In this document: piece after piece, positions 1 to 49,318 of the stretch
Numbering within the stretch: the stretch's first letter is position 1
Layout of the letters: every line of letters begins with the position of its first letter
Assembly: GCA_016186695.1 (NCBI GenBank)
Contig: JACPLC010000003.1
Span: 1 to 49,318, forward strand
Length of the DNA stretch: 49,318 bases
Origin: Candidatus Kaiserbacteria bacterium
GTDB taxonomy: Bacteria; Patescibacteriota; Minisyncoccia; Phycocordibacterales; UBA2100
Reading direction: 5' to 3'
The notes under the pieces: generated by a model
Database searches by the model: none
Told to the model about the DNA's origin: nothing
The model's input: only the letters and a program-made list of their open reading frames with translations
Made by a program: the position numbers and the translations under genes

Positions 1-684
1 AAGCTCTTCAGGTGTCAGCTTGTTGAGACTGAAGTTGAGCGTATCGCCCTGTGTACCCTGCATCGTCATCTGAATGTAGACTTTGTCTGCCACCAGAGGG
101 AACGCAACGGTTATTGGATTATCCTTCGTGAAGACTTTCCACGTGCCGCTTGTTGCATCCTTTCCATCGTACATATCCACTGCCGTGCCATCGGCCTTGA
201 ACTCGCGCGTAAATTTCGCGTCGTCGACGCTCTGCCATTTGCCGACGATGCTCTCGCTCACGATAAGTCCGACGTCCTGCTTGATACCGCCTCCCTCGCC
301 GGCATCGCCCCAGTTCCACGGCGGCGAGTCGGTGCTCGGCACAGGATTGCAGACCGCGCTCTCACTGCCTACGGTAAGCTGCACTTCCTCTCCCGCGCCG
401 ACGAACACAATGACGCTGTCTCCGGCACTGCCTTCATAGCGTGCGCCTGCCGTTGATTCCTTCTGCTGCAACGTAACGTCTCCCGTAAACATGCCCTGTG
501 ATCCCGCAGAAAGTTTGATGGACGTCACGTCGGCCGAAGGCGACATCGTAAACTGCGAACCGTTGTCGCATGTGTACGCGTACGTACCCAAATCTTCCGC
601 GACGGGAGCATTGCTCTGCTGCATTACAAAATACCCGCCAATAAGAATTACTATTAAAACTACTACCCACACTAAGCCTTTCAT
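1..684 (-). CDS. Membrane-anchored MliC-like protein, truncated by window edge
   Basis: The frame is open from an ATG at 684 to the left edge of the window (228 codons), so the C-terminus is missing. Residues 4-21 are one hydrophobic segment (uncleaved anchor or signal peptide). Residues about 34-113 resemble the MliC/C-type lysozyme inhibitor fold: a TYAYTCDNG start, a later conserved VxLxVG strand and a second cysteine (AVCNP). A second domain (GKWQSVDD, GTAVDMYDG, SGTWKV) looks like a small lipocalin-like beta domain. A -35 TTGACA (714-719) and -10 CATACT (692-697) end 7 bases before the ATG, which suggests a leaderless mRNA. The MliC assignment is a motif reading; inhibition of lysozyme is inferred only. 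Confidence 0.75.
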   Translation of the reverse strand, partial: MKGLVWVVVLIVILIGGYFVMQQSNAPVAEDLGTYAYTCDNGSQFTMSPSADVTSIKLSAGSQGMFTGDVTLQQKESTAGARYEGSAGDSVIVFVGAGEEVQLTVGSESAVCNPVPSTDSPPWNWGDAGEGGGIKQDVGLIVSESIVGKWQSVDDAKFTREFKADGTAVDMYDGKDATSGTWKVFTKDNPITVAFPLVADKVYIQMTMQGTQGDTLNFSLNKLTPEEL

Positions 685-825
685 GAACGACAGTATGCAG
701 AATCGATCGCCGATGTCAAAGAGGATAAGGTAAGTGCATATGGCGGCCTCGCAGGGTAACGAAACGACAACGTCTCTTCTCTCGGATCATAACAGCCGGC
801 TTGCCCGCCTACGCCAACAAACCAG

Positions 826-1230
826 CTACATCTCCGAGGGTTGGAGCAAACTTACACGATTGCCTTCCGTGTCTTCGATAGAGATATACAAACCAACACC
901 TGGGATCATGTCGGGCTCTTTGCCCTTGCTCGCTCCGATGATTTTTCCCCCACCCTCTTCTACCCTTTTCATGGCAGCCTTGATGTCGTCGACCGCAATA
1001 ACCACGGAAGGATACTGGTTTTCCTTCGATTTCTTGAAAAAACCACCATCTATCATACCGGGATTTTTCGGCCGATTCGTTTTTGCGTCTGTTTCGGAGG
1101 TCATGACGACGACGTAGTCGCCCATCTCAGGCCCGAGCTTGTTTGCCTGCCAGCCAAATGCTTTCGAATAAAAATCCGCCATACGATTCTTGTCCTCGTA
1201 CGGCATCTCAAAGTGAACCACTGGATTCAT
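826..1230 (-). CDS. VOC (glyoxalase/bleomycin-resistance fold) protein
   Basis: A 134-residue single-module vicinal oxygen chelate protein. It opens with VVHFEMPYEDKNRMADFYSKAFGW, of which the 'FY..aFGW' pattern is typical of the family. It continues with VVVMTSETD, GGFF, a PSVVIAVDDIKAAMKRVEEGGG helix-strand unit and a closing YISIEDTEGNRVSLLQP strand. Candidate metal ligands are His6 and the Glu in the final IEDTEGN stretch. The length is normal for one half of a VOC dimer. It stands alone between unrelated genes. The substrate cannot be told from the sequence. Confidence 0.85.
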   Translation of the reverse strand: MNPVVHFEMPYEDKNRMADFYSKAFGWQANKLGPEMGDYVVVMTSETDAKTNRPKNPGMIDGGFFKKSKENQYPSVVIAVDDIKAAMKRVEEGGGKIIGASKGKEPDMIPGVGLYISIEDTEGNRVSLLQPSEM

Positions 1231-1390
1231 ACGATTTTTGTTAATAACTAATGCGGACGGGCATTATAGCAAATGACCTCGTTTTACTGGCCATCTCGGG
1301 CTAGAACCCTGATCGGCTAATCCCTGTTTGACGGAATAAGTGCATTTTACATGACCGAAACGACAGGTCTCGGGCAGACACACTTTAAAT

Positions 1391-1888
1391 TCATTCGACC
1401 ACAGCTTTATTGAACTTTTCCGCTACTTTATTCCAGGCAAACTTTATCTCGTCGTCATTAGCACTCCCTACCAACTGGAGACGGTAAATACCCCAGCGAT
1501 CGACTTCCATCGACATCGTTTCGAGATCGTCGTTCCATTTCTCAGCCGAAACTAACTGCAGCGAAATATTGGGATTGTTTAATTCTTCCCGCAACCCTGT
1601 TGTCACATCCTCCGCGAACTTACTTATCTTATTTGCCATACGCTTGCTTCCCGGAAAAAAATGGAGATTGAGTTGAATATACGAACCCCATCCCTTAAAA
1701 GGGGAGGTCGTTAAACCAGCAGAACTTGCAATTGTCTCGATACCTGTTTGTCGTATTGCTCTTATTGCCGGTACAATCTCGATATCAAGATTAGATTCGT
1801 CCGGATCTGGACCTAAAACCCATCTCCGTTTATTTTGTTGTTCAGAATCAAACCGCCCAAGGGGTACAGGTTTTCGTTCCTTGTCCAT
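1391..1888 (-). CDS. Hypothetical protein, 165 aa
   Basis: I do not recognise a family. The protein is soluble-looking, has no signal peptide or membrane span, and is rich in charged residues. The middle part (IEIVPAIRAIRQTGIETIASSAG) looks like an alpha/beta unit. The start is well supported: a perfect -10 TATAAT lies at 1897-1902 on the minus strand, 8 bases before the ATG, so the mRNA would be leaderless. It lies between the VOC gene and tRNA-Gln. Confidence 0.65.
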   Translation of the reverse strand: MDKERKPVPLGRFDSEQQNKRRWVLGPDPDESNLDIEIVPAIRAIRQTGIETIASSAGLTTSPFKGWGSYIQLNLHFFPGSKRMANKISKFAEDVTTGLREELNNPNISLQLVSAEKWNDDLETMSMEVDRWGIYRLQLVGSANDDEIKFAWNKVAEKFNKAVVE

Positions 1889-1979
1889 ATTAACTCATTA
1901 TACCGCTTCGATTTGATTTCCTAAGTAAGCGTCGCGAACCGCTCAGGGTCGCTAATCGTTTCATGCCGGCTCAATTTTG

Positions 1980-2050
1980 CTGGGGAGTAGGGACTCGAAC
2001 CCCAATTAACGGGACCAAAACCCGCTGTCCTACCATTAGACGACTCCCCA
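1980..2050 (-). tRNA. tRNA-Gln (anticodon TTG)
   Basis: A cloverleaf folds with acceptor TGGGGAG/CTCCCCA, D-arm GTC...GAC with GG in the loop, anticodon loop TTTTGGT (anticodon TTG) and T-loop TTCGAGT. The discriminator is G at 1980. No CCA is encoded. Confidence 0.95.
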
Positions 2051-2100
2051 ATACGCCTTGAGGATACCAGACATCCGACAACATTGCATATCAATATTGG

Positions 2101-2130
2101 TATTTGCTTATTCGTTTGAATTAACAAATA
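2101..2130. promoter_or_regulatory. 30-bp dyad upstream of arsR-like gene (copy 1)
   Basis: An imperfect palindrome with outer arms TATTTG/CAAATA and inner arms ATTC-N4-GAAT. It ends 10 bases before the ATG at 2141 and has a near-identical sister copy at 2456-2485. The 12-2-12-like symmetry and position fit an ArsR/SmtB autoregulatory operator. It also lies 50 bp upstream of the divergent tRNA-Gln. Confidence 0.6.
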
Positions 2131-2140
2131 ATAATCAGTG

Positions 2141-2425
2141 ATGGCCGACAAGCACAATTACATTGTCGAAACTGAACGGGTCTTCAAGGCGCTGGCCAAT
2201 AGGCGACGGCTAATGATTGTTCAGCTTCTTCGGGCAAAAGGCCGAAGAGACGTTGGTTCAATCGCTGAGCACATACGGCTTTCTTTTGCTGCCACTTCGA
2301 GGCACTTGCGCGTGCTTGCGAACGCCGACCTTGTGGAAAGCGAACAGGTAAATACCACGGTCAACTATTATCTACCCAGATCTCGAAATGCTGTACTCGA
2401 TACGGCACTTAGAATATTGCAGTAA
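2141..2425 (+). CDS. ArsR-family winged-helix transcriptional regulator
   Basis: About 94 residues, the usual ArsR size. The N-terminal segment ERVFKALANRRRLMIVQLL is the classic 'LaspxRlxIl' helix. It is followed by VGSIAEHIRLSFAATSRHLRVLANADLV (recognition helix with SRHLRVL) and the wing ESEQVNTTVNYYLP. No clear metal-binding cysteine motif (CxC) is present, so the signal is probably not a thiophilic metal. A GTG at 2138 just before the ATG is an alternative start. Two copies of the same 30-bp dyad flank the gene, suggesting self-regulation. Confidence 0.88.
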   Translation: MADKHNYIVETERVFKALANRRRLMIVQLLRAKGRRDVGSIAEHIRLSFAATSRHLRVLANADLVESEQVNTTVNYYLPRSRNAVLDTALRILQ

Positions 2426-2455
2426 CTTCTTTAGACGTTAATTCCAGCGCACCTA

Positions 2456-2485
2456 TATTTGTTTATTCAATTGAATTAGCAAATT
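2456..2485. promoter_or_regulatory. 30-bp dyad downstream of arsR-like gene (copy 2)
   Basis: Shares the pattern TATTTG-N3-ATTC-N4-GAAT-N3-CAAAT with the copy at 2101-2130; the inner 12 bases are a perfect palindrome (ATTCAATTGAAT). It starts 30 bases after the arsR stop and ends 9 bases before the dnaX stop, where no promoter is expected. It could be a second operator for DNA looping or a transcription-end hairpin. Confidence 0.5.
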
Positions 2486-2494
2486 TGATCCGTC

Positions 2495-3532
2495 TCAACC
2501 ATCCTCACAAATTTCAATAACCGCAAGTTCGAGCGGCAGGTGTGGCACGGCGGCATAGGCCATTTGTGAGTACGCTTCGAGGAGCGCGCGGAGCGTATCG
2601 GAATTCACGCCGCGCTCTTTGACAAGCGACTTTGCGAGCACGAGGTCGGTTTCCGAAAGCTCTTTCGAGAACGACTCTGCAAGCTCCGGCGCATAGCGCA
2701 TAAGGAGGACGACGCGCATCCGATGGATGAGAAGCTTGGCGAGCGTGCGCGCATCCATGTTTTCTGATACAGCTTGCTGTATCACCCCGAGCGCAGTCGA
2801 GGGGCTTTTTTTTGCGATTCCTTCCAGAAGTGCACGGACGAGTTCCCCGCGCGGGGCACCAGAAACAGCTTCGACTTCTGCGATTTCCACTTTTTTATTG
2901 TCCGAAACCGCAAGCACTTTTTGTAATATCGAAAGTGCGTCACGAAAAGACCCCTCGGCCAAAAGCGCAACGAGCTCTGCCGCAGAGCGCTCGAGCGAAA
3001 AGCCTTCTTTTTTTGCTACGTCGGCGACGACCTCCGCGAGCATCTCGCGTGTCGGCTGTTTAAAAGAATATATTTCGCAGCGCGACTGTATCGTCTCCGG
3101 CACCTTGTCGCGCTCGGTCGTCGCCAAGACGAATATCGCGTGCGCGGGCGGTTCTTCGAGTGTTTTTAAAAACGCATTCCATGCGTCTTTGGTGAGCATG
3201 TGAGCCTCGTCGATAATGTAAAACTTGTAGGGCGATTCGAAGGGCATCACATAGACACCCTCACGCAAGCTACGGATGTCGTCGATGCCGCGGTTCGAGG
3301 CCGCGTCGATCTCGTACAGATCTTTCGACGAAACGCCAAGCTCTTTTGCCAAGATGCGTGCGACCGAGGTCTTTCCCGTCCCGCGGCTTCCAGAAAAGAG
3401 GTACGCATGCGCGACCTTTTTATGCTTTATCGCCTTCTCGAGCGTGTCAGTCACCTGCGGCTGACCGTGTACTTCCTTGAAGCTCTGCGGCCGGTACACC
3501 CGATATAGTGTCGTCGAGCCAGCCTTTTTCAT
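2495..3532 (-). CDS. dnaX: DNA polymerase III subunit gamma (short DnaX)
   Basis: Clamp-loader AAA+ ATPase: Walker A GSRGTGKT (residues 48-55), Walker B IIDEAH (106-111), the EEPP segment after it and the SRC arginine-finger motif (150-152), then domain III helices. At 345 residues it stops where tau-specific domains would begin, so only a gamma-type product is possible. The four-cysteine zinc module normally placed between Walker A and the IDAASN motif is absent: LAKELGVSSKDLYEIDAASN runs straight through. The start overlaps the dus stop (ATGA), so the two are co-transcribed. Two palindromes lie in frame at 2766-2783 and 2785-2804, encoding a PSTALG-type insert near residue 245. Confidence 0.93.
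   Translation of the reverse strand: MKKAGSTTLYRVYRPQSFKEVHGQPQVTDTLEKAIKHKKVAHAYLFSGSRGTGKTSVARILAKELGVSSKDLYEIDAASNRGIDDIRSLREGVYVMPFESPYKFYIIDEAHMLTKDAWNAFLKTLEEPPAHAIFVLATTERDKVPETIQSRCEIYSFKQPTREMLAEVVADVAKKEGFSLERSAAELVALLAEGSFRDALSILQKVLAVSDNKKVEIAEVEAVSGAPRGELVRALLEGIAKKSPSTALGVIQQAVSENMDARTLAKLLIHRMRVVLLMRYAPELAESFSKELSETDLVLAKSLVKERGVNSDTLRALLEAYSQMAYAAVPHLPLELAVIEICEDG
2766..2804. repeat. Two adjacent in-frame palindromes inside dnaX
   Basis: 2766-2783 is a perfect 18-bp palindrome (GATACAGC-TT-GCTGTATC). 2785-2804 matches the CCCTGAGCG..GTCGAAGGG family also found in ftsQ (5459-5480) and infB (about 22891-22911). Both are read through in frame. Confidence 0.6.
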
Positions 3533-4572
3533 GCCGACACTATACCATCCTGAAGAATGCTAGTTGCTTCACCCACATTATTTGTCGCCATCATCCTCAC
3601 CCGGAGTTCTTTCGCGCCGTTCCAGCCGGAGATATATGCCTTGAAGTGCTTTTTCATAACGGTATAGCTTGTCGTATCTGAAAGAAGTTCATCGAAGAGT
3701 GCGAGGTGCTCCAAAAGCGCTTGTATTCTATCCTCTGGACTATGTTCTAATTCGCGCGAATTAGAAAATAGCCACGGGTTGCCAAAGATAGCGCGGCCGA
3801 GCATTACGCCATCGCACTTCGTCTCTTCTGCCTTCGCTCGCGCGTCGTTTAAGTCTTCTACATCTCCATTCCCAATTATCAGCGTCTGTGGCAAGGTCTT
3901 ACCTTGCCATTTGTTGCGAATCTCCACTGCATGTTTGATGCGATCCCAGTGTGCTGGTACATCCGACATTTCTTTGCGCGTACGTGCGTGGAGCGTGATC
4001 GCTGCAAGGTTCTCCGCGAGCAATTCCGGCAGCCACGTCTCAAGCTCATCTTTGTTGTACCCGATGCGAGTCTTTACCGAAACCGGCAAACCGGATTTTG
4101 CGGCGGCACGGATGAGTTTGCGCGCGAGCGCAGGACTTTTGATAAGCGCTGCGCCGCAGCCTCCCTTTTCGACGGCCCGATCAGGACATCCCATGTTGAC
4201 ATCGACACCGTCAAAGCCGAGCTCCGCGACAAGCGCCGAAGCTCTCTCAATGTTTTCAGGGACCGAACCGAAAATCTGCGCGACGATCGGTCGCTCGGAT
4301 TCGGAATAGATAAGTTTTTTACGAAGTTTTCTCTGTCCTTCCTCGTGCGCAAGCACTAAGCCATCGGCCGAGGTAAATTCAGTGAACATTACATCGGGCC
4401 CGCCTACGCGAAACGCTTCGGCGGGTAAACTTTCCTTTGATTCGTCTCCAACATCGCGTCCACCGTATTTCGAGTATTTCGCTATTAATCTTCGAAACGC
4501 CGCGTCAGTCACGTCCTCGAGCGGAGCGAGTGCGAAAAATGGCTTCGGCAATTTTTCCCAGAAGTTTTGCAT
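3529..4572 (-). CDS. dus: tRNA-dihydrouridine synthase
   Basis: FMN-dependent TIM-barrel enzyme reducing uridines in the tRNA D-loop. Visible motifs from the chosen start: FALAPLEDVTDAAFRRL (residues 13-29), FTEFTSADGL (63-72), VAQIFGS (97-103), the NMGCP motif (126-130), VKTRIGY, LHARTR and IGNGDV, then GVMLGRAIFGNPWLF. Residues about 34-58 (KYGGRDVGDES..) are an insertion relative to typical Dus proteins, just before the TEF strand. The open frame extends to 4614 but the ATG at 4572 (MQNFWEKLPK) fits the family start. A 22-bp palindrome at 3745-3766 is read in frame as NSREL. Followed directly by dnaX. Confidence 0.93.
   Translation of the reverse strand: MQNFWEKLPKPFFALAPLEDVTDAAFRRLIAKYSKYGGRDVGDESKESLPAEAFRVGGPDVMFTEFTSADGLVLAHEEGQRKLRKKLIYSESERPIVAQIFGSVPENIERASALVAELGFDGVDVNMGCPDRAVEKGGCGAALIKSPALARKLIRAAAKSGLPVSVKTRIGYNKDELETWLPELLAENLAAITLHARTRKEMSDVPAHWDRIKHAVEIRNKWQGKTLPQTLIIGNGDVEDLNDARAKAEETKCDGVMLGRAIFGNPWLFSNSRELEHSPEDRIQALLEHLALFDELLSDTTSYTVMKKHFKAYISGWNGAKELRVRMMATNNVGEATSILQDGIVSA
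3745..3766. repeat. Perfect 22-bp palindrome inside dus
   Basis: TTCTAATTCGC followed by its exact reverse complement. It belongs to the TAATTCG..CGAATTA family also found in miaA (15412-15435) and after the tRNA cluster (25208-25235). Confidence 0.75.
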
Positions 4573-4613
4573 TCGCGCACGATACCATATCCCCCATTTC
4601 ATGAAGCACAGCA

Positions 4614-4642
4614 TTGACGTCGTTCTCTATAAACGCTATAAG
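4614..4642 (+). promoter_or_regulatory. Sigma70-like promoter for 4703 gene
   Basis: -35 TTGACG (4614-4619), 17-bp spacer, -10 TATAAG (4637-4642). It predicts a leader of roughly 54 nt. In the leader AGGAGG can pair with CCTCCT, or ACCCTT with AAGGGT; the two hairpins exclude each other. Confidence 0.6.
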
Positions 4643-4702
4643 CTCTCGCAGGAGGCCACATCAAACCCTTTTCCTCCTAAGGGTAAATGCAGGGGAAACG
4701 AA

Positions 4703-4969
4703 ATGCCCGAAATCAGACGTCTAGGTCGGCCTATCCTCGTACAAGAGGAGCGCCGAGCAATCGCAAATAGAAAGACGCAGCAAGTTTCTGCGAGGGGGCT
4801 GGTTAGCTCTCTCGCAAGCCTTCTCGAGCGGGACGAGCCACTCGAGGACGACGTCGTCGCCGTCCTCGCAGATATGCGCTATCTCGACTGCATACCGTTC
4901 GAAGCATTGTTGCTGATCGACCGGTTACTCCAAAAGTATCCGCCGAAGAGACCGCCTAGCAGAATCTGA
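4703..4969 (+). CDS. Small hypothetical protein, 88 aa
   Basis: Not recognised. It is basic, soluble and likely mainly helical, with a leucine-rich middle (LVSSLASLLERDEPLEDDVVAVLADM) and a basic proline-rich end (KYPPKRPPSRI). The frame is open further upstream, but the ATG at 4703 is chosen because AGGGG lies 7 bases before it. A promoter at 4614-4642 and an intrinsic terminator at 4995-5024 make it a self-contained cassette. It is one of five orphan small genes here with this SD-plus-terminator layout. Confidence 0.65.
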   Translation: MPEIRRLGRPILVQEERRAIANRKTQQVSARGLVSSLASLLERDEPLEDDVVAVLADMRYLDCIPFEALLLIDRLLQKYPPKRPPSRI

Positions 4970-4994
4970 ATCAGATTCCGCAAAGCACTCGCTT

Positions 4995-5024
4995 GAGCGG
5001 CCTCACACAGGCCGCTCCTTTTTT
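4995..5024 (+). terminator. Intrinsic terminator
   Basis: Stem GAGCGGCCT / AGGCCGCTC (9 bp), loop CACAC, followed by C and six T. Lies 25 bases after the 4703-4969 gene and overlaps the ftsQ stop region. Confidence 0.85.
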
Positions 5025-5943
5025 ATGGAGCCGTTTGTTGCGCAGCACCTTTCAACTTATAGTAGACGCGATTGCCGAAGCGGAGGTCGATATATTCGAG
5101 CTCACCTTCTTTGCCGCGCAACGCTTCGGACGCAAGAATAAGTTCGAGATTTTTTACGAGTAAACCGACGTCGGTCCCGAATGTCGCATGGATCTCAAAG
5201 CCGCGCGAAAGCTCTACCGAGAAATCTTGTTCACCCTCGACCGAAACTTTTTCGGCAGATATGCCCGCCTGCCCCAAACGCTCGAGAAGCGTGAGAATTC
5301 CCGCAAATCGTCCCGGTAAATATGTTTGCCCGATCGGGGAGGATCCTTCGGAGATTGAACCTTCGAAAATGTACGACGATGTAAAACGCGTAGTGCTCGT
5401 CGCGGAGGCAAATATAAATCCGGTCGTATCCACCGCGTAACACTCTGTGGCTGCACCTGCCCTGAGCGTTGTCGAAGGGCACCAGCGGGCAAACGCTTCG
5501 CGTTCATGTACAGAAACGCTGATCGCGTTTGCAAGCAGCGATTCGCGGGAAATCTTTGCGCTCTCAATGCGCGGAAAATATTCCCTTAGCCCCATCTCGA
5601 TCGCACCGCGCGGATAGAAAAAGATGTTGCGTGGAGAGAGATACGCAAACGAATTGCTTTCGAGTTTGTTATCCACAAAGGTGCGGATTTGGTCTGGCTG
5701 GATATCGTTTGTTCCGGCAACTTCGATATGCTGAATGGAAAACCGCGGGAGGTACGACGCGAAACTCACGCCGTATGCGACAATCGCGAGGAGTACAGCA
5801 AGCGAAAGGAGTACGACTGTGCGCGTGCGTCTCCGGCGCGTGCGCAGGGGCGAACGCCTCGCGGGCGGATCTCTAAACGCGAGTGGGCGCGTCATGTGCC
5901 CCGGCTTTCTCTTTCTTAAATCAACGACTCGTCCTGATTTCAT
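5023..5943 (-). CDS. ftsQ: Cell division protein FtsQ/DivIB
   Basis: Bitopic divisome protein. A basic cytoplasmic tail (residues 1-42) is followed by one transmembrane helix (about 43-64, VVLLSLAVLLAIVAYGVSFA), a POTRA domain beginning FSIQHIEVAGTNDI (about 68-140) and a FtsQ beta domain with the WC...CYAVDTTGFIF motif. Between the two cysteines of that motif an in-frame repeat adds PSTTLRAGA (palindrome at 5459-5480). The gene starts inside the end of serS (23-nt overlap), indicating co-transcription; Met17 (5895) is an alternative start. FtsA and FtsZ are encoded elsewhere in the window. Confidence 0.9.
   Translation of the reverse strand: MKSGRVVDLRKRKPGHMTRPLAFRDPPARRSPLRTRRRRTRTVVLLSLAVLLAIVAYGVSFASYLPRFSIQHIEVAGTNDIQPDQIRTFVDNKLESNSFAYLSPRNIFFYPRGAIEMGLREYFPRIESAKISRESLLANAISVSVHEREAFARWCPSTTLRAGAATECYAVDTTGFIFASATSTTRFTSSYIFEGSISEGSSPIGQTYLPGRFAGILTLLERLGQAGISAEKVSVEGEQDFSVELSRGFEIHATFGTDVGLLVKNLELILASEALRGKEGELEYIDLRFGNRVYYKLKGAAQQTAP
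5459..5480. repeat. In-frame GCCCT..AGGGC repeat in ftsQ
   Basis: 22-bp imperfect palindrome of the CCCTGAGCG-type family; it is read as a PSTTLRAG-like peptide within the conserved FtsQ beta domain. Related copies are in dnaX and infB. Confidence 0.65.
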
Positions 5944-7192
5944 TCTTGCCCATGTAGCCCCGCAGAGCCTCGGGGATTGTTATCGAGCCGTCAGCCTGTT
6001 GATTGTTCTCGACGATTTGCGTGAGGATTCGCGGAGTCGCGAGCGCAGTGTTGTTGAGCGAATGCACGTAGCGCAGTGTGCCGTCTTCGTCGCGGTAGCG
6101 GATGTTGAGGCGACGTGTCTGGAAATCGTGGAAGTACGAAGAGGAATGCGTCTCGCGATACTTCTTCTCGCTCGGCATCCACGCCTCGATGTCATACTTT
6201 TTCACCTGCCCCAAACCAAGGTCAGCCCCGCAATTTATGACGACGTGGTAGGGAAGCTGGAGCTCCTGCAAAAGCTTCTCTGCATTCTCGGTGATTTCCT
6301 CGTGGAGGCGGACGGATTCCTCGTGCTTCGCCTCGCACAAAAGCACCTGCTCGAACTTCTGAAATTCATGGATTCGGAAAATCCCCTTCGTATCCTTGCC
6401 ATGACTTCCCGCCTCGCGGCGAAAGCAGGGCGAGAATGAGAAAAACTTCAGCGGCAGATCGTTCTTCTCCAAGACCTCGTCCATGTAGTAACCCATCGTC
6501 GCTACCTCCGCGGTTCCCGCGAGGTAATCGCCGTCTTGCGTTTTGTAGAGATCTTCCTCACTCTGCGGCAGGTAGCCGGTGCCGACGAAACTCTCGCGCC
6601 GCACGAGCGAGGGCACGATCATCGGCGTAAAGCCTTTATCGGCAAACCTATCCTGCACGAATCGCTCGAGCGCCCATACCATGCGCGCGCCGTCGTTCTT
6701 AAGAAAGTAGCCGCGAAAGCCTGCAACCTTCGCGCCGCGCTCGTAATCAGCCATATCGTGCATGAGAAGGAGTTCCGTGTGGCTCTTGGGCTCGAAGGCA
6801 AACATGGGCTTTTCTCCCCATGAACGTATTTCTTTGTTGTCTGCATCCGAATCCCCTTCAGGTACCGAAACATCGGGCACATTGGGCACCTGCACCATGA
6901 GCGACCGCCACTCTTTGAGGATACCCTGCATGGATTCCTCTTCGAGTCGAAGCGTTTCTTTCACTTCCTGCATACGCGCGATAATTTTTTGTTTCTCGCC
7001 GGTGTCTTTGGCAGAGGTTATCGCGTCCGAGGCAGCGTTTTGCTCCGCGCGTTTCTCATCTATCTTCGCCTGCAGCTCACGGCGTTTGTCGTCGAGCGCA
7101 ATCAGTGCATCGAGGTTTATCTCGATGTGTTTCTTCTTTGCTCCCGCCGCGACAATATCCTTATTCTCGCGGATGAATTTGATGTCGAGCAT
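5921..7192 (-). CDS. serS: Seryl-tRNA synthetase
   Basis: Class II aminoacyl-tRNA synthetase charging tRNA-Ser. It starts MLDIKFIRENKDIV, followed by the long antiparallel coiled-coil arm (residues about 30-100). The catalytic core shows PMIVPSLVRRESFVGTGYLP, LAGTAEV, the motif 2 segment FSPCFRREAGSHGKDTKGIFRIHEFQKFE and motif 3 near the C-terminus (NTALATPRILTQIVENNQ). At 423 residues it has normal length. The ATG at 7192 is chosen over 7213 because alignment to the family begins there. A repeat (7193-7249) abuts this ATG and forms the 5' leader. Confidence 0.96.
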   Translation of the reverse strand: MLDIKFIRENKDIVAAGAKKKHIEINLDALIALDDKRRELQAKIDEKRAEQNAASDAITSAKDTGEKQKIIARMQEVKETLRLEEESMQGILKEWRSLMVQVPNVPDVSVPEGDSDADNKEIRSWGEKPMFAFEPKSHTELLLMHDMADYERGAKVAGFRGYFLKNDGARMVWALERFVQDRFADKGFTPMIVPSLVRRESFVGTGYLPQSEEDLYKTQDGDYLAGTAEVATMGYYMDEVLEKNDLPLKFFSFSPCFRREAGSHGKDTKGIFRIHEFQKFEQVLLCEAKHEESVRLHEEITENAEKLLQELQLPYHVVINCGADLGLGQVKKYDIEAWMPSEKKYRETHSSSYFHDFQTRRLNIRYRDEDGTLRYVHSLNNTALATPRILTQIVENNQQADGSITIPEALRGYMGKNEIRTSR

Positions 7193-7249
7193 GTTAGATT
7201 TTGTTACGAGCAAAGCGAGTTAGAAAATCTTACACCCTGTTAAATCCTC
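7193..7249. repeat. Solo repeat abutting the serS start codon, related to GIY-YIG element ends
   Basis: Read on the plus strand it begins GTTAG directly after the serS CAT and shares TTACGAG..GCGAGTTAGAAA..CTTACACCC with 15954-16016 upstream of rpmG. On the serS transcript it would fold as a hairpin (AGATTTT/AAAATCT) just before the AUG. Confidence 0.6.
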
Positions 7250-7288
7250 GCGCGACGCGCGAGGCCGGCAAAGCCGGATTTAACAGGG
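7235..7288. repeat. Three-way-junction palindrome (copy A)
   Basis: Perfect 13-bp outer arms CCCTGTTAAATCC (7235-7247) and GGATTTAACAGGG (7276-7288) enclose a perfect 15-bp palindrome TCGCGCGACGCGCGA (7248-7262) and a second small hairpin CCGGC-AAA-GCCGG (7265-7277). The topology matches 38053-38176 and 38823-38920. Confidence 0.7.
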
Positions 7289-7338
7289 TCATCGTACTGT
7301 CTGCCGCTCGCAAAGCTCGCATGCATACAGTACGATGA
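7289..7338. repeat. Inverted repeat upstream of dprA
   Basis: 12-bp perfect arms TCATCGTACTGT and ACAGTACGATGA separated by 26 bases. It ends 7 bases before the dprA ATG and may influence dprA expression. Confidence 0.65.
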
Positions 7339-7345
7339 TAGCATC

Positions 7346-8212
7346 ATGGACGACTCGCTCAAATTGATTTCCCCTTCCGATTTCCCGCCGCTCTTGCGAC
7401 AAATCCCCGACGCACCGAAGCAGCTCTACCTGCGCGGTAAGCTTCCGAGCACGGAGCTCTCATGGCTTTCGGTCGTCGGCTCGCGGGCTCTCACTCCCTA
7501 CGGCATTGCCGTCTGCAAACACTTAATAGAGGGACTGCGCGGCTATCCGGTTGTGATTGTCTCCGGCTTGGCATACGGAGCTGATGCGGCCGCCCACTAT
7601 GCCGCGCTCGAAGTCGGCTTGCCTGCCGTGGCCGTCCCTGGAAGCGGTTTGCACTGGAACACGCTCTACCCACGTGCAAACGTCGGCCTCGCGCGTGAAA
7701 TTCTGAAAGCCGGCGGGGCACTCGTATCAGAGTTCGAACCAGAAACAAAAGCCGCCGATTGGACCTTTCCGAAACGAAATCGGATTATGGCGGGGCTCTC
7801 GCGCGCAACCCTGATCGTCGAGGCGAAAGAACTCTCCGGTTCACTCATCACTGCGCGACTTACTGTGGAGTACAACCGCGAACTCCTCGTTGTCCCCGGC
7901 TCGATTTTTTCAGAGGAGAGCAAAGGAACACATCAATTCTTGCGTCTCGGCGCAACGCCGGTGACGAGTCCGGAGGACATTCTTGTTGCGCTCGGCATCG
8001 CAAAGCGCGATGAGAGCGAGACCCTTACCTCGCTTCGCGAAGATCTCTCCGACGAGGAGCTGCGGGTCATCGAAATCATTAAATCTCCCCTCTCCCGCGA
8101 TGAGCTGATTCAGACGCTGGAACTACCCATCACCGAAGCTAACATCCTTCTCTCGACCATGGAGATTAAAGGCCTTATCATAGAGGAACTGGGTGTCGTT
8201 CGCATACGATAA
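7346..8212 (+). CDS. dprA: DNA-processing protein DprA
   Basis: Loads RecA onto incoming single-stranded DNA in natural transformation. The Rossmann-like core is complete: VVGSRALTPYG, VIVSGLAYGADAAAHYAAL, VAVPGSGL, GGALVSEFEPET, FPKRNRIMAGLSRATLIVEA, SGSLITARLTVEYNRELLVVPGS and GTHQFLRLGA. A C-terminal winged-helix-like segment (residues about 235-288) follows. No N-terminal SAM-like extension is visible; the length (288) fits the short DprA forms. The next gene begins one base after its stop, so the two are co-transcribed. Confidence 0.95.
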   Translation: MDDSLKLISPSDFPPLLRQIPDAPKQLYLRGKLPSTELSWLSVVGSRALTPYGIAVCKHLIEGLRGYPVVIVSGLAYGADAAAHYAALEVGLPAVAVPGSGLHWNTLYPRANVGLAREILKAGGALVSEFEPETKAADWTFPKRNRIMAGLSRATLIVEAKELSGSLITARLTVEYNRELLVVPGSIFSEESKGTHQFLRLGATPVTSPEDILVALGIAKRDESETLTSLREDLSDEELRVIEIIKSPLSRDELIQTLELPITEANILLSTMEIKGLIIEELGVVRIR

Positions 8213-8213
8213 A

Positions 8214-9050
8214 ATGAAAATCTACTCGTGGAACATATTCTTCCGCAACGGGAAACTTGAGCGGGCATTCAAGTTCATCAAGGAACTCGATTACGATGTG
8301 CTCTGTCTGCAGGAAGTACCGGAGGAATTTCTTGATAAGCTCCGAAAACTGCCGGTGCACATCGCCTTCGCGCCCGACGTCGATCGCATCTATCCCGAAC
8401 GGATCGAGCGCAACTTCCTTGTCATCTTGAGTCGCCATCCCATAGTCGCGCACAGCGCGTTCGCGCTCGAGGTACCCTTTCAACCGCTACGCACGCGGCT
8501 ATTCGCAAAAGCGATGCGCCCCATCTACTGGTCGCGTGTGCGAAACCGCCACGGCTTTTTTGCAGACATTCAGATTGAAGAGCTTCCAACACCCGTGCGT
8601 GTCTTTTGTCTCCACCTGACTCTCGCGCATCCCGAAGCGCGCCGCAGAGAATTCGAGATTGCGATGCGTGAGTATGACGCTACGCTTCCTACTATCGTCT
8701 GTGGAGACTTCAACATTCTCGACACGCCGCTCGTCGCGCCGTTCAACTGGCTGCTCGGCGGACGCGTGAGCGACGCACTCCGCTACCAGCGTGAACGTGC
8801 GCAATTCGAGGAACGCATCGCTCGCTTAGGCCTCGCAAATCCTCTGAACGGCAAGCGAACGCACCTTATTAGCGGACAGCTCGATCACATCCTTATTTCC
8901 CAAAATCTCTCCATCGAATCCGCGCACGTGGTTTCGGAGCGCATCGGTTCGGACCACTATCCGATCCACGTTGAGATTGATATTGAGATGCCGTATTTAG
9001 CAGAAAAACTAGAGACTGAGAGCCTTCAGCAGAAGGTTGTCAGAATGTAA
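8214..9050 (+). CDS. Endonuclease/exonuclease/phosphatase (EEP) family protein
   Basis: Metal-dependent phosphodiesterase fold: IYSWNIFFRNG (N-terminal strand with the Asn), DVLCLQEVP (metal-binding Glu), FCLHLTLAHPEARRREFE, TIVCGDFNILDTP (GDFN motif), GQLDHILIS and GSDHYPIHVEI (catalytic His near the C-terminus). All key EEP motifs are present, so activity is likely. The frame opens at 8193, but the ATG at 8214, one base after the dprA stop, fits the fold start. The substrate (DNA, phospholipid or nucleotide) cannot be told. Confidence 0.88.
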   Translation: MKIYSWNIFFRNGKLERAFKFIKELDYDVLCLQEVPEEFLDKLRKLPVHIAFAPDVDRIYPERIERNFLVILSRHPIVAHSAFALEVPFQPLRTRLFAKAMRPIYWSRVRNRHGFFADIQIEELPTPVRVFCLHLTLAHPEARRREFEIAMREYDATLPTIVCGDFNILDTPLVAPFNWLLGGRVSDALRYQRERAQFEERIARLGLANPLNGKRTHLISGQLDHILISQNLSIESAHVVSERIGSDHYPIHVEIDIEMPYLAEKLETESLQQKVVRM

Positions 9051-9127
9051 TAATTGTGGCATAACATATAGAGTTGCGGTTCTCGGTTGCGTGGCGTACT
9101 CACTCCATCAATTGAAAGGACCAGGCG

Positions 9128-9661
9128 ATGCGAAAAAAACCCGAAGACCAAGAAAAACTTTGGTATCGTCGCCCGGAGGAACGCGTATGCTTAGTAACAC
9201 TGGGTGGGTTGTTCTATAAACAAACAGAGCTTGCGGTATTGCTCGAGACAAGCTCGAGCACACTCGCTGGGTTCCGACGGGATAACGACATCTATATGCC
9301 CGTCGAGAAACTCCCCCGCTCAGACAGTCGATTTCTCGAGTTCACCCAACTGTTGAAGAAAGTAAGTCTCCCAGCGGCTCCGCTAGTCCCGTTCACGGAA
9401 GACCCGAAACTGGACAGAGAAGCCGGATATTTCCTCGCGAACCTCATCATCAAAAAAATGGAGGGGGATAGAACGATACCGCGCTGGGGAAAATGCTGGT
9501 GGCCGACGGTCCCTGAACGCGGAGGCGGGCCCGTTCGGTACTTGTGCGAGAGTAACGGATCGCCACTATGCGGTGACCATCAGCAGGAGCTCGGAGGTAA
9601 ACCACTCATCCTCCACCTCTCCTCGCCTTATCCTCCGAAAAGAGATCGGGTTTCAGGATAA
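9128..9661 (+). CDS. Hypothetical protein, 177 aa
   Basis: Not recognised. The N-terminal third contains a possible helix-turn-helix (LFYKQTELAVLLETSSSTLAGFRRD). The C-terminal part has several cysteines and Gly/Pro-rich stretches (RYLCESNGSPLCGDHQQEL). AAAGGA sits 8 bases before the ATG. The gene ends 16 bases before an intrinsic terminator (9678-9711). It is one of the five SD-plus-terminator orphan cassettes in the window. Confidence 0.6.
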   Translation: MRKKPEDQEKLWYRRPEERVCLVTLGGLFYKQTELAVLLETSSSTLAGFRRDNDIYMPVEKLPRSDSRFLEFTQLLKKVSLPAAPLVPFTEDPKLDREAGYFLANLIIKKMEGDRTIPRWGKCWWPTVPERGGGPVRYLCESNGSPLCGDHQQELGGKPLILHLSSPYPPKRDRVSG

Positions 9662-9677
9662 CTGCGACGCGAACATG

Positions 9678-9711
9678 CGCTGCGCCGGGCAACTGGCGCA
9701 GCGATTTTTTT
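9678..9711 (+). terminator. Intrinsic terminator
   Basis: Stem CGCTGCGCC / GGCGCAGCG (9 bp), 8-base loop, then A and seven T. Terminates the 9128-9661 gene just before the topA promoter. Confidence 0.87.
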
Positions 9712-9721
9712 ATACACTCGC

Positions 9722-9750
9722 TTGACACATGCTAGGCTGTTGAGATATCA
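9722..9750 (+). promoter_or_regulatory. topA promoter
   Basis: Perfect -35 TTGACA (9722-9727), 17-bp spacer, -10 ATATCA (9745-9750). Transcription would start near 9757, so translation from the ATG at 9763 is nearly leaderless and the upstream ATG at 9751 is unlikely. Confidence 0.6.
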
Positions 9751-9762
9751 ATGCGAACTCAT

Positions 9763-11934
9763 ATGAAGCTTGTAATAGTTGAATCACCAGCAAAAGCAAA
9801 GACGATCGAAAAATATTTGGGCGAAGGATTCACCGTGCGCGCGAGCGTAGGACACATCCGCGATCTGCCGAAGTCGAACAAAGACGCCGTCGACATCGAG
9901 AACGGATTCGTACCGCGCTATCAGATGGTGAAAGAAAAACAGCACGTTATCGACGCCATTCACAAAGAAGCCGAGAGGGCAGACGAGGTAATCCTTGCGA
10001 CAGACCCCGACCGTGAGGGTGAGGCGATTGCGTGGCACCTTTCGGAGACAATCGGGCTCAAAAACCCTAAGCGAATCGTCTTCACCGAAATCACCGAACG
10101 TGCCGTTCAGGAGGCACTTGCGCATCCACGCGGCATCGACGAAGAGCTCGTGAAAGCGCAGGAGGCCCGCCGCGTGCTGGATAGATTATTCGGCTACGAC
10201 CTTTCGGGACTCGTGTGGAAGAAGGTCCGCTATGGTCTCTCGGCAGGCCGCGTGCAATCCCCCGCGCTTCGCATACTCATGGAGCGGGAGCGCGAGATAC
10301 GCGCCTTCGTCCCCGAGAAATTTTGGGTCGTTAGTGCCGACCTCAAGCCAAAAATCGGCAAGCCATTCACTGCTACCTGCGTCGAAGAGCCCAAGTCTGC
10401 AGATGAGGCAGAGAGAATCGTCAAAGCGGCGCAGTCCGGCAAGTGGAGTGTGCGGAGCGTGGAGGAAACTGAAGCTGTGCGAGCTCCCCGTCCGCCGTTT
10501 ACAACCTCAACACTCCAACAGGCGGCTTCGACACGTCTCGGATTTTCCCCATCGCGGACGATGCGCGCCGCCCAAAAACTCTATGAGTCGGGACACATAA
10601 CCTACATGCGCACCGACAGTCCCAACCTCGCGAAGGAAGCGCAAGCGATGCTGATCGCAACGGTTCGCGACGAATTTGGAGAGAGTTATGTTTCGCCGCG
10701 CACCTACAAGACTAAAGCAAAAACAGCGCAGGAAGCGCACGAAGCAATACGGCCGACAAATGCAAAAAAGCTCTCGCGCGGAGCGACAGATGACCAGAAA
10801 AAGGTCTATGCACTCATACGGATACGTGCGCTCGCATCTCAAACGGCGGACGCCAAGATCATGCGCACGAAAGTCACGGCCAACATCTCTGACAAAGGCA
10901 TTCCGGATTTCACGGCGAACGGCTCGCGTGTGATGTTCGACGGATGGCTCAAAGTCGATCCGGCCGCTCGCGGCGAAGACGTTGAGCTTCCGAAAGTAAT
11001 TTCCGGTGACACACTCGAACTTATTGATGCACACGCAGAGGGAAAGGAAACGCAACCGCCCGCGCGCTACAGCGAAGCAGGCCTCGTGAAAGAGCTCGAA
11101 AAACGGGGTATCGGCCGCCCTTCGACATACGCGACCATTATCAAGACACTCGAAGACCGCGGCTACGTGGACAAGCAGGGTCGCACGCTCCTCCCGACAC
11201 ACACGGGAGACGTTGTCTCTACCTTCCTCGAAGATCACTTCGGAGAATACATCAGTGATACGTTCACCGCAGAAATGGAAGATGAGCTCGATGAAATAGC
11301 CGACGGAAAACGTGAATACGGGAAGACACTGAAGTCCTTCTACGGTCCGTTCAAAAAAGCGGTCAAGGGAAAAGAAAAAATCCCGAAGCTGACCAGTATG
11401 GGTGACGCTCCGGCGGAATTTCCCTGCCCTATTTGCAGCGGACCGATGGAGTACAAACTCTCGCGTACGGGGCGATTCATGAGCTGCAAGCGCTTTCCGG
11501 AGTGCCTCGGCGCCCGCAAAGAAGACGGCTCCGAGATCGCCCCGCCCAAAGAGATCGGTGAGGCCTGCCCACAGTGCAAAGACGGCAAGCTCATAGAACG
11601 CGAGGGCCGCTTCGGACGCTTTATCGCCTGTTCCAACTACCCCAAGTGCAAATTCGTGAAGCAGGACCCGAATGAACTCGAAAGGGCAAAAACGGGTGTC
11701 GAGTGCCCCGTCTGTAAGAAAGGCGAAATGATGGAGCGTCGTGGTAAGTTTGGCGTTTTCTATGCCTGCTCCAACTATCCGCAGTGCAAACACGCCATCA
11801 AGGCAAAACCGACCGGGCGCACGTGCCCCGAGTGCGGTTCGCTCATGATGGAGGGCACGAAAACGATTCCTGAACGCTGTTCGAACAAAAGCTGCCCGAA
11901 CCACAACCCGCACAAGAAGGCAAAAAGCCAATAG
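9763..11934 (+). CDS. topA: DNA topoisomerase I (type IA)
   Basis: Relaxes negative supercoils through a transient 5'-phosphotyrosine bond. The Toprim domain starts at MKLVIVESPAKAKTIEKYLG and includes DPDREGEAIAWHL. The catalytic tyrosine is in HITYMRTDS (about Tyr281). Other core motifs are RVQSPALRIL, QEAHEAIRPT and GIGRPSTYATIIKTL. The C-terminus (from about residue 554) carries four zinc ribbons: CPIC...C, CPQC...C, CPVC...C and CPEC...C. The length is in the normal range. No partner gene is adjacent; the next gene is separated by an inverted repeat. Confidence 0.97.
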   Translation: MKLVIVESPAKAKTIEKYLGEGFTVRASVGHIRDLPKSNKDAVDIENGFVPRYQMVKEKQHVIDAIHKEAERADEVILATDPDREGEAIAWHLSETIGLKNPKRIVFTEITERAVQEALAHPRGIDEELVKAQEARRVLDRLFGYDLSGLVWKKVRYGLSAGRVQSPALRILMEREREIRAFVPEKFWVVSADLKPKIGKPFTATCVEEPKSADEAERIVKAAQSGKWSVRSVEETEAVRAPRPPFTTSTLQQAASTRLGFSPSRTMRAAQKLYESGHITYMRTDSPNLAKEAQAMLIATVRDEFGESYVSPRTYKTKAKTAQEAHEAIRPTNAKKLSRGATDDQKKVYALIRIRALASQTADAKIMRTKVTANISDKGIPDFTANGSRVMFDGWLKVDPAARGEDVELPKVISGDTLELIDAHAEGKETQPPARYSEAGLVKELEKRGIGRPSTYATIIKTLEDRGYVDKQGRTLLPTHTGDVVSTFLEDHFGEYISDTFTAEMEDELDEIADGKREYGKTLKSFYGPFKKAVKGKEKIPKLTSMGDAPAEFPCPICSGPMEYKLSRTGRFMSCKRFPECLGARKEDGSEIAPPKEIGEACPQCKDGKLIEREGRFGRFIACSNYPKCKFVKQDPNELERAKTGVECPVCKKGEMMERRGKFGVFYACSNYPQCKHAIKAKPTGRTCPECGSLMMEGTKTIPERCSNKSCPNHNPHKKAKSQ

Positions 11935-12000
11935 CCACTAGCCACTAGGAAAAGAGACGCGTATTATGGATTTACGCTAGTGGCTAAACCCTAGTGGCTA
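11932..12000. repeat. TAGCCACTAG inverted repeat cluster
   Basis: Two tandem TAGCCACTA units (11932-11948) face two CTAGTGGCTA units (11977-11986 and 11991-12000) across 28 bases. It starts at the topA stop codon and ends 7 bases before the rel ATG; it could form a long hairpin. Confidence 0.75.
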
Positions 12001-12007
12001 ATTTTCT

Positions 12008-13549
12008 ATGACCACGCCGCGTCCACTCTCGGATATTCTCGGAGCAATGGTCGGCAAGAGCGACGCCGATGTCGCATTGGTGACGAAGGCATACGAATTC
12101 GCAAAGGAGGCGCATAAAAACCAGAAACGGTACTCCGGAGACCCGTACTTTGTGCACCCGGCTGAAGTAGGCCACCTACTTGCAACGGCAGGCATGGACG
12201 TGCAGGCGATCGCTGCCGGACTCATTCACGACACCATCGAAGACGCGGGGGTGAAGCCGAAAGTTATCGAGGAGACATTTGGTGCGGAGGTACTCTCTCT
12301 CGTGCAAGGCGTGACGAAACTGGGAACGCTGCGTTACCGCGGACTCGAGCGACACACCGAGAGCCTACGGAAACTTTTCGCGGCAACTGCCAAAGATCTC
12401 CGCGTGCTTATCATCAAACTGATGGACCGCCTGCACAACGCGCGCACCCTCGAACACGTGCCACGTAAGGAAAAGCAGATGCGCATTGCGCAGGAAACGC
12501 TCGAGATCTACGCACCGATCGCCGACAGGCTCGGTATGAGCGTCGCGAAGCAAGAGCTCGAGGACGCAGCATTCCCCTTTGCCTACCCGAAGGAGTACGA
12601 AAAGACGCGCGAATTCTTCAAGCAGCGACGAGGTGAAAACGAGAAGCGTCTTGAAAAAACGGAGCGCGACCTGAAGCGTGAACTCGCCGAGGCAGGTCTT
12701 CGTGCGTTCAGAACCGAAGCACGCATTAAAGGCACCTACAGCCTCTTCCTCAAACTCGAGCGAAAGCAGTGGGACATCTCGAAGATCTACGATGTTCTCG
12801 CGCTCCGGATCATTTTTCCCACGCTCGCTGATTGCTATACCGCGCTCGGCATCATCCATGCACACTGGCGACCTGTCCCTGGAAAAATCAAGGACTATAT
12901 CGCTTTTCCAAAACCCAATGGGTACCAATCAATTCACACAACTGTCTATACAGGAGATGGAGGCGCTCTTGAGATACAGCTTCGCACCGAGGCACAACAT
13001 CGCGAAGCCCAGTACGGAATCGCTTCCCACCTTACGTACAAAGAAGTGCAAAGCGGTGCCGAGGCCTCTCGAGGAGGCCTTGAGTGGATACGACAGTTCG
13101 TCCCCGTGTGGCGCAGAAGCTCGCAGAAACCAGAGCCCGTGGCACATGAGAGCGTCACCGGAACCATTCCCGAATGGGTGAAGGAGCTCGCCCACGCACA
13201 CGCAGAAGGGAGTGCTTCCCAAGAATACCTCGACACCTTGAAGGCTGATTTCTTCAGCCACCGCGTCTTCGTCTTTACGCCGAAAGGTGACGTTATCGAC
13301 CTGCCTGTCGCCGCAACACCGATCGACTTTGCCTATGCGGTCCACTCCGATCTGGGAGATCACATGTCGGGCGCACGGGTAAACAGTAAGATGGTTTCCA
13401 TCGACACGCCTCTGCGGAACGGAGATTTAGTGGAGATCATCACGAAATCATCAGCACACCCGACGCGAAAATGGCACGACATCGCAAAAACGAGCATGGC
13501 GAAAAAACACATACGCGCCGCGCTTGCGAAGAAAGCCGGCGAGGCGTGA
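12008..13549 (+). CDS. (p)ppGpp synthetase/hydrolase (RelA/SpoT family)
   Basis: Stringent-response alarmone enzyme. The HD hydrolase domain is intact: HKNQKRYSGDPYFVHPAEV, the HDTIED motif (His74-Asp75) and IIKLMDRLHNARTL. The synthetase domain follows (about 215-330): RIKGTYSLFLKL, YDVLALRIIF, GKIKDYIAFPKPNGYQSIHTTV and LEIQLRT. A TGS domain (about 414-480, VFVFTPKGDVIDLP) closes the protein. At 513 residues it lacks the C-terminal ACT/RRM part found in long Rel enzymes, a common reduction in small genomes. It is likely bifunctional by motif content. Confidence 0.94.
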   Translation: MTTPRPLSDILGAMVGKSDADVALVTKAYEFAKEAHKNQKRYSGDPYFVHPAEVGHLLATAGMDVQAIAAGLIHDTIEDAGVKPKVIEETFGAEVLSLVQGVTKLGTLRYRGLERHTESLRKLFAATAKDLRVLIIKLMDRLHNARTLEHVPRKEKQMRIAQETLEIYAPIADRLGMSVAKQELEDAAFPFAYPKEYEKTREFFKQRRGENEKRLEKTERDLKRELAEAGLRAFRTEARIKGTYSLFLKLERKQWDISKIYDVLALRIIFPTLADCYTALGIIHAHWRPVPGKIKDYIAFPKPNGYQSIHTTVYTGDGGALEIQLRTEAQHREAQYGIASHLTYKEVQSGAEASRGGLEWIRQFVPVWRRSSQKPEPVAHESVTGTIPEWVKELAHAHAEGSASQEYLDTLKADFFSHRVFVFTPKGDVIDLPVAATPIDFAYAVHSDLGDHMSGARVNSKMVSIDTPLRNGDLVEIITKSSAHPTRKWHDIAKTSMAKKHIRAALAKKAGEA

Positions 13550-13564
13550 AAGGCGTCGCGATTT

Positions 13565-14524
13565 TCAGACGGTAAAATTCCGTATCGAGTAGAGGTCTTC
13601 CTGCTGCTGCCCGCTACCCTTTTCAGAAACTGTTTCCGCAGGCTTCACCGCTCCTGATATTTCGGCCGATCGCGACACAGCGCTTTCTTGTGAGACCGAC
13701 GCTGATTCGATAGTTGTGAGCATCTTCCGGATGTGTGCGAGATCGTCGACAGAAAAGAAATCGATGGTGACTTTTCCTCCTTCTTGTTTTTTCTCGATGC
13801 GCACGCGTGTGCCGAGCTTTTCGGTGAGCTCGCGCTCGAGGAGCAAAAGCTCCGGTGTGAGATCGGACTTGCGGGTTTTCTCGGGAGTTACGCGACGCGC
13901 GAGCTGTTCGGCATCGCGTACATTCAGTTTACGCGTAATGATTTCCACAAAGAGCGTGCGCTGCTCTGCGGGACGATCCATGAGCATCAAAAGCGGGCGC
14001 GTGTGGCCTTCGCTGATTTCGCTTTTCGAAAGAGCGTCGAGCATATCCTGCGGCAAAAGGAGGATGCGTAGAGAATTCGAGACGTATTCGCGGCTTTTGC
14101 CAACGCGCTTGCCGATCTCGACATGCTTCAAGCCAAACTCCTCGACGAGCCGCTTGAACGCATGCGCACGATCGACTGGATTTAAATCTTCTCGCTGCAA
14201 ATTTTCGATGATGGCGAGTTCGAGCTTGAGACGATCATCGTCCTCGCCACTCCGGATGACGACGGGAACCTCGCGGATACCCGCGAGCTTCGCCGCGCGA
14301 AGGCGCCGCTCGCCCGCGATGAGTTCGTATTCGACCGCGATCCCCTCTCCTGCTTTTTCGATCTCCTTGCGCGTGACCGTAAGCGGCTGCAAGACACCGT
14401 AGCTCCGGATGGATTCCGCGAGTGAGGCAAGCGAGGCCTCATCGAAAGATTTGCGAGGCTGGAAGGGATTGGGCTTTATCCGCTCGACTTCAACCCAGAA
14501 TATTGAATTGTTGAAATACGCCAT
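13565..14524 (-). CDS. parB: ParB/Spo0J-family partition protein
   Basis: CTP-dependent clamp that loads at parS and works with ParA. N-terminal motifs: VERIKPNPFQPRKSFDEASLASLAESI, YGVLQPL, ELIAGERRLRAAKLAG (CTPase/ParB box) and IENLQREDLNPVDRAHAF, then the HTH FGLKHVEIGKRVGKSREYVSNSLRIL and the SEGHTRPLL stretch. A weak C-terminal tail follows. No ParA gene is adjacent and I see no parS-like site. A -10 TATACT (14531-14536) lies 6 bases before the ATG (leaderless). Just upstream of that box is the far end of the tRNA-Leu-associated element. Confidence 0.92.
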   Translation of the reverse strand: MAYFNNSIFWVEVERIKPNPFQPRKSFDEASLASLAESIRSYGVLQPLTVTRKEIEKAGEGIAVEYELIAGERRLRAAKLAGIREVPVVIRSGEDDDRLKLELAIIENLQREDLNPVDRAHAFKRLVEEFGLKHVEIGKRVGKSREYVSNSLRILLLPQDMLDALSKSEISEGHTRPLLMLMDRPAEQRTLFVEIITRKLNVRDAEQLARRVTPEKTRKSDLTPELLLLERELTEKLGTRVRIEKKQEGGKVTIDFFSVDDLAHIRKMLTTIESASVSQESAVSRSAEISGAVKPAETVSEKGSGQQQEDLYSIRNFTV

Positions 14525-14543
14525 AAAAAAAGTATATCACGTG

Positions 14544-14703
14544 TGCCGGGAGAGAGACTTGCCCGCGGCTCTCGGCTCGTCGTCACTCGCCTCGGCCTGG
14601 GCACCAGCTCGCAGCCTCGCGTGCTCGCTCGGCATCGCTCCGCTGTTCAAGTCTCTCACGCTGCGTGCGCAGGCACGCAGCTTCCCAATGCTCGCTTCGC
14701 GAG
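14544..14703 (-). mobile_element. tRNA-Leu 3'-end-associated element (about 160 bp)
   Basis: The element follows the 3' end of tRNA-Leu(CAA). Plus-strand positions 14543-14561 repeat 14703-14721, i.e. the tRNA discriminator, acceptor strand and part of the T-arm (19 identical bases, 160 bp apart). Between them lie a 9-bp hairpin with a 4-base loop (14660-14681), an inverted exact 13-base copy of the T-arm (14645-14657) and a GC-rich core that is homologous to the element after tRNA-Lys (24893-25056). Confidence 0.65.
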
Positions 14704-14787
14704 TGCCGGGAGAGAGACTTGAACTCTCATGACCTTGCGGTCGAACGATCTTGAGTCGTTTGCGTCTGCCAATTCCGCCATCCCGGC
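14704..14787 (-). tRNA. tRNA-Leu (anticodon CAA)
   Basis: Acceptor GCCGGGA/TCCCGGC with discriminator A, GG-containing D-loop, anticodon loop CTCAAGA, long variable arm and T-loop TTCAAGT. No encoded CCA. Position 37 is G, so it lacks the A36-A37-A38 target preferred by the neighbouring MiaA. Confidence 0.95.
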
Positions 14788-14811
14788 TTGCTGGCTATAA
14801 TACGCCAGCAA
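14788..14811. promoter_or_regulatory. Symmetric bidirectional promoter (miaA / tRNA-Leu)
   Basis: Arms TTGCTGGC and GCCAGCAA surround TATAATAC. TATAAT (14796-14801) serves miaA on the plus strand; the reverse reading TATTAT (14797-14802) is placed correctly for tRNA-Leu on the minus strand. The miaA ATG is 9 bases after its -10, giving a near-leaderless mRNA. Confidence 0.6.
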
Positions 14812-15716
14812 TGACTACGAGACAAAAGATTTTGGTCATCATCGGGCCGACAAGCTCAGGTAAGAGCGCCCTTGCCATCGAGCTTGCGCGAAAATTCAAC
14901 GGTGAGGTGATTTCCGCGGATTCGCGGCAGGTCTACAAAGGGCTCAACATCGGCACAGGAAAAATCACGAAGAAGGAGATGGGGAGCGTCAGACACCATC
15001 TCTTGGACGTTGCATGGCCGAAAAAGATTTTCACCGCACAGAATTTCGTCGTACAAGGACGAAAGGCAATCGCGGATATCGCCGCGCGAGGCAAACTGCC
15101 CATTGTCGCCGGTGGCACCGGCTTCTACATCGACACATTGCTCGGACGAATTGCGCTGCCCGACGTCCCGCCTAACCAAGAACTTCGCGCAAAGCTTGAA
15201 CAAAAAACCATCAAGCAATTGTTCGCGCTTCTTAAAAGCAAAGACCCCCGCCGCGCACGCAGTATTGATTCACACAATAAGCGCCGCCTGATTCGCGCCC
15301 TCGAAATCGTCTCCGCTCTCGGTAAAGTTCCAAATAACGACCTACGAGGTCGTTATTCGATACTATGGATCGGGCTCAGCGCACCGATAAAAATACTGGA
15401 GAAAGAGATTTTAATTCGCTTACGCGTGCGAATTAGAGGAGGGATGGTCGGTGAGGCGCGATGGCTGCACAAGGCCGGTCTCACCTATCGCCGGATGGAA
15501 CAGCTTGGACTCGAGTACCGTGCCCTCGCTCGTCATCTGCAGGGAAAAATCTCTCACGACCAAATGGTTCACGAACTAAACCATAACATCCGCCGCTATG
15601 CGAAGCGCCAACTCACTTACTGGAAACGCAATCGCTCAATCCACTGGTTCAATCCGATGCGGAGAGAAAAAATATGCAAATTGGTCGGCATGTGGCTCCG
15701 TACAAGCGGGCGCTGA
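14811..15716 (+). CDS. miaA: tRNA dimethylallyltransferase
   Basis: Adds the isopentenyl group to A37 of tRNAs reading UNN codons. P-loop GPTSSGKS (residues 12-19), ISADSRQVYKGLNIGTGK, HHLLDV, PIVAGGTGFYIDTLL, DPRRARSIDSHNKRRLIRALEI and the C-terminal basic helix RYAKRQLTYWKRN. Two palindromes are carried in frame: 15333-15357 (loop region, VPNNDLRGRY) and 15412-15435 (ILIRLRVRIR). The start at 14811 is forced because the longer frame would cross tRNA-Leu. The last 10 bases overlap the 3' end of tRNA-Trp on the other strand; tRNA-Trp is itself a predicted substrate (A36-A37-A38). Confidence 0.94.
   Translation: MTTRQKILVIIGPTSSGKSALAIELARKFNGEVISADSRQVYKGLNIGTGKITKKEMGSVRHHLLDVAWPKKIFTAQNFVVQGRKAIADIAARGKLPIVAGGTGFYIDTLLGRIALPDVPPNQELRAKLEQKTIKQLFALLKSKDPRRARSIDSHNKRRLIRALEIVSALGKVPNNDLRGRYSILWIGLSAPIKILEKEILIRLRVRIRGGMVGEARWLHKAGLTYRRMEQLGLEYRALARHLQGKISHDQMVHELNHNIRRYAKRQLTYWKRNRSIHWFNPMRREKICKLVGMWLRTSGR
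15333..15357. repeat. Perfect palindrome inside miaA (1)
   Basis: AATAACGACCT-ACG-AGGTCGTTATT, 11-bp perfect arms, read in frame without disrupting any MiaA catalytic motif. Confidence 0.7.
15412..15435. repeat. TAATTCGC palindrome inside miaA (2)
   Basis: 8-bp arms TAATTCGC/GCGAATTA around 8 bases. Same family as 3745-3766 in dus and 25208-25235. Confidence 0.65.
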
Positions 15717-15777
15717 GGGAATCGAACCCCCGACGTCGGTTTTGGAGACCGAAGTTATACCATTTAACTAAGCGCCC
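15707..15777 (-). tRNA. tRNA-Trp (anticodon CCA)
   Basis: Acceptor GGGCGCT/AGCGCCC, discriminator G, anticodon loop CTCCAAA, T-loop TTCGATT. Its 3' end overlaps the last 10 bases of miaA on the opposite strand. No encoded 3' CCA. Confidence 0.95.
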
Positions 15778-15794
15778 AACGCGGGCAGTATACC

Positions 15795-15953
15795 TCACTT
15801 TTTTGTCTCTTTGTGAACGGTGTGCGCTCTACACCAGCGGCAGTACTTCTTGACTTCGATTTTGCGCTCGACAAGCTTCTTGTTCTTACGCGACCAGTAG
15901 TTGGTGCGCCCGCACTTGCTGCAGGCCATTTTTATCAATTGCTCTTGGGACAT
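15795..15953 (-). CDS. rpmG: 50S ribosomal protein L33
   Basis: A 52-residue protein: MACSKCGRTNYWSRKNKK then KYCRWCRAHTVHKETKK, with two CxxC zinc-ribbon pairs and the family's basic composition. Met9 is a possible alternative start, but the ATG at 15953 keeps the element-to-start-codon junction seen at serS. The repeat at 15954-16016 directly abuts this ATG and would form a hairpin leader. Confidence 0.92.
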   Translation of the reverse strand: MSQEQLIKMACSKCGRTNYWSRKNKKLVERKIEVKKYCRWCRAHTVHKETKK

Positions 15954-16328
15954 GTTAGTTTTTCTTACGAGTGGAGCGAGTTAGAAATAACTTACACCCG
16001 CCTAAATTTTGAACGAAAGATTTTTAATGTATCTGGAATAGACCTCTCTAGATAATTCCTACCCCACCCAGTCTTAAGGTACGTCTCGCGTTGCATTGCG
16101 TCCTTCCGACTCGCATGCAACTCGCAGTACAAAAGTTCGAGCGGTCTTCGCAAAGATGTTGCCGGAACGCGTCCAGCATTATGCTCTGCGAGTCGCGCCT
16201 TTATATCACGGCATGAACCTGTGTACAAATTGCCGTCTTTCAGACTACCGAGGACGTAGACGCAATGCATCGTTCAAAATTTGGGCGGGTTAGAAAAATA
16301 TAGTCGCTTCACTCGTTATTTTTCTAAC
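15954..16328 (-). mobile_element. GIY-YIG gene enclosed by ~60-bp inverted repeats
   Basis: The end at 15954-16016 and the reverse complement of 16270-16328 share GTTAG, ACGAGTG-AGCGA and CCCGCC-AAATTTTGAACGA (19 of 20 in the last block). The GIY-YIG coding sequence lies between them, with its last codons inside the inner repeat and its ATG touching the other. One outer end abuts the rpmG start codon; the other supplies the TAG stop of the 16324-16728 gene. A solo related end sits at serS (7193-7249). No target duplication was identified. Confidence 0.5.
15992..16270 (-). CDS. GIY-YIG nuclease-domain protein
   Basis: A 92-residue stand-alone GIY-YIG domain: HCVYVLGSLKDGNLYTGSCRDIKARLAEHNAGRVPATSLRRPLELLYCE. 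The Tyr, Gly, Arg (ARLAEHN) and Glu (RETYLKTGWGRNYL) expected for the fold are visible; the second motif reads LYTG. It is similar in layout to YhbQ/UvrC-N-like proteins common in Patescibacteria. The biological role is unknown. The gene sits precisely within inverted repeats, so it may be the mobile part of a small element. Confidence 0.88.
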   Translation of the reverse strand: MHCVYVLGSLKDGNLYTGSCRDIKARLAEHNAGRVPATSLRRPLELLYCELHASRKDAMQRETYLKTGWGRNYLERSIPDTLKIFRSKFRRV

Positions 16329-16728
16329 AAACCTCGTTCCATGGACCGAACAATGCGCCTTCGCTCACGAGCGTTTTCATTATGATATCTACGATAAGCC
16401 ACGCGGCTAGAATGAGCACGAGGCCGACCCCGACCGTCCAGAAAATCTTTTTTGCATTAGTCGCCTTGCCAGAATCCCCTCCCGCGGTAATGTATTGCCA
16501 TCCGGCGTAGGCAAAAAGAAAGGCGGCGAGGAAAATGGCGATGTAGATGCCGGCATTGATCGTGTTTTGCGCAAGCTGGGCGATGTCACAAATGCCGCAG
16601 GTTTTCGCGGCGCCTGCGCGGCAGTGCTCCGGCACAATCGTGGGGATTTGCGCGAATGCAATTGAGGGAGCGAGCACGATGAGAATCAGACCCCTCCTTA
16701 GCCATCTGACCGCGCGATTTTCAAACAT
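16324..16728 (-). CDS. Small pilin/VirB2-like membrane protein
   Basis: 134 residues: signal peptide (LRRGLILIVLAPSIAFAQ), a cysteine-bearing periplasmic stretch (CRAGAAKTCGICDI), then two transmembrane helices (INAGIYIAIFLAAFLFAYAGWQYI and IFWTVGVGLVLILAAWLIVDIIM) linked by GGDSGKATNAKK. This resembles TrbC/VirB2-type pilins and is related to the cluster at 27082-29079. A -10 TACAAT (16735-16740) is 6 bases before the ATG. The stop codon lies inside the repeat at 16270-16328. Confidence 0.75.
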   Translation of the reverse strand: MFENRAVRWLRRGLILIVLAPSIAFAQIPTIVPEHCRAGAAKTCGICDIAQLAQNTINAGIYIAIFLAAFLFAYAGWQYITAGGDSGKATNAKKIFWTVGVGLVLILAAWLIVDIIMKTLVSEGALFGPWNEVC

Positions 16729-16808
16729 GGAACGATTGTAGCATCGGTGGACAGCAGCACATACGCACTAGAAGTAATCAAATCTGGTGTGTCCATGAAT
16801 ATGTAGCC

Positions 16809-16836
16809 TTGACATCGCTGCAGTGTTGCTTACCAT
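16809..16836 (+). promoter_or_regulatory. Leaderless promoter of the 16843 gene
   Basis: -35 TTGACA (16809-16814), 16-bp spacer, -10 TACCAT (16831-16836), then 6 bases to the ATG. Confidence 0.65.
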
Positions 16837-16842
16837 TCCCCT

Positions 16843-17460
16843 ATGTCTGCAATTCCGCAAAATGAATGGAAAAAAGTTGGAGAATTGTATTCATCTGGTC
16901 TGCCGATGAGAGCGGTTGCCAATCAGATGAGCGTATCGATAGATGCGGTGACATACGTGTTACGCCGAATAAAAGTGCCGCGGCGTGATTTTAAAGCAGC
17001 AAGTCGTCTCGCCTACGAAGCTAAGACGCCAACATTCAGCATTCGCGCGGGGAACGCCAGACGTGTGTCCGAGTTAGATGCAGTGGGAGCCATGCTCTAT
17101 TGGGCGGAAGGATATAAGAGAGAAACAGCTAGCGGGATAGATTTTGCAAATAGTGATGCCGATATGAGCAAGTTATTCCTTAAATTCCTCCAAAAAAGGT
17201 ACCGGCTTGATGAAAATCGGTTGCATTTTTCGATCTACTATTACGCTGATCAGGACTTGGAGAGTATTCTTGCTTTTTGGTCCCAAAAACTAGAGAAGCC
17301 ATTAGGGCAATTCAAAAATCATTATCGTAAACCAAATCCACGGGATGGTACCCGTAAACTCCCATACGGTGTGCTTCACATCAGGTACAATGACAAGAAG
17401 CTTTTACGAGATGTACTAAGTTTGATAGAATCCTACAAACGCAAGTATGTATTGCGTTGA
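16843..17460 (+). CDS. HTH plus LAGLIDADG-like domain protein
   Basis: Residues about 8-45 form a resolvase-type helix-turn-helix (VGELYSSGLPMRAVANQMSVSIDAVTYVLRR). The rest matches a family I recognise from other bacteria by the order LYWAEGYKR, IDFANSDADMSKLFLKFL, DLESILAFWSQ and YGVLHIRYNDKKLLRDVL, thought to adopt a LAGLIDADG-endonuclease-like fold. No clear catalytic acidic LAGLIDADG helix is seen, so it could be a DNA-binding regulator rather than a nuclease. AT content is higher than in neighbouring genes, compatible with transfer. Confidence 0.6.
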   Translation: MSAIPQNEWKKVGELYSSGLPMRAVANQMSVSIDAVTYVLRRIKVPRRDFKAASRLAYEAKTPTFSIRAGNARRVSELDAVGAMLYWAEGYKRETASGIDFANSDADMSKLFLKFLQKRYRLDENRLHFSIYYYADQDLESILAFWSQKLEKPLGQFKNHYRKPNPRDGTRKLPYGVLHIRYNDKKLLRDVLSLIESYKRKYVLR

Positions 17461-17463
17461 AAT

Positions 17464-17546
17464 GCGCCGGTGGCGGAGCAGCTAACGCACGTGACTGTAG
17501 ATCACGCGGACTATGTCCTTCGGGGGTGCAAGTCCCTCCCGGCGCA
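17464..17546 (+). tRNA. tRNA-Tyr (anticodon GTA) with unusual elbow
   Basis: Acceptor GCGCCGG/CCGGCGC, discriminator A, anticodon loop CTGTAGA, long variable arm GGAC-TAT-GTCC. The T-loop is TGCAAGT (G at position 55 instead of T) and the D-loop AGCAGCTA lacks the GG pair (G18-C19). All seven other tRNAs here keep both signatures. No CCA is encoded. Confidence 0.9.
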
Positions 17547-17548
17547 CA

Positions 17549-17761
17549 ATGAAATTGTTACTTATGATAGTGATTGGAATGGTCGCGTACGACCTCTCAA
17601 TCCATTTGTTATACCTTTTTGGGAAGGAGCAATATTTCTTGCAACGCAAGCTGAACTATTGGCCGTACTGGAAAGAGCATGGGCGCTCCTATCAGATATT
17701 TTGGAGCCTGTTTTGGGGAACAGCACTAGCCTTACTGCTCGTGTACTTTGTTACGCTCTAA
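17549..17761 (+). CDS. Small two-span membrane protein
   Basis: 70 residues with helices at about 2-23 ([23 protein letters not shown]) and 47-68 ([18 protein letters not shown]), and an aromatic-rich loop ([12 protein letters not shown]). The function is unknown. Its ATG is 2 bases after the tRNA-Tyr discriminator, so 3' processing of the tRNA precursor would release a leaderless mRNA. The 3' end overlaps the clpB end on the other strand by 11 bases. Confidence 0.65.
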
Positions 17762-20432
17762 CAGCCGCGCGCGCGCGAGCGCTGTGTGAGCGCACGGGAC
17801 CCTTGCGAACGTCAAAGGTAAACTCGCCATCTTTGATATCAACGGAGACCGAACCTCCTTCCATCACACCGCGGGCGACCATCATGTTTGCGATCGGTGT
17901 CATGATCTTCGTCTGGATGAGACGCTTCAGCGGCCGTGCACCGTACTGCGGGTTGTATCCTTCTTTTGCAAGATGCGTGAGCGCGGCCGAAGAAAGCGAG
18001 AGTGAAATGTGTTTTTCCTCGAGACGCTTCGCGACGATATCCACCTGCATACGCACAATGTCGCGCACAGCCTCCTCGGAGAGAATGTTGAAGAGCACAA
18101 TTTCGTCGAGACGATTGAGGAATTCCGGGCGGAAAAAATCCTTCAAGGCGTCCATTACCTTCTGCTTCGCGTGGTCGTAGCGCTCGGCCTGCGTAGTACC
18201 GGCTCCGCTGCCGAAGCCCAGAGAAGACATACGGTCGATGTGCTCCGCGCCGATGTTGGAGGTCATGATGATGACGCAGTTCTTGAAGTTGACCGTGCGC
18301 CCCTTCGCATCCGTGAGACGGCCGTTGTCCAAAACCTGCAGGAGGATATTGAATACCTCCGGATGTGCTTTCTCTATCTCGTCGAAAAGAATCACCGAGT
18401 ACGGGCGATGCCGCACGAGCTCGGTCAAGCCGCCTCCTTCGTCGTAGCCCACATACCCCGGCGGAGAGCCGATCATCTTCGAAATGGAGTGTTTTTCCAT
18501 GTACTCCGACATATCGACGCGAATGAGGGCTTTGTCGGTGTTGAACATAAATTCCGCAAGTGCTTTCGTAAGCTCGGTCTTGCCGACACCCGTTGGGCCG
18601 AGGAAGAGGAACGAACCAACGGGGCGCTGAGGATCCGCAATGCCTGCGCGCGAGCGTTTGATGGCATCCGAAACTTTTTGGACTGCTTCGTCCTGTCCCA
18701 CGATGCGTACTTTTAGCTCGCCCTCCATGCGCGAGAGCTTTTCGGCTTCCTCTTCGAGCATGCGGGAGACGGGAACGCCGGTCCAGCGCGAGACAACATG
18801 CGCGACGTCCTCCTCCGTAATCTCTTCTTTGAGCACCCGTCTCGTTTGCTGAAGCTTCTTCATGCGCTTCATCGCGGTATCGAGTTCCCGCTCGAGCGCA
18901 GGAATGCGCCCGTAGCGGATTTCGGCTGTTTTGGTGAGATCGGCAGCATTTTCTGCCGTCTCGGACTCGACACGCGCCTTCTCAAGATCCGCCTTCAGGC
19001 GCTTGATCTCGGTGAGCGTTTCTTTCTCGTTCTTCCATTTGAGTTCGAGTTCTTTGGTGGAATCGCGCAGATCGGCGATTTCCTTCTCGATTGCCTTCGT
19101 GCGTGTGCGCGCCTTGCCAGCCTCTTCGGCTTCTTTCTTCAGAGCTTCGCGTTCGATCTCGAGACGCATGATGGTGCGGTGTGCTTCTTCCAAAATAGGC
19201 GGCTTGCTCTCAAGCGAGAGGCGAAGCGCCGAAGAGGCCTCATCGATAAGGTCGATCGCTTTGTCAGGAAGAAATCGCTCCGTGATGTAGCGGGTGGAAA
19301 GCTGTACGGCCGCGACAATAGCGTCGTCGGTGATGCGCACGCCGTGGTAGAGCTCGTAGCGCTCCTTCAATCCGCGCAAAATCGCGACCGCGTCCTCGAC
19401 TGAAGGCTCGTTGACATAGACGGGCTGGAAGCGACGTGTGAGTGCAGGGTCGTGCTCGATGTGCCGCTGGAACTCTTTCAGGGTCGTCGCGCCGATAACG
19501 CGGATCTCGCCACGCGCGAGCGCGGGCTTTAGCATGTTGGAAGCGTCCATCGAGCCTTCGGCAGCCCCGGCTCCCACAAGTGTATGGATCTCATCGACAA
19601 AAAGAATGATCTTCCCTTCGGAGCGCTCCACCTCACGCATCACCGCCTTCAAGCGCTCTTCGAATTCGCCGCGGTATTTCGTTCCCGCGATCAGTAGGCC
19701 CAGATCGAGCTGAACGATTTCCTTCCCCTTCAGACTCTCCGGCACATCGCCCGAGGCAACACGCTGTGCAAGCCCTTCGGCGACCGCCGTTTTGCCGACA
19801 CCCGCCTCGCCTATCAAAATCGGATTGTTCTTCGTGCGGCGCGAGAGGATCTGAATGACACGTAAGATTTCTGTATCGCGCCCGATGACGGGATCGAGCT
19901 TATTCTCGCGGGCACGCTCCGTGAGCGAGCGCGCAAAACGCGAGAGCGCGCGGGGTTTCTTCGGCTCCTCGGCATCGCGAATCTTCCCTTCTTTGATGTC
20001 GGTCAAGACACGCGCGAGCGCGGCACGATCGATACGAAAGCGCGCGAGCACATCGGAAGCCGGCCCGGGATGTTCGATGAGGCCGAGAAGGAGATGTTCG
20101 GGCGAGACGAACTGGTCGTTGAACGAAGCTGCGATACGCGGAGCCGCTTCAAAGACGCGCACTAATTCTGGTGTGAGATAGAGTTGGAATGAGGGAGAAA
20201 CCGCGGTATTGCCCGAAGAGCCCTCAATGAGCTCCAAGACAGAGTCAGAAAGGTGGGCAACGTCGATATCCACCTGCTCGAGCATCGGCACGACGATAGT
20301 TTCCTCCTGCATGAGAAGCGCGGTAAACAAATGGAGTGTTGAGACCTGGTTGTTCCCGCGCTCGACCGCGAGCTGGTGGGCCCGCTGGATGGCTTCTTTG
20401 GCCTTGGTTGTGTAGTTGTGGAATGGTGTCAT
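17751..20432 (-). CDS. clpB: ATP-dependent disaggregase ClpB
   Basis: 893-residue Hsp100 unfoldase. Clp-N repeats (residues 1-145), first AAA+ module with Walker A GEAGVGKT (208-215) and [14 protein letters not shown], the long coiled-coil M-domain (about 410-535), and second AAA+ module with [35 protein letters not shown] and [22 protein letters not shown]. The M-domain length makes it ClpB. However the second AAA+ module carries an LGF tripeptide ([10 protein letters not shown]) at the place where ClpC-type unfoldases hold their ClpP-docking loop. No ClpP or DnaK gene is nearby. It acts with DnaK/GrpE to resolve aggregates. Confidence 0.95.
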
Positions 20433-20578
20433 ACCCGGTTAGTAGAATGTGCCTTTGCGCCAAGCGGAGGCGCGCTGGCGCGGCGTGAGCGACCAACTCT
20501 CAGCTGGTGCACTTTGGATATATTCGTTATTTGTTTTCATGATTTGTGTAAGCCTAAGGCACATTACACTACCGGGTC
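20433..20578. repeat. Long inverted repeat upstream of clpB
   Basis: ACCCGGTTAGTAGAATGTGCC (20433 region) faces AAGGCACATTACACTACCGGG (to about 20578), about 20 of 23 matching, with about 96 bases inside including a GCGCC..GGCGC hairpin. It abuts the clpB ATG. No CIRCE element was seen. Up to 20637 nothing else is recognised. Confidence 0.6.
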
Positions 20579-20637
20579 ATACGAAAAAGCTTCAAGCTGC
20601 TTCAAAGAATACAGCAAAAAGGCTTTGGTTTCAAGCG

Positions 20638-21456
20638 CTACTCGGTGGCCGCAGGACTTTCTTCAGGTTGCTTCACGAGGACCGAAGTTGGCATGAAGGC
20701 TGCAGGAGAAGACGCTCGGGAAACTGAAGTACTTACACCGATAACTCCTCCTTCCGTATCTATAAGAGGGCTCCCGTCCATCACAAAGTCGGCCGAAACA
20801 TTGGTATCTATGACAGCAACCCCCCCTTCATCGCGCGGGATGAGTGCGGTCACGAGACCGTCTGTAATACGTGAGATAGTTTTCCCCGAAAGAACGACGA
20901 TTGTTTGCCCGAGTGTGGGAGAGCCGACCGAAAGTGTGGCAGGCGTGAATTGCACTATCTTCCCGTCCGCGGTCGTGGTAGCGGCACGCAGGGTCGCAAC
21001 GCCGCTCTTCGAATCACGGGAAGCAGGCGATGCGCTGACGCGTGTGCCGTCGGCAAGGGCAATCATAATATTCTTCACCTCGCCGATAGCCGAGACATCA
21101 CTGACAACATCTCCATCTGCATCAACGATAATGCCAAGCCCTAGGAAAACTGGCTCGGAAGAACTTGCGTATATGTGCACGAGGCTCGGTCGTACTTTTT
21201 CCACGGCTTTTGCGATGAGTTCAGACTCCTTCACCACGATGGTTTTCTCGGTCGTTACGACAGAAGAGGCAGTCTGACCGCTCGGCACCACCTTTTCAAC
21301 GGTGCGTTCGACGATGCGATTCACCGTCTGCGCGATAGCGGGCGGCGCCTGATCCATGAGGGAGACCGTGACGATGCCAGTAGCAATAGAGGTGACAAAG
21401 CTCACCAAGAGCGTAAGGAGGACGATTTGGGATTTGGAAAGCTCCTCCATGTCCAT
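20638..21456 (-). CDS. Membrane-anchored degenerate HtrA/trypsin-like protein
   Basis: N-terminal transmembrane anchor (residues about 9-33), a short Glu/Lys-rich linker, then a chymotrypsin-fold pattern: VEKVRPSLVHIYASS, GLGIIVDADGDVVSDVSAIG, MIALADGTRVSASPASRDSKSGVATLRA, VGSPTLGQTIVVLSG and VMDGSPLIDTEGGVIGV. The catalytic His (normally xNxHV after the GYIxT strand) and Asp (DLAVLK) are not present; only a Ser in DGSPL remains where GNSGGPL is expected. No PDZ domain follows. It is probably a non-catalytic pseudoprotease that binds substrates or regulates. It is followed on the strand by clpB after about 200 bases. Confidence 0.78.
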   Translation of the reverse strand: MDMEELSKSQIVLLTLLVSFVTSIATGIVTVSLMDQAPPAIAQTVNRIVERTVEKVVPSGQTASSVVTTEKTIVVKESELIAKAVEKVRPSLVHIYASSSEPVFLGLGIIVDADGDVVSDVSAIGEVKNIMIALADGTRVSASPASRDSKSGVATLRAATTTADGKIVQFTPATLSVGSPTLGQTIVVLSGKTISRITDGLVTALIPRDEGGVAVIDTNVSADFVMDGSPLIDTEGGVIGVSTSVSRASSPAAFMPTSVLVKQPEESPAATE

Positions 21457-21490
21457 GGCCGCAATATAGCAACTTTCCGAAACCGCGCAA

Positions 21491-22678
21491 TTATGGGGTT
21501 TTCCCTACTATCCTTACGATCCTTGTGAGCGCCGAGACAATACTGCCTATGTCGCGCTGACGGGTATCGCGCCCCAATGATATACGGATAGTATTCGCTG
21601 CCCTCCACTCCTCTCCGCCGAGGGCAGCGACAACGTGCGAACGAGATTCTTCTCCTTCGCGGCACGCGCTCTTCGTCGAAACGGCGAAGCCTGCGTGATC
21701 GAGCGCGAGCGTCACATATTCGCTCTGAATATTAGGTATCGAAACATTGAGCATGTGCGGAAGCGAGTGCTTTAAGTCGCCGTTAACGATAAGAGACGGA
21801 ATTCGTGCGGCGAGTTCGTGCGCGAGCTCGTCACGCAATTTTTTAAGTCGCTCCGTCTCAAGCTTCCTCTCATACGCCACAAGCTCGAACGCCGCGGCAA
21901 ATCCCGCAGCGAGTGCGACACTCTCCGTGCCGGCGCGGAGCCCGCGTTCTTGTTTCCCGCCAAAGGTAATCGTGGCAAGTTCGACTTTGTTCGAGATATA
22001 GAGCGCGCCGACCCCATGCGGGCCATAGAGCTTGTTGCCACCGAGAGAGAGAAGGTCGACGCCGAGACTGCTGATGACCGTCGGAAGATAGAGCAGCGCC
22101 TGTCCTGCGTCGGTGTGAAATGCAATATGCCTTTTATGGTGGTCGCTAAAATTTTTCAGTACGCGGGCAATTTTTCCGAGCGGTTGAACCGTTCCGATTT
22201 CATTATTCGCCCAGCCGATAGAAACAAAAACGGTTTCGGGTCGAAGCATCCGCCCGATAGCATCGGGAGAAATTATTCCCCGTTCGTCCGGATCGACGTG
22301 CGAGACTGTTCCGCCGAGACGCTCGATCTCTGCAAAACAACCGAGAACAGAATCGTGCTCGATCGAACTTACGAGCCAATGCGTGCCAGAAAGCGACCTT
22401 CGCGTTTGCTCGAGTTTTCTCGCAAAACCAATAATCGCGAGATTGTTCGCCTCGGTAAGACCGCTGGTTATGATAAGCTCGCGCGCTTTGCAGCCCAAGG
22501 GAATCGCAATCCTCGCGCGCGAATCTTCGAGAGACTTTTTTGCCGCGACCCCTTCCGTGTGTATCGCGCCGGCATTGCCGACGAGCTGCTCCGCATCACG
22601 CATCGCGACGATCGCATCCCGTAAAACAGGCGGCGCGCTCGCGTAATCGAGATAAATCCGACGTTTGGAAAACAACAT
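21491..22678 (-). CDS. Cysteine desulfurase (NifS/IscS-like)
   Basis: PLP-dependent class V aminotransferase-fold enzyme supplying persulfide sulfur. Starts YLDYASAPPV; contains ITSGLTEANNLAI, the His in SSIEHDSVLGCF, FVSIGWANNEIGTVQPL, FHTDAGQALLY, the PLP lysine in LLSLGGNKLYGPHGVGALY, RAGTESV, and the catalytic Cys in STKSACREGEE. At 395 residues it has full length. No scaffold (IscU/SufU) gene is adjacent, so it may serve tRNA thiolation. Divergent from infB. Confidence 0.92.
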   Translation of the reverse strand: MLFSKRRIYLDYASAPPVLRDAIVAMRDAEQLVGNAGAIHTEGVAAKKSLEDSRARIAIPLGCKARELIITSGLTEANNLAIIGFARKLEQTRRSLSGTHWLVSSIEHDSVLGCFAEIERLGGTVSHVDPDERGIISPDAIGRMLRPETVFVSIGWANNEIGTVQPLGKIARVLKNFSDHHKRHIAFHTDAGQALLYLPTVISSLGVDLLSLGGNKLYGPHGVGALYISNKVELATITFGGKQERGLRAGTESVALAAGFAAAFELVAYERKLETERLKKLRDELAHELAARIPSLIVNGDLKHSLPHMLNVSIPNIQSEYVTLALDHAGFAVSTKSACREGEESRSHVVAALGGEEWRAANTIRISLGRDTRQRDIGSIVSALTRIVRIVGKTP

Positions 22679-22727
22679 AAGAGGAGTATACTGCCGAAAA
22701 CTGCCTGTATGGCAATCGCTGCAACAT

Positions 22728-24242
22728 ATGTCAAAACCAACCGCACAGGCCGAGCGTCCTCCTATCGTCGTGGTGATGGGCCATGTCGATCACGGCAAAT
22801 CGACGCTCCTTGATTTCATCCGCAAATCGAACACCGTCGCAAAAGAAGCCGGCGGCATCACGCAGCACGTAGCAGCGTACGAGGTAGAGCGCCCTTCTAC
22901 ACGTTCAGGACAAACGAAAAGAATTACGTTTATTGACACTCCCGGACATGCCGCGTTCCAGACGATACGCGCGCGCGGCGCAAATGTAGCCGACATCGCG
23001 ATCCTCGTCGTCGCCGCAGACGACGGCGTGAAGCCGCAGACGCTGGAGGCATTGCAGAGCATCAAAGGCGCAGACATCCCCTACATCGTCGCCATCAACA
23101 AGATCGACAAACCAAACGCAAACGTGGAACGCACGCAGGCATCTCTCATGCAAGAGGGCGTTTATCTCGAAAAACTCGGCGGTGACGTCCCATGGGCAGC
23201 AATTTCCGCAAAAGTTGGGACCGGTGTCGAAGAACTGCTGGATCTCATTCTTCTCGTTGCGGAAGTGCACGAATTGAAGGGTGGTGCGGAGGCACCGGCG
23301 TCGGGTTTTGTCATTGAGGCGCACCGCGATCCGAAACGGGGTCTTGCGGCAACGCTCATTATTACAAGCGGAACACTACGCTCCGGCATGACAGTCGTTG
23401 CCGGTCGCGGTATCTCCCCTGTGCGCATCATGGAAACGACGGGCGGTGTTGCTTTACGCGAGGCTTCATTTTCAACGCCGGTACAACTCGTGGGATTCGA
23501 CGAGCTGCCCGACGTCGGTGCGGAATTCCTTGCATTCAAGGGAAAGCGCGAGGCAGAAGAGGCGCGCTCGGCTGCGAGCGAAACGCGTGTGAAGGAGGGA
23601 AAGGCGGCGTATATTCCCGAGGAACATCCGGCGCAATTCAGCCTCCCGCTCATCGTACGCGCCGACACCTCCGGTTCTCTTGAAGCGATAGAACATGAGA
23701 CCGTGAAGCTGGGAGACGAGCATGCATCGGTGCGAATTGTGCAATCGGGAATCGGCGCCGTTTCCGAAAACGACGTGAAAGCTGCACTCGCGGGCTCTGT
23801 GCAAGCGGTCGTCATTGGCTTCAACGTGAAGGTAGACCCGATCGCCGAAGAGCATGCGCGGCAGCATATGGTGCGTGTTGAGACCTTCGACATCATCTAC
23901 AAACTGACCGAGCGCGTCGAGGAACTTTTGCACCAGACTCGGCCAAAGCGTCTCGTCGAAGAAATCGTGGGTAAAGCAAAAGTGCTCAAACAATTCTCGA
24001 GCCGCAAAGATCAACACGTCGTCGGGGGCTCGGTAGCCGAAGGCTACCTTGCACGCGGTGCTTCCGTGCGGGTGCTACGCCGCAGGACGCTCATCGGCGT
24101 CGGAAAAATAAAGAACATTCAGTCGCACAAGGCAGATGTCGAACGCGTTGAGTCTGGTAGTGAATTCGGTGCTCTCATCGTAAGCCCGTTCGAGGTAGTA
24201 CAGGGTGACACGTTGGAGTGCTTCACGAGCGCGATGAAATGA
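22728..24242 (+). CDS. infB: Translation initiation factor IF-2
   Basis: GTPase bringing initiator tRNA to the 30S subunit. Starts [25 protein letters not shown] (G1 at residues 18-25), G3 DTPGHAAF, G4 NKID, then domain II ([22 protein letters not shown]), domain III and the C-terminal initiator-tRNA-binding domain. At 504 residues it lacks the long N-terminal regions of large IF-2 forms. The switch I/II gap carries an in-frame repeat insert, RPSTRSGQ (about residues 55-62). The ATG at 22728 is chosen over 22665 because the domain begins there. Operon with rbfA (ATGA overlap). Confidence 0.96.
22891..22911. repeat. In-frame CCTGAACG-type repeat in infB
   Basis: GCCCTTCTACACGTTCAGGAC matches, in reverse orientation, the ftsQ (5459-5480) and dnaX (2785-2804) repeats and adds PSTRSGQ to IF-2. 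Confidence 0.55.
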
Positions 24243-24574
24243 ACATGAGCCGCAGGCACGTACAGGTGTCCGAAGAACTCGCACACATGGCCGGTGAATT
24301 TCTCGCGCGCGAGGTGGCAAATCCATCGGTCTACGGCCTCATAACCGTGACTCGCGCGGAACTCTCGGACGACTTCAGGAACGTTACCGTTTTTCTTTCG
24401 GTCCTTCCACAGACGAAGGAGAACGAGGCCATTCATTTTGCGAAGCGCGCACGAAGTGATTTCCGGAAATACGTGAAGGAGCACAGCTTTCTGCAACCCA
24501 TTCCGATCATCGATTTTGAAATCGACTATGGTGAGAAAAACCGCCAGCGCGTCGACGAATTAACAAGGAAATAG
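24239..24574 (+). CDS. rbfA: Ribosome-binding factor A
   Basis: Small KH-fold 30S maturation factor. MSRRHVQVSEELAHMAGEFLAREV (N-terminal helix) and VYGLITVTRAELSDDFRNVTVFLSVLP (conserved strands) are typical, and the end IIDFEIDYGEKNRQRVDELTRK matches the family C-terminus. The ATG at 24239 overlaps the infB TGA; the ATG at 24245 is an alternative. It is convergent with tRNA-Cys four bases downstream. Confidence 0.9.
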   Translation: MNMSRRHVQVSEELAHMAGEFLAREVANPSVYGLITVTRAELSDDFRNVTVFLSVLPQTKENEAIHFAKRARSDFRKYVKEHSFLQPIPIIDFEIDYGEKNRQRVDELTRK

Positions 24575-24578
24575 GTTG

Positions 24579-24650
24579 AGGCCACGGCGGGACTCGAACC
24601 CGCGCATAAGAGTTTTGCAGACTCCCGTGTTACCCCTTCACCACGTGGCC
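24579..24650 (-). tRNA. tRNA-Cys (anticodon GCA)
   Basis: Acceptor GGCCACG/CGTGGCC, discriminator U (typical of tRNA-Cys), anticodon loop CTGCAAA (A36-A37-A38, a MiaA-type target), T-loop TTCGAGT. No CCA encoded. Confidence 0.95.
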
Positions 24651-24694
24651 GACGCGTGTACTTTAGCATAAATTGAGCTAGGATTAGCGACATT

Positions 24695-24777
24695 GCCGGG
24701 GTGGCGAAAATGGTAATACGCGCACGACTTAAGATCGTGTTCCGAAAGGAGTGTGGGTTCGACTCCCACCCCCGGCA
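24695..24777 (+). tRNA. tRNA-Leu (anticodon TAA)
   Basis: Acceptor GCCGGGG/CCCCGGC, discriminator A, anticodon loop CTTAAGA, long variable arm, T-loop TTCGACT. No CCA encoded. Confidence 0.95.
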
Positions 24778-24819
24778 CATCGTTCTCAAAAATAATCCCG
24801 TCGTGTACAATCTGACAGA

Positions 24820-24892
24820 CCGCCCGTAGCTCAACTGGTAGAGCAGCCGCCTCTTAAGCGGTTGGTTCCGCGTTCGAGTCGCGGCGGGCGGA
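24820..24892 (+). tRNA. tRNA-Lys (anticodon CTT)
   Basis: Acceptor CCGCCCG/CGGGCGG, discriminator A, anticodon loop CTCTTAA, T-loop TTCGAGT. No CCA encoded. Its last 17 bases plus two are repeated at 25038-25056. Confidence 0.95.
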
Positions 24893-25056
24893 CACGAACG
24901 GAGTGAGTGCCGCTCGAGCAGTGTGCCTTCGCACACTGCGTCCCGACGAGAACGCCGGAGCGATGAGAGGCGAGCTCGCCGAGCAGCGAGGCGGTGCCCA
25001 GACCGAGGCGAGCGACGGCGAGCCGAGAGTCGAGGGAGAGTCGCGGCGGGCGGACA
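24893..25056 (+). mobile_element. tRNA-Lys 3'-end-associated element (about 162 bp)
   Basis: 25038-25056 is an exact 19-base direct copy of 24876-24894 (T-arm half, acceptor strand, discriminator). Inside are hairpin GCAGTGTGC-CTTC-GCACACTGC (24918-24939), a partial inverted T-arm copy (24940-24953), a GGCGAGCTCGCC palindrome and the core GGTGCCCAG-CCGAGGCGAG-GACG-CGAGCCGAGAG that is shared with the element after tRNA-Leu (14544-14703). Order and spacing are the same in both. Confidence 0.65.
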
Positions 25057-25088
25057 AGAAAACTTTTTTGCTATAGGATGAACGTCTC

Positions 25089-25169
25089 GGGCAGGTGGCG
25101 AAATGGCAGACGCGCTAGGCTTAGGACCTAGTCCCGCAAGGGGTGAGAGTTCGAATCTCTCCCTGCCCA
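25089..25169 (+). tRNA. tRNA-Leu (anticodon TAG)
   Basis: Acceptor GGGCAGG/CCTGCCC, discriminator A, anticodon stem-loop CTAGG-CTTAGGA-CCTAG, long variable arm, T-loop TTCGAAT. No CCA encoded. Confidence 0.95.
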
Positions 25170-25207
25170 CACGCTATAGAAATTTCCAGACGCAATTATT
25201 ATGAACC

Positions 25208-25235
25208 ACCGGCTAATTCGTGCGAATTAGCCGGT
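25208..25235. repeat. 28-bp palindrome after the tRNA cluster
   Basis: ACCGGCTAATTCG-TG-CGAATTAGCCGGT, perfect 13-bp arms; it shares CTAATTCG/CGAATTAG with the dus and miaA palindromes. The remaining bases up to 25366 show no supported gene. Confidence 0.75.
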
Positions 25236-25366
25236 AAGACGGCAGGCCGGCAAAACCACAATGAGACGGGTACAAATCGGCTCGAAACTCATTTTGAATT
25301 CGGGAAAAGAAAATTTTTACGCATACGAGACAAGAAATGAGGTCGGTAGTTTTTTGGGCTGAACTC

Positions 25367-25395
25367 TTGTAATCAATCCAACTTTGTGGCATAGT
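25367..25395 (+). promoter_or_regulatory. Promoter and palindrome of the 25441 gene
   Basis: -35 TTGTAA (25367-25372), 17-bp spacer, -10 CATAGT (25390-25395). A 12-bp perfect palindrome GTCTCGCGAGAC (25394-25405) covers the likely transcription start and could be an operator. Confidence 0.5.
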
Positions 25396-25440
25396 CTCGC
25401 GAGACAGTCAGACCGAGCAAACGCGCAATGGAGGTGCGAA

Positions 25441-25890
25441 GTGACGATGACAGAAGTGGTTGGAACCGAGCCCAAAATCGGTTCACGAGTACACGCGGAC
25501 GGTCCACAGACGACGAGTCTGCTGGAAGAAATCGAAGAAGCCCTGACCAACGGCGTCATCGACTCGACACAGTTCGTCGGTCGAAGGGTACGCGTCAATG
25601 GCTATAACTATGTGCTCGAAACCACGATCTCGGGCATGCAGATTGCCATCGTTCTGCATTCGAAGTTCGCCGAGAGACCGGACCTGAAGAACGTGCGGTT
25701 CACCCTGAAGGATTCTGTCGTATCGATCGACAAGAAACGGTATCGAATGACCAGGACGATCGACCACCTCAGCTACGCTTATGGCTGGACCACGAAGAGC
25801 ATGAAGGTTGATTCCGGCGATATGAAAGTTGTCTTCAAAGACGACGGCTTGGAGACCATCAAGGCTGCGTCGATGGACCTTCTTGACTAG
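25441..25890 (+). CDS. Hypothetical protein, about 150 aa
   Basis: Not recognised. Mixed alpha/beta composition (VGRRVRVNGYNYVLETTISGMQIAIVLHSKF, VRFTLKDSVVSIDKKRYRMTRTIDHL) with no signal peptide. GGAGG at 25430-25434 is 6 bases before a GTG at 25441, chosen as the start; the ATG at 25447 is an alternative. An intrinsic terminator follows at 25925-25956. It belongs to the SD-plus-terminator orphan set. Confidence 0.6.
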   Translation: MTMTEVVGTEPKIGSRVHADGPQTTSLLEEIEEALTNGVIDSTQFVGRRVRVNGYNYVLETTISGMQIAIVLHSKFAERPDLKNVRFTLKDSVVSIDKKRYRMTRTIDHLSYAYGWTTKSMKVDSGDMKVVFKDDGLETIKAASMDLLD

Positions 25891-25924
25891 CTGATGCTGG
25901 ACTCTTGAGGCCATCAACTGGTTC

Positions 25925-25956
25925 TGGCTCGCGCCAAGTGCGCGGGCCTTTCTTTT
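25925..25956 (+). terminator. Intrinsic terminator
   Basis: Stem GGCTCGCGC / GCGCGGGCC (9 pairs, one T-G), loop CAAGT, then TTTCTTTTT. It lies 34 bases after the 25441-25890 gene. Confidence 0.83.
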
Positions 25957-25979
25957 TGAAAGAACAAAATTGTGCGCTT

Positions 25980-26007
25980 CCCTCCTTCACTAAAGCTACG
26001 GATGGGC
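25980..26007. repeat. CCCTCCTTC..GGATGGG imperfect palindrome
   Basis: Arms CCCTCCTTC and ACGGATGGG around TAAAGCT. Intergenic between the terminator at 25956 and the aminotransferase. I recall similar units in other Patescibacteria, where read-through would give PSFTKATDG-like peptides; this is from memory. Confidence 0.45.
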
Positions 26008-26110
26008 AAAGCGCGCGCTCGAATCTAGTCCGCCAAACCTACCTGCCGCCACGTTTCACTTTTAATACGTTAGAATTACGGTATGGCCGGTTAGGACGTG
26101 ATTTGAATCT

Positions 26111-27001
26111 ATGGACTTAAAATACTTTTCAAAGAACGGGAAAATCCTACCCATCGGAGAAGCGGCGATTCCGCTTTCGAACATTGAATATCAGTACGGC
26201 TTCGGCGTGTATGAGAACATTCGCGTGAACGATGGGATTCCCTACTTTCTTGACGATCACGTAGAACGTCTGCTCGAATCTGCACGAATCATAGGCATCG
26301 CGCACAGCTTCAGTGAAGCATCTGTCCGAAAGAGTGTTACCGATCTCGTTAAAAAGAACGGCGCCGGCACACCCGCCCGACCGAATGACGGTCATTCGGG
26401 CAGGTACAACCTTAAAGTCCTTCTCATCGGAGGAAAAGAGCCCGCGCTCTATATAGTGTGTCTCAATCCCCTTTTCCCCGACAAGAAACTCTATACCGAA
26501 GGCGCAGACTTCGTCACCTACGAGTATGAGCGCCCGTTTCCCCATGCAAAGACATTGAACATGCTACAGAGCTACCTCGCATACAAGGAGGCATATGAGG
26601 CCGACTGTTACGATGCGCTCCTCATCAATGGAAAAGGCTGTATCACGGAAGGGACCCGTACCAACTTTTTCTGCATACAGGGCCGGACGCTCGTCTCCGC
26701 GCCCGAGAGCGAAATACTTCTTGGCGTCACGCGAAAGGCCGTGCTCAAGATGGCAAAGGAAAACGGATACACTCTCGAGGAGCGGGAACTTCGCTTCTCC
26801 GATGTTATACATTCCGACGGAGCCTTCGTCACGAGCACGTCCTCAAAAATTATTCCCGTCCGCTCCATCGATAAGCACGCTATCACGGTAGCGTCCAATA
26901 CACTCCGAGAACTCATGGAGCTGTTCGACGAATTCCTTCAGAACTGCAAGGGAAAGCTCATCCCGTTAGAGGCAGGAAGCGATGCTTCCCGTGCGCAATG
27001 A
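26111..27001 (+). CDS. Class IV aminotransferase (BCAT/DAAT/ADC-lyase group)
   Basis: PLP fold-type IV enzyme: FSKNGKILPIGEAAIPLSNIEYQYGFGVYENIRV, FLDDHVERLLESA, the lysine in HAKTLNMLQSYLAYKEA, GCITEGTRTNFFCI, LLGVTRKAVLKMAKENG and FVTSTSSKIIPV. Whether it is IlvE, D-alanine transaminase or PabC cannot be fixed from motifs. A palindrome (26381-26399) inserts ARPNDGHSGR in frame near residue 90, and the last 14 or so residues are encoded by another inverted repeat (26961-27080). No amino-acid pathway neighbours. Confidence 0.9.
   Translation: MDLKYFSKNGKILPIGEAAIPLSNIEYQYGFGVYENIRVNDGIPYFLDDHVERLLESARIIGIAHSFSEASVRKSVTDLVKKNGAGTPARPNDGHSGRYNLKVLLIGGKEPALYIVCLNPLFPDKKLYTEGADFVTYEYERPFPHAKTLNMLQSYLAYKEAYEADCYDALLINGKGCITEGTRTNFFCIQGRTLVSAPESEILLGVTRKAVLKMAKENGYTLEERELRFSDVIHSDGAFVTSTSSKIIPVRSIDKHAITVASNTLRELMELFDEFLQNCKGKLIPLEAGSDASRAQ
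26381..26399. repeat. Perfect palindrome inside aminotransferase gene
   Basis: CCGAATGAC-G-GTCATTCGG, extended by imperfect CGCCCGA/GGGCAGG arms; it is read in frame as PNDGHSG in a surface-loop position between two conserved segments. Confidence 0.65.
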
Positions 27002-27080
27002 AGTGCTGCCAATCGATCTCATCACCATTCGATACCGATATTACATTTGTAGAGTTCGTCTTCCGCAGCCTCTAACGGGA
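26961..27080. repeat. Inverted repeat spanning the aminotransferase stop codon
   Basis: 13-bp perfect arms TCCCGTTAGAGGC (26961-26973) and GCCTCTAACGGGA (27068-27080); inner hairpin GGAAGC-GAT-GCTTCC (26975-26989). It lies between convergent genes, so it may also terminate transcription. Confidence 0.65.
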
Positions 27081-27081
27081 C

Positions 27082-27390
27082 TCACTTGAAAAGGGGCGGA
27101 ATGTCGATGTCCTGCCAGCGGCTCACGTCGGGATTCGCCGAAAATGCATCGAGGCCAAAGGTATTGTCGAGAAGCGCGAGGATCCCGTAGACGGATGCCA
27201 TCACAAACATCCCCACGACGCCCCAGAGCATATGCTGAATGTGCTCTTCGCGGTTCGCACCCTTGTCGAGATCGAGAATGAAGCGCACGAGACCCCACAC
27301 GAAGAGAAAAAAACCCGCCGTGAAGACCACGAGTATCGCGGGATTGATGATGTAGGTGACGAAATTCTCAAGAATTTGTGCGCCGCTCAT
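27082..27390 (-). CDS. Small pilin-like membrane protein (cluster member 5)
   Basis: 102 residues with two or three transmembrane helices: IINPAILVVFTAGFFLFVWGLVRFI and MLWGVVGMFVMASVYGILALL, separated by the charged DLDKGANREEH turn. The second helix repeats the FWG..xFVMVSIWGII pattern of the 27395 and 28307 genes, so these are paralogues. Last gene of a minus-strand cluster. It is pilin/type IV secretion-like by architecture; the function is unproven. Confidence 0.75.
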   Translation of the reverse strand: MSGAQILENFVTYIINPAILVVFTAGFFLFVWGLVRFILDLDKGANREEHIQHMLWGVVGMFVMASVYGILALLDNTFGLDAFSANPDVSRWQDIDIPPLFK

Positions 27391-27394
27391 CCCG

Positions 27395-27754
27395 TTAGTA
27401 GGTTCTGCCTGGGTTTACGACAATGCCTTTGGGAATCACAGGATCGGTCGAGGTCACTTTGAGCGTGCTCTGCAGCAAGCGGATGATGCCCCAGATACTG
27501 ACCATCACGAAAATCGCAATGATGCCCCAGAACATTATCTTGAGACCTTCATTGGCATTGTCGTGGTCCAAGCTGATGAGATACTTGATGAGCCCCCAGA
27601 AGAAAACCACGATTGCAAGCGTAATAAAGAGCCCGATGACGCCGTTCAAGAAGGTGCTCGCAAGAACGAGCGTGTCTATCAGGGTCGCGGCACTCGCAAT
27701 CGAGGGCAGCAGGAGCGCAAGTATCGGAAATGCGGCACGGGTGAAGCTTGCCAT
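27395..27754 (-). CDS. Small pilin-like membrane protein (cluster member 4)
   Basis: About 119 residues from the chosen ATG: signal peptide MASFTRAAFPILALLLPSIASA ending at AA, then helices LNGVIGLFITLAIVVFFWGLIKYLI and IMFWGIIAIFVMVSIWGIIRLL joined by SLDHDNANEG. Strong paralogy to 27082-27390 and 28307-28699. The frame extends to 27820, but the signal peptide defines the start at 27754. Confidence 0.78.
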   Translation of the reverse strand: MASFTRAAFPILALLLPSIASAATLIDTLVLASTFLNGVIGLFITLAIVVFFWGLIKYLISLDHDNANEGLKIMFWGIIAIFVMVSIWGIIRLLQSTLKVTSTDPVIPKGIVVNPGRTY

Positions 27755-27860
27755 ACGTATTAAGCAATTTTTAGATAAGTAACTAAGTACTCTCATGCTA
27801 CCGAGCTTGCCCAAAAACACAATCGGTCATGCGTCAACCGTGTGGATAACGAATCGACAG

Positions 27861-28310
27861 CTAGCGGCGTGCAGGTGGCCTCGCGGGGGGTCTCGCGGGG
27901 GGTCTTCCGGAAGGTCTCGGAGGGGGCTTTGGCCGCGTCGCGAAAACCCGCACAACGAAGAAAACAACGGCAATAATGATAATAAAGGCGATGATCGGGA
28001 GCGCGATCGCACCGTGATGCTGGATCGCATTGACGATCGAGAGTATTACGAGAAGGACGAAAAGCATGACGACTGCCCACTCGAGCACGCGTATCGCATT
28101 GTCGCGGTACGAGGGCCACGTGTTGAAGCGTGCCACGTATACGGCAAAGGCCGTTACGAAGAGGAGAACAATGCCAGTGAGGATAAGACCAACGGCAATA
28201 TGAAAGAGGCCAACAACCTGCGGGAACGTCAGCGCCGAGACACACTCCGGAAGAAGCAGCGCCGCGAGTGTACTGACGGGAAGGAGATTTTTGTTTTGCA
28301 TAGCGTTCAT
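27861..28310 (-). CDS. Membrane protein with Pro/Arg-repeat tail (cluster member 3)
   Basis: 149 residues. Signal-like N-terminus (NLLPVSTLAALLLPECVSA) and about four transmembrane helices (VVGLFHIAVGLILTGIVLLFVTAFAVYVA; VLEWAVVMLFVLLVILSIVNAI; ALPIIAFIIIIAVVFFVVRVFA), then a tail RPKPPPRPSGRPPARPPARPPARR made by tandem repeats at about 27875-27930. The ATG at 28310 overlaps the upstream stop (ATGA). A perfect DnaA-box-like TTATCCACA lies just past the end (27841-27849) but is isolated. Confidence 0.75.
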   Translation of the reverse strand: MNAMQNKNLLPVSTLAALLLPECVSALTFPQVVGLFHIAVGLILTGIVLLFVTAFAVYVARFNTWPSYRDNAIRVLEWAVVMLFVLLVILSIVNAIQHHGAIALPIIAFIIIIAVVFFVVRVFATRPKPPPRPSGRPPARPPARPPARR

Positions 28311-28699
28311 ATATTGAGTTCTCCGACAGAGCAATCGCCAAAGCTGTCGCACAGCGTCACGGCCGGCTCCCCCGAGTTTGGAGAAAACGGCGTGCCACCG
28401 AAGAGTGTGTTCTGAAGAAGCTGGATGATCCCCCATATTGAAACCATCACAAAAAGGATGACGAGCCCCCAGAAAAAAAATGATTTCTGCTTTTCGGCTC
28501 CTTTCTCATCGCCGAAGTGCGGAATGTTCGTCGCGATGCCCCAGAAATAGACGACGAGCCCGAAAATAATAAGCGTGAAAGTTGCTGTGTCGAGGATCTC
28601 GACGACATCGAACGCGAGCTCCTGAAACGTATTCGCCGCCGCGAGTGTGACTGAAGGAAGCAAGAGTATTCCCGCCATACTCCATACCCTATACTCCAT
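28307..28699 (-). CDS. Small pilin-like membrane protein (cluster member 2)
   Basis: About 130 residues: signal peptide (MAGILLLPSVTLAAA), helix TATFTLIIFGLVVYFWGIA, helix FFFWGLVILFVMVSIWGIIQLL, and a C-terminal stretch with two cysteines (TLCDSFGDCSVG). It begins 5 bases after the previous stop. Paralogous to the 27082 and 27395 genes through the FWG..FVMVSIWGII helix. Confidence 0.77.
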   Translation of the reverse strand: MEYRVWSMAGILLLPSVTLAAANTFQELAFDVVEILDTATFTLIIFGLVVYFWGIATNIPHFGDEKGAEKQKSFFFWGLVILFVMVSIWGIIQLLQNTLFGGTPFSPNSGEPAVTLCDSFGDCSVGELNI

Positions 28700-28704
28700 A
28701 CTTA

Positions 28705-29079
28705 CTATCTGCCGGTAAGCTGCGAGACCGTGCCCGCGATCAGCGTCGCAAGGATCCATGCGCCGAGGATGAGGAGCGCGCCGATAACGACGTAGAAAAA
28801 ATTGAGCTTCGCCTTCTGAAGCTTGTCCTGATTCCCCTGCGCGGTGATGAAGTAAAAACCGGAGATGACGAGAAAGAGCGTAATGATAGGAAGCGCGATC
28901 ATTGCGAGCGCTTTCAAGGCACCCGCGATGAACTCAGGAATGCTGCAAAAATTGAGAGGGTTTTGGAGAAGGGAGCCTGAAGTGGTATGGCACGCGGCCT
29001 CGGCGATGAGCGTAGTAGAAGCGAAAAGGAGCACCGCGACCGAGTGAGCGAAAATCAAGTATGTGATGCGTCGTATCAT
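28705..29079 (-). CDS. Small VirB2/TrbC-like membrane protein (cluster member 1)
   Basis: 124 residues: signal peptide (ITYLIFAHSVAVLLFASTTLIAEAA), a cysteine-containing segment (CHTTSGSLLQNPLNFCSI), then two helices (ALAMIALPIITLFLVISGFYFI and LNFFYVVIGALLILGAWILATLIAG) joined by TAQGNQDKLQKAK. This layout (signal, Cys segment, ITAGG/ITAQG hinge, second helix) matches the 16324 gene and VirB2-type pilins. The start overlaps the solute-binding-protein stop by 4 bases. Confidence 0.78.
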   Translation of the reverse strand: MIRRITYLIFAHSVAVLLFASTTLIAEAACHTTSGSLLQNPLNFCSIPEFIAGALKALAMIALPIITLFLVISGFYFITAQGNQDKLQKAKLNFFYVVIGALLILGAWILATLIAGTVSQLTGR

Positions 29080-30377
29080 TGTCCGATCGCTTGCGCGAGT
29101 TCCTGATTCGCGCGGCCGATAGCTTCCGTGAGTCGCGCCGAGCCGGTGGTCACGCTCTCAATCATACCGCGAAAGACCCCCTCCGTCTTTTCCGGATCGG
29201 GATCGATCCACGAACGCGCAATGAGGGCCTGCCCCTCAAAGAGCACATTTTCACCTTCAAGTGTCTCCGAGAGCACGTCGCGCCGTGCGGAGGGAATCCC
29301 GAGCGCAACCGTGAGTGCACGTGAGACTGTTGCATCGGCAATCAAGGCCGCAATCGTCATCGCGCCTGCAGGATTCCTGCTCGTGCGCGAGACCGCAAGT
29401 GCGTACACGTGCGCCGCGTTGGTCGCCCGTGTTCCCACCCTGCTCTGCGGCACTGCAGCTCCCGCGAAGTTGAGGTTTGGATTCCCGCGCACGAGTGACG
29501 TCGCCTCCGAGCCGTAGCCGAGGTAGAGCGCAAGATCGCCTGCTGAAAATTCTGCCCGAGAGCCGGGAAGCGAACGGTTCCATGAGTAGTGTACCTTCGA
29601 AGGATCGGCAAATTCCGTGTAGAAACGCAGAGCCGACTCCGCTGCCTGCGAGGGCGAGCCCGCGACACGAAGCGAGAGCGCAGGAACGAGGCGGCCGGTG
29701 CTGTCGAGCTGCGTGATCGAGCCGCCCGCCTGCTGTATCAGGAGTGTTATGATGTCTTTTGCATGGTCGACATTCGCGTACTCGCCAAATGAAATAGCGG
29801 AGCGGACGATCGTACCGGGATCATCCTTCTTGGTTACCTTCTTTGCAAAATCTGGCACATCTTCCCAGTACACCGGCGGCTTCGCAAATCCTGTGGCAGC
29901 AAGAATATCGCGGTTCCAATAGAGAATGAGCGGATCGACGGAGAGCGGAATGCCAAGCACTCCTTCCGGCGCAAGGTAGGGATTCGCTGCTTCCACGAAC
30001 GTGTCCTTGAATTTTGATTCTGAAAGAAAGCTGTAGGGAACAGGAACGACTTTTCCCTTGTCGCGTATCGCGTAATCCTGCCGTAAAAGGAAGAGATCGG
30101 GCCCCGTGCCGCTTGCGAGCGCTTCGGTGAGATCTGTCTCAAACGTCGCCGGATCTTTTTGCACGTATGTTATCTGCGAGAGCCTGCCGTCGTTTTCCGA
30201 TGCCTGCCTCAAGACGACCGCAAACGCGTTGGGTTCCAACGTTCCCCAGATTGTTATGGGGCCGATAGAATTTCTCGCGCCAGCGCCGACGAAGAGCGCG
30301 AAAATGAGCATGCCCGAAATTGCGAGCGCTCCGAATACCGAAAGCAGGATTATCTGAAAGACAGAGAGACTTTTCAT
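29076..30377 (-). CDS. Extracellular solute-binding protein, family 1-like
   Basis: 433 residues from the chosen ATG. An N-terminal transmembrane/signal segment (FQIILLSVFGALAISGMLIFALFVGAG) without a lipobox cysteine is followed by the SBP family 1 pattern: ITIWGTLEPNAF, TYVQKDPATFETDLTEALASGTGPDLFLLRQDY, GVLGIPLSVDPLILYWNRDIL, AISFGEYANVDHAKDIITLLIQQAGG and MTIAALIADATVSRALTVALGIPSARRDV. No ABC permease or ATPase genes are adjacent; it sits in an operon between a methyltransferase and pilin-like proteins, so it may bind ligands for a surface structure rather than for uptake. Confidence 0.87.
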   Translation of the reverse strand: MKSLSVFQIILLSVFGALAISGMLIFALFVGAGARNSIGPITIWGTLEPNAFAVVLRQASENDGRLSQITYVQKDPATFETDLTEALASGTGPDLFLLRQDYAIRDKGKVVPVPYSFLSESKFKDTFVEAANPYLAPEGVLGIPLSVDPLILYWNRDILAATGFAKPPVYWEDVPDFAKKVTKKDDPGTIVRSAISFGEYANVDHAKDIITLLIQQAGGSITQLDSTGRLVPALSLRVAGSPSQAAESALRFYTEFADPSKVHYSWNRSLPGSRAEFSAGDLALYLGYGSEATSLVRGNPNLNFAGAAVPQSRVGTRATNAAHVYALAVSRTSRNPAGAMTIAALIADATVSRALTVALGIPSARRDVLSETLEGENVLFEGQALIARSWIDPDPEKTEGVFRGMIESVTTGSARLTEAIGRANQELAQAIGQ

Positions 30378-30958
30378 ACGCGTGGGGGAATCGGAACGGG
30401 CCGGAGAATTAAACCATAGTGATGCGCACCTGCGACAAATTCCCTTTCGAGCGCGAGGCCAGCCTTTTGGCAAAGTTCGAGCGTGGCTTCTCTTCCGACA
30501 ACGTCTTCTTGTATCGGTCCCATCCCGCCGAATGATTCGGACCAGTCGATGATAGCCACGCGGCCGACAGGCTTTACGATTCGCCGCGCTTCACGAAGTA
30601 TGGGGGTCTTGTCCGGCACTTGAAAGAGAAGGTTCGAGATAAGCACAAGATCTATCGAGCTGTCGGCAAGCTTCGAGGCGCGCGGGACCTCGAGATCCGC
30701 CCAGATTACCTCGACGTTTTTGTAGCCGTGGCGAGCTGCTTCGTTGTGGATCCGACGCAAGAGCTCGCGCTGCACATCGATCGCATACACGGCTCCGCTA
30801 CCTTCGAGTCGCTCTGCGATCAGAAGTACGTACGCGCCACTGCCTGCGCCAAAATCTGCAACACGCATGCCGCTTTGTAATCCAAGCGCGGCAACATTGC
30901 TTCGCGGGTGCGCAAAGCCTTCCGTTTTCAACGGTACATGACGTGCGACCTGTTGCAT
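30374..30958 (-). CDS. SAM-dependent methyltransferase (class I)
   Basis: 194 residues: GMRVADFGAGSGAYVLLIAERL (SAM motif I), VYAIDVQRELLRRI (motif II acid), VEVIWADLEV, SIDLVLISNLLFQVPD and REARRIVKPVGRVAIIDWSE (motif IV region), as in UbiE/Methyltransf_11-type enzymes. A perfect -10 TATAAT (30966-30971) is 7 bases before the ATG at 30958, which fixes the start; the longer frame to 31027 would begin inside the RAYT palindrome. The substrate is unknown. First gene of the solute-binding/pilin-like operon. Confidence 0.87.
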   Translation of the reverse strand: MQQVARHVPLKTEGFAHPRSNVAALGLQSGMRVADFGAGSGAYVLLIAERLEGSGAVYAIDVQRELLRRIHNEAARHGYKNVEVIWADLEVPRASKLADSSIDLVLISNLLFQVPDKTPILREARRIVKPVGRVAIIDWSESFGGMGPIQEDVVGREATLELCQKAGLALEREFVAGAHHYGLILRPVPIPPRV

Positions 30959-31006
30959 CGAACACATTATAGCCGAGCTATCGAGCATTAATCGTTTCTT
31001 TATACA

Positions 31007-31037
31007 CATATTATGGATGTCGGACATCCATAATATG
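31007..31037. repeat. RAYT-associated palindrome, upstream copy
   Basis: Arms of 15 bp, CATATTATGGATGTC and GACATCCATAATATG, around one G. It ends 13 bases before the transposase ATG. The core ATGGATGTC-G-GACATCCAT is repeated at 31196-31218 and 31731-31753. Confidence 0.88.
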
Positions 31038-31050
31038 CTACGCTCGCTCT

Positions 31051-31719
31051 ATGGAGTTGTATCATGTGTTGAACAGAGGAACCGAGAAACGCGACATATT
31101 CATGGACGATCGCGATCGAGCGCGCTTCGTGCATGACCTGTTCGAATTCAACGACACAAAACCCGCGAGCAACGTCGCATATTCATTCAAAAGAAATATG
31201 GATGTCGGACATCCATATATTGAGCGGGAGCGAATCGTCGATCTTCATGCATGGTGTCTAATGCGCAATCACTATCACCTTCTAATCTCCGAACGAATGG
31301 ATGGTGGTACCACCACGTTTATGCGAAAGCTCAACACTGGATATACCAACTATTTCAACGAGCGGTACAAACGCAGCGGCGTGCTTTTTCAGGGAAAAAC
31401 AAAGAAAGTTCTCATCCATTCACGAGCACATTTTTTGCATGTCATCCACTACATTCACCTAAATCCCCTGGACTACGTTTCAAGCGCACGGGAGTGGCGA
31501 AACGGCCGAGTCGCTGACGCCGCGACTGCAAAGAAACGTCTTGAACAGTATCGCTGGAGCAGCTTCTTGGATTATTCCGGAAAAAAGAATTTCCCCTCTG
31601 TCCTATACCCCGACTTCTTTCGGGACGCCATCGGCGACGTGGGAAAGAAGACTCTGGAGTATCTCGGCAAGCCGCGTAACGCGCTTGACGATACGTTGCC
31701 TTCCCGATTTCTCGAGTAA
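31051..31719 (+). CDS. REP-associated tyrosine transposase (RAYT, Y1 HUH family)
   Basis: 222 residues of the IS200-like Y1 transposase superfamily. ELYHVLNRGTEKRDIF (first strand), HUH motif in LMRNHYHLLI, catalytic tyrosine region FMRKLNTGYTNYFNERYKRSGVLFQG, and the RAYT-typical HFLHVIHYIHLNPLDYV and YRWSSFLDY. All key residues are present. The N-terminus begins slightly later than in typical RAYTs. A copy of its own palindrome (31196-31218) is read in frame as NMDVGHPY between strands, so activity may be altered. Single copies of the same palindrome flank it. Confidence 0.9.
   Translation: MELYHVLNRGTEKRDIFMDDRDRARFVHDLFEFNDTKPASNVAYSFKRNMDVGHPYIERERIVDLHAWCLMRNHYHLLISERMDGGTTTFMRKLNTGYTNYFNERYKRSGVLFQGKTKKVLIHSRAHFLHVIHYIHLNPLDYVSSAREWRNGRVADAATAKKRLEQYRWSSFLDYSGKKNFPSVLYPDFFRDAIGDVGKKTLEYLGKPRNALDDTLPSRFLE
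31196..31218. repeat. RAYT palindrome, copy inside the transposase gene
   Basis: ATATGGATGTC-G-GACATCCATAT, perfect arms of 11 bp; in frame within the coding sequence. Confidence 0.88.
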
Positions 31720-31730
31720 AATTATGTATG

Positions 31731-31753
31731 TTATGGATGTCGGACATCCATAA
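31731..31753. repeat. RAYT palindrome, downstream copy
   Basis: TTATGGATGTC-G-GACATCCATAA, 11-bp perfect arms, 11 bases after the transposase stop. Confidence 0.88.
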
Positions 31754-31811
31754 TATATACTGTGGAATATATAGAAACTCTGCGAAGACTATTCTGATGG
31801 GAAATCGGTGT

Positions 31812-32654
31812 TCACCTTGGACGACCTCTTTTAATTTTGTCCTGTATAACTTTGAGTGTTCTATCATTAAACGTTTTATACCTTCCTCCCCCTCCTGTAA
31901 GATAATATGAAAGTGCCCCGGGCTTTCTGTGGTTACTTTTAGCAATATCGCTCGCGGTCATTGAACCCGAGAGCGCTTGTGCAAGAATACGGAGCACTTC
32001 TTCCAAAAGGACAGGGTGTCCATGGGCTCGTGCGCGCGAATCTGCCGTACCGGGCGCTCTCCACAAGAATGCTGACGGAATACAACCTTCAGTGAATATT
32101 TCTTCAGGCGTAAGTCCGCTTAATTGCTCAATCTCAGCAAGAGATTTCTGAATTCCCGGAAATCGATCAAGGTGACGAAAAGGAAACGTTTCGCGCTGGT
32201 GATTTGCAAGTCTGAGAGCATCTTTAAATGCGGGAGAGCCCATTCCTCTAAGTTTGCCGGCTCCTTCATTTTCACCAAAAAATTGCTGCCTTTCCTCCGC
32301 TCGAACACCCAATAGATGCAGATTCGCGTTGCGTACCAGAGTCTCTCTTCCCCGCGCTTGCAGGGGAATGTCGGTAAATAATCCCGCAGGATTTTTCTCC
32401 GAATTGTAGAGTCTGGAATTCAGCGAAAATCGGCCGAGGAACAGTTCGGGAACCGCGGGATCCTTCGCCTCGCATAAGTAGCAAACCGCTTTTGGGACCA
32501 TCAAACTCTGTCCCCGCGCGACAAGTTCGTGCACAGGTTTGTCGAGGCCAAGTATTTCCTCTTCAGTAAGAGCTGCAATTTGTTCCGGACCAACCGTGAG
32601 GACTTTCCCTCGTAATGCCTGATCAATTGTTTTTGGTTTCTCAGGTGAAGACAT
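31812..32654 (-). CDS. Hypothetical protein, 280 aa
   Basis: Not recognised. The protein is soluble, mostly helical, with one CYLC pair (residues about 58-61). The C-terminal segment MTASDIAKSNHRKPGALSYYLTGGGGRYKTFNDRTLKVIQDKI looks like a possible DNA-binding HTH. It begins 11 bases after the gyrA stop and could be co-transcribed. No signal peptide or membrane span. Confidence 0.6.
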   Translation of the reverse strand: MSSPEKPKTIDQALRGKVLTVGPEQIAALTEEEILGLDKPVHELVARGQSLMVPKAVCYLCEAKDPAVPELFLGRFSLNSRLYNSEKNPAGLFTDIPLQARGRETLVRNANLHLLGVRAEERQQFFGENEGAGKLRGMGSPAFKDALRLANHQRETFPFRHLDRFPGIQKSLAEIEQLSGLTPEEIFTEGCIPSAFLWRAPGTADSRARAHGHPVLLEEVLRILAQALSGSMTASDIAKSNHRKPGALSYYLTGGGGRYKTFNDRTLKVIQDKIKRGRPR

Positions 32655-32665
32655 GGCAGGTTGAC

Positions 32666-35152
32666 TTACACGGTACTTTCTTCAGCTTCGAAGACGACAA
32701 ACGAGGCGACGGAGTCGCCTTCGCGCATTTTCATGACGCGGACGCCCTGCGTCGCGCGGGAGAGTGTTGGAATTTCGTCGAGGCCGGTGCGGATAGTCTG
32801 CGACTTTTTGGACATCGCGACCAATTCTCCGCCACCGAGAACGACGACTGCACCCACGAGCTGCTTGGTCTTTGCAGTGATCGACATCGTCTTGATGCCG
32901 GAGCCGCCCCTACCTTGCACCTTGTATTCATCGAGTTTCGTCTTCTTGCCGTAGCCGGTGGAAGAGAGTACAAGCAATTCACCTTTCGCCCCCTTCGGCA
33001 CGACACCGGTGCCGACGATCTCATCGCCCTTCCCAAGCTTCATGCCGCGCACGCCGGCGGCTTGCCGTCCCATCTCGCGCACACTCTTTTCATCAAATCT
33101 GATGGATTGTCCCTTGGCGGTCACCAAGACGACCGAATCGCCTTTGTGCACAAACGCTGCCGAAATCAGCGCATCGCCTTTGTCGAGACCGATCGCGATA
33201 AGGCCGCTCCTCCTGACTTCGTGAAATTTGTTGGCCGCTACTTTCTTCACGGTCCCGCGCTTCGTCGCCATCAGAAGCGAGAGGCCTTCGACTGCTTTCT
33301 TTTCCTTCGGCATCGCCAAAATCGAGGTCACATTCTCGTCCTGCTCGAGTGAGAGAAAGTTCATGATTGATTTTCCTTTGGTCGCCCGTTTCCCTTCCGG
33401 TAGCTCGTACATCTTGAGCTGGTAGACCTTGCCGCGATCAGAGAAAAAGAGAAGGTCCGAGTGTGCAGAGGCGGTAAGGAACTGCGTCACGAAATCCTCT
33501 TCTTTCGTGTCGAGATCGACGACACCCACACCGCCGCGCTTCTGGCGCCGGTACTCGGCCGGATTGGTACGCTTGATATAGCCGCCCTGCGTGAGGACGA
33601 CGACATAATCTTCATCTGCGACGAGGTCTTCCGCGGAGAGAAGTTTGGCCGGACGCTTCACGATTTTTGTGCGACGATCATCTCCGTACTTCTCTATCAC
33701 CTCGCGGATCTCCTTCTTGATGAGCTCGAGAAGCTTCTTCTCGCTCTTTAAGAGCGCCGAGAGCTCCTCGATCAAGGCCTGCACCTCTTTCAATTCGTCC
33801 TCGATCTTTTTGCGCTCAAGGCCCGCAAGCTTTTGCAGGCGCATGTCGAGAATCGCGTTTGCCTGCCGCTCGGAGAATTTGAATGTCTTCATCAAGCTTG
33901 CACGGGCGTCGTCCACGTCTTTGCTCTTCTTGATGAGCTTGATGATTTCGTCTATATGATCGAGTGCTTTCTTAAGACCAAGGAGAATGTGTTCACGTTC
34001 CTGTGCGCGCGCAAGATCAAACTTCGTCCGTTTGGTAACGACTTCGCGGCGAAATGCGATGAAGTATTCGAGGAGCGCTTTGAGCGCGAGCGTCTGAGGT
34101 ACGCCGTCGACGAGTGCAACGATATTGTAGTGGAAGGTTTCCTCGAGCTGGGTATGTTTGTAGAGATAGTTCAAGACCGTTTGTGCGTTGGCATTGTTTT
34201 TGAGTTCAACCACAACACGGATATCTTTCGTCGACTCGTCGCGGATGTCGCGGATGCCTTCCAGTTTTTTCTCGTGCACAAGGTCTGCGATCTTTGTGAG
34301 AAGGTCGGCCTTGTTCACGCGGAACGGGATCGAGGTGATGACGACTTGATAGTCGCCCTTTTTACCTTCGACAATCTCCGCATCGCCACGCACGACGACG
34401 GGCCCGCGGCCTGTTGCGTAGGCATGCGCAATGTCTTTCTGATTGAAGGCAATGCAGCCGGTCGGAAAATCCGGCCCCTGCACGAAGGAGAGAAGCTCCT
34501 CGGTCGTCGCTTCGGGATTTTCAATGAGATGTACGGCGGCCTCGCACACTTCGCGCAGGTTGTGCGGCGGAATGTTGGAAGCCATGCCGACCGCGATCCC
34601 CAGCGTGCCATTCAATAGGAGGTTCGGTATCGCCGCGGGCATCACCGATGGTTCCTGTTTAGTGTTGTCGTAGTTGGGGCGAAACGCCACCGTTTCTTTT
34701 TCGATGTCGTGCAGGAGCTCTGCGGCGAGGCGTGACATCTTCGCCTCTGTGTAGCGGTATGCCGCGGGCGCGTCGCCGTCGATGGAGCCAAAGTTGCCCT
34801 GCCCGACGATAAGCGGGTAGCGCATCGTGAAATCCTGCGCCATTTTCACCATCGCGTCATAGACGGCTGCGTCGCCGTGCGGGTGGTACTTGCCGATAAC
34901 GTCGCCCACGACCGTTGCCGATTTGCGCGTCTTTGCAGAAACGGTGAGCCCTGCCTCCTGCATCGCGTACAAAATACGCCGGTGCACTGGCTTCAAGCCG
35001 TCGCGCACGTCGGGGAGCGCACGCGCCGTGATGACGGACATCGCGTAATCGAGATAGCTCTCCCGCATCTCTATGGAGATGTTTCGCGGGACTATGCCGC
35101 GCGCGCGGAGGGGCGCGGAAGCATCAGCTGGTTTGTCCTTTTCGCGCGCCAT
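32666..35152 (-). CDS. gyrA: DNA gyrase subunit A
   Basis: 828 residues. Breakage-reunion core: [42 protein letters not shown], catalytic tyrosine in [10 protein letters not shown] (about Tyr134), coiled-coil region and a six-bladed C-terminal propeller. A GyrA-box-like KRGGVGV identifies it as gyrase rather than ParC. The residue matching E. coli Ser83 is Ala (HGDAAVYD), a position linked to quinolone sensitivity; the Asp87 equivalent is kept. gyrB is not in the window. A -10 TATACT (35164-35169) precedes the ATG by 11 bases. Confidence 0.97.
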
Positions 35153-35216
35153 GATTTACGCTTAGTATAGCAGAAAAATGCCTACATTGCAGCTCCGATA
35201 TCGCTCAAAAACCGCT

Positions 35217-35579
35217 CTACTGCGGGCTCGTTTCGTAGCCACCAAACGAGGACGAGTCGCCTCCCGATGTGTCCTCGTATGCAGGGACAGGCTGATACTG
35301 CTGCGAGGATTGATTCCGAGCCTCCATGAGCGCATCAACATCGCTGAACGACTCCATCAATTCAGCTTGGGCATCACGCACCGTAGAAAAATTGAACTCG
35401 TCCTGTGCCCCGCCACCGAGTTGCTGCAGCTGCGCGCCACGCTGAATTTTTCTGAAAAAGAAAAACCCCCACCCGACGAGAAGTATCAATACAACCGCAA
35501 CCGCGATCCCGCCCGCCACAGCTTTTTTCTCGTCCTTCGACTTGTCCTTAAGATTGTCGACAGTTTTTTGTATCACCAT
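35217..35579 (-). CDS. Single-span membrane protein, 120 aa
   Basis: A charged cytoplasmic-like N-terminus (VDNLKDKSKDEKKA), one transmembrane helix (GGIAVAVVLILLVGWGFFFF), then a Gln/Ser/Gly-rich tail (QSSQQYQPVPAYEDTSGGDSSS). The family is unknown. It starts two bases after the MBL-fold gene, so the two are co-transcribed. Confidence 0.68.
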   Translation of the reverse strand: MVIQKTVDNLKDKSKDEKKAVAGGIAVAVVLILLVGWGFFFFRKIQRGAQLQQLGGGAQDEFNFSTVRDAQAELMESFSDVDALMEARNQSSQQYQPVPAYEDTSGGDSSSFGGYETSPQ

Positions 35580-35581
35580 AG

Positions 35582-36199
35582 TCAGGATGAAAGTACCACG
35601 ACCTCGCTTTCTTTGCCGACGACATCGCGCGGCTTCAGCGTAAGCTTCTCGACAGGCTTCGCTTCTTCACCTGCTTCTTTCAAAAATTGTTTCAACGCTT
35701 TGTCGTCATACAAAACAGGAACAACGATCTTCGCTTCGAGTTTGACGGCAAGTTTCTGGGCTTCAGAGGGTGAGAGTGCGCCTGCGCCACTGACTGGAAT
35801 GATGAGAATGTCGGGCGCGTCCATCTCCAATATTTCCGAAGGGAGATCGAGGTCGCCGAGCGCGCCGAGGTACATGACGGAAAGTCCGTCGAAGTGGACC
35901 GAATACACAGTATTTGTGCGCGCCTCGCCTCCGTACTTCGAGCCCGAAGGGAAACCGGTCGCCGTAATGTCCTTCACCTCATATTCGCCCGGACCCGCGA
36001 CCACGAACGGCTGTTTATCTCCACGTCCAGCTTCCTCCACACCATTCATGTCGGGATGATTGAGCGAGATGAATGCGATATCGGCACCGAAATTTGTCTG
36101 CTTAAAATTCTTTGAGCCTTTCGAGATGGGCCCGAAGACGAGCGTCGTATCCCCTGCCTGTGCCCGTACGCATGCACCTTCATGGAACGTCAAAATCAT
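35582..36199 (-). CDS. MBL-fold protein with degenerate metal site
   Basis: About 205 residues: ILTFHEGACVRAQAGDTTLVFGP (N-terminal MBL strand pattern of the UlaG/L-ascorbate-lactonase-like group), IAFISLNHPDMNGVEE at the place of HxHxDH, PFVVAGPGEYEVKDITATGFPS, VYSVHFDGLSVMYLGALGDL and PDILIIPVSG. Only one His of the metal motif remains, so hydrolase activity is doubtful. A -10 TATACT (36206-36211) leaves exactly 6 bases to the ATG at 36199, which rules out the ATG at 36205. Operon with the 35217 gene. Confidence 0.78.
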   Translation of the reverse strand: MILTFHEGACVRAQAGDTTLVFGPISKGSKNFKQTNFGADIAFISLNHPDMNGVEEAGRGDKQPFVVAGPGEYEVKDITATGFPSGSKYGGEARTNTVYSVHFDGLSVMYLGALGDLDLPSEILEMDAPDILIIPVSGAGALSPSEAQKLAVKLEAKIVVPVLYDDKALKQFLKEAGEEAKPVEKLTLKPRDVVGKESEVVVLSS

Positions 36200-36228
36200 G
36201 CGCATAGTATACATCCACGTGCGCGGGA

Positions 36229-36256
36229 TTGACGAACACCGTGGCAGGTTCATAGT
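36229..36256 (+). promoter_or_regulatory. Promoter of the 36333 gene
   Basis: -35 TTGACG (36229-36234), 16-bp spacer, -10 CATAGT (36251-36256), giving a leader of about 70 nt with a strong SD at its end. Confidence 0.5.
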
Positions 36257-36332
36257 GAATGGAGTACCTGGTGGAGAGACCCATCACCCAACAGGAATGT
36301 ACCAACGATGGGAGGAAACACTGGAGGCCGCT

Positions 36333-36713
36333 ATGAAGTCGCGTCTCCTTGTCGGAATACTGACACTCTTCTTGACTCCGTCGACTACATTGGCAGAAGA
36401 GAAGGGCATACCAGTTCACGGCTACTTCTATATTTCGGGCGACGAGTGGGCAACGTTTTCGGCCACGGTCGAGACAAATTCACCCCGCGAAGCACTCTGG
36501 GGTGGAATGTTGACTATGCGTGGGTTTGCCGAGTGGACTCGAGAGGCAAAACGACTCGCAGGAACCGTCATCCTGCCTGGAGGAGAACGTCTCGTCACGT
36601 ACTCCGCCGACAGTAGGAACAACCTCGCCGGCATCAAGGATCCTGCCCCCGCCGAAACATCGGAACACAAATTGAGAAATTTTGGGGCAGTTCCGATCTT
36701 CAACTTCAAATGA
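36333..36713 (+). CDS. Small secreted hypothetical protein
   Basis: 126 residues with a clear Sec signal peptide (MKSRLLVGILTLFLTPSTTLAEE, cleavage after TLA). The mature part is beta-rich (VHGYFYISGDEWATFSATVETN; AGTVILPGGERLVTYSADS). The family is not recognised. GGAGG at 36323-36327 lies 5 bases before the ATG, which decides the start inside a longer open frame. A hairpin (36731-36756) follows. Member of the SD-plus-terminator orphan set. Confidence 0.68.
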   Translation: MKSRLLVGILTLFLTPSTTLAEEKGIPVHGYFYISGDEWATFSATVETNSPREALWGGMLTMRGFAEWTREAKRLAGTVILPGGERLVTYSADSRNNLAGIKDPAPAETSEHKLRNFGAVPIFNFK

Positions 36714-36730
36714 CGGCGGCTCAATCTTGC

Positions 36731-36756
36731 GAACCCCGGCACTTTTGCTGGGGTTC
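36731..36756 (+). terminator. Hairpin terminator, weak U-tract
   Basis: Stem GAACCCCGGC / GCTGGGGTTC (10 pairs, one G-T), loop ACTTTT; the following bases are T-rich but interrupted. It ends just before the rpsA promoter. Confidence 0.6.
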
Positions 36757-36761
36757 ATCAT

Positions 36762-36790
36762 TTGCATTTTCCCGATCTCTACTATATATT
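36762..36790 (+). promoter_or_regulatory. rpsA promoter
   Basis: -35 TTGCAT (36762-36767), 17-bp spacer, -10 TATATT (36785-36790). A second -10-like TATTAT/TATAAA occurs at 36824-36832, so two start sites are possible. Confidence 0.5.
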
Positions 36791-36835
36791 GTGCGGGCGC
36801 CTAAGGGCGTATTTTAGTAGAGTCTATTATAAAGA

Positions 36836-36895
36836 GCGTTCGGTAAGACTTCCCTGCAGAGAGTCACAGTAGCGTAGGCAGGATAGTCCGAGCGC
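36836..36895 (+). promoter_or_regulatory. Structured 5' leader of rpsA
   Basis: A long interrupted stem: GCGTTCG/CGAGCGC, GACT/AGTC and CCTGC/GCAGG with small bulges and a 20-base loop, ending 8 bases before the ATG. A role in S1 autoregulation or start-site access is inferred from position. Confidence 0.55.
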
Positions 36896-36903
36896 ACAGA
36901 AGC

Positions 36904-38031
36904 ATGAGTTCAACAGCAGTCGAAGAAAAGAAGGTCGTTACGAACGAGGAAAACGAAACCGAAGCGGCTCCCAAAAAGGAAGGGCCGATGGCGGAACTTT
37001 TGAATTCGGTCGGGAAGCCTCCGGTCGTTGACGACGTGGTCGAAGGACCGGTGGTGGCAGTCGGCCGCGCACGTGTCTTTGTCGATTTGCATCCCTTCGG
37101 CACCGGCATCATTTTCGGCCGCGAATATCTCTCGGCGCGCGAAACTCTAAAAAACGTCAACCTCGGCGATACCATCACGGCGAAGGTGGTCGGGACGGAC
37201 AATGTGGAGGGATACATCGAGCTTTCACTCCGCGAGGCACGGCAAGCGCTCATCTGGAACGAAGCAGAGGGCGCAATGCAGAAAAAGACCGTCTTCGAAC
37301 TTCCGGTTGCCGAAGCAAACAAGGGCGGGCTCATCATTCAGTGGAATGGTTTACAGGGATTTCTCCCCGCCTCGCAACTTTCTCCCACGCATTACCCGCG
37401 CGTTCCCGACGGAGATAAAGACAAAATATTTGCCGAACTGAAAAAACTTGTGGGCACCAAACTTGAAGTTGCGATTATTACCGCGAGCCCCAAGGAGAAC
37501 AAACTTATCTTCGGGGAAAAAGGGGCAGGTGGAAGCGAGCGCGCATCGCTCGTGGAGAAATACCACGTGGGCGATGTCGTCGAAGGCGTTGTCACCGGAG
37601 CAACAGAATTTGGTGTTTTCGTGAAGCTCGAGGAAGGGCTGGAGGGCCTCGTACACATTTCAGAAATGGATTGGGCGCTCGTCGAAAATCCGAAGACACG
37701 CTATCGCGTGGGCGAGGGCGTGAAGGTGAAGGTCATTGAGATCAAGGAAGACAAAATTTCACTCTCCATCAAAGCGCTTGTTGATGATCCGTGGAAAGCG
37801 GCAGCAGCAAAATATCACAAGGATCAGAAAGTGGATGCCGTCATCATTAAATACAACAAGCATGGCGCACTCGCCTCAATAGAAGAAGGTGTCGCCGGTC
37901 TCGTGCACATCTCCGAATTTGCAAACGAAGAAGACCTACGCTCAAAACTCGAGCTGGGAAAGGTATATCCATTCACCATCACCTTCTTCGAACCAAAAGA
38001 TCGCCGGATGACTCTCAAACCAGCTGGGTAA
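36904..38031 (+). CDS. rpsA: 30S ribosomal protein S1
   Basis: 375 residues with four S1/OB-type repeats. Repeats 1 and 2 (about 45-200) are diverged (VVEGPVVAVGRARVFVDLHPFGTGIIFG; KGGLIIQWNGLQGFLPASQLSP). Repeats 3 and 4 are typical (GDVVEGVVTGATEFGVFVKLEEGLEGLVHISEMD; DAVIIKYNKHGALASIEEGVAGLVHISEF). The acidic N-terminal tail may dock to the ribosome. Four domains rather than the six of large S1 is common in reduced genomes. It is preceded by a structured leader. Confidence 0.92.
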   Translation: MSSTAVEEKKVVTNEENETEAAPKKEGPMAELLNSVGKPPVVDDVVEGPVVAVGRARVFVDLHPFGTGIIFGREYLSARETLKNVNLGDTITAKVVGTDNVEGYIELSLREARQALIWNEAEGAMQKKTVFELPVAEANKGGLIIQWNGLQGFLPASQLSPTHYPRVPDGDKDKIFAELKKLVGTKLEVAIITASPKENKLIFGEKGAGGSERASLVEKYHVGDVVEGVVTGATEFGVFVKLEEGLEGLVHISEMDWALVENPKTRYRVGEGVKVKVIEIKEDKISLSIKALVDDPWKAAAAKYHKDQKVDAVIIKYNKHGALASIEEGVAGLVHISEFANEEDLRSKLELGKVYPFTITFFEPKDRRMTLKPAG

Positions 38032-38052
38032 TCCTTCCACTCCCACTCCCCG

Positions 38053-38176
38053 GCACCGCGAAATGTGCGCGGCAGGTTGTGAGCCGTCTTCTCGCAGCGC
38101 GTCGGCGCGAGAGGGAGCGCCGTGCGAGCACGCACGGACGCGACGGCGAACACCTGCTGCGGGCGTTTCGCGGTGC
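38053..38176. repeat. Three-way-junction palindrome (copy B)
   Basis: Outer stem segments GCACCGCGAAA (38053-38063)/TTTCGCGGTGC (38166-38176), GCAGGT (38072-38077)/ACCTGC (38152-38157) and GCCGTC (38083-38088)/GACGGC (38142-38147). Inner hairpins are TCTCGC/GCGAGA (38090-38112) and CCGTGC/GCACGG (38120-38137). It fills the gap between convergent rpsA and pth and touches the pth stop. Confidence 0.7.
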
Positions 38177-38766
38177 TAATTAAACTTATTCATCGCTCGT
38201 TCACGGCCATCGCGCACGATTGTTTCGAGTGCATCCGCGACCCGTTTGAAAACTGGCTTCAGTGTGGCGAGCTCGTGTGCACGAAACTTCGTGAGAATAA
38301 AATTGTTGACCACCTTCTTCCCTTCCGGTTTTCGCAGAGTACCGGTTGCCGTCGATGGCGAGACGCCGATACGCACGCGGGTAAACTTCTGCGTCTTCAC
38401 CGAGCGAATTATCGACTCAAGTCCCTTGTGTCCACCGCTTCCACGGTCAAATGAGATCTTTATCTTGCCAAGCGGCAGATCCAGATCGTCATGCACGACC
38501 ACCATCCGCTCGGCCGCTTTCTGATTTTTGACGTATTTTGCGAGGGCTGTGCCTGATTTATTCATAAATGTGTCGGGAAGCACCAAGGCAACGGCTGTTT
38601 TGCCCACCATGCCGCCCCCCGTGATCGATTTTTTCGCTTTATCCGGCTTAAAGCCGTTCAATCCCGCAGTTTTTGCGAAAAATTCGACCGCCATACGGCC
38701 GCAATTATGCCGCGTCGAGTCATATTCCTCTCCCGGATTCCCCAAACCGACGATGACCCAAGCCAT
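38176..38766 (-). CDS. pth: Peptidyl-tRNA hydrolase
   Basis: Releases tRNA from prematurely dropped peptidyl-tRNA. MAWVIVGLGNPGEEYDSTRHNCGRMAVEFFA contains the catalytic His20; ALVLPDTFMNKSG, VVVHDDLDLPLGKIKISFDRGSGGHKGLESI contains the Asp, and FTRVRIGVSP follows. At 196 residues it has normal length. The C-terminal part (RVADALETIVRDGRERAMNKFN) is standard. It stands alone and is convergent with rpsA. Confidence 0.95.
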   Translation of the reverse strand: MAWVIVGLGNPGEEYDSTRHNCGRMAVEFFAKTAGLNGFKPDKAKKSITGGGMVGKTAVALVLPDTFMNKSGTALAKYVKNQKAAERMVVVHDDLDLPLGKIKISFDRGSGGHKGLESIIRSVKTQKFTRVRIGVSPSTATGTLRKPEGKKVVNNFILTKFRAHELATLKPVFKRVADALETIVRDGRERAMNKFN

Positions 38767-38822
38767 AACGCGCCATTCTATCAGAAAATTTCCTTATTAC
38801 CTCACCCAAAGCATGCAAATGA

Positions 38823-38920
38823 GGCGCGATGTGGCGGCTGGAGACTCTCGAGTTCGGCGGAACGAGAGCGGAGAAATTTTTCAGCAGAAAAATTTCGTAC
38901 TCCAGCCGCCATTTCGTGCC
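38823..38920. repeat. Three-way-junction palindrome (copy C)
   Basis: Outer arms TGGCGGCTGGAG (38832-38843) and CTCCAGCCGCCA (38900-38911), extended imperfectly to 38823 and 38920. Inner hairpins are CTCTCG/CGAGAG (38845-38868) and AAATTTTTC-AGCA-GAAAAATTT (38874-38895). It lies upstream of lepB. Confidence 0.72.
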
Positions 38921-38946
38921 GAAGCTACATGCAACACTCCCCCCGC

Positions 38947-38976
38947 TTGGTGTCAATGCATGCGGGAGAGTAGAAT
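38947..38976 (+). promoter_or_regulatory. lepB leaderless promoter
   Basis: -35 TTGGTG (38947-38952), 18-bp spacer, -10 TAGAAT (38971-38976), then 6 bases to the ATG at 38983. Confidence 0.55.
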
Positions 38977-38982
38977 GCCGCG

Positions 38983-39579
38983 ATGGAACATCCCGTGATG
39001 AAGGGAAACACATCACCGGAGACTCAAAAAAAGAATTCGCAGGGCTCACTCTTGGGTTATACAGTTGTCGCGCTCGGCCTTGCTCTCTTTATCCGTTTTT
39101 TTGTCGCGGCGCCGTACGTCGTTTCGGGCGCTTCGATGGATCCGGGCTTTGAAGACTGGCACTACCTCATTATTGACCGTATCTCGTACGATATCGGCGA
39201 CCCACAAAGGGGCGACGTCATTGTTTTCGACCTTCCGCAAGAGGGCGGACGCTCACTCATCAAGCGTGTTATCGGCATCCCTGGAGAAACCGTCATTCTC
39301 AACGGGCAGAGCGTGACCATTGTGAACGAAAAACACCCGAAAGGATTCACTCTTGAGGAACCCTACCTCGACCCCAAGAATCTCGAAGGCTCAAACGACA
39401 TGCGTGTCACGCTCGGGGAGGATGAATATTTCGTGCTCGGCGACAATCGCCGTGTTTCGGCAGACTCGCGCATCTGGGGAACGCTTGCCCGCGAGAACAT
39501 TGTCGGCCGCGCACTCATCCGTCTCTACCCGCTCGATCAAATCTCACTCCTGCCCGGAGAAGCGCGGTACGAAGAATAA
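38983..39579 (+). CDS. lepB: Signal peptidase I
   Basis: Ser-Lys dyad membrane protease that removes Sec signal peptides. One transmembrane helix (about 24-45), then YVVSGASMDPGF with nucleophile Ser51, RGDVIVFDLP, SLIKRVIGIPGETV with Lys94, and VLGDNRRVSADSRIWG (box E). 198 residues with a single membrane span, as in Gram-positive-type enzymes. It can serve the many signal-peptide proteins of the window. Confidence 0.95.
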   Translation: MEHPVMKGNTSPETQKKNSQGSLLGYTVVALGLALFIRFFVAAPYVVSGASMDPGFEDWHYLIIDRISYDIGDPQRGDVIVFDLPQEGGRSLIKRVIGIPGETVILNGQSVTIVNEKHPKGFTLEEPYLDPKNLEGSNDMRVTLGEDEYFVLGDNRRVSADSRIWGTLARENIVGRALIRLYPLDQISLLPGEARYEE

Positions 39580-39591
39580 ATCCGAAGTACG

Positions 39592-39712
39592 AAATCCTAA
39601 ACTCGAAACAAATTCGAAATATGAAATTCGAAATCAAAAACGAAATGCCGAGTTCGTTTCGAACTTTGAATTTGAAAATTTGTGCTTGTTTAGGATTTCG
39701 AGTTTAGGATTT
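39592..39712. repeat. AT-rich inverted-repeat (MITE-like) unit
   Basis: 17-bp exact inverted arms AAATCCTAAACTCGAAA (39592-39608) and TTTCGAGTTTAGGATTT (39696-39712) enclose AT-rich sequence with further AAATTCGAAAT-type symmetry. Base composition is sharply different from its surroundings. It lies between lepB and the HisRS-like gene, ending 9 bases before the latter's ATG. Confidence 0.75.
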
Positions 39713-39721
39713 AGAATTTTT

Positions 39722-40915
39722 ATGCTTCGGCTCAAAGACACGCAGTATCAGAGTACGGCATTATTTCTCCAGTCCGCTATCGCGATCGCGGAATATTTCG
39801 GATTCACTCCGCTCGAAGAAATGCCGCGTAGAGACCCTTCCCAGATCAGAGAAATGCGCCGGAGAGCGCGCACAAACGAAAAGGAAATCTCTTTCGCACG
39901 CAAGGAGGAGCGACCGCTTGCGGGAGTGGCAAAACGCTGTGCTCTGCTTGCGCGCCCTTCCGAAGAATCGCTTCTCGTGTGGCGCATCAGCAAAGATACG
40001 AAAGGAAACGTCCCAACGGTCTCGCTCGAGCTTCACATCATCGGCACGCAATCTGCGATTGCAGAAGCACTCCTCATTGTGATTGCCAACTCGATCGCGC
40101 GGGAAGCCGGAGCGCCCGAGCGCGTGCTCTCGATCAACAACATTGGTTCGCCCGAATCGTCGGGGCGCTTCGTGCGCGACGTTGCGACTTTCCTACGCAA
40201 ACATATCGAATCGATATCCGCAACCTTGAGGCCGCGCGCGGCCACTGACCCTCTTGGAACGTTGATTGCGCTTATCGAGCGCGGCCATCCTGTGGTTCCG
40301 CGCTCGCCACAACCGATGGAGTACCTTACCGAGGAAGAGCGCCGGAAGTTCTGGGAACTGCTCGAGTACCTCGAGATGTTCGGGCTCCCCTACGAGCTTA
40401 GCCCGAGCGTTTTGGGAAGCCGCGATTGCTGGGCACATTCACTCTTCCAGATCTCCGTTATTGATCCTGAGAGCCACTCGCGGGTACCGATTGCGTTCGG
40501 CGGTCGCTACGATCCGCTCGCAGCGCGTTTTGCCGCCGCGCCGCTTCCCGCCTCGATGATCGCGATCACCTGCGAGATACGCGGCAAAGTCCGCGTAAAG
40601 CGCGAACCCATGGCCACCCCTTCCATCTACTTCGCACACCTAGGCGCGGAAGCGCGCCGCCGCTCGCTTTCTGTCTTGGAGAGCCTGCGCGAAGCCGGCA
40701 TTCCTGTGCGGCACGGGCTCTATCACGAACGCATCGGAGAGCAGATGGCGGCGGCACGCCGACACGCCGCTCCCTGCGTCCTTATCATGGGACACAAAGA
40801 AGCAGTCGAGGGAACGATCCTCGTGCGGGAGGTCGCGACAAATTCGCAAGATGCGATCCCGCTCCCGGAGCTCACCGGCTATTTGAAACGCAGGAGATTT
40901 GCCTCTGTCGCCTGA
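39722..40915 (+). CDS. HisRS-like class II synthetase paralogue, degenerate motifs
   Basis: 397 residues following the histidyl-tRNA synthetase order: IAIAEYFGFTPLEEMP; VSLELHIIGTQSAIAEALLIVIANSI; PEYLTEEERRKFWELLEYLEMFGLPYEL; IAFGGRYDPLAARF (GGRYD motif); and an anticodon-binding domain (IYFAHLGAEARRRSLSVLESLREAGIPV..LIMGHKEAVEGTILVR). The HisRS signature RGLDYY is replaced by GSRDCW, and motif 2 is weak. It may be a divergent HisRS, or a HisZ-like/regulatory paralogue. The frame is open upstream into lepB, but the ATG at 39722 follows the AT-rich repeat. Confidence 0.72.
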   Translation: MLRLKDTQYQSTALFLQSAIAIAEYFGFTPLEEMPRRDPSQIREMRRRARTNEKEISFARKEERPLAGVAKRCALLARPSEESLLVWRISKDTKGNVPTVSLELHIIGTQSAIAEALLIVIANSIAREAGAPERVLSINNIGSPESSGRFVRDVATFLRKHIESISATLRPRAATDPLGTLIALIERGHPVVPRSPQPMEYLTEEERRKFWELLEYLEMFGLPYELSPSVLGSRDCWAHSLFQISVIDPESHSRVPIAFGGRYDPLAARFAAAPLPASMIAITCEIRGKVRVKREPMATPSIYFAHLGAEARRRSLSVLESLREAGIPVRHGLYHERIGEQMAAARRHAAPCVLIMGHKEAVEGTILVREVATNSQDAIPLPELTGYLKRRRFASVA

Positions 40916-40939
40916 CACCGCCGGTTTGCAAAATTGGGG

Positions 40940-40968
40940 TTGCCTATAGCTCTTTCCTCTGCTACACT
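40940..40968 (+). promoter_or_regulatory. Promoter of the bS21 gene
   Basis: -35 TTGCCT (40940-40945), 17-bp spacer, -10 TACACT (40963-40968), 8 bases to the ATG. Confidence 0.6.
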
Positions 40969-40976
40969 CCCGCGAC

Positions 40977-41279
40977 ATGAGTGTTAATGCAGAGGTCCAG
41001 AAGAGCGGGAACGAAACCGCGATTTCCATCATCCGGAAATTCAGCCGCCGCGTGCAGGGCGCCGGCGTGATGAAAACAATGCGCGATCGTCGCTACTTTG
41101 CGCGCGACACTTCCAAGATCGTAAAAAAGAAACGCGCGCTTAAACTCCTGAAACGCCGCGCCGAATATAAACAGCTCGTCAAGGAAGGAAAGATTGCTGA
41201 GGCGCCCGTGCGCGGACGCCACGGCCCTACAAGAGATTCTTCGCAGCGGCTCGGCGAAGGCACTCCTATTGCACGTTAG
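40977..41279 (+). CDS. rpsU: 30S ribosomal protein bS21-like
   Basis: 100 residues: NETAISIIRKFSRRVQGAGVMKTMRDRRYFARDTSKIVKKKRALKLLKRR matches the S21 pattern (N-terminal ExxxxxLRRFKRxVxxxGxL followed by a basic helix). The tail (about 70-100) is longer than in typical S21. Two bases before the ybeY gene, so co-transcribed; both act in small-subunit function. Confidence 0.85.
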   Translation: MSVNAEVQKSGNETAISIIRKFSRRVQGAGVMKTMRDRRYFARDTSKIVKKKRALKLLKRRAEYKQLVKEGKIAEAPVRGRHGPTRDSSQRLGEGTPIAR

Positions 41280-41281
41280 AG

Positions 41282-41668
41282 ATGCGTCGTTCCCCGTCGG
41301 TCGAAGTGAGAAACATGATCCGCGGCACCGTGCCGCGGATCCCGTTTGAGAAAATCGCACGTAAAATCCTCGGGAGGCACTACCAGCTCTCGCTTGTTAT
41401 TTGCGGCGATTCGCTCGCGAAGAAAATGAACCGTGCATATCGCAAGAAAACGTATGCGGCAAACGTGCTTTCTTTTCCACTCGATAAAAACGAAGGGGAG
41501 ACTTTTTTGAACATCCACGCAGCTCGGCGGGAAGCAAAAATATATGATGTTAGCCTTCGGGCCCGCCTCACGCTCCTTTTTGTACATGCGTGCCTGCATC
41601 TCAAGGGCATGCGACACGGGCAAGCAATGGAACGGAAAGAACAGCAGTTCCTAAAACTGTTTGTCTAA
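41282..41668 (+). CDS. ybeY: Endoribonuclease YbeY
   Basis: rRNA maturation/quality-control metalloenzyme. YQLSLVICGDSLAKKMNRAYRKKTYAANVLSFPL is the typical 'N..yR..d.pTDVLSFP' region in altered form. The metal-binding helix reads FVHACLHLKGMRHG: all three His of HxxxHxxxxxH are kept, while the usual Asp before the last His is Arg. 128 residues, slightly short. Operon with bS21. Confidence 0.88.
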   Translation: MRRSPSVEVRNMIRGTVPRIPFEKIARKILGRHYQLSLVICGDSLAKKMNRAYRKKTYAANVLSFPLDKNEGETFLNIHAARREAKIYDVSLRARLTLLFVHACLHLKGMRHGQAMERKEQQFLKLFV

Positions 41669-41723
41669 ACTATCCCCGCTTGTCCCTGTTTCTCGGGCAA
41701 AACGGCGCGGTACAATAACGCTA

Positions 41724-42893
41724 ATGCGTAAGATCTATACCGGCATCGATATCGGCACCTACCACGTGAAAGTCGTGATCGCCGCTGCCGGCGAATCGCC
41801 CGAGCTCCCTATGCAGATCCTCGGCACCGGTACCTCGAATTCAAAGGGCATGCGGCATGGCTATATCATCGACACGAGAGAGGCGACCAAGAGCGTCCGC
41901 GAGGCACTGCATCGCGCGGCAAGTCAGGCGAAAGTACGCGTGCGAAGAGCACGCATCGCGCTCGGCGGGGTGGGGCTCGATGAGGTGCGCTCGACCGGCG
42001 AGGTAACGCTCACCGCCTCCGGCGGTATCGTCACGGAGCACGAGATGGAGCGCGCGCTTCGTGAGAGCGAGAAGCGCGCGTCGTCGAAACTCACCAACCG
42101 TACTGTCCTGCACACCATCCCGCTGGAATTTCGCGTAGACGGCACGAAAGTCTTCGGAAAGCCGCAGGGCCTGCAAGGCACGAAGCTTTCGGTGGACGCT
42201 ATTTTGATTACGATTTTGACCCACCACCACGATGACCTCGTCGAGGCGGTTGAAAATGCGGGAGTCGAAGTGGATGGCATCATGGCAGCGCCTCTCTCGG
42301 CCTCGCTCGTAACGCTCACGAAGGCCCAGAAGACAGCGGGAGTCGTGCTTGCAAACATCGGCTCGGAAACATTCTCTATCGCTGTTTTTGAGAACGACGT
42401 TCCGATCTCGATCAAAGTATTTCCCGTTGGCTCTTCCGATATCACCAACACGATTGCGCTTTCGCTGCGAATCCCGCTGCCGGAAGCGGAACAAATGAAG
42501 CGCGGCGCGGTGACGGGAAGTGATGTGCCGCCACGGCAAATGCTCGGGATCGTCTCGACGCGTTTGAAAGATATGTTTGCGCTCGTGAACGCGCATCTCA
42601 AAGAGATCGGCCGCCTGCGCCTCCTTCCGGCAGGCATCGTTATCACCGGCGGTGGCTCCGGCCTTTCGGGCGTCTCCGACGTCGCACGGGCAATTTTGAA
42701 ACTTCCCTCACAGGTTTCCCAGATAGGCTACCTTCCGCGATCTTCTTCTGTCGACGCAACATGGGCTGTCGCCTACGGTCTCTGCCGCTGGGCATATGCC
42801 GAAGAAGTCGCCGGAAGCGGACACACACTCGGCGAGATAATCGAGAACGCGTGGGACTCGGTGAAGCAGGCCGTACGCTCTCTTCTTCCATAA
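41724..42893 (+). CDS. ftsA: Cell division protein FtsA
   Basis: Actin-like membrane tether of FtsZ. GIDIGTYHVKVVIA (phosphate 1), GYIIDTREATKSVREAL, RARIALGGVG, the 1C-domain, GVVLANIGSETFSIAVFENDVP (phosphate 2), ITGGGSGLSGVSDVARAIL (adenosine motif), and a C-terminal amphipathic helix (GEIIENAWDSVKQAVRSLL) for membrane binding. -10 TACAAT (41711-41716) lies 7 bases before the ATG at 41724, so the longer frame from 41661 is rejected. Followed by ftsZ after 204 bases. Confidence 0.95.
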   Translation: MRKIYTGIDIGTYHVKVVIAAAGESPELPMQILGTGTSNSKGMRHGYIIDTREATKSVREALHRAASQAKVRVRRARIALGGVGLDEVRSTGEVTLTASGGIVTEHEMERALRESEKRASSKLTNRTVLHTIPLEFRVDGTKVFGKPQGLQGTKLSVDAILITILTHHHDDLVEAVENAGVEVDGIMAAPLSASLVTLTKAQKTAGVVLANIGSETFSIAVFENDVPISIKVFPVGSSDITNTIALSLRIPLPEAEQMKRGAVTGSDVPPRQMLGIVSTRLKDMFALVNAHLKEIGRLRLLPAGIVITGGGSGLSGVSDVARAILKLPSQVSQIGYLPRSSSVDATWAVAYGLCRWAYAEEVAGSGHTLGEIIENAWDSVKQAVRSLLP

Positions 42894-42979
42894 AACGCAA
42901 ATAAGCGAGATAACAGAGACACAAAAGTGTCAAGTTTGTGCTTTTCTCGAAAGTGATACTATTGCCCCAATATGCCCCG

Positions 42980-43091
42980 CACACGAAACGGCATAACTTC
43001 GTCACTCGCAGGGGCAGCGGGGATGAACGTCGATTTTATTACCGGACAGACTAAGCTTTACGGAGCGGCATCCATGATGCCGTTTCGTGTG
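42980..43091. repeat. Inverted repeat between ftsA and ftsZ
   Basis: Perfect 15-bp arms CACACGAAACGGCAT (42980-42994) and ATGCCGTTTCGTGTG (43077-43091) separated by 82 bases; the right arm ends 6 bases before the ftsZ ATG. Confidence 0.75.
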
Positions 43092-43094
43092 TAG
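43023..43094 (+). CDS. Possible 23-aa leader peptide upstream of ftsZ
   Basis: ATG at 43023 after AGCGGGG, ending TAG at 43092-43094, three bases before the ftsZ ATG. It would encode a peptide with the stretch ITGQTKLYG and a basic C-terminus. Its last codons lie in the right arm of the inverted repeat, so ribosome movement would affect folding near the ftsZ start. Coding status is uncertain; no homologue is recognised. Confidence 0.25.
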   Translation: MNVDFITGQTKLYGAASMMPFRV

Positions 43095-43097
43095 GGT

Positions 43098-44276
43098 ATG
43101 ACCAAGCAGGTGAAGCCCGATGTGGAGTCGTTCGCGAGAATTCGGGTTGTGGGAGTCGGGGGTTCGGGCGGAAATGCGGTCAATCACATGGTCGCAAGCC
43201 ATGTGCTGGGCGTTGATTTCATTGCGGTCAACACCGACGGTCAGGATCTCCACAAGAATAAATCGAAGCGCAAGATCCACATCGGGAAAGCCCTCACGCG
43301 TGGATTAGGCACCGGCATGAATGTCGATTTGGGGAAGCAAGCCGCCGATGAGACACGCGAGGAAATTCAGGACGCGATAAAAGGCTCCGATATGGTCTTC
43401 GTGACCTGTGGCATGGGTGGAGGCACGGGCACCGGCGCGGCACCCGTCGTCTCAAAGATCGCGCGCGAAATGGGAGCGCTTACCGTCGGTGTCGTCACCA
43501 AACCCTTCAGCTTCGAGGGAGCGCAGCGTGCGAGGCTTGCCGAGCAGGGTATTTCAGAACTCCGGAAAGCCGTCGACGCTGTCATCGTCATTCCCAACGA
43601 TAAGCTCCTCTCTATCGTCACACGCGAAACGGGGATAAAGAATGCCTTCGCGATGTGCGACGACATCTTGAAGCAGGCGGTGGAAGGAATCTCCGACATC
43701 ATCACGCAAACGGGCATCATCAACGTCGACTTCGCCGATGTCCGCGCTGTCATGCAAAACGCAGGGAGTGCTCTCATGGGCATCGGCACAGGGATCGGCG
43801 AGAAGCGCGCCGAGCTTGCCGCGCGTGCCGCAATCAATTCTCCGCTTCTCGATGTTTCGATCCACGGCGCAAAAGGCGTTCTCTTCTCGATCGCAGGCGG
43901 CGAGGATTTGGGAATGCTCGAGGTGCAGGATGCCGCCAACGTCATCACCGAGGCAATCGATCCGGATGCGAAGGTCATCTTCGGCGCGGTTACCGATCCC
44001 TTGCTCAAGAAAGGCGCGGTACGCGTGACGGTGATAGCGACAGGTTTCCCCGAGGCAGGAGCGTCGCGGGCATCACTTTTCGGAGGCGGCGCGCAACGCT
44101 TTACCACGAAGAAAGAGGCTGACGTCCCACCCGCAACAACACGCGATCGTGATGAAAAGAAGAATGAAAAATCTGCGCACACCGATAAGCCGAAAGCCAA
44201 AGAGCCAGTACGCGTTGCTGCAGAAGACGAAGACGAAGGATGGGGCGGCTTGCCGTCGTTCCTCCGGAGAAAGTAG
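43098..44276 (+). CDS. ftsZ: Cell division protein FtsZ
   Basis: Tubulin-like GTPase forming the Z-ring. IRVVGVGGSGGNAVNHMV (N-terminal GTP contacts), AVNTDGQDL, GMGGGTGTGAAPVVSKIAREMGALTVGVVTKPFSFEG (tubulin signature), NDKLL, NVDFADVRAVMQNAGSALMGIG (T7 loop) and a C-terminal linker ending WGGLPSFLRRK, the conserved tail that binds FtsA. 392 residues. With ftsA just upstream and ftsQ at 5 kb, most of the core divisome scaffold is here. Confidence 0.98.
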   Translation: MTKQVKPDVESFARIRVVGVGGSGGNAVNHMVASHVLGVDFIAVNTDGQDLHKNKSKRKIHIGKALTRGLGTGMNVDLGKQAADETREEIQDAIKGSDMVFVTCGMGGGTGTGAAPVVSKIAREMGALTVGVVTKPFSFEGAQRARLAEQGISELRKAVDAVIVIPNDKLLSIVTRETGIKNAFAMCDDILKQAVEGISDIITQTGIINVDFADVRAVMQNAGSALMGIGTGIGEKRAELAARAAINSPLLDVSIHGAKGVLFSIAGGEDLGMLEVQDAANVITEAIDPDAKVIFGAVTDPLLKKGAVRVTVIATGFPEAGASRASLFGGGAQRFTTKKEADVPPATTRDRDEKKNEKSAHTDKPKAKEPVRVAAEDEDEGWGGLPSFLRRK

Positions 44277-44342
44277 AATTAAGAATAAGGAATAAAGAAT
44301 GATACGTTATAATGTCGTATCGACTTTTCTATTCTTGATTCC

Positions 44343-45269
44343 ATGCCTTACGATCTCATAATTGTCGGTGGTGGTCCTGCGGGAGTCGCCGCGGCAGTCT
44401 ATGCTGCGCGCAAGCGCCTGAAAACCCTGCTCGTCGTTGATGAGTGGGGTGGGCAGAGCAACGTTTCGCTCGACGTGCAGAACTGGATCGGTACACCCTC
44501 CATCTCCGGATTGGATCTTGCGAAAAATCTCCGCTCTCACGTGGAAGCATACAAGGATGGCTACATTGAGATTGTCTCTCCGGCGCGCGCCGCTTCTCTT
44601 GATACTGCGACGGAAAAGATAACGGTGACACTCAAGGATGGCTCAAAAAAAGAGACGCGCGCGCTCCTCGTCACAAGCGGCGCGCGCCGGCGCGCGCTTG
44701 ATATTCCGGGTGCCAAAGAATACGACCAAAAGGGCCTTACCTACTGCGCCTCTTGCGATGGCCCCTTATTTGCCGACAAAGATGTCGCGGTGATCGGCGG
44801 CGGAAATGCCGGATTTGAAACAGCACTCCAGCTCCTCGCATACTGCAAGAGTGTAACCCTCTTGCACCGCGGAGACGCCTTCAAAGCCGACGAGATAACG
44901 GTGAGCGCAGCAACGGCGCACAAAAACATGCGCGCACTTTTGAATGCCGCTCCGACAGAAGTCATCGGAGAGACCTTTGTGACCGGCTTGAAATGGAAAG
45001 ACGGAAAGACCGGCAAAGAAGAATTGCTGCCAGTGGAGGGAATTTTTGTCGAAATCGGGCTTTTACCGAATACGGAGTGGATAGGAGACAAACTTGAGAT
45101 GAACACCGTCAAACAAATAAAAGTTGACCCGAAAAACCAGCGCACCTCGCACCCGCGCGTATGGGCGGCGGGCGACGTCACCGACGGCCTCTACCATCAG
45201 AACAACATCGCCGCCGGCGACGCCGTCAAAGCCCTCGAGGACATCTACATGTCTTTGCACAGGACTTGA
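44343..45269 (+). CDS. trxB: Thioredoxin reductase
   Basis: FAD/NADPH flavoprotein reducing thioredoxin. LIIVGGGPAGVAAAVYAARKRLKTLLV (FAD), the redox pair in YCASCDGPLF (Cys135/Cys138), VAVIGGGNAGFETALQLL (NADPH) and HPRVWAAGDVTDG (FAD-binding C-terminal motif). 308 residues, normal low-Mr type. Two -10-like boxes precede it (TATAAT 44308-44313; TATTCT 44330-44335, the latter 7 bases before the ATG). Confidence 0.95.
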   Translation: MPYDLIIVGGGPAGVAAAVYAARKRLKTLLVVDEWGGQSNVSLDVQNWIGTPSISGLDLAKNLRSHVEAYKDGYIEIVSPARAASLDTATEKITVTLKDGSKKETRALLVTSGARRRALDIPGAKEYDQKGLTYCASCDGPLFADKDVAVIGGGNAGFETALQLLAYCKSVTLLHRGDAFKADEITVSAATAHKNMRALLNAAPTEVIGETFVTGLKWKDGKTGKEELLPVEGIFVEIGLLPNTEWIGDKLEMNTVKQIKVDPKNQRTSHPRVWAAGDVTDGLYHQNNIAAGDAVKALEDIYMSLHRT

Positions 45270-45275
45270 AAATGA

Positions 45276-45297
45276 AGACCGCCCGGAAGAGCGGTCT
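45276..45297 (-). terminator. Terminator hairpin between trxB and cold-shock-like gene
   Basis: Stem AGACCGC/GCGGTCT (7 bp), 8-base loop. On the minus strand it is followed by TTCATTTTC, so it best fits termination of the 45321-45614 gene, and may serve trxB as well. Confidence 0.6.
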
Positions 45298-45320
45298 CCG
45301 AGCGGTTGCTGGATTTGGAC

Positions 45321-45614
45321 TTATCCTTTGGCCAACTCAACTGTAAGCACTAGCGCCCAGATTGTTGCTGCGCGGGCATTTGGGTCATTCGGGTGCGGCC
45401 TCGGATTCGGGCCACTGCGACAGACAACCGTGTCGCCGTTGATGGGAGCCGGAACCTTCTCGCCGACAAACGGACGCCGAATCTTGCCATTCTCGTATAC
45501 GCCCATGACAGAAGCAGGAAGAAAAACCGTAACCCCGTCGGGAGATGTCGCAAGCCCGTAACCCTTGCCTGCATCAAAGAACCTGACTGCACACCTCTCA
45601 AGATCGTCAGCCAT
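45321..45614 (-). CDS. Cold-shock-domain-like protein
   Basis: 97 residues. AVRFFDAGKGYGLATSPDGVTVFLPASV follows the CSD pattern (KWF..KGyGFI....G.dvFvh.S), with RNP-like aromatic positions partly kept (RFF, KGYGLA, VFLP), followed by VGEKVPAPINGDTVVCRSG. The C-terminal part has an unusual insert (PNPRPHPNDPNARA). AGGAG lies 7 bases before the ATG. Promoter TTGATT-N18-TATCTG is visible upstream. Probably an RNA-binding protein; one of the SD-plus-terminator orphan genes. Confidence 0.72.
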   Translation of the reverse strand: MADDLERCAVRFFDAGKGYGLATSPDGVTVFLPASVMGVYENGKIRRPFVGEKVPAPINGDTVVCRSGPNPRPHPNDPNARAATIWALVLTVELAKG

Positions 45615-45700
45615 GACGAAACTCCTGATGTTTGAGAAAACAATAACTGCAGTGCGAGCAGATACTAGCTGTTATGAAAAAAAATCAACTTTATCTGGCT

Positions 45701-46672
45701 TCAGTGCCTGAAATGGCGGACGCCGGTGAAGACCATTGCCATGCCGAATGTGTCGGCGGCGTCAATTGAGTCTTGGTCTTTTTGTGAGCCGCCGGGCTGG
45801 ATGATTGCCGTTGCGCCTGCCGCGTGTGCGGCTTCGACAGTGTCGGGGAACGGAAAAAATGCATCGGAGGCCATGACCGAGCCTTGAATCCGATGAGGTC
45901 TGACCTCATCGGATTTCATAGCAGCGAGACGAGCCGAATCGATGCGACTCATTTGCCCCGCGCCGATGCCGACGGTCGCGCCATCTTTCGCATAGACGAT
46001 TGCGTTCGATTTGACGTGCTTGCACACAGTAAATGCAAATTCGAGGTCTTTCATCTCCTGCGGCGTCGGCGCGCGTTTGGTGACGACTTTGGTCTCGGCG
46101 ACAGTCGTGTTGTCGCAGCTCTGCACGAGCACGCTTCCGGCGATCGAACGGAGCGTAAGCGATGATGCCTTTGGATCGGGCATGCTGCCGGTGAGAAGAA
46201 CACGCACATTTGGTTTGCCCGAAAGTATTTTGAGCGCAGCATCGTCGGCCTCGGGAACAATGACAACTTCGAGAAATAGTTTGACGAGCTCGTCGGCAGT
46301 TGCGGCGTCGAGCGTGCGATTCAGCGCGACGATGCCGCCAAAAGCAGAAACGGGGTCACACGCGAGTGCTTTTTTGTACGCTTCAAGCGGCGCCGCGCCG
46401 AGCGCGGCGCCGCATGGGTTCGTATGTTTAACGATGACGCACGCAGGCTCAGAGAATTCCGCGACGCACTCAAACGCCGCATCGGCATCGAGGAGATTGT
46501 TGTACGAAAGATCTTTTCCTTGCACCTTTCGCGCGTTCGCGGCACCCGGCCGCTCGGAATCGAGCGGGTTTTTGTAGAGCGCTGCGCTCTGGTGGGGATT
46601 TTCGCCGTAGCGAAGGATCTCGCGTCGTTCGAGGTCAAGTTTTAGTTTCTCCGGCAAATCCGGCTCTACCAT
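45701..46672 (-). CDS. purH: AICAR transformylase (PurH C-terminal domain only)
   Basis: Transfers a formyl group to AICAR in purine synthesis. [49 protein letters not shown] (catalytic Lys-His), [34 protein letters not shown] and [17 protein letters not shown] are all present. At 323 residues it lacks the N-terminal MGS/IMP cyclohydrolase domain (about 200 residues) of normal PurH, and no separate cyclohydrolase gene is next to it. A 29-bp palindrome (45887-45915) is read in frame as [10 protein letters not shown]. Start chosen at 46672; the longer frame reaches 46693. It overlaps the DoxX-like gene end by about 38 bases. Confidence 0.92.
45887..45915. repeat. Perfect 29-bp palindrome inside purH
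   Basis: Arms AATCCGATGAGGTC and GACCTCATCGGATT around one T, in frame next to the [10 protein letters not shown] motif. Confidence 0.75.
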
Positions 46673-47018
46673 TGCTCCAAGATAACATAACAAGCGCCAA
46701 AGCCATTGCCGCTATAGATATGTCGCGGAAAAGCACTTGAAAGTTACTGGGGTTGAACATAACGATTCCCAGTAACATTGCCGCCGCAATAAGAGAGGGC
46801 CAGAAAATCCTCCATCCTGAAAGAATCCACAGAGCGATACCTACCTCGACAACGCCGAATGCATGCAGAAGTATCGCGTCGGGCACATATCCTTTAACGA
46901 ACGCCGGAAAATACCCTATCCACGAGTTCGGGTCAACGAGGGCATTGAGTGGAGGATAAAGGAACGCAAATGCAACGCCCGCGCGAAGTAAGAGATGGGC
47001 GACTTTCTCCGCATTCAT
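46635..47018 (-). CDS. DoxX-like membrane protein
   Basis: 127 residues with four predicted transmembrane helices: [57 protein letters not shown] and [16 protein letters not shown]12 and the LRxGvaf..lypg start fit DoxX/DUF-type small redox-associated membrane proteins. The gene overlaps the start of purH. Function uncertain. Confidence 0.72.
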
Positions 47019-47065
47019 GCTACTAGTAGTGAGCTTGCTTGTGGTGAGTGTATCGAATCATCGAA

Positions 47066-47524
47066 CTACTCAACGACGATAACCTTGCCGAATTTCTGCG
47101 TGCCCAAATGGTCGTGGTAGTTCCACGTACCTACCTTCTGGAACGTAAAGCTGTAGGTGCCGGTGCTTCCCGCACACTGATCGAATGCTGCTCCCGTAGC
47201 ATCAGGGCAGTGCTCTTCACGCGACGTGCCGGCATATACCATGTGCGAAGGGTGTTGTGCCGAGGCGACCCACATCTGCCCACCGCTTGAATTTGTCCAC
47301 GTAACAGTACCTCCCTTCTTGATGGTCACTTCCGCAGGACTAAATCCGCTCGCGGAATAGGTGACCGCCGCGGACATCGGCGCGCCGGACGGCGTCGGAG
47401 TTGGCGTTGGCGACGGAGTTTCTGTCGGGGTCGGTGTCCCGCCTGTGCCAAGACCACCCTGCCACACCAAGTACCCGCCTCCAAGGATAATTACGATAAC
47501 AATAGCCCAAATAAAATTTTTCAT
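47066..47524 (-). CDS. Membrane-anchored cupredoxin (plastocyanin-like)
   Basis: 152 residues: one N-terminal hydrophobic anchor (FIWAIVIVIILGGGYLVW), a Thr-Pro repeat spacer (GTPTPTETPSPTPTPTP), then a blue-copper domain: SGFSPAEVTIKKGGTVTWTNSSGGQMWVASAQHPSH, EEHCPD, and the ligand loop near GTWNYHDHLGTQKFGKVIVV. His ligands and the YHDHLG segment are clear; the usual Cys ligand (CxxH) is replaced by YHDH, so the copper site may be type 2. A role in extracellular electron or copper handling is inferred. Confidence 0.85.
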   Translation of the reverse strand: MKNFIWAIVIVIILGGGYLVWQGGLGTGGTPTPTETPSPTPTPTPSGAPMSAAVTYSASGFSPAEVTIKKGGTVTWTNSSGGQMWVASAQHPSHMVYAGTSREEHCPDATGAAFDQCAGSTGTYSFTFQKVGTWNYHDHLGTQKFGKVIVVE

Positions 47525-47571
47525 ATGCGCTGTAAACCTAGTAATAAGATGAATAGTATACCATATCGATC

Positions 47572-48207
47572 CTAAGCCAATTTTTGAGCTGCAAATTCAC
47601 GTCCATGGCCAATATCGGTGTTCACCGGAATTCCTTTTTTGCAAAGCTCGCAATCCGCCGTTTCCCACGATTCGAGGTGCAGATTTACCAGCGATTGGAA
47701 TTCGTCAGGGTTCCCGACCTGCTCTTTCGTGACCCCGCCGCGATTCACGATGGCGATCGCACCGACGACGTTTCCCCCCGCGGCGCGCACTGTCTCGACG
47801 ACCTTCTTGATCGAGCCGCCGGTCGTCGTGAGATCTTCGACGACGAGAACACGCTTCCCTTTTACAATCTGGTCGTAGCCACGCTTGAGAATGAATCCCC
47901 CCTGTCCGTCTTTGTCGGCGTAGGCTCCGTAGACCTCCTCTCCGCGCATATCGGTGAGGTGGTAGGCGACCCATTGTGAAAGAATGGCTGCGCCGATCGC
48001 GGGACCGACAACAACCTCAATACCCTTCTTTGCAAATCGCTCCGCCATCGCTTTGCACAGGTGCGAGGTGTCGTGGGTGTACGGGTAGAGTGCGTCTTTG
48101 TTGACGTAGGAGTCGCTGTGTCTGCCTGACGTAAAGACGAAATGGCCGCTGCGAAATGCGCCTACCTTTTGGAGAAGATCGAGGACTTCGGATTCAGTCA
48201 TGGTCAT
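47572..48207 (-). CDS. pyrE: Orotate phosphoribosyltransferase
   Basis: Converts orotate plus PRPP to OMP. FVFTSGRHSDSYVNKDALYPY, VVGPAIGAAILSQWVAYHL and the PRPP-binding motif RVLVVEDLTTTGGSIKKVVETVRAAGG are visible. 211 residues. The C-terminus holds a CELCKKG pair unusual for short OPRTs. The pyrF gene ends 9 bases upstream, forming a pyrF-pyrE operon for the last two steps of UMP synthesis. Confidence 0.94.
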   Translation of the reverse strand: MTMTESEVLDLLQKVGAFRSGHFVFTSGRHSDSYVNKDALYPYTHDTSHLCKAMAERFAKKGIEVVVGPAIGAAILSQWVAYHLTDMRGEEVYGAYADKDGQGGFILKRGYDQIVKGKRVLVVEDLTTTGGSIKKVVETVRAAGGNVVGAIAIVNRGGVTKEQVGNPDEFQSLVNLHLESWETADCELCKKGIPVNTDIGHGREFAAQKLA

Positions 48208-48216
48208 AGGAGCATA

Positions 48217-49047
48217 CTACATCCCTTTCCTAATCCTCTCGTGAAGTTCTTGTGCTCTCGTTCGGGCGACCTCGGCAAAGTCGCTCCCACGCGAGGCAAA
48301 AATGATAGAGCGTGAGGCATTCACGATGAGACCGCGGTTGCGACTATCGCGTCCCATCTTAAGCGTCTTTTCGAGGTCGCCGTCCTGTGCTCCGATGCCT
48401 GCGACCAAAATCGGCATGTCACCCACAATAGTGCGGACTTCCCCGAGCTCCTCGGGATATGTTGCGCCAACGAAAATGCAGCAATTGCCTTTCTCATTCC
48501 ATCGCGTCGCGGCGGAACGTGCCACGTGTTTGTATAACTCCTCGCCACCGTCGACAGAGAGATTCTGAAACTCTCTCGCGCCCGGATTTGAGGTATGACA
48601 GAGCACAATGACACCTTTGTCCTCGCGGTCAAAAAAAGGTTTCAGCGGCTCCGCGCCAAGATACGGGTTCACCGTAATTGCGTCCGCGCGCAAATATTCG
48701 AAGGCGGAGATCGCGTACTGCTCGTTCGTGGATACGATGTCGGCACGTTTCGCGTCAAGAATTACCGGTACGTCGGGCGCGACGTCGAGAATGTATGAGA
48801 TGGTCTCCCGCAGTGCGGCAAATCCCTCGTCGCCACGGGCTTCGTAGAAGGCGGGGTTTGGTTTGTAGGCACAGACGAGATCCTTCGTCGCATCAACGAT
48901 GGCGCGGTTGAAGGCGACGATGGTCGCACGCGTATCTTCTTTCCGTACCGCCTCGGGGAGCTTCTCTATGTTGCTATCGAGTCCCACGCACAAAAATTTG
49001 CCTTCGTCCCATTTGGTTTCCAGAAGCTCCCGGAAATCGCGGCTCAT
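48217..49047 (-). CDS. pyrF: Orotidine 5'-phosphate decarboxylase (type 2)
   Basis: OMP decarboxylase of the longer bacterial type: FLCVGLDSNIEKLP, VCAYKPNPAFYEARGDEGFAALRETI, the catalytic VILDAKRADIVST, ITVNPYLGAEPLKPFF, VIVLCHTSNPGAREFQ, FVGATYPEELGEVR, ILVAGIGAQDGDLE, and IVNASRSIIFA. 276 residues. Start at 49047 chosen (GGAG 8 bases before); the frame reaches 49065. Operon with pyrE. Confidence 0.95.
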   Translation of the reverse strand: MSRDFRELLETKWDEGKFLCVGLDSNIEKLPEAVRKEDTRATIVAFNRAIVDATKDLVCAYKPNPAFYEARGDEGFAALRETISYILDVAPDVPVILDAKRADIVSTNEQYAISAFEYLRADAITVNPYLGAEPLKPFFDREDKGVIVLCHTSNPGAREFQNLSVDGGEELYKHVARSAATRWNEKGNCCIFVGATYPEELGEVRTIVGDMPILVAGIGAQDGDLEKTLKMGRDSRNRGLIVNASRSIIFASRGSDFAEVARTRAQELHERIRKGM

Positions 49048-49076
49048 TGGGCTCCATCCTACCACGGCCCCTGTAC

Positions 49077-49134
49077 AAAAAGGAAAGCCGGCGGGTCCCG
49101 AGAGAATGCAATACTCTCTGGAAACCCCGCCGGT
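49077..49134 (-). terminator. Terminator downstream of the right-edge gene
   Basis: On the minus strand, ACCGGCGGG pairs with CCCGCCGGC with an inner GAGAG/CTCTC hairpin, followed by TTTCCTTTTTG. It separates the right-edge gene from pyrF. Confidence 0.7.
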
Positions 49135-49145
49135 TTCACTACGCT

Positions 49146-49318
49146 TCAGTCGTCCTTCTTTCCCGCTTCAAAGGCAGGCTTAAAAACATCCCTGCCGGTG
49201 GTGGCGGGTCTTGCCGAGGCCTTAGTTTTTTCAACCTCAGCTGACGGCTTGACGTAGGTCGGTGAATCTGCCGGCCCAGGACTCAACTCGACTCGCGAAG
49301 TCGACGGCTTGAGTGGAG
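49146..49318 (-). CDS. C-terminal fragment of a Pro/Lys-rich protein (cut by window edge)
   Basis: An open frame from the right edge to a TGA at 49146-49148 (57 codons). The visible part is low complexity, rich in Ser, Pro, Lys and Ala (PSTSR, SPGPADSP, PSAEVEKTKAS), ending FKPAFEAGKKDD. It looks like a disordered tail. The nearby terminator in the right direction supports it being a real gene end. Confidence 0.5.
   Translation of the reverse strand, partial: PLKPSTSRVELSPGPADSPTYVKPSAEVEKTKASARPATTGRDVFKPAFEAGKKDD

What the first reader, a model, noticed from the sequence alone, without database searches (positions are those of the whole stretch)
14543..14787. Element that copies the 3' end of tRNA-Leu
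A 19-base stretch at 14703-14721 (discriminator, acceptor strand, part of T-arm of tRNA-Leu CAA) is repeated exactly at 14543-14561. The 140 bases between contain an exact inverted 13-base copy of the T-arm (14645-14657) and a 9-bp hairpin. A direct repeat regenerating a tRNA end is the classic footprint of an element inserted at a tRNA gene, but this one is far too small to carry an integrase. It also brings the region just upstream of the parB -10 box. Together with the tRNA-Lys case this may be an undescribed family of tRNA-tail elements.
Basis: partly seen in the sequence, partly recalled or inferred. Interest (0 to 1): 0.8.

Follow-up and report, generated by a model that had tools for sequence, protein, structure and literature searches.

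The report
Target-matching elements at gene 3' ends
Behind this tRNA gene sits one copy of an apparently undescribed family of tiny (about 140-base) gene-less mobile elements of ultra-small bacteria (Patescibacteria), which land at the 3' ends of tRNA and other genes, leave the gene intact by duplicating its end, and carry a segment complementary to whichever gene they sit in.

Summary
The 19-base tail of tRNA-Leu(CAA) is repeated after 141 bp, and the insert holds a 13-base inverted copy of the T-arm. A homologous element follows tRNA-Lys(CTT) in the window; the genome holds four confident copies. A covariance model finds copies in 45 of 52 congeneric genomes (up to 19 each) and 80 of 237 sampled from the class; a pattern scan of named genomes found them almost only in Patescibacteria. 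Sister species have the clean empty site: one tail, no insert. About 80-87% of copies lie directly 3' of a tRNA or tmRNA; others lie at protein-gene ends, notably topA, where 57-90 bp of gene end are duplicated. All 31 predicted pairs covary. Each copy carries the complement of its own insertion site, and cores up to 95% identical sit at different genes with different, locally matching complements. So the core moves and the complement is matched per site. No integrase, IS110, reverse transcriptase, Y1 transposase, Nop protein or Rfam family accounts for them. G.U pairs are rare in the helices, favouring a structure kept at DNA level. Best reading: a new family of mobile hairpin elements with guide-like target complementarity. 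The moving enzyme and the origin of the complement are unknown.

The parts
14703..14787 (-). tRNA-Leu(CAA), the target gene, regenerated and apparently intact
   Evidence: ARAGORN
14703..14721 (-). X: gene-proximal copy of the tRNA tail (T-loop to discriminator +1)
   Evidence: exact 19-base repeat
14682..14702 (-). spacer with small hairpin TCGCGAAGCGA and a partial complement of the acceptor tail (RC2, TTGGGAA)
   Evidence: sequence; RC2 is clearer in other copies, e.g. L034, L021, L107
14660..14681 (-). P1, 9-bp hairpin; in the family its sequence turns over although the pairing is kept
14645..14657 (-). RC1, guide-like complement of the insertion junction GTTC|AAGTCTCTC in tRNA-Leu
   Evidence: exact 13 bases
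14562..14644 (-). conserved structured core (P2 and P3 domains; GGAGCGATG ... GCGAG ... CGACG ...)
   Evidence: alignment and covariation over 87 distinct copies
14543..14561 (-). X': displaced original tRNA tail, abutting the parB promoter as in empty sister genomes
14531..14536 (-). -10 box (TATACT) of parB; its upstream 19 bases are the old tRNA tail, present with or without the element
   Evidence: sequence and empty sites; promoter assignment by sequence only
24820..24893 (+). tRNA-Lys(CTT), target of the second element in the window
   Evidence: ARAGORN
24918..24939 (+). P1 hairpin of the tRNA-Lys element
24942..24953 (+). RC1 of the tRNA-Lys element, a poor match (4 mismatches in the 9 bases after the junction)
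24954..25037 (+). core of the tRNA-Lys element, 95% identical to the core behind tRNA-Arg(CCT) of another species (L031)
25038..25055 (+). X' of the tRNA-Lys element, exact 18-base copy of the tRNA-Lys tail

Best explanation
It is one copy of a family of short, gene-less, strongly structured mobile elements of Paceibacteria and close relatives. SHOWN: the unit is hairpin P1, then an 11-13 base complement of the target junction (RC1), then a core of about 85 bases. It sits at a point inside the 3' part of a gene: between positions 56 and 57 of the tRNA T-loop, at the discriminator, or in the last codons of topA and other genes. The gene end from that point on is duplicated, so the gene stays whole; the right junction is fixed and the other end of the duplication varies (about 17 to 90 bases). 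The core moves between different genes, and each copy carries the complement of its own site. INFERRED: the unit acts as a folded DNA strand. RC1 next to P1 pairs with the target across the junction and positions cleavage and joining by an enzyme supplied in trans, and strand-displacement copying past the junction makes the tail duplication. The complement is either chosen beforehand (guide), written in from the target during insertion, or perfected afterwards by template switching in the inverted repeat. These cannot be told apart yet. The enzyme is not identified.
For: Family and spread. Position and orientation: 70 of 87 and 65 of 75 hits lie directly 3' of a tRNA or tmRNA on the same strand; several of the 17 exceptions in the first set proved to follow tmRNA or intron-containing tRNA. 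Own-gene match 10.0 bases inverted and 14.5 direct, against 5.7 and 5.4 for other tRNAs. RC1 mismatches its own gene at 0-7% of cells at tRNA positions 54-62 and follows T-loop variants. Empty sites in G026, G075 and G070 with exactly one tail. Movement: cores 93-95% identical at different genes in different species, RC1 vs own target 0.53 mismatches in 10, vs the partner's target 1.96. Protein-gene targets with duplications of 57 and about 90 bases. Structure: 95.1% of cells paired, all 31 pairs change on both sides, covariation score 0.822 vs 0.219 shuffled and at most 0.104 when slid. G.U makes up 31% of non-Watson-Crick cells in element helices but 78-89% in tRNA stems of the same loci, which suggests DNA-level structure.
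Against: No enzyme found: IS110, reverse transcriptase, Y1 transposase and Nop do not track copy number, and element-rich genomes hold a single tyrosine recombinase, presumably the housekeeping Xer. No autonomous version or excised form was seen. The G.U argument rests on a model-fitted alignment and partly on pairs that fit only one subtype. The single-copy DNA fold is only mildly better than shuffled (z -1.66). A pre-set guide would not explain why near-identical cores carry different complements, so one extra step must be assumed.
Confidence: 0.5

Rival explanations
1. RNA-level, intron-like or guide-RNA element: the transcript uses RC1 as an internal guide spanning TTC|GATTCC. The gene can end in either tail, and the RNA inserts or splices at the junction, possibly with later reverse transcription.
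For: RNA fold of the whole transcript is a complete tRNA built on the second tail, with the element as a giant T-loop insertion. Strong covariation. One tRNA-Ser(GGA) is truly interrupted in the T-loop (L244), with no other Ser(GGA) copy found in a genome rated 100% complete. A precise right and variable left end resembles target-primed reverse transcription.
Against: G.U pairs are not favoured over other mismatches. In many copies an intrinsic-terminator-like hairpin lies between gene and element (e.g. L034, L005). No Rfam intron or ribozyme match. Reverse transcriptase is absent from most element-rich genomes (G024, G027, G004, G028, G031). L244 lacks a clear P1 and may be a pseudogene.
Confidence: 0.15
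2. Host-serving 3'-end structure: the long inverted repeat of gene end and element is a domesticated terminator, replication or processing signal, with occasional transfer of the core between sites.
For: RC1 and RC2 stay intact in the orthologous G024/G069 pair although the second tail has decayed and P1 was replaced. In copies close behind the tRNA, X-P1-RC1 is one long terminator-like hairpin.
Against: Patchy presence: 7 of 52 congeneric genomes gave no match, and the same locus is empty in sisters. Tail duplication and near-identical cores at unrelated genes are insertion signatures. A terminator needs no conserved core.
Confidence: 0.15
3. Neutral upkeep: the elements are mobile, but RC1 and P1 are kept perfectly complementary only by quasi-palindrome correction (template switching in the X...RC inverted repeat), with no guide function.
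For: P1 and RC1 differ between near-identical cores while staying paired. Wobble pairs are few. RC1 follows the functional gene (1.25 mismatches in 9) more than the displaced tail (2.03).
Against: Does not explain how a copy behind topA got a wholly different RC1, nor why RC1 always starts 2-4 bases upstream of the junction.
Confidence: 0.15
4. Scars of ordinary integrase elements (phage, ICE) that inserted at tRNA T-loops and then lost their interior.
For: The tail repeat from the T-loop to the tRNA end is the usual footprint (general knowledge).
Against: The same conserved core at more than 40 gene/anticodon classes, constant architecture, protein-gene and discriminator sites, no large versions seen, and no extra integrase in element-rich genomes.
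Confidence: 0.05

Closest known systems
Integrative elements of tyrosine recombinases at tRNA genes (prophages, ICEs, tycheposons)
   Same: 3' end of the tRNA duplicated from the T-loop on; gene regenerated; empty sites in sisters
   Different: about 140 bp without genes; one core used at dozens of different genes; carries a complement of the target; no dedicated integrase
IS200/IS605 single-strand transposons and REP/REPIN elements
   Same: subterminal hairpin next to a guide that pairs with the cleavage site; structure probably acts as DNA (inferred)
   Different: guide of 10-13 bases that differs in every copy; long tail duplication; Y1 transposase counts do not track the elements
IS110/IS1111 bridge RNA elements and TIGR-Tas guides
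   Same: structured unit with target-matching segments and palindromic stems; CPR bacteria carry Tas relatives (PMC12045711)
   Different: no IS110 transposase in element-rich genomes, no Nop-domain protein in the genus; one contiguous complement plus a gene-length direct copy instead of two short spacers
Group I and group II introns
   Same: guide spanning the junction resembles an internal guide sequence; transcript can fold as an intron in the T-loop
   Different: gene is already whole through the first tail; core far smaller; no Rfam match
Integron attC sites
   Same: folded strand with inverted repeats
   Different: no gene cassettes seen between copies; GTTRRRY core absent at discriminator and topA sites

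Membership tests
tRNA-targeting integrative element (tyrosine recombinase) | direct repeat regenerating the gene end | tested here: met
tRNA-targeting integrative element (tyrosine recombinase) | element encodes or is tied to an integrase | tested here: not met
   141 bp without a gene; single PF00589 copy in element-rich genomes, none found in G006
tRNA-targeting integrative element (tyrosine recombinase) | one fixed target per element type | tested here: not met
   near-identical cores at different genes
IS200/IS605 / REPIN | Y1 transposase in the genome | tested here: not met
   G004, G019, G012 and G073 rich but without Y1; Spearman -0.12
IS200/IS605 / REPIN | subterminal hairpin with adjacent guide pairing to the cleavage site | tested here: met
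   P1-RC1 against the junction, as sequence geometry only
IS110 bridge RNA element | DEDD transposase PF01548 | tested here: not met
TIGR-Tas | Nop-domain Tas protein | tested here: not met
   0 of 52 genomes with PF01798; divergent Nop domains could be missed
Group I/II intron | match to intron covariance models | tested here: not met
   E up to 5
Group I/II intron | splicing | not testable with these tools
   needs RNA data
Integron attC | GTT crossover core in both arms | tested here: not met
   absent at discriminator and topA junctions
MITE | fixed terminal inverted repeats and fixed-length target duplication | tested here: not met
   arms equal the target and differ per copy; duplication about 17 to 90 bases
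Any Rfam RNA family | model match | tested here: not met

The most novel reading that the evidence does not exclude
A new class of mobile DNA that writes the complement of each new target into itself: a 120-base hairpin core, moved by an unidentified enzyme, that acquires a site-specific guide on landing and keeps the host gene whole by duplicating its 3' end.
Probability: 0.4. Interest if true: 0.95.

Novelty: categorically new. Interest (0 to 1): 0.85.

Why it matters
Patescibacteria are a very large and mostly uncultivated part of bacterial diversity with very small genomes, and here up to 19 places in one genome are occupied by an element no library searched here describes. If the complement is a guide or is acquired at insertion, this is a guide-directed insertion system distinct from IS110, CRISPR transposons and introns, and it harmlessly targets gene ends, which would interest genome engineering. 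It also makes a clear test available: is an inverted copy of the target created when such an element lands?

Tried and rejected
Rfam at E up to 5: only the tRNA itself and chance matches. IS110 bridge RNA: looked promising because an IS110 gene lies beside one copy (L077), but IS110 is rare in the genus and absent from element-rich genomes. Reverse transcriptase and Y1 transposase: no correlation. Nop domain: none. Phage carriage: one match in 2.9 million viral contigs, without tRNA or element context, so chance. Larger autonomous versions: no copy was found with genes between the gene end and the element; L071, L077 and L275 lack an upstream target gene but L275 shows no integrase. Grouping by target: nearest neighbours share the genome (26 of 126, shuffled mean 5.8) more than the tRNA (6, shuffled mean 2.5). 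Literature: four searches of open papers gave no description; subscription journals and preprints were largely not covered. One planned file of the whole genome was not available.

Full report
OBSERVATION. The minus strand of the window reads, from the tRNA-Leu(CAA) end: tail X (14721-14703), spacer, 9-bp hairpin P1 (14681-14660), GT, GAGAGACTTGAAC (RC1, 14657-14645), core (14644-14562), tail X' (14561-14543), then the parB promoter. The 19-base repeat and 13-base inverted copy are exact; the same tail matches at most 10 bases in 481 other 400-bp pieces of the window.

A FAMILY. The element's own sequence finds two more copies in the genome: behind tRNA-Lys(CTT) in the window (24918-25055) and behind tRNA-Pro(GGG). 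Both have a tail copy; the inverted T-arm is near-exact (12 bases) behind tRNA-Pro and degenerate behind tRNA-Lys. A covariance model from 20 copies adds tRNA-Val(CAC) and one weak hit in this genome. It finds copies in 45 of 52 congeneric genomes (343 hits, up to 19 per genome) and in 80 of 237 genomes sampled from the class (strict filters, so a lower bound). An exact pattern scan of named GTDB genomes returned almost only Patescibacteria (Kaiser-, Nomura-, Taylor-, Yanofsky-, Adler-, Vogel-, Yonath-, Komeili-, Falkow- and Moraniibacteria, two labelled Saccharibacteria), plus a few chance-like hits. The host is therefore probably a Kaiserbacteria-like Paceibacterium (inferred from its congeners).

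ARCHITECTURE. Of 87 and 75 hits in two sets, 70 and 65 lie 3' of a tRNA or tmRNA on the same strand within 450-500 bp. Over 40 gene/anticodon classes occur. The direct copy begins at tRNA position 57 (TTC|GATTCC) in the main class. A second class sits 8-14 bp behind the tRNA, with the junction at the discriminator; there gene end, P1 and RC1 form one long hairpin. In several main-class copies the complement also covers the acceptor tail, split by P1: RC2 - P1 - RC1 (clear in L034, L021, L107, L149). RC1 spans the junction, 2-4 bases upstream and 7-10 downstream. It mismatches its own gene in 0-7% of cells at positions 54-62 and follows rare T-loops such as GTCC and GTGC.

INSERTION. At the parB / tRNA-Leu(CAA) locus, G026, G075 and G070 have the tRNA tail directly before the parB -10 box with no insert, while G000, G024 and G069 have the element between two tails. 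So the parB-side tail is the old one. Whether G000 shares its event with G024/G069 is open; those two share a degenerate X' and are taken as orthologous. In them RC1 and RC2 are intact and P1 has a wholly different but still paired sequence.

BEYOND tRNA. topA is hit repeatedly, some 57-90 bases before its stop codon; in L249 about 90 bases and in L293 57 bases of topA are duplicated behind the core, with RC1 complementary to the junction (CAC|AAAAACT and CAC|GAAAACAAT). Other protein genes are used too, including an rpsI-like gene and a family ending MMGSSQ* (names by my reading of the sequence). The duplication reaches to about the gene end in the well-matched cases. Whether that is mechanism or survival of the harmless is open.

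MOBILITY AND RE-MATCHING. Cores 95% identical sit behind tRNA-Arg in G027 and tRNA-Lys in G000; 93% pairs link tRNA-Gly with tmRNA and tRNA-Gly with tRNA-Val, in different species. For pairs with core identity of 85% or more and different T-arms, RC1 has 0.53 mismatches in 10 to its own gene and 1.96 to the partner's, and P1 identity is only 0.48. The core therefore moves, and RC1 and P1 are not simply carried along.

STRUCTURE: DNA OR RNA. On 87 distinct copies 95.1% of cells pair, every one of 31 pairs shows two-sided changes, and the covariation score is 0.822, against 0.219 in shuffles and at most 0.104 when slid. G.U is 2.2% of cells and 31% of non-Watson-Crick cells; in 406 tRNAs of the same loci it is 4.0-4.2%, and 78-89% of non-Watson-Crick cells. 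That favours a structure kept as DNA, or kept by template switching. Caveats: the alignment is model-fitted, and some P3 pairs fit only one subtype. The whole transcript can also fold as a tRNA on the second tail with the element as a T-loop insert, and one tRNA-Ser(GGA) is really interrupted, so an RNA role is not excluded.

MACHINERY. None found. PF01548, PF00078, PF01797 and PF01798 do not follow copy number; PF00589 is a single copy in the richest genomes. Only these five families were tested. An uncharacterised protein, the housekeeping Xer, or natural transformation (general knowledge: competence genes are common in this group) remain possible.

MECHANISM. I commit to a DNA hairpin element whose P1-RC1 end pairs with the target across the junction, as guides do in IS200/IS605 transposition, with copying past the junction giving the tail duplication. 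The DNA anatomy, empty site, movement and per-site complement are shown; pairing during insertion, the enzyme and the origin of the complement are inferred. I do not file it under any known family: each tested defining protein or motif failed.

LITERATURE. Four searches of an open-access library found no description. TIGR-Tas (PMC12045711) is the nearest guide system reported in CPR bacteria, but the genus lacks recognisable Nop proteins.

Noticed in passing
L244 2181-2400 (G310:C40): tRNA-Ser(GGA) interrupted in its T-loop by an element without the first tail copy; no other Ser(GGA) copy was found in a genome rated 100% complete. Intron-like or pseudogene.
   Followed up: partly
L084 1200-1640, L075: Elements behind what looks like an intron-containing tRNA (group I intron-like 3' part ...GAAGATACAGTCTAATCC...), so an intron and a tail element in one gene.
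   Followed up: no
L229, L263, L309, L319, L245: Elements directly behind a promoter-like stretch (e.g. GTTCGCGCAAAGTGTATAATTACAGCA) with a tRNA-like tail copy but no tRNA gene; possibly stand-alone transcribed copies.
   Followed up: no
L021, L076, L083, L121, G022:C20:46106-46386: Tandem elements; in L121 the second element's RC1 matches the right end of the first (GACCGAG), so elements also target each other's junction.
   Followed up: partly
window 31225-31392 (+): Match to Y1_Tnp (REP-type transposase; E 1.9e-6) in an open frame of 248 aa, one of three in the genome.
   Followed up: no
L077 1289-2410: IS110-family-like transposase gene about 330 bp upstream of an element without a tRNA; divergent orientation.
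   Followed up: partly
L035 and L283, L111: ARAGORN calls tRNA-Stop(tta) and tRNA-SeC upstream of elements; odd tRNAs not examined.
   Followed up: no

Follow-up and report, generated by a model that had tools for sequence, protein, structure and literature searches.

A probable family of small mobile elements at gene 3′ ends of Patescibacteria, each well-preserved copy bearing an antisense guide to its own host gene

In IS608, the cleavage site at each end is base-paired to a guide that lies 5′ of the hairpin (PMC5934647). Integrase-borne elements, including phages, ICEs and islands, insert into the 3′ part of tRNA genes, restore the gene and leave a distal direct repeat (PMC8371274). REPs are 20-50 nt long and intergenic, and mostly have GTAG in front (PMC8266576). 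The window analysed here, a 49,318-nt stretch of DNA from a Candidatus Kaiserbacteria bacterium, contains two complete inserted units, one at tRNA-Lys(CTT) and one at tRNA-Leu(CAA), in which a gene-restoring repeat is combined with an internal antisense copy of the target, and which very probably represent a mobile element carrying a replacement gene end.

The earlier note on this DNA had reported an exact recurrence of the tRNA-Lys(CTT) 3′ end, and both the recurrence and its coordinates (24876-24894 and 25038-25056) are correct. The Lys and Leu inserts can indeed be aligned, with the hairpin, an inverted T-arm segment, GGAGCGATG, GGTGCCCAG..CCGAGGCGAG and CGAGCCGAGAG in common order, and the hairpin differs at two stem positions, both compensated, exactly as had been claimed. 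The likeness of the two inserts is not due to chance, as a third copy is present in the same genome, on another contig and 3′ of tRNA-Pro(GGG), and hundreds of further matches to a model of the element were found. The parts of the window copies are as follows.

24820 to 24893, plus strand: tRNA-Lys(CTT), host gene of the Lys copy (ARAGORN, Rfam tRNA)
24876 to 25037, plus strand: complete inserted unit at tRNA-Lys, 162 nt (direct-repeat borders; model match of 126.4 bits)
24875/24876, left junction of the Lys unit, GTTC^GAGTC; the right junction is GAGGGA^GAGTC
24872 to 24884, plus strand: target segment T2, tRNA G53 to C65, the pairing partner of the guide
24876 to 24894, plus strand: proximal copy of the tRNA-Lys 3′ tail, GAGTCGCGGCGGGCGGACA (exact 19-nt direct repeat)
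24895 to 24915, plus strand: spacer, the end of which re-complements the acceptor strand (fold of tRNA plus element)
24916 to 24940, plus strand: hairpin H1 of the Lys copy, with a stem that covaries among copies
24941 to 24953, plus strand: Lys guide, antisense to T-loop and T-stem, with a tandem GA mismatch
24954 to 24992, plus strand: P2/H2 module, GCC-GGAGCGATG-stem-AGCN-stem-GCGAG-GGC (covarying pairs)
24993 to 25037, plus strand: P4/H3 module, closed at its base where the element ends on the right (GCCC..GAGGGA^)
25038 to 25056, plus strand: distal copy of the tRNA-Lys 3′ tail, GAGTCGCGGCGGGCGGACA (exact 19-nt direct repeat)
14703 to 14787, minus strand: tRNA-Leu(CAA), which hosts the other window copy (ARAGORN)
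14561 to 14720, minus strand: complete inserted unit at tRNA-Leu, 160 nt (model match of 131.3 bits; empty orthologous site in genome G026)
14645 to 14657, minus strand: Leu guide, a perfect 13-nt complement of GTTCAAGTCTCTC
14720 to 14702, minus strand: proximal tRNA-Leu tail
14542 to 14560, minus strand: distal tRNA-Leu 3′ tail, beyond which lies native downstream sequence

The segment resembling an inverted T-arm is no tRNA relic but a guide in antisense to the host gene. It is present as described, but in the Lys copy it is an imperfect complement of its own tRNA, with a tandem GA/GA mismatch (target C-GA-G, guide C-GA-G) and further differences; the guides of the Leu and Pro copies are perfect complements over 13 and 12 nt, respectively. 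A fourth, weaker copy in the same genome follows tRNA-Val CAC (L002:1208-1326, 37 bits); its guide uses a second register, in which the 3′ terminus of the tRNA takes the place of the T-loop as pairing partner, and this copy has no tail repeat behind it. The window also contains other repeats: a 37-nt repeat (7190-7226 and 15951-15987) with TTACGAG-x-AAGCGAGTTAG-type mini-hairpins resembling those of the element spacers, a 29-nt near-perfect palindrome, ATATTATGGATGTCGGACATCCATAATAT, in three copies (31008-31036, 31193-31221 and 31728-31756), and an imperfect inverted repeat of 57 nt with a 23-nt loop (39577-39713).

A covariance model, R1, built from the three copies at tRNA-Lys, tRNA-Leu and tRNA-Pro, detects at least 298 copies (E ≤ 0.01); of the 98 related genomes searched, 75 have matches, with 1 to 14 copies per genome. 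Matches were also found in 60 of 286 genomes sampled across the class and in 16 of 287 sampled across the phylum, eight of these 16 lying outside the class; as the filters were strict, the class and phylum counts are lower bounds. All records with names belong to Patescibacteria (Kaiserbacteria, Komeilibacteria, Magasanikbacteria, Kuenenbacteria and Paceibacterota). An exact-pattern scan of public genomes was too permissive, giving mostly chance matches outside Patescibacteria, and a viral origin was rejected, as 84 viral contigs matching a 16-base piece gave zero model matches. Presence is sporadic, the element being absent from the complete genomes G002 and G015 of the same genus. A search of 4227 Rfam families returned only tRNA, tmRNA and chance matches, and none for the element itself, and no description of it was found in Rfam or in the open papers searched.

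The element is non-coding, and all copies share a covarying fold of about 115 nt. The consensus stems are H1, P2 (GCC/GGC, AGC/GCT, GGC/GCC), H2 (AGCN loop) and H3 (GNCG-type loop), and among 100 copies double changes occur in 26 of the 27 consensus stem pairs. A set of 38 copies of fixed length adds P4, which is 94.7% paired, has double changes at all three of its pairs, and closes with its base pairs at the right end of the element. The earlier proposals that structure rather than sequence is conserved, and that target-specific ends sit on a shared core, are borne out over 100-159 copies. Pairs of the G-U type account for 2.3% in the element, compared with 3.7-4.0% in tRNAs at the same loci, and G-U content does not separate DNA from RNA because tRNA stems are low as well. 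In two copies (L091:401-566 and L189:401-572), H2 contains an additional inserted hairpin of about 50 nt.

Copies are concentrated at the 3′ ends of genes. Specifically, 111 of 159 distinct copies start within 100 nt past a tRNA 3′ end, at a median distance of 25 nt, compared with about 0.8% expected near tRNA 3′ ends from the tRNA density of the window. The expectation that matches would sit at tRNA 3′ ends therefore holds for these 111, but about 30% lack an upstream tRNA call by ARAGORN; the terminal repeat, for its part, matches the adjoining tRNA wherever it is preserved. Several copies lacking an upstream tRNA call lie at tmRNA or protein-gene 3′ ends, and a few at contig ends or unassigned positions, and therefore tRNA is not the sole target class. 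The tmRNA sites are L012, L042 and L093, of which L042 is confirmed by the Rfam search. The protein-gene sites, named by reading upstream codons or short C-terminal peptides and not from a database result, are putative 3′ ends of rpsI (L081, L172) and rpsR (L160, L176, L460, L471), apparent topA-like zinc-ribbon C-termini (L092, L185, L197, L201, L208) and a candidate pilin-like protein ending MMGSSQ (L070, L074, L159, L178, L181, L214). A fixed target tetranucleotide (GTTC, as for IS91) was rejected because the left flanks at protein-gene sites differ (GGGA, GGAC). In tandem arrays (L070, L184, L190, L202, L210, L212), a second element with another guide lies just downstream of the first or in its distal tail. 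Upstream of one element near a contig end (L016:63-136, genome G043), ARAGORN calls a tRNA with anticodon TTA, which would read the UAA stop.

Every well-preserved copy has two host-matching parts, the direct repeat of the gene 3′ end and the internal antisense guide. The guide occupies the segment before P2 and spans the left junction of the host gene (GTTC^GATTCC in tRNAs), whose sequence it repeats in reverse complement; guides against the T-loop cover the four bases upstream of the junction (GTTC) and about nine downstream. Scored without an anchor, the fit of guides to their own tRNA tails is 9.27, compared with 5.83 (sd 0.14) when tails are shuffled among copies. In within-genome contests (n=250), the own tRNA is preferred to a sister tRNA in 210, is worse in 22 and ties in 18. 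The T2/guide helix is 91.9% paired, compared with 78.4% after shuffling (maximum 81.2) and 24-53% after sliding. A C-GA-G target is often faced by a C-GA-G guide (the window Lys copy, L017, L028, L051, L062, L065), and this tandem GA mismatch points to a paired structure that has been kept, rather than to a copy of the sequence. Some tRNA copies (among them L071, L162 and the tRNA-Val copy described above) use the second register. The location at gene 3′ ends, the replacement of the gene end that is displaced and the short internal mirror copy of the host gene together suggest mobility, with the target recognised by base pairing.

Complementarity to the host gene extends beyond the guide. The acceptor strand is often re-complemented too, and in copies at tmRNA, at rpsR and at many tRNAs the entire gene end (target-T) is found again as T′, interrupted by H1; at the rpsR copy L176, for example, GACTCCTGCCTTTCATCCAGAAGTAAAAA has the counterpart TTTTTACTTCTGGATG-H1-AAAGGACAGGAGTC. 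Spacers contain either a GCGNAGC/ACGNAGT mini-hairpin (41 of 85, with 1.2 expected) or a terminator-like hairpin. One locus at an rpsR end (L478, genome G020) has the gene end, the loop and a complementary T′ with H1, and is missing the P2/P4 core; it is possibly a solo left part or a relic.

The distal repeat begins exactly at the end of the element, and its length varies, from 13-52 nt at tRNAs to about 70 nt at topA. At rpsR and topA, the proximal and the distal ends both read as functional C-termini, with their reading frames kept, and comparison of the two ends gives 42 synonymous and 12 nonsynonymous codon differences, with 11/7/52 changes at the three codon positions. The synonymous share of 78% compares with 15% expected and with a maximum of 34% in 2000 simulations. 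Because the divergence of the flanking ends is mostly synonymous, they represent two functional alleles, the element bringing a replacement gene end in the manner of integrative elements; two divergent, separately constrained ends do not fit a target-site duplication at insertion as their source. The simplest account of these sequences would be that the element arrives with a gene end from another lineage. As an alternative, both ends might remain in use through frequent excision of the unit, which would also require precise excision. In genome G026, the orthologous tRNA-Leu(CAA)-parB gene pair is found without the element, and at the filled tRNA-Leu site the sequence past the distal tail resembles the native downstream sequence.

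The relationships among cores indicate movement between genes. The nearest core relative is rarely at the same tRNA (9 of 152 copies; 1.8 by chance) or in the same genome (15 of 152; 3.3 by chance), although these counts are above chance. The core of the window Lys copy is 95% identical to that of a copy at tRNA-Arg(CCT) in genome G027, and the two differ in their guides (TCCCGACGAGAAC and TGCAGGAATCGAAC, respectively), H1 stem and tail, each fitting its own tRNA. More generally, cores 93-95% identical are found at different tRNAs with different guides, each fitting its own target, and type-B cores are common to topA-like, rpsI, tRNA-Val and tRNA-Met sites at 88-90% identity. Target-specific lineages exist too, at rpsR, topA and tRNA-Ile; inheritance of guides purely by such lineages is partly true of these clusters, and was rejected as a general account as most nearest neighbours are at different genes. 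Near-identical cores with different guides that fit their own targets mean that guides were re-set on many occasions, whether through copying of the target at insertion or through rapid selection. It is conceivable, and we put it forward tentatively, that the antisense guide is rewritten from each new target on jumping, the address being learned on arrival and then spread horizontally as a cassette that replaces gene ends; the rewriting could proceed, for example, by fold-back copying of the gene end, primed for instance at the terminator hairpin.

Mobility is well supported; the chemistry is what we infer from the layout of the ends. The moving unit would consist of a replacement 3′ end of the target gene, a small loop, H1, the guide, P2/H2 and P4/H3, and would insert between the left half of the target and its 3′ end. 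The 3′ end carried in would join the gene, leaving it intact, and the native 3′ end would be pushed downstream to form the distal direct repeat. Located at the 5′ foot of the P2/H2 hairpin, the guide would pair across the left junction, and the 5′ strand of P4 would pair with the last bases of the right end. The IS200/IS605-like layout suggests that a folded single strand, presumably DNA, would be excised and inserted strand-specifically, with catalysis by an enzyme supplied in trans, and the combination of IS608-type geometry with an integrase-type gene-restoring repeat points to guide-directed, probably single-stranded integration in trans. Taken as a whole, a guided single-strand mechanism of a non-autonomous element, integrating at gene 3′ ends and finding its target by base pairing, is a serious candidate that we place slightly below even chances.

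No enzyme gene is encoded within the 160-162-nt unit, and family-profile searches for RT, Y1 transposase and tyrosine recombinase over 95 genomes gave none that tracks the element. RT (PF00078) does not correlate with the element (rho -0.07) and is missing from G000, from G028 and from many others that are rich in it; reverse transcription in the style of LINEs or group II introns was rejected as the leading model on these grounds, the window's own genome being among those that lack RT. Within the genus, Y1 transposase is found in 38 of 44 genomes with the element and in 7 of 8 without it (rho -0.02), at least one complete genome, G067, has five element copies and no Y1 match, and the Y1 loci examined contain no element above noise. 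Tyrosine recombinase is nearly always represented by one Xer-type gene, whatever the copy number.

That Xer-type gene, present in almost every genome, would be expected if a tyrosine recombinase, either host Xer or an integrase since lost, had integrated the copies site-specifically as double strands, as minimal att-flanked elements or remnants of larger islands, with the inverted segment as part of a folded or arm-type attachment site. The 3′ ends of tmRNA and protein genes are known integrase targets, which also counts for this explanation. Integrase att sites typically have direct repeats that begin in the T-loop, reach the 3′ end of the tRNA and restore the gene (PMC8371274). We nevertheless consider it unlikely: a single enzyme would have to accept many unrelated cores (every tRNA family, rpsR, rpsI and topA), no integrase is found in or beside the window copies, a unit of ~160 nt kept in hundreds of copies does not fit random remnants, and ordinary att sites contain nothing that corresponds to the antisense guide.

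An improbable alternative places the element at the RNA level, as a folded transcript acting in cis (a T-loop intron-like unit, or a 3′-processing or attenuation device) or moving by reverse splicing and reverse transcription, the guide/target pairing then being a P1 or EBS/IBS helix. Intron-like excision of the unit would leave the gene intact, reading frames are kept in both gene-end copies, and the lowest-energy folds of all three copies from the window's own genome pair the tRNA 5′ acceptor strand with the distal tail (z -4.3 to -5.4), locking the proximal tail against guide and spacer. However, no Rfam match was found, group I and group II introns included, no known self-splicing intron has a core as small as this, the RT genes are missing as described, and the proximal gene end is already intact without splicing. 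The predicted folds would be compatible with some role at the RNA level. Very unlikely, in our judgement, is a non-mobile, vertically inherited cis element that benefits the host, for example as a protector of tRNA or mRNA 3′ ends or as a terminator, with repeats formed by recombination between homologous gene ends. The T1/T1′ complementarity at rpsR is kept across species despite differing codon wobble positions (G031, G009, G004, G020), and many spacers have the terminator or GCGNAGC mini-hairpins described above, both of which such a role would explain, but the sporadic presence with absence from G002 and G015, the empty orthologous site in G026, the nearest relatives at different genes and the tandem insertions all speak against it.

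Read as a guided mobile element, the family matters in several respects. Its copies number in the hundreds to thousands within a large radiation of bacteria, and it is missing from Rfam. It would add natural guide-programmed integration, with 10-14 nt of complementarity, to a short list headed by IS608 and CRISPR-associated transposons, and would represent a third strategy by which the ends of tRNA and other genes serve as safe places to land. Because the guide matches its own target, the mechanism is directly testable, and guide rewriting, if true, would make this a new kind of element. Furthermore, duplicated ends after tRNAs, tmRNA, rpsR and topA in Patescibacteria mark these insertions, which calls for caution in annotation.

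By the tests run, the element falls outside IS200/IS605, the integrase elements and the introns, and probably outside the REPs; it shares features with each. Like mobile group I and II introns, it has an internal guide that pairs with the 5′-junction sequence; unlike them, it has no intron core (Rfam negative), is much smaller, is not co-distributed with RT, and is flanked by a gene copy that is already intact. Like REP/RAYT systems, it is a short, structured, non-coding repeat with a GGAG/GTAG-like tetranucleotide before a hairpin (here GGAG, preceding H2), in genomes where Y1-like genes are common, whereas REPs have neither a target-matching guide nor a gene-end repeat. Canonical IS200/IS605 elements are not known to carry a gene 3′ end or to leave direct repeats; the present element adds H1 and a replacement gene 3′ end, and direct repeats remain. 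In addition, its guide is 10-14 nt rather than 4, differs per copy and matches the copy's own host gene, and a Y1 transposase is neither encoded by the element nor co-distributed with it within the genus. Like tyrosine-recombinase elements, it inserts in the 3′ part of tRNA, tmRNA and protein genes, restores the gene and leaves a distal repeat (PMC8371274), but it is only about 160 nt long, has no integrase, uses very many unrelated targets as one family, and contains an internal antisense copy of the target. With IS200/IS605 it shares a subterminal hairpin at either end and precise insertion 3′ of a fixed left flank; on the left, a guide immediately 5′ of the hairpin pairs with junction and target, and on the right, the strand 5′ of the hairpin pairs with the end of the element (PMC5934647). 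The guide pairing with the predicted cleavage site that is characteristic of IS200/IS605 is present, the T2/guide helix being paired with covariation and P4 likewise paired at the levels given above. The best reading is therefore a small non-autonomous integrative element with a layout resembling IS200/IS605 ends.
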